A stretch of 23,564 nt of DNA, taken from the NCBI GenBank assembly GCA_910592205.1, contig CAJVPJ010000493.1, positions 1-23,564 of the forward strand, written 5' to 3'. Under the pieces are notes generated by a model. The model was not told the origin of the DNA, made no database searches, and worked only from the letters and a program-made list of their open reading frames with translations. The stretch is from Paraglomus occultum (Eukaryota; Glomeromycota; Glomeromycetes; Paraglomerales; Paraglomeraceae). Every line of letters starts with the position of its first letter. Within the stretch, counting starts at the first letter, position 1. Shown here in pieces: positions 1-23,564 of this stretch. The position numbers and the translations under genes were made by a program.

Positions 1-140
1 TTCATAACTTATGGAGTTGTTAAATTTAATGTTCCCTTTATCATACCAGAAGGTGAGGAATATAAACCATAACAGGATTAATATAGGATTATCTCTATAT
101 ATGTGTAGTAATCTGTGTAATGTATAATATACTGTACAGG
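1..140. other. AT-rich flank with no recognised feature
   Basis: I see no coding potential, repeat end or RNA gene here. The stretch leads into the foldback element that starts near 141. Confidence 0.5.
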
Positions 141-640
141 CCACCCCTTGCCGATCACTAGTAAGGATATGAAAAATCTATTTTTTTCGAAAATCTGTAT
201 TGGCGTTATTTACTAAGTAAACAACAAAAAATTTTATATTATTATGAAGCTAGTTTTCGAACAAAATACTGACAAATTTACGCAACTTATCAGAACGAAA
301 CTGATATATGTTACACGTACATTTTCATATGATTTAAATTTGTGTAACGTATACACTAACACTTTGAGGGATAAAAGCTCCATTACAAAAACTTGCTCAA
401 ATGTACGAGTATTTTGTTCGAACACTACAGTCAATTAGCTTCATAATAATATATAAATTTTTGTTGTTTACTTAGTAATAACGCCAATACAGTGTGTGCA
501 AATACAAGAGAATGTACAAAGGCAAGAAAAAGTAGCTAAAGTGTTGCGTTACTTTTTTTGCCTTTGTACACTCTCTTGTATTTGTACACGATTTTCGAAA
601 AATAGACTTTTCATATCCTTTACTAATGATCAGCAGGTGG
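141..640. mobile_element. Foldback/MITE-like element with long inverted arms
   Basis: The left arm (141 to about 250) reappears as its reverse complement in the right arm (about 430-640). Shared landmarks are the outer GATCACTAGTAAGGATATG and, further in, TGTATTGGCGTTA, TACTAAGTAAACAACAAAAA and ATTATTATGAAGCTA. The inner loop is also partly self-complementary, around the ATTTAAATC core near 330-350. Two opposed short open frames (234-434 minus, 244-438 plus) encode similar peptides only because of this symmetry, so they are not genes. The right arm carries an extra 98-bp hairpin (492-589). No transposase is present, so it would be non-autonomous; the family is unassigned. Confidence 0.75.
492..589. 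mobile_element. 98-bp hairpin inserted in the right arm of the foldback element
   Basis: The left arm reads straight through CGAAAATC into TGTATTGGCG. In the right arm the same junction (reverse complement) is split by 98 bp that begin GTGTGTGCAAATACAAGAG and end CTCTTGTATTTGTACAC. The insert itself has inverted ends of about 40 bp, including GTACAAAGGCA on both sides, and almost no loop. It is therefore a separate tiny hairpin element that inserted after the foldback formed. I could not define a clean target-site duplication. Confidence 0.7.
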
Positions 641-832
641 TCGGAGACTTTTGAGTATGCACAAACCTCGATAGTCATGTGATTTGATCATGTAATTCTC
701 AACATATTTGAAATAAATTATGTTTACTATGTTTAACGTGTATCGCGTCTTGTAAGCTTTTGTTTTTTCATTGTCTTTACCTGTTACATTATCAATTATT
801 TTTCAAACAGCTATTCAAATGCTCGCACAAGA
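641..832. other. Non-coding stretch, possible left part of the Tc1 relic
   Basis: No gene seen. The sequence at 636-660 (GGTGGTCGGAGACTTTTGAG) weakly resembles a Tc1-type terminus. It does not match the putative right end at about 1800-1819 well enough to call a TIR pair. Confidence 0.3.
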
Positions 833-1735
833 TGAAAAATCAACGCCTCAAGTTGTTTACATTTCTGGAATCAAAGGATGCGATCTCCTCTAGAAATTCA
901 TAAAAAAACCGACATCTCAATTAGGACAATATTAAAAATAATAAAAAATACTGGTGGTATTTAGGAAGCAGCCATCCTAAAAAAAATCACAGCCAGTGCA
1001 TCTAAGACCCTCCGTCAATATTTGATGCGAGATCTGACCACCTCATCTCGAAAGATGGTGACTAAATTAGGTCTTGAGCTATCATATAAAACAATTTCAA
1101 GACATTTGGGGGGCCTGGATTATACAAATAGTGTGCTTTTAGCTACCCCAATGCTTACTGATAACCATAAAAGAAGACGAATTGAATGGGCAGAAACCCC
1201 TTTTTATGGATAAACTGCATTTCAGCTATTTTGGAATACCATAACACAGTGGTATAAAAGCCGTCCTATCCCAAAAAAATCAGGCCAAAGTTTTTGCTTA
1301 GTGTGAATTTTGCGCGAAGGGCAAAACAAGTCTTTATTGCTTTAAAAACATAATGACAGGGCCAATCTACTACTACGTCAAAATTTTTCAGAGGCACCTA
1401 AATACGACAAATGGTTGGAGCTTCCAACAGGATAGCATACAAATTCTATCGCTAAACAATTTCTTCAGGAAAATATGCCCATAGTTATCAACTGACCATT
1501 GAATAGTTCTGACATAAATCCAATAGAAAATTTATGAAGCATAGTTAAAACAAATGTTGAAAGGCAAAGACCACAAATCTTAGCAAATTATAGCGTTTTG
1601 TGGTAGAAGAGTGGGATGGTATTCCGGATATAATTGTAAAAAATTTAGTAAACTCAATGAAGAGACGTTGCGAGGCGATTATTGAACTTTTTTTTTTTTT
1701 AATTTTGTAAATAAAATCTGTATGTTTTGCAGTTT
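833..1735 (+). pseudogene. Tc1-type transposase relic
   Basis: Conceptual translation in shifting + frames gives recognisable Tc1-superfamily pieces in the right order. The HTH-side block contains LTTSSRKMVTKLGLELS and TISRHLGGLDYTN. The block ending ATPMLTDNHKRRRIEWAE (1135-1195) is followed by a SFQQDS block whose Asp codon is at 1431, and then by DINPIENL (1511-1531), which keeps the Asp and the catalytic Glu (codon 1526). The segment with the first catalytic Asp is missing: the frame passes from about 1209 straight into a TAFQLF remnant. Many in-frame stops and several frameshifts make the gene dead. In intact Tc1 elements this DDE enzyme performs cut-and-paste transposition into TA sites. 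Family assignment is firm; the limits are approximate. Confidence 0.85.
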
Positions 1736-1784
1736 TTAAACAAGGTATTTTGAGTCTCGATTCAATTGTTGGTTGTAAAGTTAT

Positions 1785-1822
1785 TGTAATTAATTACCGA
1801 AGTTTTTGTCCCCCACTTTAAT
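1785..1822. repeat. Probable right terminus of the Tc1 relic
   Basis: The reverse complement of this segment begins AGTGGGGGACAAAAACTTCG, the style of a Tc1 terminal repeat, about 80 bp after the transposase relic. A matching left end was not found with confidence. Confidence 0.45.
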
Positions 1823-3352
1823 GTATAAGTTCAGTAATATTATATAGAAGTTATATGCCCAGTTGATGGTATGTTTTCGGGACATATTTCTAATGCTAAC
1901 TAGTGTCAAAAAATTTCACAAACAAAATCGACATACTTTAATATAACGTGTCTTCAACATATGGCGAAGTCGATTGGTAACATTTCCAATAACATTGTGA
2001 AATATACATCGCAACTAGGACGAATTTCCCAGAGTTAACTATGGCAAAGTAAATTGATAACATGACCTGAACGTGTATATAACAAACTAGATAGCATACT
2101 CTGACCATTTGCCTCCAGAATGACGACATAATCGCAATCGGGTCGTCAAACTCGCAATAACAACATGTACGTATATAGCATGGCTGGATATAGCATTTGC
2201 GCGATTAATTTTTTACCACTTCTGATATCTATTTAGCACACAATAAATTTTATCGAATTCGACATACTAAAAAGAACACAAAGAAGGCTGGCTAGATTGT
2301 CATAACCTATCTCAGCTATTTTATTGCAGTGGAAATTGGTCGATATTAAATGGCGCATAAAGTGCATTCGATCAATTAAACTCGCGATAATAAATCAGGA
2401 ATTAAATCACAGACACTAATTGATATTAATATACTTCATACCACATGTAACCTGACGACAAATGTGGCCAAAAAAATAGATTATACCAGCATTTAGCTAG
2501 CATATACTTACTATGTGGACAACTTTATAAATCAGCCACATAACAATATGGTAATCGATCATTCTCCCATGTGGCTAGATTTATGAAATACGCCACCTTT
2601 GAATGTGGCCAGAATTATAATATTGGCCACATACCTGAGTGGTCATAACCTAAATAACATAATTATGTTATCTATGATACGCTTCACCATGTATACGGAA
2701 AGTATAAGGACTTCTTGCACCAATTATCTAATTATCAATTTTAGCTCCCATATAAGTAAAAGCTAAAGTTGAGTTATATGCAGATTCTCGAGCCTTTGAT
2801 TCTCATTTTTGCCTTTTATGCCGTTTATTTTACTCTGAAGTTCGGTTAGTATTAGATTTTGTTCGCGCATTAGACTCTCTTTTCAATATACGTCTTCGCT
2901 CAATTGAGTTTCGCTAACGTTGTCTATAATAATAATAATAACATTGTTCGCAACAAAAAATGATGAACATGTGATGGTCAACTATTGGGTAATTATGTAA
3001 CAGGAATATGCAATGTCCGTCCACCGTGCAGAAATCATATATATTAATATTAATATATATTTATAGATAATAATAATCACTGCAGACTAGCTTGTTTTAG
3101 AGAATCGACTTGTTTTCGTTGAGTACTATTTAAATTTTTGTTAACAGTCTTTTATCCCTGATAATACAGAACCATTTACACTTAATATTAAACTATTCAA
3201 TATTATGATCTAATGATTTCTATTGCATTAATCGTATGATTCGAAACACTTCTAGTGACATGTTTACTGCTTTAATCGTATGGTTTATTTGATTCTTTTG
3301 TTTAACGCACTATTGGTTCTAAATAAGTAAGATCTGTTATTACTTATACTAT
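1823..3352. other. Intergenic stretch without a recognisable gene
   Basis: About 1.5 kb of AT-rich sequence. The features seen are a cluster of inverted GTGGCCA/TGGCCAC words at 2460-2640 and a perfect AT-only palindrome near 3039-3062. No frame in either strand showed a recognisable protein family. Confidence 0.5.
2462..2640. repeat. Cluster of inverted ATGTGGCCA words
   Basis: Variants of ATGTGGCCA and its complement TGGCCACAT occur several times. The best pair forms a hairpin with arms at 2603-2611 and 2624-2632. Others include ATGTGGAC (about 2514), GCCACAT (about 2536) and ATGTGGCT (about 2569). It is probably the worn remains of a hairpin MITE; no ends or target duplication can be defined. 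Confidence 0.45.
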
Positions 3353-3459
3353 TACAGTCATACCTCGTTTATATCCCCACTTTGTGACGAGGAGTTTTTG
3401 GGGATATAAAAGAGGTGGGATATAAATGAGGTGTCCATTTAAAGCATGCAATATTATTA

Positions 3460-3906
3460 TTATTGGTCAATAAATTCGGTTAATGAAGTTTGACGTTTAG
3501 CCTTTTCTACAGACTCATATAAACGTCGAATTATATTACGTATATACTTTACATCATTTTCTGTTGTAAAATCTCTTTGTCCTAAAAAACTTTTAACCAC
3601 ATGTATTTTTCATATGTTTTACTATTTGATCAACATAAATCGTCAATACTTTTGTACATAAAGTGCCTGTCTTCCCGTCCACATTAAAATTATCGTTTCC
3701 TCCTCGTCGCTTGAGTCTTCTTCAACGTGTTGCTGCAGAACGCCTTCAGATGACCTGATCGCTTTTAGCACGATTTGATATTTTTTGCTAATTATTTTAA
3801 CAACGGGAAAAGTTTGTAAAAATAGAAATAACATGACAGTTTGTGTAACACTCTCATAATAGATATATTTGTGCAACAGTAAATGGTAATACAGTCGCAC
3901 CTCCAT
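3460..3906 (-). pseudogene. C-terminal fragment of a Tigger/CENP-B-type transposase
   Basis: Read on the minus strand, 3906-3643 ends in an acidic stretch (EEDSSDEEETI). After a stop and a frame change it continues through VDQIVKHMKN (about 3610-3640). It finishes with RNIIRRLYESVEKAKRQTSL and then TEFIDQ before a stop at 3460-3462. An acidic DSDEE stretch followed by a short helical tail is the usual C-terminus of pogo/Tigger (DDE_1) transposases. The peptide around VKHMKN recurs in the fragment at 18840-18900. The family label is inferred from this architecture and the CAGTC ends. Confidence 0.6.
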
Positions 3907-4109
3907 AAAAGAACCCTCTATAGAAGAACGTCATATATAAAGATCCTATAAAATCGAAGAACGTCATATAAAAACCTCTTCACAAAAACATTGCATCAAA
4001 GACCCAATTATTATTAAACTTATAAAACAAAACCTCTATAAAAGAACATCTCTTCATAAGAACATTTTTTTCAAAAAATCACTATGGGGGTTCTTAAATA
4101 GAGGTATGA
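3892..4109. mobile_element. Nested MITE with AAAGAAC subterminal repeats
   Basis: It starts CAGTCGCACCTCCATAAAAG after a TA (3890-3891) and ends in the inverted counterpart ATAGAGGTATGA near 4109. The outermost CAGT bases of the right end are worn or lost. The word AAAGAAC/GAAGAAC is repeated through the element on the + strand, and a GTTCTT sits at the right end. Its ends resemble those of the host element (CAGTC then ACCTC), but its internal word is different. Confidence 0.65.
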
Positions 4110-4329
4110 TAATAATATATTATCATATGATACGAGAATTTGGGACAGCAAAATATCGGGGATAGGGATATATCTGAAGGGGACACTAATGAGGTAAATT
4201 TATATAGAAATACAATAGAGGATATCTGTCCCGCTTCACAGGTGGGATATATCCGAGGTTGGGATATTAAAGGGTGATTTAAAAGAGGTATGACTGTACT
4301 ATAATTAAATTTTCGATCGGCCAGTTACG

Positions 4330-4950
4330 TTATCGTTATATGATTATCACGTGAGAACGACTTATCTTATCGAGAATTTACATAGATTGACTTATCGAAA
4401 AGAATGTAGAAAAGATTTTGGCCGAGTTACGACTTATCGAGTCTGACTGTGTATATAGTCCGAGAAATAAGAAAGTATTCTGTTTATGTAATACATAGTC
4501 ACTCGATAAGTTTCCGCCCCCCATTTTTTTCAATATTAATATTTAAAAAATTCGACAAGTCAGATGCATATAACATCGCGATAAACCCTTACTCAGGTTA
4601 TAATAGTACTAGGTTATAACAAATGACTCGATAAGTCGGACCACGTGATTGTCGAGCGATAATCTTTACCGTTTAATTGCTGCAACACAGTGTTCGATAT
4701 ATCTGCCTTGAATAGCGTTCATAATATATTCGACTATTTGCAGCAAAATCATGACGTGTATCAGTAATCTCAAAGCAAAATGCTCCTCTAAAGCAGCTCA
4801 CGTTGGAAAAATGGATTGTGCATAATACCTTTGTTGTCGTTTAAATATTGATTTCATATTCTTCTATTGCCTATTTAATAAAAGATAAAGTACTATGAAA
4901 TTCGATAAGTCGGACAAAATCTCCGCCCCAATGAGTCCGACTTATCGTCG
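4330..4950. repeat. Region of inverted and direct ATAAGTCGGAC repeats
   Basis: At least eight variants of CGATAAGTCGGAC or its complement occur here, at about 4359, 4389, 4429, 4502, 4549, 4625, 4901 and 4936. A pair of CACGTG-containing arms faces inward (about 4333-4375 and 4628-4668). One unit ends as GACTTATCGAGTCTGACTG near 4456, which is the same CAGTC-type terminus seen in the pogo-like elements. I read it as decayed, overlapping non-autonomous pogo-like elements. The same word recurs at 14045-14790. Confidence 0.6.
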
Positions 4951-5090
4951 CTATGTAGTAAGAAGCCAGCAAAATGATTGTGCTGGTGCAGAAATGATAG
5001 TTACGTTTTTTATTTTTTTATTGTATACTTACGTAATGAAGTGTGGGTGGGGGGTATGTCATGCGGGTGATTACGATCGATAATTTTAAT

Positions 5091-5662
5091 TATAAGGGTG
5101 CTCGTTCACGATGTTTATATTCACAGTAGTCTGGGTTCTTCTATCAACACCACAAGCTTTGTTGCAGTATATTCCATATATGCAAGCATACCCTATGTAT
5201 AGTTCATACAAATAAATTACCATATGACAGAGAGATTAATTATTATTAATCATGATTAATACGTACCTGTCACAAATCAAAACATGGATTTCTGGTGTAC
5301 TACTCACAATACTGTTCTAGCAAATCCGGAGACCCACGGTTTCAACTGCCTTCTAATATAATGCTCATCAAACTAATTAGTGCTGTAGCTATTACCTTTG
5401 AAAGGTTGTGATATTAACGAATAGTAACAAGAAGAGCACCATTATATTCTACACCTTACTGGCTTATATACATCACTAGAGAAGCAAGGACAAAAAACAA
5501 ATAGAATTACATATATTTAAAAATATCGCTAATTAGGGTAATTAGAGTTCAGTTAGCATCTCAAGTAAATGTCGTACACCTCTTGTCTTTACGCTACGCT
5601 GTTGCGTTTACTCTTAGTTTTAATTATTAACATTTCTTTTTATTAACACAGAAATCATTGTA
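5091..5662. other. Upstream region of the kelch gene
   Basis: No gene or clear repeat is seen. It should contain the promoter and 5' UTR of the gene that starts at 5663. A pyrimidine-rich stretch ending TTATTAACACAG (to about 5651) could be the acceptor of a 5' UTR intron, but no paired donor was identified. Confidence 0.4.
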
Positions 5663-8600
5663 ATGTCACTAAGAGCGAAGCGAAGAACGGGAATACGACA
5701 AATGCGTATTACCAAAAGACGCTACATTAACTTACTCTTCATACTCCTAATAATACTTGGTCTTTTATCCCATAATGTGCAAGCTCAGTCACAACAAACA
5801 GACTCTAATCCTTCTATGACAATACCTGATATGCAGTGGATAGAACTCAACCTCGTTGGAACTCCACCAAATGGACTTCGGGACTATGCTGTTGGCTATA
5901 TAAACTCAAATAACAAGTTAGTTATTTTTGGGGGAACGTAAGTTTCGTAGACTCGAATGTTTTGTTTATTGATCGCTTAGACGTTACGAATAGAGAAAGT
6001 GTGTTGATGACCACAGGAGCATTGACGAAATGATAATTACAAACAACAAAGTCACGAATGATAATTTGATATGTGGGATGAGAATTCTTCGTTGAGTTTA
6101 CATATCTTTAGAATATATGGTTCGATACCGGTTAGACGGCTGGGATGAGAGGATAACATCTATAACAAAACATATATAACTAGCCTTCACGACGACGTTT
6201 GTAGTGCAGTTGCTGCTAGATAAGATAATATTGAGGGTCTTTATTTTCATATTCAATTGTATTAATCTAAATTGACTCTTATATATAGTACTCAAGGAGG
6301 GGCTAAATCTGGAGCAACTTATCTTCTTGATTTCAATCAGATGTCTTGGGTACCTCCAAATCCTCCATCAACTGCAAATACCACTACACCAGGAGCAAGA
6401 TCCAACATGGTCTACGGAATAGATGTATACTCTAGTTATCGTCAACAACTCGTGATAACAACAGGACTCGGAAACGATGGACAACCTTTCAACGATACGT
6501 GGGCGTTCGATATGAACTACGAAAGTTGGCGGCAGATAACGAATGTACAAACACCTAATGGTCCCGTACCCAGTATGTATGATGCTGTCGGTGGAACCGA
6601 CTTGGAAGCGCAAGGAGGAATCTCAACGAATAACAGCATGTGGGTCACTCTTGGCACTGACGGCACCAATAAGTATCAAGACACCTGGAGATTAGTTTTG
6701 GATGGTGTTTCGTCGCCCAATGTTAATCAACTGACTGCATCATGGTATAAACTAACTACGTCAGGAAATATTCCTTCAGGTAAGTCAATCATTTAATGAG
6801 AGATGATTACGTCCCCACCTTTTACAACTGACGAGAATTTTTACTTTATCTTTCAGCCAAACTTGATGCTGCTGGTACAGTCCTATCGGGGGGGCGCATT
6901 GCGATGTTTGGAGGCTGTAACACACTGACACCTAATTGTGCTACACGTGATGCTTATGTGGAGTCTATTCAGAACTACAAAGATCCTACGCCAACGTCTG
7001 CTCAACCCTCGTGGCTCAACGCCAACCAGTGTCCTGGACCGCGAAAGGGTGCCGCTATGACGATGAATTACAATAGAGCCAATCCAGCCTTTGAGAATCA
7101 AGTCATTTTATTCGGTGGCGAAGGAACAAGCCAGTCGGGTAATGGGGAACAAGGCGAAGTTAATGTGTTAGACGTCTCGGCGGTAAGCAATGATCTGAAT
7201 AATATATAAAAACGTAAATACAAATATCAACGATATGTCTATACATAGCAGCGACAAGCAGCTGTATATCATAACTTTCACGTTTTCCAAACCGTTTTGT
7301 TGATTTCGACATATTATGCATGAATCACCGCTAATGTTTGTTTACGTTTTAGGGAACTTGGGTAAGAGTGCTGCCCAAACCTGATCCAAAGTCTGCTAAA
7401 CAATATCCTTCCCTTCGTGCGGGGGCACAAATGCTCGCATTACCGAAGGCAGTTTACAAGGGTGACGGCATACCGGACGGTACCGATGTCTTCCTTTTTG
7501 GTGGAGAAGCGCTAGATGGGTCAGGAGACATGCTTTCAGACGTCTGGCTGTTGCGTCTATCCAACACTCCCATCAAACGGGATAGTTCTGGTGGCACGAA
7601 ATTTTTACAATGTGACGTTGGTGATGGTACTGGTACAGATAACACTTCTTCCGGGTCCGACGGAAATAATGGATCAACCACCAGCACAGGCGTCATACTT
7701 TCGACAATAAGTTTCGTATTGCTGCCATTAGCTATATCAATATTGAGGTTTGGTATGGCAAGTATGGGCGGTCTGGCAGCTATTTTATATGGATTTACCA
7801 TTATTTCTTCGTATGTTACTGCCTTCTTGGGTTTTGTAAGGTCGAAAACGGAAGAGTATTCCACCACGCATAGGATTTTAGATATTATTATTCTCATACT
7901 ACTGTATGCAATAGTTCCATTAGCGAGCATAATATCATGGGGTATTCGACGGAAATATGAATCAAATTCGTCGGCTACTCATATTGAAGATACGAGAGCT
8001 AAGGCCAAGACTGAAGGATTTATTCCAAGGATGGCAGCATTATTCCGATTTAGCGATTCAACAGACTATACAAAGGCGACGGAAAAATCTTTCCAAGTCG
8101 ATAGACGTGAAAGTAACGGCAGGAACACAAACACTTACTCACGAGACGATGACAATTGGTTCGATAAGCGTAAGAGTGTCTCAATTTCTGATACTCCTAC
8201 TGTACAAAACGATGGCTCTTCTCGTGATAGTCTCAACAATGGCATGCGATATCATGGCTCGGCTGCCGCTTCGACTGCTCATCCGAATTCTTTTGTATTG
8301 CGTACAAGACATGCTCACCACATTTTCTCGCAGTTGATTTTGCTTTTAGGAGCAATATACGTCGCATTCTCGCTTTCTAACGAAAATTCTGTTAAAAAGT
8401 TTTGGGTTGCACTGTTTATAATATACATGGGTGTTATATATGTCATCTGGATAGCAGCAGCTTGGAGGGGATATCCTCGTGGGAGAAGATCGTTGTTGGT
8501 CGCCTTCCTTGGCAAGTATTGTCACGGTAATGGTGAATTTGATGACAACGAGGAAGAGTATAATAATGACCACGAGCTAGTTGATTCATGGGTGAATAAT

Positions 8601-8738
8601 AATACTCAACTAAGACATATGCGAGATGAAGAGGAACTAGATGAGGAGGCACAGGCGCAAATGGAAGAGGAGATGGCTAATCGCGAAGTTGTCGTGATGA
8701 CTATACCTAAGAGAAGACTAACGGTGGTGAATGTCTGA
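5663..8738 (+). CDS. Kelch-repeat, multi-pass membrane protein (4 exons)
   Basis: Exons 5663-5937, 6289-6779, 6857-7182 and 7353-8738 join in frame across GT-AG introns of 351, 77 and 170 bp to give 825 aa. The N-terminus has a basic stretch and a hydrophobic segment (about aa 22-42, INLLFILLIILGLL), so it is a signal peptide or signal anchor; a second in-frame ATG at 5702 would give a more typical signal peptide. The lumenal or extracellular part (about 50-440) holds kelch motifs. Each has a hydrophobic strand ending in GG and a downstream W: LVIFGGT, NDTWAFD, WRQIT, IAMFGGC, VILFGGE, GTWVRV, VFLFGGEA and DVWLLRLSN. Kelch motifs usually fold as a beta-propeller. Five hydrophobic segments follow at about 477-497, 503-526, 539-561, 685-705 and 714-735. 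A polar 120-aa loop lies between the third and fourth, and the tail is acidic (EEELDEEAQAQMEEEM). The ligand and role are unknown. The join is well supported because frame and kelch spacing continue across all introns. Confidence 0.88.
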
Positions 8739-9141
8739 TTGAAAGTTATAACTTATCTGTTCGTGGTGACTCAATATTGTGTATATGTTGACCATATTCG
8801 TTATTTATCAACACGGTTGTGGAGTTTGTAAACGTGTTTTTAACATAACATGATTGTAATCTATTCTTTGTTAAATTGGAACGAAGATGAATTGTATTTT
8901 TGAGTTAATCACTAGTTATCGGGCTATGATGTAAAATTATAATATTAATATTTATTGGCCGATAAAACAAAAATCTGATGATTGAACGGTATATTTTGAG
9001 CCGTGATACCATCAACTGACTTTAGAAATTCTATTATCATTCGAATAAATTATTTTCCAGGCTGAGAAGTCTTGGCCAAGCAACATAATCATGTGACCAT
9101 CAAATCAAAAAGTCGAGCAATAATTTCATGAACTCACAGTC
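8739..9141. other. 3' region of the kelch gene and 5' region of the G-patch gene
   Basis: No coding signal. It contains the 3' UTR of the upstream gene and the promoter/leader of the downstream gene. TTATTTTCCAG near 9050-9060 looks like a splice acceptor and may mark a 5' UTR intron or an upstream non-coding exon. Confidence 0.45.
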
Positions 9142-9876
9142 ATGTCGAACCCGATAAAACCCATCACTTTTGTCCGTTCGAAGTCACTTGAATTAGTGGA
9201 GTTGACTAGTAATACTTCTGACAAGAAAAGCGGCGATCATGCAAGTGAGTTTTATAGACACGTCATATCCCGTTCTTCTCAGCAAGATAAGATGAAAAAT
9301 CGTGGTAGAAATCCGAATAATGTAAATAGGAAACAGGAACCTCCTGTAAATAAAGCTTGGTGCTCAGATTGTGAATTATGGGTTGATATTGAACTGCTTG
9401 AAAAACATATTCACGGAACGGCTCACCTAATAAGCACAAAGCACGAAACTCCTCTACCTGACCCTATAGTATTAAATGAGGTGAGAGAAGTGTTTGATGT
9501 TATGAGCTTACAAATAAATTCATGCTTCCGGTTTCCCTTGTTTAGAATAATCTTGGCTTTCGTATGCTTCGGGATCAAGGCTGGACGTATGAAAAAGGTC
9601 TTGGTATTGAAGAACAGGGGAAAAGGCATCCGATTTCAATACGTATAAAGAACGACAAATTGGGTATTGGAATGAAACGCCAAAAACTAGAAAACGAAGA
9701 ATCAAAGGTAATCGTGAATTCAAAAGACTAATTTTTTTGAGATTATGTCCTAAAAAATGTGATTTACATCTCTTTACAAGAATCCGGTAAAGAGGCTGAG
9801 TGCGAAAGAAGCAAGAAAGCAATATGAAAAGAATCGAAGAGATAGAATACAATTGCTCGAATACATGAATAGATAA
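9142..9876 (+). CDS. GPANK1-like zinc finger and G-patch protein (3 exons)
   Basis: Exons 9142-9480, 9546-9707 and 9781-9876 join in phase 0 across 65- and 73-bp GT-AG introns to give 198 aa. The first exon ends with a C2H2-like finger (about aa 73-94): C-x2-C, W, then HIHGTAHL with the paired His. Exon 2 is a G-patch: LGFRMLRDQGW, then EKGLG, EEQGKRHPI and LGIGMKR, keeping the spaced glycines that define the motif. G-patches typically bind RNA or activate DEAH helicases. The basic helical tail ends ELEYMN-like (LLEYMNR). Finger, G-patch and this tail in that order match the C-terminal half of animal GPANK1. The N-terminal ankyrin repeats of GPANK1 are absent; residues 1-70 are low-complexity and basic. 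The ATG at 9142 is used because an ATG at 9128 is out of frame. The role is inferred as nuclear RNA-related. Confidence 0.85.
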
Positions 9877-10583
9877 CCTTTGTATGAGTATACGTTAAAA
9901 GAAGAAAAGCTTACACTGATAAACATCGGAGTGGCATAGTTTCTTCTGGGCGCCCGGACTTCTCTAGCAAAACAGGCGTTTGGTGTGTAGCCAAAAGCAT
10001 AACGCAACGCGGAATTTGCTTTCCTGTTACCTTTCTACATTCCATTTCTTGTCTTGGGTGAGAACTTTTAAAGACTCGTATCTCTTATGCGAAAGTCTTT
10101 GCTGGGTTCCCATTATCGATGTACAGCTCATTTGTATAATTGTTATCAAGAATACACTTTCCTCTTTACGTCGAGAAAAAAAGCTTCCCTTCTCTTGCCT
10201 TGCAGTAAGCGATACCCATTAACTTATCCTTAAATTGTATATTATAATTTTTGCTTTGCTATAGAAGAGACTTTGGTTATAAGGAATATTTTTCAATTTT
10301 ATAAGTTCAGTTGATGGCCGGCTCGCTCGTTAGGTAAGCGCGCTCAAGCCTTCTTTTACATTAGTCTCCCGTACAATTATACGATATTAATTAGAATCCT
10401 GTGAGATGAAAGAAGCGCAAGTCTGACAACAGTAGCTGCTTTTATTAGAAGAAAACGAAGTTATCTCGTTTTTACGCAATAGACATGTGTCTTCACGTAA
10501 ACGTTTACGGTCTTTTTTAAACTTTCAAACAAGTTCTAGCAATCTTAAATCCCGTGGCAAACCATATACATAGACAGGAAGTC

Positions 10584-10669
10584 AAGCAAGCATGCTCTAA
10601 GCAGTGCTGGCTGATACCTGCAAGTCACAAGTTTAAAGCTTGAAATTTGTTTATCAAGCATGCTTGCTT
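10584..10669. repeat. Hairpin with 13-bp arms
   Basis: AAGCAAGCATGCT (10584-10596) and its exact complement AGCATGCTTGCTT (10657-10669) enclose about 60 bp. The enclosed part contains a smaller palindrome around AGTTTAAAGCTTG. It is possibly the trace of a small MITE; no target duplication was found. Confidence 0.5.
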
Positions 10670-10851
10670 ACAGCCGGAAGAATGAAATTCTGAAATTGAT
10701 AAAAACAAGAACGTAAGATTATAAAAAAAATACTATTATACTCTAACTTTGTAGCTGTTCCGACCCAAACCGAACATCACCTACACTAAATGACTGAACT
10801 ACTCTTCCACCTACCTAGCATTCTACATTGCGATCGATATTTTCTTGCCCT

Positions 10852-11130
10852 CATACGATATGCTTCATATCGATTACGCAGTATAATAAAATTGTCATAC
10901 GATTGACGCTTCGTAATCCGGATGATGCAGCATATAAAAACTATTAATTCTTCAACAATTCTATCAATCATATACGATATGATGCTTCATAATCGATCAT
11001 GCAGTATATTTCAACAGAAGCATTTATCATACGGTCGATTCTTTGTAACGGATGTTCTGACTCACTCTGAGATGGTTACTGTCATACAATCGGTGTGAGC
11101 TATATCGCATGATGAATCGATTCAGCAACT
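10852..11130. repeat. Degenerate tandem repeat upstream of the CNH gene
   Basis: A unit of the form CATACGAT...GCTTC.TAATCGAT...GCAGTATA recurs about five times with a spacing of 43-72 bp. Starts lie near 10852, 10896, 10968, 11028 and 11092. Copies are heavily diverged. The block ends about 70 bp upstream of the TATA-like box of the next gene, so it could be either an old satellite fragment or part of a regulatory region. Confidence 0.45.
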
Positions 11131-11197
11131 TGTTATTATAAAGTGCTAACAATTATGCCAGCTAATCAATGACCGAAACGTTCAGTTAGTCATAGCT

Positions 11198-11205
11198 TAT
11201 AAATA
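11198..11205 (+). promoter_or_regulatory. TATA-like box of the CNH gene
   Basis: TATAAATA lies about 260 bp upstream of the chosen start codon, on the + strand, followed by a CCGCACCGCC patch. This is consistent with a core promoter and a leader of about 230 nt. Position and sequence are seen; function is inferred. Confidence 0.45.
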
Positions 11206-11282
11206 CCCGCACCGCCAGGTCAAACTACAAAAGATTAACCACAAAAAACCTCTGTTCCGAATTTTTTAACCACAGATTTAGT

Positions 11283-11345
11283 ATGCAATAAGGTATTGTA
11301 AACAATATCGAAATGAAGCTTATTTTGATCTGGGCCAATCAATAA
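11283..11345 (+). promoter_or_regulatory. Two short upstream ORFs in the CNH gene leader
   Basis: If transcription starts near the TATA-like box, the leader contains ATG-CAA-TAA at 11283-11291 and a 10-codon frame at 11313-11345. Both precede the main ATG at 11461 and could reduce its translation. Whether this stretch is transcribed and unspliced is not known. Confidence 0.3.
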
Positions 11346-11460
11346 AAGAACGCAAATCACCAACCCGAATTGTTTTATTGGGCGGCATACTCGTTACATT
11401 GCATCAAAGAAATTGGCATTATATTTATCTCGTCTCGAAATAGCAATCTTCGCTATAAAG

Positions 11461-13566
11461 ATGCAAGAATTGTCTACTGATGAAGTTCCTCTACCTTCCT
11501 ACATCGATAAGAGTACCATCGATAAATTGATCCAAGAAGGAAATAATGTAATCAATACACAGTTTACTAGTGGTAACGAGATCAATATAGAAAACCATCT
11601 TGATAGAAAGGTAAAGTGACGGGTACTATTATGTAAAATAACTAATCCATAGCTCATTTCTATTACCTACTCCTAATAGACAACGACAGTACAGCGTCAA
11701 AACACCAGAGTAAACTTGCAAATTCGCGGTACTCCAACAGTTAGCAGAGGTGAATTTGAATCAAAACTTTTGGGAACGCCCAACAATGGGTTTGCAGAGA
11801 AAATTCTATGCGCAACCATGTTTAGAAAACAATACCTACTACTTGGAAACGAGCATGGTTTGTTTACCATAGACTTTTCTGTAAACTGGGACCTGATAAA
11901 ACCAAAGCAAATTATTCGTGGCTGTTCGTTCAAACAGTTGCACGTTCTAGATGATCAAGGAATTCTAGTTGCATTAGCCGGAAAAAAGCAACAAATTCGT
12001 CTTTATAACCTGCAAAGTTTATTGCACCTAATAAAACATATATATGCGTGTAAGAACGGTGGTGTTGTTGATCTTTCAAAGACTGCTCCAATCACAAAAA
12101 AGTTATCTCGAAGAAATGGGGTTCATGAATGCGAGAATTGTGGTTATAGAGATGAGGACGATATGAAGGATAATACAGGAATGACAGGTGTAGATAAGCA
12201 TGTTTGCAAAATGACCCGCCAGCAAGCTCTTGCTCATGGGCCTCATCCATCTATTTCGGATTCATCAAAACAACACGAACGCCGACTCTCGAACATCACA
12301 TCCCAACTGACTGACTACATTCAGAGTCACATAAACGGAGTCTTCGACACCATGGATTTACATACAGAAGAATACGCTGTAGCTTATGGTTATGCGCGAG
12401 ACTACACTAAGCTTGATCAAAATGAGAATGTTGCTTCGTTTGTTATCAAGGAGACCAGAAACTATATTTACTTAGTTTGTATCCTTACGAATAATACAAT
12501 AGCACTACATGAAAGTTCGACAAATAACAATTCCAAGGCTACATTTGAATTGATAAAGACATTTTGGGTTCCTGGTAAGCTTTTCCAATGTATTTTCTTA
12601 ACCTGATTAATTACACCGTTCTTATTTTACGATTGATCACATGCGTTAGAGCAACCACGATGGGTCAGTGTTCACACAGATATCTGGGTTATTCGAAACA
12701 TAATACTTCGTACTGGGAAGGATAGACTTATTGTAATCGACGCGCACACTAGTCTAGTATCAGAACCACCAATGTTGAAACGTTTAATTCCCCGCCACGA
12801 AGACAATCCAGAATGGTTGACGTTTAATTCAATTTCATGGAATATGGACTTTCTATTGGATGAAGCAAACTGTTCACAAAGTTCGCCGTCAACTGTATTG
12901 GCGTCACCATCAGAATCTGTATCCCCATCGAAATCTCCTGCGAGTTTCCGGTCTAAGCAGAAATGTCATTCAAGGAATAATTCTCGCGTTGATGTTGACG
13001 TTTCTGTATCTTCCGAAGATCAAAACTTTTCGGAATCCGGCCTGCCACAAGACAACCGAATTTCAAAATGTCTATCTGGAGCGAACGCAATACATATAGA
13101 ATCATACCTCGCCAGAGACAAAGCAGTCACTATTCCACGGTCTATTTCAGCAGAAGTTTTGTCACCGCCATTGGCCAATCAATTGTTTCTTTGCACTATT
13201 TCAAGGATGTCACACATCGTCAATATTCGAGCTGAGCCATTTCACACATACCGTCCTATTCAATGGTCATCCCCACCATCTACTATAATATTGCTACCTA
13301 GTGTAAACGACATTCTGGTCGTATCCTTTCAAGTACAAACTATTGAAGTAGGTTCATTAAGACTAGGGAAGGTTGTTCGACAAGTAACCTGTGGCGTACC
13401 TGTTGAATTCCTTGGAGAGTCATCGTGTAAAGTAACATCTACGAAAGAACATAGACCATCCACGAACAATAAACAACGCGAGCCGTATACTGTAAGAAAA
13501 TATGTTTTCTGGTCCTGTCAATTAGGAGAAGAAATGTATTTATATAAGGGTACAGTTGTGTTGTGA
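11461..13566 (+). CDS. CNH (citron homology) domain protein (3 exons)
   Basis: Exons 11461-11610, 11680-12574 and 12650-13566 join across 69- and 75-bp GT-AG introns to give 653 aa. The CNH signature is clear. Near the start are KILCATMFRKQYLLLGNEHG (about aa 85-105) and LHVLDDQGILVALAGKKQQI (about 138-157). At the end, STIILLPSVNDILVVSFQVQ leads into IEVGSLRLGKVV. CNH domains are propeller-like scaffolds found in Rho/Rap regulators and in Vps39/TRAP1-type membrane-tethering proteins. No kinase, GEF or GAP domain is attached here. Two insertions stand out: a Cys/His patch (C201-x2-C204, then more His/Cys, to about aa 240) and a Ser-rich linker (about 424-460, PSESVSPSKSPAS) that looks like phosphorylation-prone disorder. 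The frame is open upstream to 11329 without an ATG, so an earlier exon is possible. The chosen ATG at 11461 is the first in frame. Confidence 0.85.
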
Positions 13567-14017
13567 GATGAACGGCTCTGCTATCATTTCATCGATAAGC
13601 GTGGAGCTGTGTTCGTAATTTAAAAATGTGTAGGACTTTTTTTTTGTTGGATACTATGTATATAATTAACAGAACAATACACCAAATAAATCATCTATCC
13701 GGCATTTTACCCATAATGCAGCGAAAAGTTATATTGATTCATCTATTCATTTTAATGTGCCGCAACAGTCACAAAAGTTTATGAGATAATCGAATTAATA
13801 TGAGTGCTGATATATATTTTTTCAAAACAAATCATTTCTTGTCGCAAGTACACACACCTTTATCGTTCAATCGTAGGTGTAGACAATAAAGAACACAAAC
13901 TTCCTAAAGGTAAGGTCCACGTTTTTTCTTTTGTCCCAACCATTATCAAGAAACAATAATAATCATATGAAAATGCATCTAAATTCGTATACAAAATGCC
14001 GAAATTTGCTTTATATA
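13567..14017. other. 3' region of the CNH gene
   Basis: No gene seen. AATAAA at 13685-13690, 120 bp after the stop codon, is a plausible polyadenylation signal. The rest is plain AT-rich sequence up to the inverted-repeat element. Confidence 0.5.
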
Positions 14018-14044
14018 GTCCGGCGCAAAAAAGTTGATACCGAT

Positions 14045-14790
14045 GAGTCGGACACTCGATAAGTCGGACAAAACCACTCAGCCTTTATTTTTATATATCT
14101 AAAATTTACTCGATAGTCGGACAACATATATAAACTCTCGTTAAGCTGTAAGTCGGACAACATTCCAGCCAGATAGTAGTAAATGACTCTCGCTAAAGAT
14201 TGACAAATTTTTACCAATTTAGTAGCGGATTATCCAGTCATTTAGTTTAAAAGTCATGTTACTCACCGATCATTTAGTATTTTATTTGGCGATTTAGAAG
14301 ATCTTTTTGTAACGTAAACAAAAATATTACACGTCATTACATCATTGCTAACTTTGCTACTTCATCTAAATGATTGGAAAGAACTTTTGTAACTTAACAA
14401 TGTTTATATCATTGATGATTTTGCTATTTTAATTTGATAATTTGTACTCATTTTGCGATTTAGAAAAGACATTCTTGTAATGTAATGTAAACAAAAATAT
14501 TACACGTCATAGGATATTCATTGATAAATGATTTTACGATTATTGGTATTGCGAAACAACGCATTAATAATATTTGTATAAAAAGGTCGATTTCTCAACC
14601 TTAGGAATTTTTAATATAATAAAAGCAATTATCATGAACACAGAAAGAACATCCAGTATTAATAAGTAAATTATCCGAATACATCTTATAACATTAAAGG
14701 AAATCGTGTTACTATTGGCCTCTCGATAAGTCGGATTCCTCGATAAGTCGGACAGCCATGCCCAGCCCGTCGTGTCCGACTTATCGAAAT
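14045..14790. repeat. Second field of ATAAGTCGGAC repeats
   Basis: CGATAAGTCGGAC variants lie at about 14045, 14057, 14109, 14148, 14722 and 14737, with the inverted GTCCGACTTATCG at about 14774. The minus-strand open frame 14564-14872 passes through three of these copies and has no recognisable domain, so I do not call it a gene. The word is shared with 4330-4950. Confidence 0.6.
14289..14523. repeat. Diverged direct repeat, period about 166 bp
   Basis: GCGATTTAGAA...TGTAA.GTAAACAAAAATATTACACGTCAT occurs at 14289-14347 and again at 14455-14523. A weaker partial copy lies between them (about 14380-14430). The repeat is non-coding. Confidence 0.55.
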
Positions 14791-14959
14791 TCGTCACATG
14801 TACAAAATTTGCTAATCGAATCATTTCAAATAAAATGTAAGGAAAATGTCGAACTTCAAATATTCGTAACAAACTTGATCATAGAGAGCGAAGTTCTTTA
14901 ACCAGTAACGAAAACTAATGATTATTCGCGTTTACTAATCTTTTTTAAATACTCGGCAG

Positions 14960-15126
14960 TACCAGACGCAACGTCCAGACGTACCACTACGCAAGGAGGT
15001 TGCTTCGATCCTTGTAATTGGTGAGGCAACCCTTGCGCGAGTGGAAACGCCCCCGATTACAATGTTGTTGATCTCTGCTAAAACTGGTCCACATCCTAAT
15101 CTTCTTGCGAAAAGGTTATGTCTAAG
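14960..15126 (+). other. Exon-like open segment inside the inverted-repeat element
   Basis: The segment is preceded by CGGCAG (acceptor-like, AG at 14958-14959) and followed by GTAATT (donor-like, from 15127). One + frame is open for 55 codons (contains RPDVPLRKEVASILVIGEAT) with a local rise in GC. The minus strand is also open across the segment (contains GPVLAEINNIVIGGVSTRAR), so the coding direction is not settled. I do not recognise the family. It may be a captured host exon or a piece of another transposon. Confidence 0.35.
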
Positions 15127-15339
15127 GTAATTCTTGGGTTTTGGAAAAGATCGCTTGATAGGGCCAAAAAGAATATGAAAATTTAAATGATGATATATTA
15201 TTGGTCGAAAGTGATGACTAGTAAAACTTGACTTACAAATTGGGTTTTGAGGAATGAGACAAAAAATTTATCAAAAAAATTTTTTTCTACTATAAGCATA
15301 TTGAGTATCAACTTTTTTGCGCCGGACCATATATATATA

Positions 15340-15592
15340 CAGTCGACCTCCTATACAGTCACATTGGCTTCTCGGATCCCCGTCACTCTATACAATTATT
15401 ATATCAACCAAAAAAAGAGTTCAATTGAGTATTGACAATAAACGCGAAACTTGTGAATATGCGAAACAAAATTCTGTAGCCCAAATTTTATCCAAAAAAG
15501 GAAATCCTAGCACACATTCTGCTAAGTACCCTAAATTAAACAAAGCATGGAACTGTGGGTACACCAAGCTATTGTCTCAACTAATTTGAATC
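15340..15592 (+). pseudogene. CENP-B/pogo-type transposase N-terminal fragment with element end
   Basis: A CAGTCGACCTCCTATACAGT terminus starts at 15340 after a TA. Roughly 80 bp further on, the + strand reads SIDNKRETCEYAKQNSVAQI, then LSKKGNPSTHSAKYPKLNKA with W and G, and ends in a stop by 15589. This is the layout of the CENP-B-type HTH of pogo/Tigger transposases: a first helix around KRExCEYA and a second domain around KYPKLxKA. Part of the HTH between the two blocks is deleted, and the catalytic DDE domain is absent. It is a 5' stub of a dead element. The assignment is by motif resemblance. Confidence 0.65.
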
Positions 15593-15685
15593 AAAACGTT
15601 AAAAAAAGTTATTATTATTGCGTAATACATGTTGATCACATGACCATCAATGAATCAAAAATTCGGTCGCCGTCGTTCCTTTATA

Positions 15686-15734
15686 CAGTCACACCTCCTT
15701 GAGTCACTGGTTTTGCCCGGCCTAAGTGTGACTG
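15686..15734. mobile_element. 49-bp mini-element made of two CAGTC ends
   Basis: CAGTCACAC and GTGTGACTG face each other 49 bp apart and are flanked by TA on both sides (15684-15685 and 15735-15736). The left end continues into CTCC as in the other CAGTC/ACCTC ends. It looks like an extreme internal-deletion derivative that kept little more than its termini. Confidence 0.55.
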
Positions 15735-15740
15735 TAGGGG

Positions 15741-16367
15741 GAGTCATCCCAAAACACATGAAACCCCACTTACTTCGCCATAATTACTTGGCATTTCGAA
15801 CATGTGAAAAGCTTCAGTATGTTCACCACCCTCCCCGTGCATGATAATTATTACGGTTCAACCGAATATGAAAAAGCAATGCGTTTGTAATGGCTCGAAA
15901 CGCGAAAATATCCGCGTGTTTATGGTAACACAAAACGAGTACTCTATGGAAAACCAAAATAACAATTGATAGCTGAAAATTTTACTATCACCGATTTTGG
16001 GATTCAAGCAGGTGAGCGCATTGGTCTGCTCGAATAATTGTCGTATATTTTTGTGTCTGTTGCTTATTCTCAGAATTGTGAATATTGGACTACGTTCGTT
16101 TCATGTTCTGAAGTGTATATCCTGATACTCAACCAGCCAAAGTGTTTTTGAAATTATCAAAAAAATTTTAAATTTACCGTGCATTTATCAGAGATAAGAT
16201 ACTTGTCCAAACCAGTAAATGTCTGTAAAGTTGTATTTTGGCTTTCTATAGACGCTGTTATTTGAATTCACAATATGTTACGTTTGTTTATTATTTATGT
16301 TATTCATAATAAATTTTTATCGCTTATCAGTTCTTTAAAAGCGTATGGAGCAATTTTTTCTCCTTGG
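15741..16367. other. Non-coding stretch
   Basis: No gene, domain or repeat end could be supported in this AT-rich stretch between the mini-element and the MITE. It may be an eroded body of the pogo-like element to its left. Confidence 0.4.
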
Positions 16368-16369
16368 TA

Positions 16370-16581
16370 TACTACCATGAATAAGCACCCCCTGAAAGTA
16401 AAAGCGCCGATCGTGAATAAGCACCACTAAGATTACAGTTCATTACTGCAATTACTGTTGTGGATTATACTTTACGTAATGATTTGCCGATTATTTTAAT
16501 AATGTCGATAAGAGTTGACGATCCTATCGTAAATAAGCACCCCTCGCTATTATAGGAGGTGGGTGTTTATTCACGGTAGTA
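16370..16581. mobile_element. 212-bp MITE with GTGAATAAGCACC repeats
   Basis: Inverted ends (TACTACCATGAATAAGCACC at left; the right end reads TACTACCGTGAATAAACACC inward) are flanked by TA at 16368-16369 and 16582-16583. The word GTGAATAAGCACC or a one-base variant recurs inside: at about 16412, near 16530 as CGTAAATAAGCACC, and inverted at about 16562-16575. It is non-autonomous with no coding sequence. The TA target suggests that a Tc1/mariner/pogo-type enzyme moved it. Confidence 0.75.
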
Positions 16582-16584
16582 TAC

Positions 16585-17375
16585 GGTACCAGTAAATTAT
16601 CAAATACAGATAAATTCAAATAGTGGCATTATTTATTTTATTCAATCCATCGAACACCATACTCAGGGTACGTCGAGAGCATAATTAATTTGTTCGCGTA
16701 CTGAATACCAAATAATACACTTTACGTGGACCGAGATAATTAAGTTTTTACTTATCTATTGATTGGTATCTGTGTGAGCCGTTTCGAAAATGTTAGCACG
16801 TCGCTACCAAAACGTATTTGCCGGTAAAAATGTCGGTGTCGTTATAATCTGTCACTTTAGTGAAATAATGATATGTAGGTTACACGTATGTAATCATATA
16901 AAATGTATGTGTACCATATTACCGCCACTTCATCGAACTGCAGCCTTATAATAATGAAAGATTTAAATACTCTATTTCCCCTAAAAAAATTTTGGTAATA
17001 GTCATGGAATTCATATACATTCCATTGTATTCATCTTTATGTTCTTTCCACTGCAGATCTCCTTCCACATCGAGAAACGGAGAGCTCACAAATCATTCCA
17101 AGAACGAAGAGCATCCGAAATTTTCATTTTTTCTTAAGAAACTTAAGAAACTTTTTTAGTTAATAAAAATTTTAAACCGTAACTTTTATTCTACTTCTAA
17201 TATAAAAAAAGCCTTAGGGTTTTTTGAAAGTCGGGTATTTTATTTCGGGCTTTAGGTGTCCCGCACCCTAGTTATGAGATCATTAATGCTCATTGGTAAT
17301 TTGATTAATAATAACTAACAAATTAAAATAACAAACATAAAAGAGGAATTGAAAAAAGTTTCTGTCCACTCATAA
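16585..17375. other. Non-coding stretch before the IS607-like relic
   Basis: No gene recognised. The minus-strand open frame 17315-17521 lies opposite the recombinase relic and is its shadow. The left boundary of the IS607-like element is somewhere here but cannot be placed, because such elements lack inverted ends and target duplications. Confidence 0.45.
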
Positions 17376-17823
17376 GCAACAAAAAAACTTGGAATATCAT
17401 CACATACATTGCGTCGTTTGTCCAAACAGGGAAAGATCGAATTCAAGACATCAGCGTTAGGAACCAGATGATTATACGAGGTGTCAAAATTCTTTCCTGA
17501 TGATCCCGTTACCACCTCCAAAAAGAAATCTTACCTTACTGGAACGATTGTGCAAAGGTCTTGTCGGAGAAATTGTGGTTACTCACCGAGATCGATTGTG
17601 TAGGTTCGCGTACGACTTTCTCAAACACGTCTTCGCCCTCCATTCTACAAAACTCGTGGTTCTCTTCGACGATTCTACGACCGACGAACGTGAGCTGTCC
17701 GAGGATATCCTTGCCTCAACACCGTCTTCATCTGTAGAATGCGAATGCAAGGAAGAAGGGCTGCCGAACATAGAAGGGAAAGGAAGAATCACGACAGTGA
17801 GAAAGGGCAAAAAAGAAAAATGA
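17376..17823 (+). pseudogene. IS607 TnpA-type serine recombinase relic
   Basis: The frame from 17376 gives the MerR-like HTH (LGISSHTLRRLSKQGKIEFK). A TGA at 17469-17471 replaces the Trp or similar residue expected after GTR, and LYEVSKFF follows. Around 17525 the reading switches frame. The frame of 17500-17823 then gives LTLLERLCKGLVGEIVVTHR, DRLCRFAYDFLKHVF and TKLVVLFDD, the C-terminal half of the serine-recombinase domain with its DRLxRF block. The segment that should carry the catalytic Ser and the first helices is missing between the two halves. After ELSEDILA (about 17715) the family-like tail continues in another frame (TVFICRMRMQGRRAAEHRRE). At least one stop, one deletion and one frameshift make the enzyme dead. 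Intact TnpA cuts and joins DNA to move the element. Confidence 0.82.
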
Positions 17824-18765
17824 ACGAAAGCGTGATTCGGATGTTGAAGGTGAAATTGTACCCTAATCACGCGCAGAAACAATTGCTGAAACGATGGATG
17901 GGATTGACGAGATTGATCTATAATACAATTATTAGATATCTACAAGAAAGACGCGTTCACATCGATGGAACCAGAAGATTTATAAATTTTCCAAAAACAC
18001 AGTATCTACGAACCATATAGCCTACCTGAGCTTAAGAAACAAAGAAGTTTACCATCATCGATGAGAGCGTCGATGAAGCTATCAAGAGTTACAATGCCAA
18101 GGAGAAAGGATCAAGATTATCGAACAAGTCAAAGAAAGATCTGAAACACGATCATCATCTGTGCGCAAAATTTTTCAAAGAAACGATTCTACGTATCGTA
18201 TTTATTTAACAATTCTATGAAGACACCAAAAAATCATACAATAAACAAGAAAATACAAGAGATCTAAGACCTGGTCATTTCGAGACCAAGAGAAAGAATA
18301 ACAAGTGGCCATCAGAAAAGATCGTCAATGATTGCAAACTAACGTACTGTTAGAAGAACCAACGAATGGTTCTTATCATGGGCTCACAAACGATCCGGGA
18401 GTGAGAATCCCGCTTGTGATGTACTCACCTACCATGGGCGTTTGTGAGATTCGTAAGAACGATTCTCAGAGGCTGATAAGATTGGGATATCATAATCTCA
18501 AAGAAAGACAAACTGGACAAATCAACATCCAAGAGAAACAAGACGAAGGCTAAGAGAATCGATAAGGCCATAACTCGAGTACTTCGAAAGATCAAGAACC
18601 TGAGAAACGAACTTCATAAAATCATCTCGCAAAAAATGTTAACGTGGTAATATCACATGTTCAGACAGCCGATCGTTACACATATGAAAACCATACATAC
18701 TACCGCTTTGTTGAACTACGGCTTCGGAATGATAGCAGGATTAAATGCATCACTATTTTTTCGAA
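17820..18765 (+). pseudogene. TnpB/Fanzor-type nuclease relic
   Basis: The start at 17820 overlaps the stop of the upstream frame (ATGA). The first 66 codons hold the TnpB/Fanzor N-terminal block: LKVKLYPNHAQKQLLKRWMG and RLIYNTIIRYLQ. After stops at 18018-18036 the same frame resumes (about 18045-18206) with ESVDEAIKSYNAKEKG. Another frame contains the RuvC-I motif NDPGVR with its Asp codon at 18392-18394, followed by EIRKNDSQRLIRL. A further shift at about 18500 gives a basic helical stretch (RIDKAITRVLRKIKNLRNEL). This runs straight into KMLTW, a stop (18648-18650) and YHMFRQ. The RuvC-II Glu segment that normally separates these parts is deleted. A worn zinc-ribbon remnant (about 18690-18750, ending RIKC) has lost most Cys. 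It is non-functional. Confidence 0.8.
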
Positions 18766-18839
18766 AAGTACAACAAATTATCTTCAAATTTATACAAAAG
18801 TCGTTGTGGCTTGCATAGCAGATACGTACAATAGAGAGC

Positions 18840-19285
18840 TCTGTGAAAAAATAGTTTTTCATATGTTTTACTATGTGATCGACAAAAATTGTAGATTTTT
18901 GTCCTGTGAAGTGTATATTGTGTGAAACAACGGTATGCAACCTGCATCCATACGTAAGCTGAAAATCAAGTTTCGGTTTTTGATAAATCGGTTAACTACC
19001 CCAAATTTAGGTTGATATATCCGCAGTATAGTCACGTTTTTACTGATACCTTGAGGTTTATCCGTTGCATATTAGCTAATTATGTCAATGACTATATTCT
19101 AATTAATCCCGTTATAACGGGAACATAAGGCAAAATTCAAAAAAATTCAGTATAGAACGAGGTTCAATTAGTAAATTCGGTATAACGGGTCAATTTGCTA
19201 TAGACGTTTCTGTACTTACATCGGTATAGCGGGGTTTTACTTAGTCCTTCGGTATAACGGAGTTCGGTATAACGAGGTTCGACTG
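18840..19285 (-). mobile_element. Tigger/pogo-like element fragment with CGGTATAACGG repeats
   Basis: The right end reads inward from 19285 as CAGTCGAACCTCGTTATACC and is flanked by TA (19286-19287). The word CGGTATAACGG and variants occur at about 19105, 19148, 19178, 19221, 19250 and 19265. Near the left edge the minus strand reads STIFVDHIVKHMKN (about 18857-18895), matching VDQIVKHMKN in the element at 3355-4296. It therefore keeps one end and a scrap of transposase; the other end was not found. Confidence 0.65.
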
Positions 19286-19287
19286 TA

Positions 19288-19628
19288 ATCTTTGTTTATC
19301 GTCAAAAAAAAATGGATTCAAAGGTAAATCAAACGGCTTTTGTTTAGACTTTTACTAAATCGAGCCTAATTTATATCAGCGTATGAGTTACTAAAAAAAG
19401 CAGTAGAATTTCCTTTCATTCAATCATCAATTTAAATTGATCGCTCAATCGTAAAAGCTACCCGATCCCATCGTATCGGTATGTTTAAATTTTATCCCGA
19501 AAAAGACAAAGGTGTTACTATGTAGCAAAATCAACAAAAGTAAATGTTGTTTCCCTAATTGAAAGGAGGTTTATGAAATGTATGTAGGGAAGTCTCCCGT
19601 AGACAAAATTAAAACTAATTAAATTTAT
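19288..19628. other. Leader region of the decayed CxxC gene
   Basis: No protein family recognised. The stretch is AT-rich and precedes the ATG at 19629. Confidence 0.35.
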
Positions 19629-20245
19629 ATGGAACAATGTTTTAGATGCAAAATGTCATTTCCCCTTCACGAACTCATTAAAAAAAAGAGTGGGAAAAGT
19701 TTTTGTTCAGTCTGCGTTTTATACAGTTTATATAGATGCGAACATTGCGGAGAAAAATTTTTACTGAATAATTTTGCTACCTTTTGACTTAAACAATTCA
19801 AAAATTCCTACTTTCACCTGTGAATTTTATTGATCGGAATTCTCCTCGGCTTCATGCTTTATGATAACTCCACAAAAATAAACTTTGCGACATAGACCAA
19901 AAATTGACAAAATAATCAATTTAATCGAGCCTAAAAAACATAGGAACAAACCAAGCAGGCGATTCGGCGAATGAAGTTACTTGCCAGAAATTGTGGAAGA
20001 GCTTTTAAAATTTTGTTGACAAGAAGACCGGGATGGATCCGCAATTTTCATTTAATCAAATGACAACTGAAATCTGCGAGTTATGCGACGGAAAAGGCAT
20101 TGCAGCCTCCACGTTGAAAAGTTTACAAATCCGAGGAAGAGCACATTAAATGCTATCCGAAGAATGGATTAATAGTAATAAAAGAATAAATGACAGTGAA
20201 AATATTATTAATAGTAGCGATAGTAAAGAAGATAATGAAATTTAA
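19629..20245 (+). pseudogene. Decayed CxxC zinc-ribbon / HTH-like gene
   Basis: A 52-aa frame from 19629 to 19787 carries three C-x2-C pairs (C4/C7, C26/C29, C37/C40) in a layout suggesting two zinc ribbons. After its stop, recognisable pieces continue in other + frames: DRNSPR (about 19835), LYDNSTKINFAT (about 19858-19890), EPKKHRNKPSRRFGE (about 19928-19970) and LPEIVEELLKF (about 19981-20010). The frame from 20033 then reads MDPQFSFNQMTTEICEL and GKGIAASTLKSL, with a tail EEWINSNKRINDSENI ending at 20245. The GKGIxxSTL stretch followed by NAI..WI looks like a small HTH. I read these as one gene broken by frameshifts, stops and an in-frame TGA. The joining is by order and composition only. 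The function is unknown; a nucleic-acid-binding protein is likely. Confidence 0.5.
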
Positions 20246-20994
20246 ATTTGCATCAGAGTGACCAAAGAGTAGGTTATACTCACAAATGACTTTGCGTCCG
20301 AATATTTTCCTCCCATGCAATTACTCTGGTACTTTACTATTATTTATATGTCGAGAGCGCACATTCAATAATCGAAATAATAAAATTTATGTTTACGAAG
20401 AAATTGAATTATTTTCTTCTTTAATTGTATTGTGTCAAAGTAGTGAACGTCGTCGAAATCAATAAATGCATCCAAACAGTTCTTTATCAACAAGTCAAAA
20501 ACTATAAGGAATGCTAAATTGCTTTCCCTTACCTGTCTTCTGTTTTTCTTGGTCATCATAAGTTGGGGGTTATGGTCTTTATCTAGTTATTCCTCAAGAA
20601 TTCTGGTGTCATTGATTTTAAAAACGATGGTGCAATTTTTTCACTTTGAGATTTTTTTAGAATGCCTCTAATACTACTGTAATTCTTGGGTTCCATAGTA
20701 AACTTAATGTAAATTGGTTTCATATTAATATTTTTTTATATAGAAATAACCTATATTAACTATGTTATGGTTTATATTTATCACATTCTGGTATAATAAA
20801 GTGAGCATTAATATTAACAAGTCCATAAGTTATGAATGAGCACCATTATTACTTTTCAAAACGTTATCAGTTACACTGGTCGCCACATCATAAAACCAGC
20901 CTTTCTCACTTTGTCTGGTTTTGTTACAGCGATATGTGACATTACTAGTTTATTAAAACGCAGCCCTAGAACGATAACGCAACTAAATACTGTA
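20246..20994. other. Non-coding stretch
   Basis: No supported gene. The minus-strand frame 20365-20559 has no recognisable domain. Confidence 0.45.
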
Positions 20995-21912
20995 CGTGGA
21001 GGTGCTTAAAAGTTTTGTCGTCGATTTTTTATTTCGATAATTCTAAATACAATTATTCAAAAACTTTTTGATTATCATAGAGTAGTCTCCATTAACATAT
21101 GTGCAATGTTTCAAACAATACTGCTAAGCCTAGAAGATAACCGGCTTTTGGGATGGTGTCAACTGGCTGAGCAGCCTTGCCAAATTTTAACACCATTAAA
21201 CTTTTTTTCAGTCTTTTCATCATTTGAACGAGTAAGATCTGAATTATATGGAAAATTGGGAAGGAGTGTTGCCATTGAAGGTATTCTGTTATGATTGCGC
21301 CAATTCATGTGGCGCAACATCTGTTCAGATGTCATACTTCGCTATGACATTTTTTCCAAAATACTTCTGAACCTGGATATAACGAAAACTTGCTATGACG
21401 AAGAAAAAGGGCAGAACGGAGGCATTTTGTTATATCCAGATTCACTGTGTAGTATACGATTTGTATAAACTTCATGGGAAGTAAGCCATCTCTGTGGTAG
21501 TAAAATGAGGGTCTGTGTTTATGGAGTAGTCGATTGGCAACATTTTTCTGACGTTACTGCTCCGCAAAAACGTCCAGAACGAGTCTTGTCAAGAATGCTC
21601 TAATCTCTCTCCCTTGAATGTATAAATCAGCTTTAAATCGCGCAAAGAGATAGTGTTCGTTTTCCTTCTGTATTGACCAACTCGTTGCAAACCTGAGTTG
21701 GCTCCCGACTAATTTGTTATTGTTTGTGGCATATTTTGTTCAATTGTCTTGGCATAGGCTTTTCAAAAACAGTTTCTGGAGAATGGCGATATGAATGTTA
21801 TTTTGTGATCTTTTTTTTCATTCATTCCTCGATTGATTAATAAATCTATTTTTGCATAAATCAGCTAATTGTTGAAATGTAAACCCGGTGACAAAACTCA
21901 CATACACACCCC
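20995..21912 (-). mobile_element. Mariner-type transposon relic
   Basis: The right-hand transposase end and terminus lie at the left edge in this orientation. The outer sequence GTGGAGGTGCTTAAAAGTTT starts next to a TA (20993-20994). On the minus strand, transposase pieces occur in the expected order: FARFKAD (about 21646-21625), DKTRSGRF (about 21590-21568), LPNFPYNSDLTRSND (21263-21220) and YVNGDYS (about 21099-21080). These match the mariner landmarks FxxFKxGD, D..RSGRP, PYSPDLAPSD (with the last catalytic Asp) and the GDYF C-terminus. GTGACAAAACT at 21888-21898 is likely the other inverted end. Most of the catalytic core is gone and an 84-bp element sits inside. The copy is dead. Confidence 0.7.
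21364..21447. mobile_element. 84-bp palindromic pogo-like mini-element inside the mariner relic
   Basis: CTGAACCTGGATATAACGAA (left) and the inverted right end CAGTGAATCTGGATATAACA face each other 84 bp apart, joined by sequence with a second TATGACGAAG-type word. The right end has the CAGT terminus seen in other elements here; the left terminus is worn. The mariner frame is interrupted by it. Confidence 0.5.
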
Positions 21913-22181
21913 GGAGCAATCAATAACATCATCATCAATCACAATCATTGGTCGAGATCATGTGCCGCACAGAGAAATTCATGTGATCGAATTTTTCACA
22001 GTGCGTAGATAGTAATAGTCCTTCGCTCAGTCCTTCGCTGACATCTTTCTTTCGTACCATCTAAGTACTGCGCCTCAAGTAAAGAAAGATATCACTCCAA
22101 ACTAAAATACTAACAAGCAAATATTGACTCAAGTGGTTTTGAAGCTAATTCTGATCATCACACGACTAGTTAACTATCAAA

Positions 22182-23211
22182 ATGCAAAGCTCTTCAAGTG
22201 CACCAATGGACACAGATACTAAAGTCCCAACCCATCCAAAAGGCAGAAGAATTTTCGAGATTTTTGGCTGGGAAAACGCTCAAAGTAACCTCATTAACAA
22301 CCGTCCCTTATCATCCAGAATCCCTCCAGCAGCAGACCCAACCTCTGCTTTCCTTGATGTCCAAAAAGTCCCTAACAAAATTGATGGACTCGCCATTGCT
22401 GAAGCCCTCCCAGAAGAAGCCATTGGGTCTAAATTCAGGGCTGACACTAACTTTATCCAAATCTTCTTTGACTCAGCTGTAGATGCAGACGAGTTCATTG
22501 AAAAGGGCTCCCTCCATGTCAAAGAACATGATATTCCCATTCTCCCTCCCAAAGGCAAACTCCCACCAACTGCCTATATTAATATTAGCCTAGAAAATGT
22601 CCCTATCAGAAAAAGGGAAACCATGGAGGAAATACTAACTGAAATCATAAATCATGGCAGAATTCTGCCATCCTGTAAAACTCACACTGATTACACTTAA
22701 AGGCACTAAATTGCTAACCACCAGATGGGAAATGCTTGCAAGAGCAATCCCAGAGAAGAACTTAGCCCAAACTCTACCTCCTGTTATTGAAGTTGATGGC
22801 CAAAAGGTCCTCTTATCCTGGTCTGGATCCCAACCTACCTGTCTTCACTGCCTCTCTGCTGGACATAATCGAAAGAACTGCCCCAAGCAAAGAAAGACCT
22901 CTGTAAACAAAAAGACATCCTATGCAACAGTTGTATCCCAAACAACCCCTGAGCTTGTAGCCAAACAAACTCAACCAACAGATGAGGGATCCCACCAGGG
23001 ACCTGAACAGGGACCCTCAAACACAAACAACAAACCCCTGACCAACAGACAGGTAACCCCTGAACCCATGGACTTTGTGTATAATGACAGTGATGAAGAC
23101 AGAAACAACAAGCTGCTCCAAATGGAAGGAGTCATTGAACAGAACATAGACCTCCTCCACAACAAAAGAAGCTTCGAAATGTCTCCAACACCCTCCACAC
23201 TCACATATTAA
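22182..23211 (+). pseudogene. LINE ORF1 (CCHC zinc-knuckle protein), one frameshift
   Basis: The frame from ATG 22182 runs to a TAA at 22698-22700. The adjacent frame carries on from about 22660 to a stop at 23209-23211, for a composite of roughly 340 aa. The first part has an RNA-binding-like fold region (FIQIFFDSAVDADEFIEKGS, then ISLENVPIRKRETMEEIL). The second has LTLITLKGTKLLTTRWEML and a zinc knuckle CLHCLSAGHNRKNC (C-x2-C-x4-H-x4-C, about 22840-22880). An acidic, Gln/Asn-rich tail follows. ORF1 proteins of this kind coat the element RNA. The +1 shift near 22660-22690 is most simply a mutation, because no slippery site or structure is obvious. Confidence 0.8.
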
Positions 23212-23221
23212 TATTAATATG
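23204..23221. repeat. 18-bp palindrome over the ORF1 stop codon
   Basis: CATATTAATATTAATATG is a perfect palindrome that includes the ORF1 TAA (23209-23211). The same TATTAATATTAATA core occurs in the palindrome at 3039-3062. AT-only palindromes arise easily in such sequence, so function is doubtful. Confidence 0.4.
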
Positions 23222-23338
23222 ACCAGGCTTTTCAACAATTCTCCTACTCCAACAAATTTTGCAAGACAGACAAAGACAACTCCAGCCAATAACACAATAA
23301 CTTACTCTTGGTCATCCTACTAACCTATACTCTCCTTT

Positions 23339-23459
23339 ATGAAGATAATCACATTAAATGCACAGGGTCTTACTGAATTTACTAAATTCAAATGCATACT
23401 AAACAAACTTTCTCCATTTTCTCCAGACATCATCCTCTTCCAAGAAATCTTTGACTATA
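23339..23459 (+). pseudogene. LINE ORF2 start (AP-endonuclease-like), interrupted
   Basis: The frame from ATG 23339 reads MKIITLNAQGL, then FKCILNKL, and SPDIILFQEIFDY. These match the N-terminus of exonuclease-endonuclease-phosphatase domains of LINE ORF2: N-x-x-G-L near the start, then D-I-x-x-x-Q-E, whose Glu binds metal. It ends about 40 codons in, where mariner-like sequence begins at 23460. The reverse transcriptase part is not in the window. Confidence 0.75.
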
Positions 23460-23564
23460 TGTGGGTGGGCTGAAAAGTTTTGTCACTGATTCTTTATTTC
23501 GATAATTTTAAATGCAATTATTCAAAAAACAATTTAATTTTCTCAAAGTAGTCTTCATTGACAT
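23460..23564 (-). mobile_element. Second mariner copy, end inserted in LINE ORF2
   Basis: The block aligns over about 100 bp with 20995-21098 in the same orientation. Shared runs are AAAAGTTTTGTC, TTTATTTCGATAATT, CAATTATTCAAAAA and AGTAGTCT.CATT.ACAT. It starts after a TA in the LINE ORF2 frame. On the minus strand the inner edge reads NVNEDYFEK, a mariner transposase C-terminus. The element runs off the window. Confidence 0.75.

Follow-up and report, generated by a model that had tools for sequence, protein, structure and literature searches.

A probable dead IS607-type transposon copy with a Fanzor2 gene, and its many relatives, in a Glomeromycotina-like genome

Within the window (the whole stretch of 23,564 nucleotides that was analyzed), we found the relic of an IS607-type element on the forward strand, spanning positions 17352 to ~18690, on contig C493 of an assembly that totals 32.3 Mb in 1408 contigs. 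We consider it highly probable (about 0.9) that this relic is what remains of an IS607-type transposon with a Fanzor2 gene, a copy now truncated and dead, resident in a Glomeromycotina-like genome. The likeness of its DNA to that of two other contigs, C924 and C602, began at 17352, with C924 providing the nearest DNA match (69% over about 600 bases) and C602 matching over a short stretch. The parts that we recognized were as follows:

17352 to 18690, + strand: whole IS607-type relic, with an approximate right edge and a left end placed by DNA similarity only (similarity to C924 and C602; protein matches)
17376 to 17468, + strand: MerR-like HTH of TnpA, running on as LYEVSKFFPDD to about 17505 (Pfam MerR; same order in C924)
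17504 to 17734, + strand: run of 77 codons without a stop, +1 to tnpA, including the PYWN...WFS peptide that relatives share
17533 to 17715, + strand: latter half of the TnpA serine-recombinase domain (Resolvase profile positions 55–119; matches to proteins P0076 and P0018)
17715 to 18017, + strand: C-terminal end of TnpA (LNTVFICRM...) and N terminus of TnpB in a single stop-free frame
17832 to 17951, + strand: HTH_OrfB_IS605 of TnpB (Pfam)
18054 to 18350, + strand: middle part of TnpB/Fanzor2, with stops (matches to P0021, P0005 and P0013)
18392 to 18490, + strand: RuvC-I with the DPG motif, in a shifted frame (matches to P0021, P0018 and P0047)
18480 to 18647, + strand: stretch that follows RuvC-I (KDKL...ELHK), the copy being cut off ahead of RuvC-II (matches to P0021, P0018 and P0005 end at 18620)
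18692 to 18920, no strand assigned: separate dispersed repeat that truncates the relic and lies outside the element (many genome matches start or lie there)

The TnpA of the window has a MerR-like HTH followed by a serine recombinase, of which only the second half is present, and TnpB lies directly downstream, its body reaching 18620. An earlier note, made from the sequence alone, had recognized this order as the IS607 arrangement, and both Pfam and the protein relatives bore it out. When seven unrepaired pieces of the relic were searched against Pfam, the piece at 17694–18017 matched HTH_OrfB_IS605 (PF12323) above the curated cut-off (E 7.8e-11), the piece at 17376–17468 matched MerR (E 2.9e-4) and HTH_17 (E 1.6e-3) below it, the piece at 17461–17820 matched Resolvase (PF00239) below it and over profile positions 55–119 only (E 3e-3), and the other four of the seven pieces returned no relevant family. 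The profile search of the translated blocks that had been proposed as a check therefore recovered all three families, HTH_OrfB_IS605 above the curated cut-off and MerR and Resolvase below it; we count the two matches that fell short of it against our explanation. A protein of Cetraspora pellucida (P0018) matched 17560–17715 at 67% over 52 amino acids, and one of Diversispora epigaea (P0021) matched 17898–18620 (E 4e-53) in an alignment that passed through stops, with its RuvC-I motif DPGVR matched at 18392 in a different frame (E 1.3e-12; both E-values refer to the small stretch searched). The TnpB/Fanzor identity claimed at the outset is supported.

The copy is decayed throughout, with stops in each frame piece, frameshifts, internal deletions and truncation by another repeat. 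The half of TnpA that would carry the catalytic serine is gone from the window, whereas the copies on C1247, C327 and C379 have YARVSS, and its absence is decay and not the mark of a different family. In the window copy, RuvC-II, the zinc ribbon and RuvC-III all went unmatched, and its right end is also gone, so that its own Fanzor fingerprint consists of the DPG half only, the rest coming from sister copies. Because of the stops, the frameshifts and the loss of both the catalytic-serine half and the C-terminal part of the nuclease, we regard the window copy as dead, in agreement with its earlier description as a relic, and nothing suggests that it does anything now. From about 18681–18692 onward, the window matches a repeat present on many other contigs; because this repeat starts at ~18692, the last ~75 bases of the interval first proposed, which ran to 18765, lie outside the element, which stops at ~18690. 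The repeat (18692–18920) often occurs as two inverted arms near each other, and its part at ~18845–18920 matches many contig ends. As a relic, this copy belongs to a known kind; more interesting are its relatives, with their candidate introns, double glutamate and probable overlapping frame.

Matches related to the relic were present on 51 contigs of the 32.3-Mb genome. This figure is the union of similarity searches that scored the top candidates alone, which makes it inexact and incomplete, and it includes some weak rows near E 1e-3. The zinc-ribbon family of TnpB had 24 genome matches, and pieces of two families had 35 and 45. The copies on these many contigs have diverged from one another. 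We distinguished family A (C517, C1363, C880 and others), where P stands in place of the canonical RuvC-II glutamate and the relocated residue is E, from subfamily B1, where the canonical residue is E in C327, C90, C642 and C71 and K in C1046. The earlier note had suggested that related intact copies might exist in the same genome. Related copies abound, but no intact one was found among those read, which are a part of all copies; among the matches listed, the longest open frame over a TnpB match was 230 amino acids, and that match contains stops.

Sister copies have precisely defined right ends. The family A copies that were read end in ...AATCCATCCG or near variants and then pass into unrelated sequence (C571 deviates), and in C517 this end lies ~35 bases past the TnpB stop. 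The 21-base family A end occurred at 20 places with ≤3 mismatches, versus 0 for the reversed control, and eight of the contigs bearing it were absent from the list of 51. The B1 end, ...TAGGCG, occurred at four places (control 0), the end in C327 being alike by eye, and the right ends of C52, C880, C1356 and C237 were similar. Where read, the ends of families A and B1 were each followed by different flanks. A left-end pattern was present at four places, the left end not being fixed exactly. The earlier note had anticipated a conserved 3′ non-coding region that could be the guide RNA; a conserved right end is indeed present in the sister families, the 3′ end of the window copy being lost, but a conserved RNA fold was unsupported, with z-scores of +1.9 to –2.4 in 12 copies (against shuffles that preserve base content only, not dinucleotides) and no covariation in nine sequences. 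We therefore set aside a conserved guide-RNA fold. By analogy with known families, the guide would be the flank that follows the right end.

The same analogy suggests how the living ancestors might have moved. TnpA would have excised and inserted the element as double-stranded DNA, with neither inverted repeats nor target duplications, while Fanzor2, loaded with RNA made from the right end together with the flank next to it, would have cut sites that had lost the element; both the recombination and the RNA-guided cutting are carried over here from what is known of those families.

Several sister copies contain insertions that begin with GT and end with AG. In the tnpA of B1, insertions of 63 (C327), 51 (C379) and 51 (C90) bases separate VVTRK from D(R/Q)LCRFG, in all three cases with GT first, AG last and stops in the TnpA frame, and in C327 with a CTAAC-like branch site. 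Within tnpB, insertions of 66 bases (C379) and 78 bases (C90) were found, as well as one of 87 bases in family A (C517), of which C1363 has a version without the donor. These insertions are best read as candidate spliceosomal introns gained in the fungal lineage. The alternative, that they are in-frame insertions or products of decay, seems unlikely to us, even though all seven measured lengths (63, 51, 51, 66, 78, 87 and 81; L036, L034, L079, L025 and L073) are multiples of three, a regularity favored in part by detection, as some insertions were noticed because the frame continues across them. The lost donor in C1363 and the different base that precedes the second insertion in C90 also fit that alternative. 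It sits poorly, however, with the common site of the insertion in three tnpA copies that are 77–80% identical there, with the splice-like borders, stops and branch site just described, and with the finding that leaving the insertion out restores an uninterrupted protein as in relatives, in the window copy and in C1046, the last two of which have no tnpA insertion. If they are introns, the elements lived as eukaryotic transposons and were not stray bacterial DNA. Among titles and opening abstracts, with few subscription papers covered, we found none describing introns in IS607 or Fanzor2 genes; in the accessible parts of the texts, the words intron and IS607 do not appear in Saito 2023 (PMC10432273), nor does intron in Bao and Jurka 2013 (PMC3627910) or Yoon 2023 (PMC10711439).

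The same insertions bear on whether the window simply contains contaminating or very recently transferred prokaryotic IS607 DNA, for example from a fungal endobacterium. Bacteria have many relatives in this branch: of 557 pattern stretches in the prokaryote collection, 505 code for one. Even so, we judge contamination very improbable, because besides the GT-AG insertions the relatives occupy many contigs and are mutually diverged, kelch and CNH domain genes lie on the contig of the relic, a kinesin gene adjoins the C327 copy, and the GC content of the relic (0.38–0.41) is just above that of its surroundings. The kelch protein had four protein matches, of which the three with names were to Cetraspora, Diversispora and Acaulospora (32–38% identity), Glomeromycotina only. 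These eukaryotic neighbors and the fungal relatives place the copy in a eukaryotic genome, as the name Fanzor2 requires, and together with the sister right ends and their unrelated flanks they sustain the earlier argument for true genomic residence. Domestication as a host gene, or retention as a regulated pseudogene, has a still smaller chance of being correct: we found no evidence for it in the window copy, and the stops in each frame piece, the internal deletions and the truncation all speak against it. We thus retain the dead, resident transposon as our reading. Elsewhere in the window, at 22170–23208, open frames with a CCHC zinc-knuckle-like stretch were noted by eye, perhaps the first ORF of a retroelement; Pfam gave no match for them.

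Relatives with an organism name were nearly all from arbuscular mycorrhizal fungi: in family B all 12, and in family A four of five, came from genera that we take to belong to Glomeromycotina, the remaining one being a Magnetococcus MAG; most rows as a whole were metagenome proteins. For the tree that had been proposed as a check, 30 of the 130 fetched loci lacked a readable RuvC stretch, and 176 rows were thinned at 80% identity to 92, which with three of our own gave 95. In this quick tree, which includes bacterial and IMG/VR rows, family A belonged to a group made up mostly of bacterial rows (SH-aLRT 96), to which B did not belong, and this suggests two independent entries; an AU test did not uphold that suggestion, as a single clade for the 37 rows of A and B was unrejected (p 0.365). 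A single transfer, favored by this test and disfavored by the free tree, is therefore a tentative possibility to which we give somewhat less than even odds. A viral source of the fungal copies was likewise unsupported by the tree and by scans of IMG/VR, a collection that is incomplete for giant viruses: with our own pieces as queries, family A found no relative there and B a single locus with a 19-residue match, and with the alignment of database relatives as query, 50 loci were found that scattered in the tree mostly among bacteria. The best solved-structure match of the family A stretch was the TnpB-like protein L79 (PDB 9b0l, E 9.8e-16). This protein is distant, and family B1 matched it only at E 0.001. 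It comes from a virus that we take to be of the Mimivirus type.

We then compared the RuvC-II glutamates. Database relatives comprised 44 of 92 candidates for the A piece and 55 of 65 for the B1 piece, and 77 of these 99 could be aligned. The canonical position held P in 31, K in 20, E in 14 and other residues in 12, and the relocated site held E in all 77, rows that had been selected by that motif; the relocated glutamate (Ealt) together with DPG was seen in sister copies and relatives. In subfamily B1, glutamate occupies the canonical and the relocated sites alike. The trait is not unique to fungi, as one of 64 bacterial rows and two of 36 IMG/VR rows likewise have E at both sites. According to the part of Yoon 2023 (PMC10711439) that was accessible, the canonical and relocated types are clearly separate, and eukaryotic canonical cases are mis-annotated bacteria. 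The double glutamate of B1 bears on the active-site rearrangement on the way to Fanzors.

The 77 codons of the +1 frame that stay open across tnpA in the window have counterparts elsewhere: in C517 the frame is open from tnpA into TnpB, and 7 of the 99 database proteins have a similar peptide near the N terminus (by a simple pattern, at the protein level only). The tnpB frame was +1 to tnpA at 29 of 29 thinned bacterial loci (same-frame loci having been excluded beforehand) and at 25 of 25 IMG/VR loci, drawn from 80 bacterial (L089–L168) and 50 IMG/VR (L169–L218) loci by requiring that tnpA precede tnpB on the same strand, with a long stop-free TnpA match and <70% TnpA identity; 1 of 74 bacterial loci (L150) had both genes in a single open frame. 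Relative to shuffles that preserve the protein and its codons, the +1 frame of bacterial tnpA contained 32 stops versus 121 expected, among loci that share ancestry and hence are not independent. In the comparison frames, none of which came from canonical IS607 elements, the other frame contained 294 versus 313 expected, the +1 frame of tnpB itself 324 versus 296, and 43 flanking open frames 681 versus 673. Across successive fifths of bacterial tnpA, the +1 stops numbered 30, 2, 0, 0 and 0 (expected 17.8, 12.1, 28.0, 33.2 and 28.9), such that the last three fifths had 0 stops versus 90 expected. Depletion was weaker in IMG/VR loci (43, 12, 15, 11 and 11 versus 27.2, 16.0, 39.8, 40.2 and 37.9 expected), and stops in their +2 frame were near expectation.

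On sequence evidence, this depletion points to an overlapping gene in bacterial pro-Fanzor IS607 elements. A broader model, to which we assign even chances, holds that in Fanzor2 and pro-Fanzor IS607 elements the nuclease frame would overlap most of the recombinase gene in the +1 frame and be selected to stay open, the nuclease either having an N-terminal part encoded over the recombinase domain or being made by +1 frameshifting from TnpA, with fungal traces such as the 77 codons of the window. In all three B1 copies, the +1 frame runs through the tnpA insertion without a stop (C90 has a stop just upstream), and because the insertion also contains TnpA-frame stops and is a multiple of three in length, its splicing could decide between recombinase and nuclease. 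Against a uniform layout, the window and C924 have the end of TnpA and the start of TnpB in a single stop-free frame, so their subfamily may have had a fused gene. If confirmed, the overlapping frame would alter the identity of the full-length protein and our picture of how one transcript yields two proteins. Among titles and opening abstracts, no description of overlapping frames in IS607 was found, and the words overlap, frameshift and reading frame are absent from the accessible text of Yoon 2023 (PMC10711439).

With respect to known systems, as far as the accessible portions of these papers go, Fanzor2 occurs broadly in fungi (Saito 2023, PMC10432273), and the fungal Fanzor2 table of Bao and Jurka 2013 (PMC3627910) holds four yeasts only. 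Like the eukaryotic IS607/Fanzor2 elements of those two reports, the elements described here combine a TnpA serine recombinase with TnpB/Fanzor2 in the IS607 arrangement; here, the copy is decayed and one of many, resides in a Glomeromycotina-like genome and has sister copies with candidate introns. They resemble the bacterial pro-Fanzor TnpBs (Yoon 2023, PMC10711439, in its accessible part) in DPG, the relocated RuvC-II glutamate and the adjoining IS607 TnpA, but family B1 keeps the canonical glutamate too and sits in a eukaryotic genome. IS607-type TnpA has also multiplied in the genome of Saccharomyces kluyveri (PMC2715888), where the portion of the report at hand describes six genes (the catalytic domain being mutated in two of them) and does not mention TnpB, whereas here there are many decayed copies together with TnpB. 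In a literature search on Fanzor and Glomeromycotina, the word Fanzor was absent among the best matches, which decides little. With these results, the hosts in which IS607-Fanzor2 elements multiplied to many copies come to include arbuscular mycorrhizal fungi.

Some minor features of the family A copies were also noted. Their 5′ part contains a repeat of ~115 bases (87% alike), seen in C517 (L086, 1283–1490). Fragments resembling Tc1/mariner transposases adjoin two of them by eye, at 2426–2978 of L023 (C632) and at 2055–2826 of L030 (C571). In C913 (L028), the family A 5′ part and the TnpB part lie head to head on opposite strands, as in a rearranged or nested copy.
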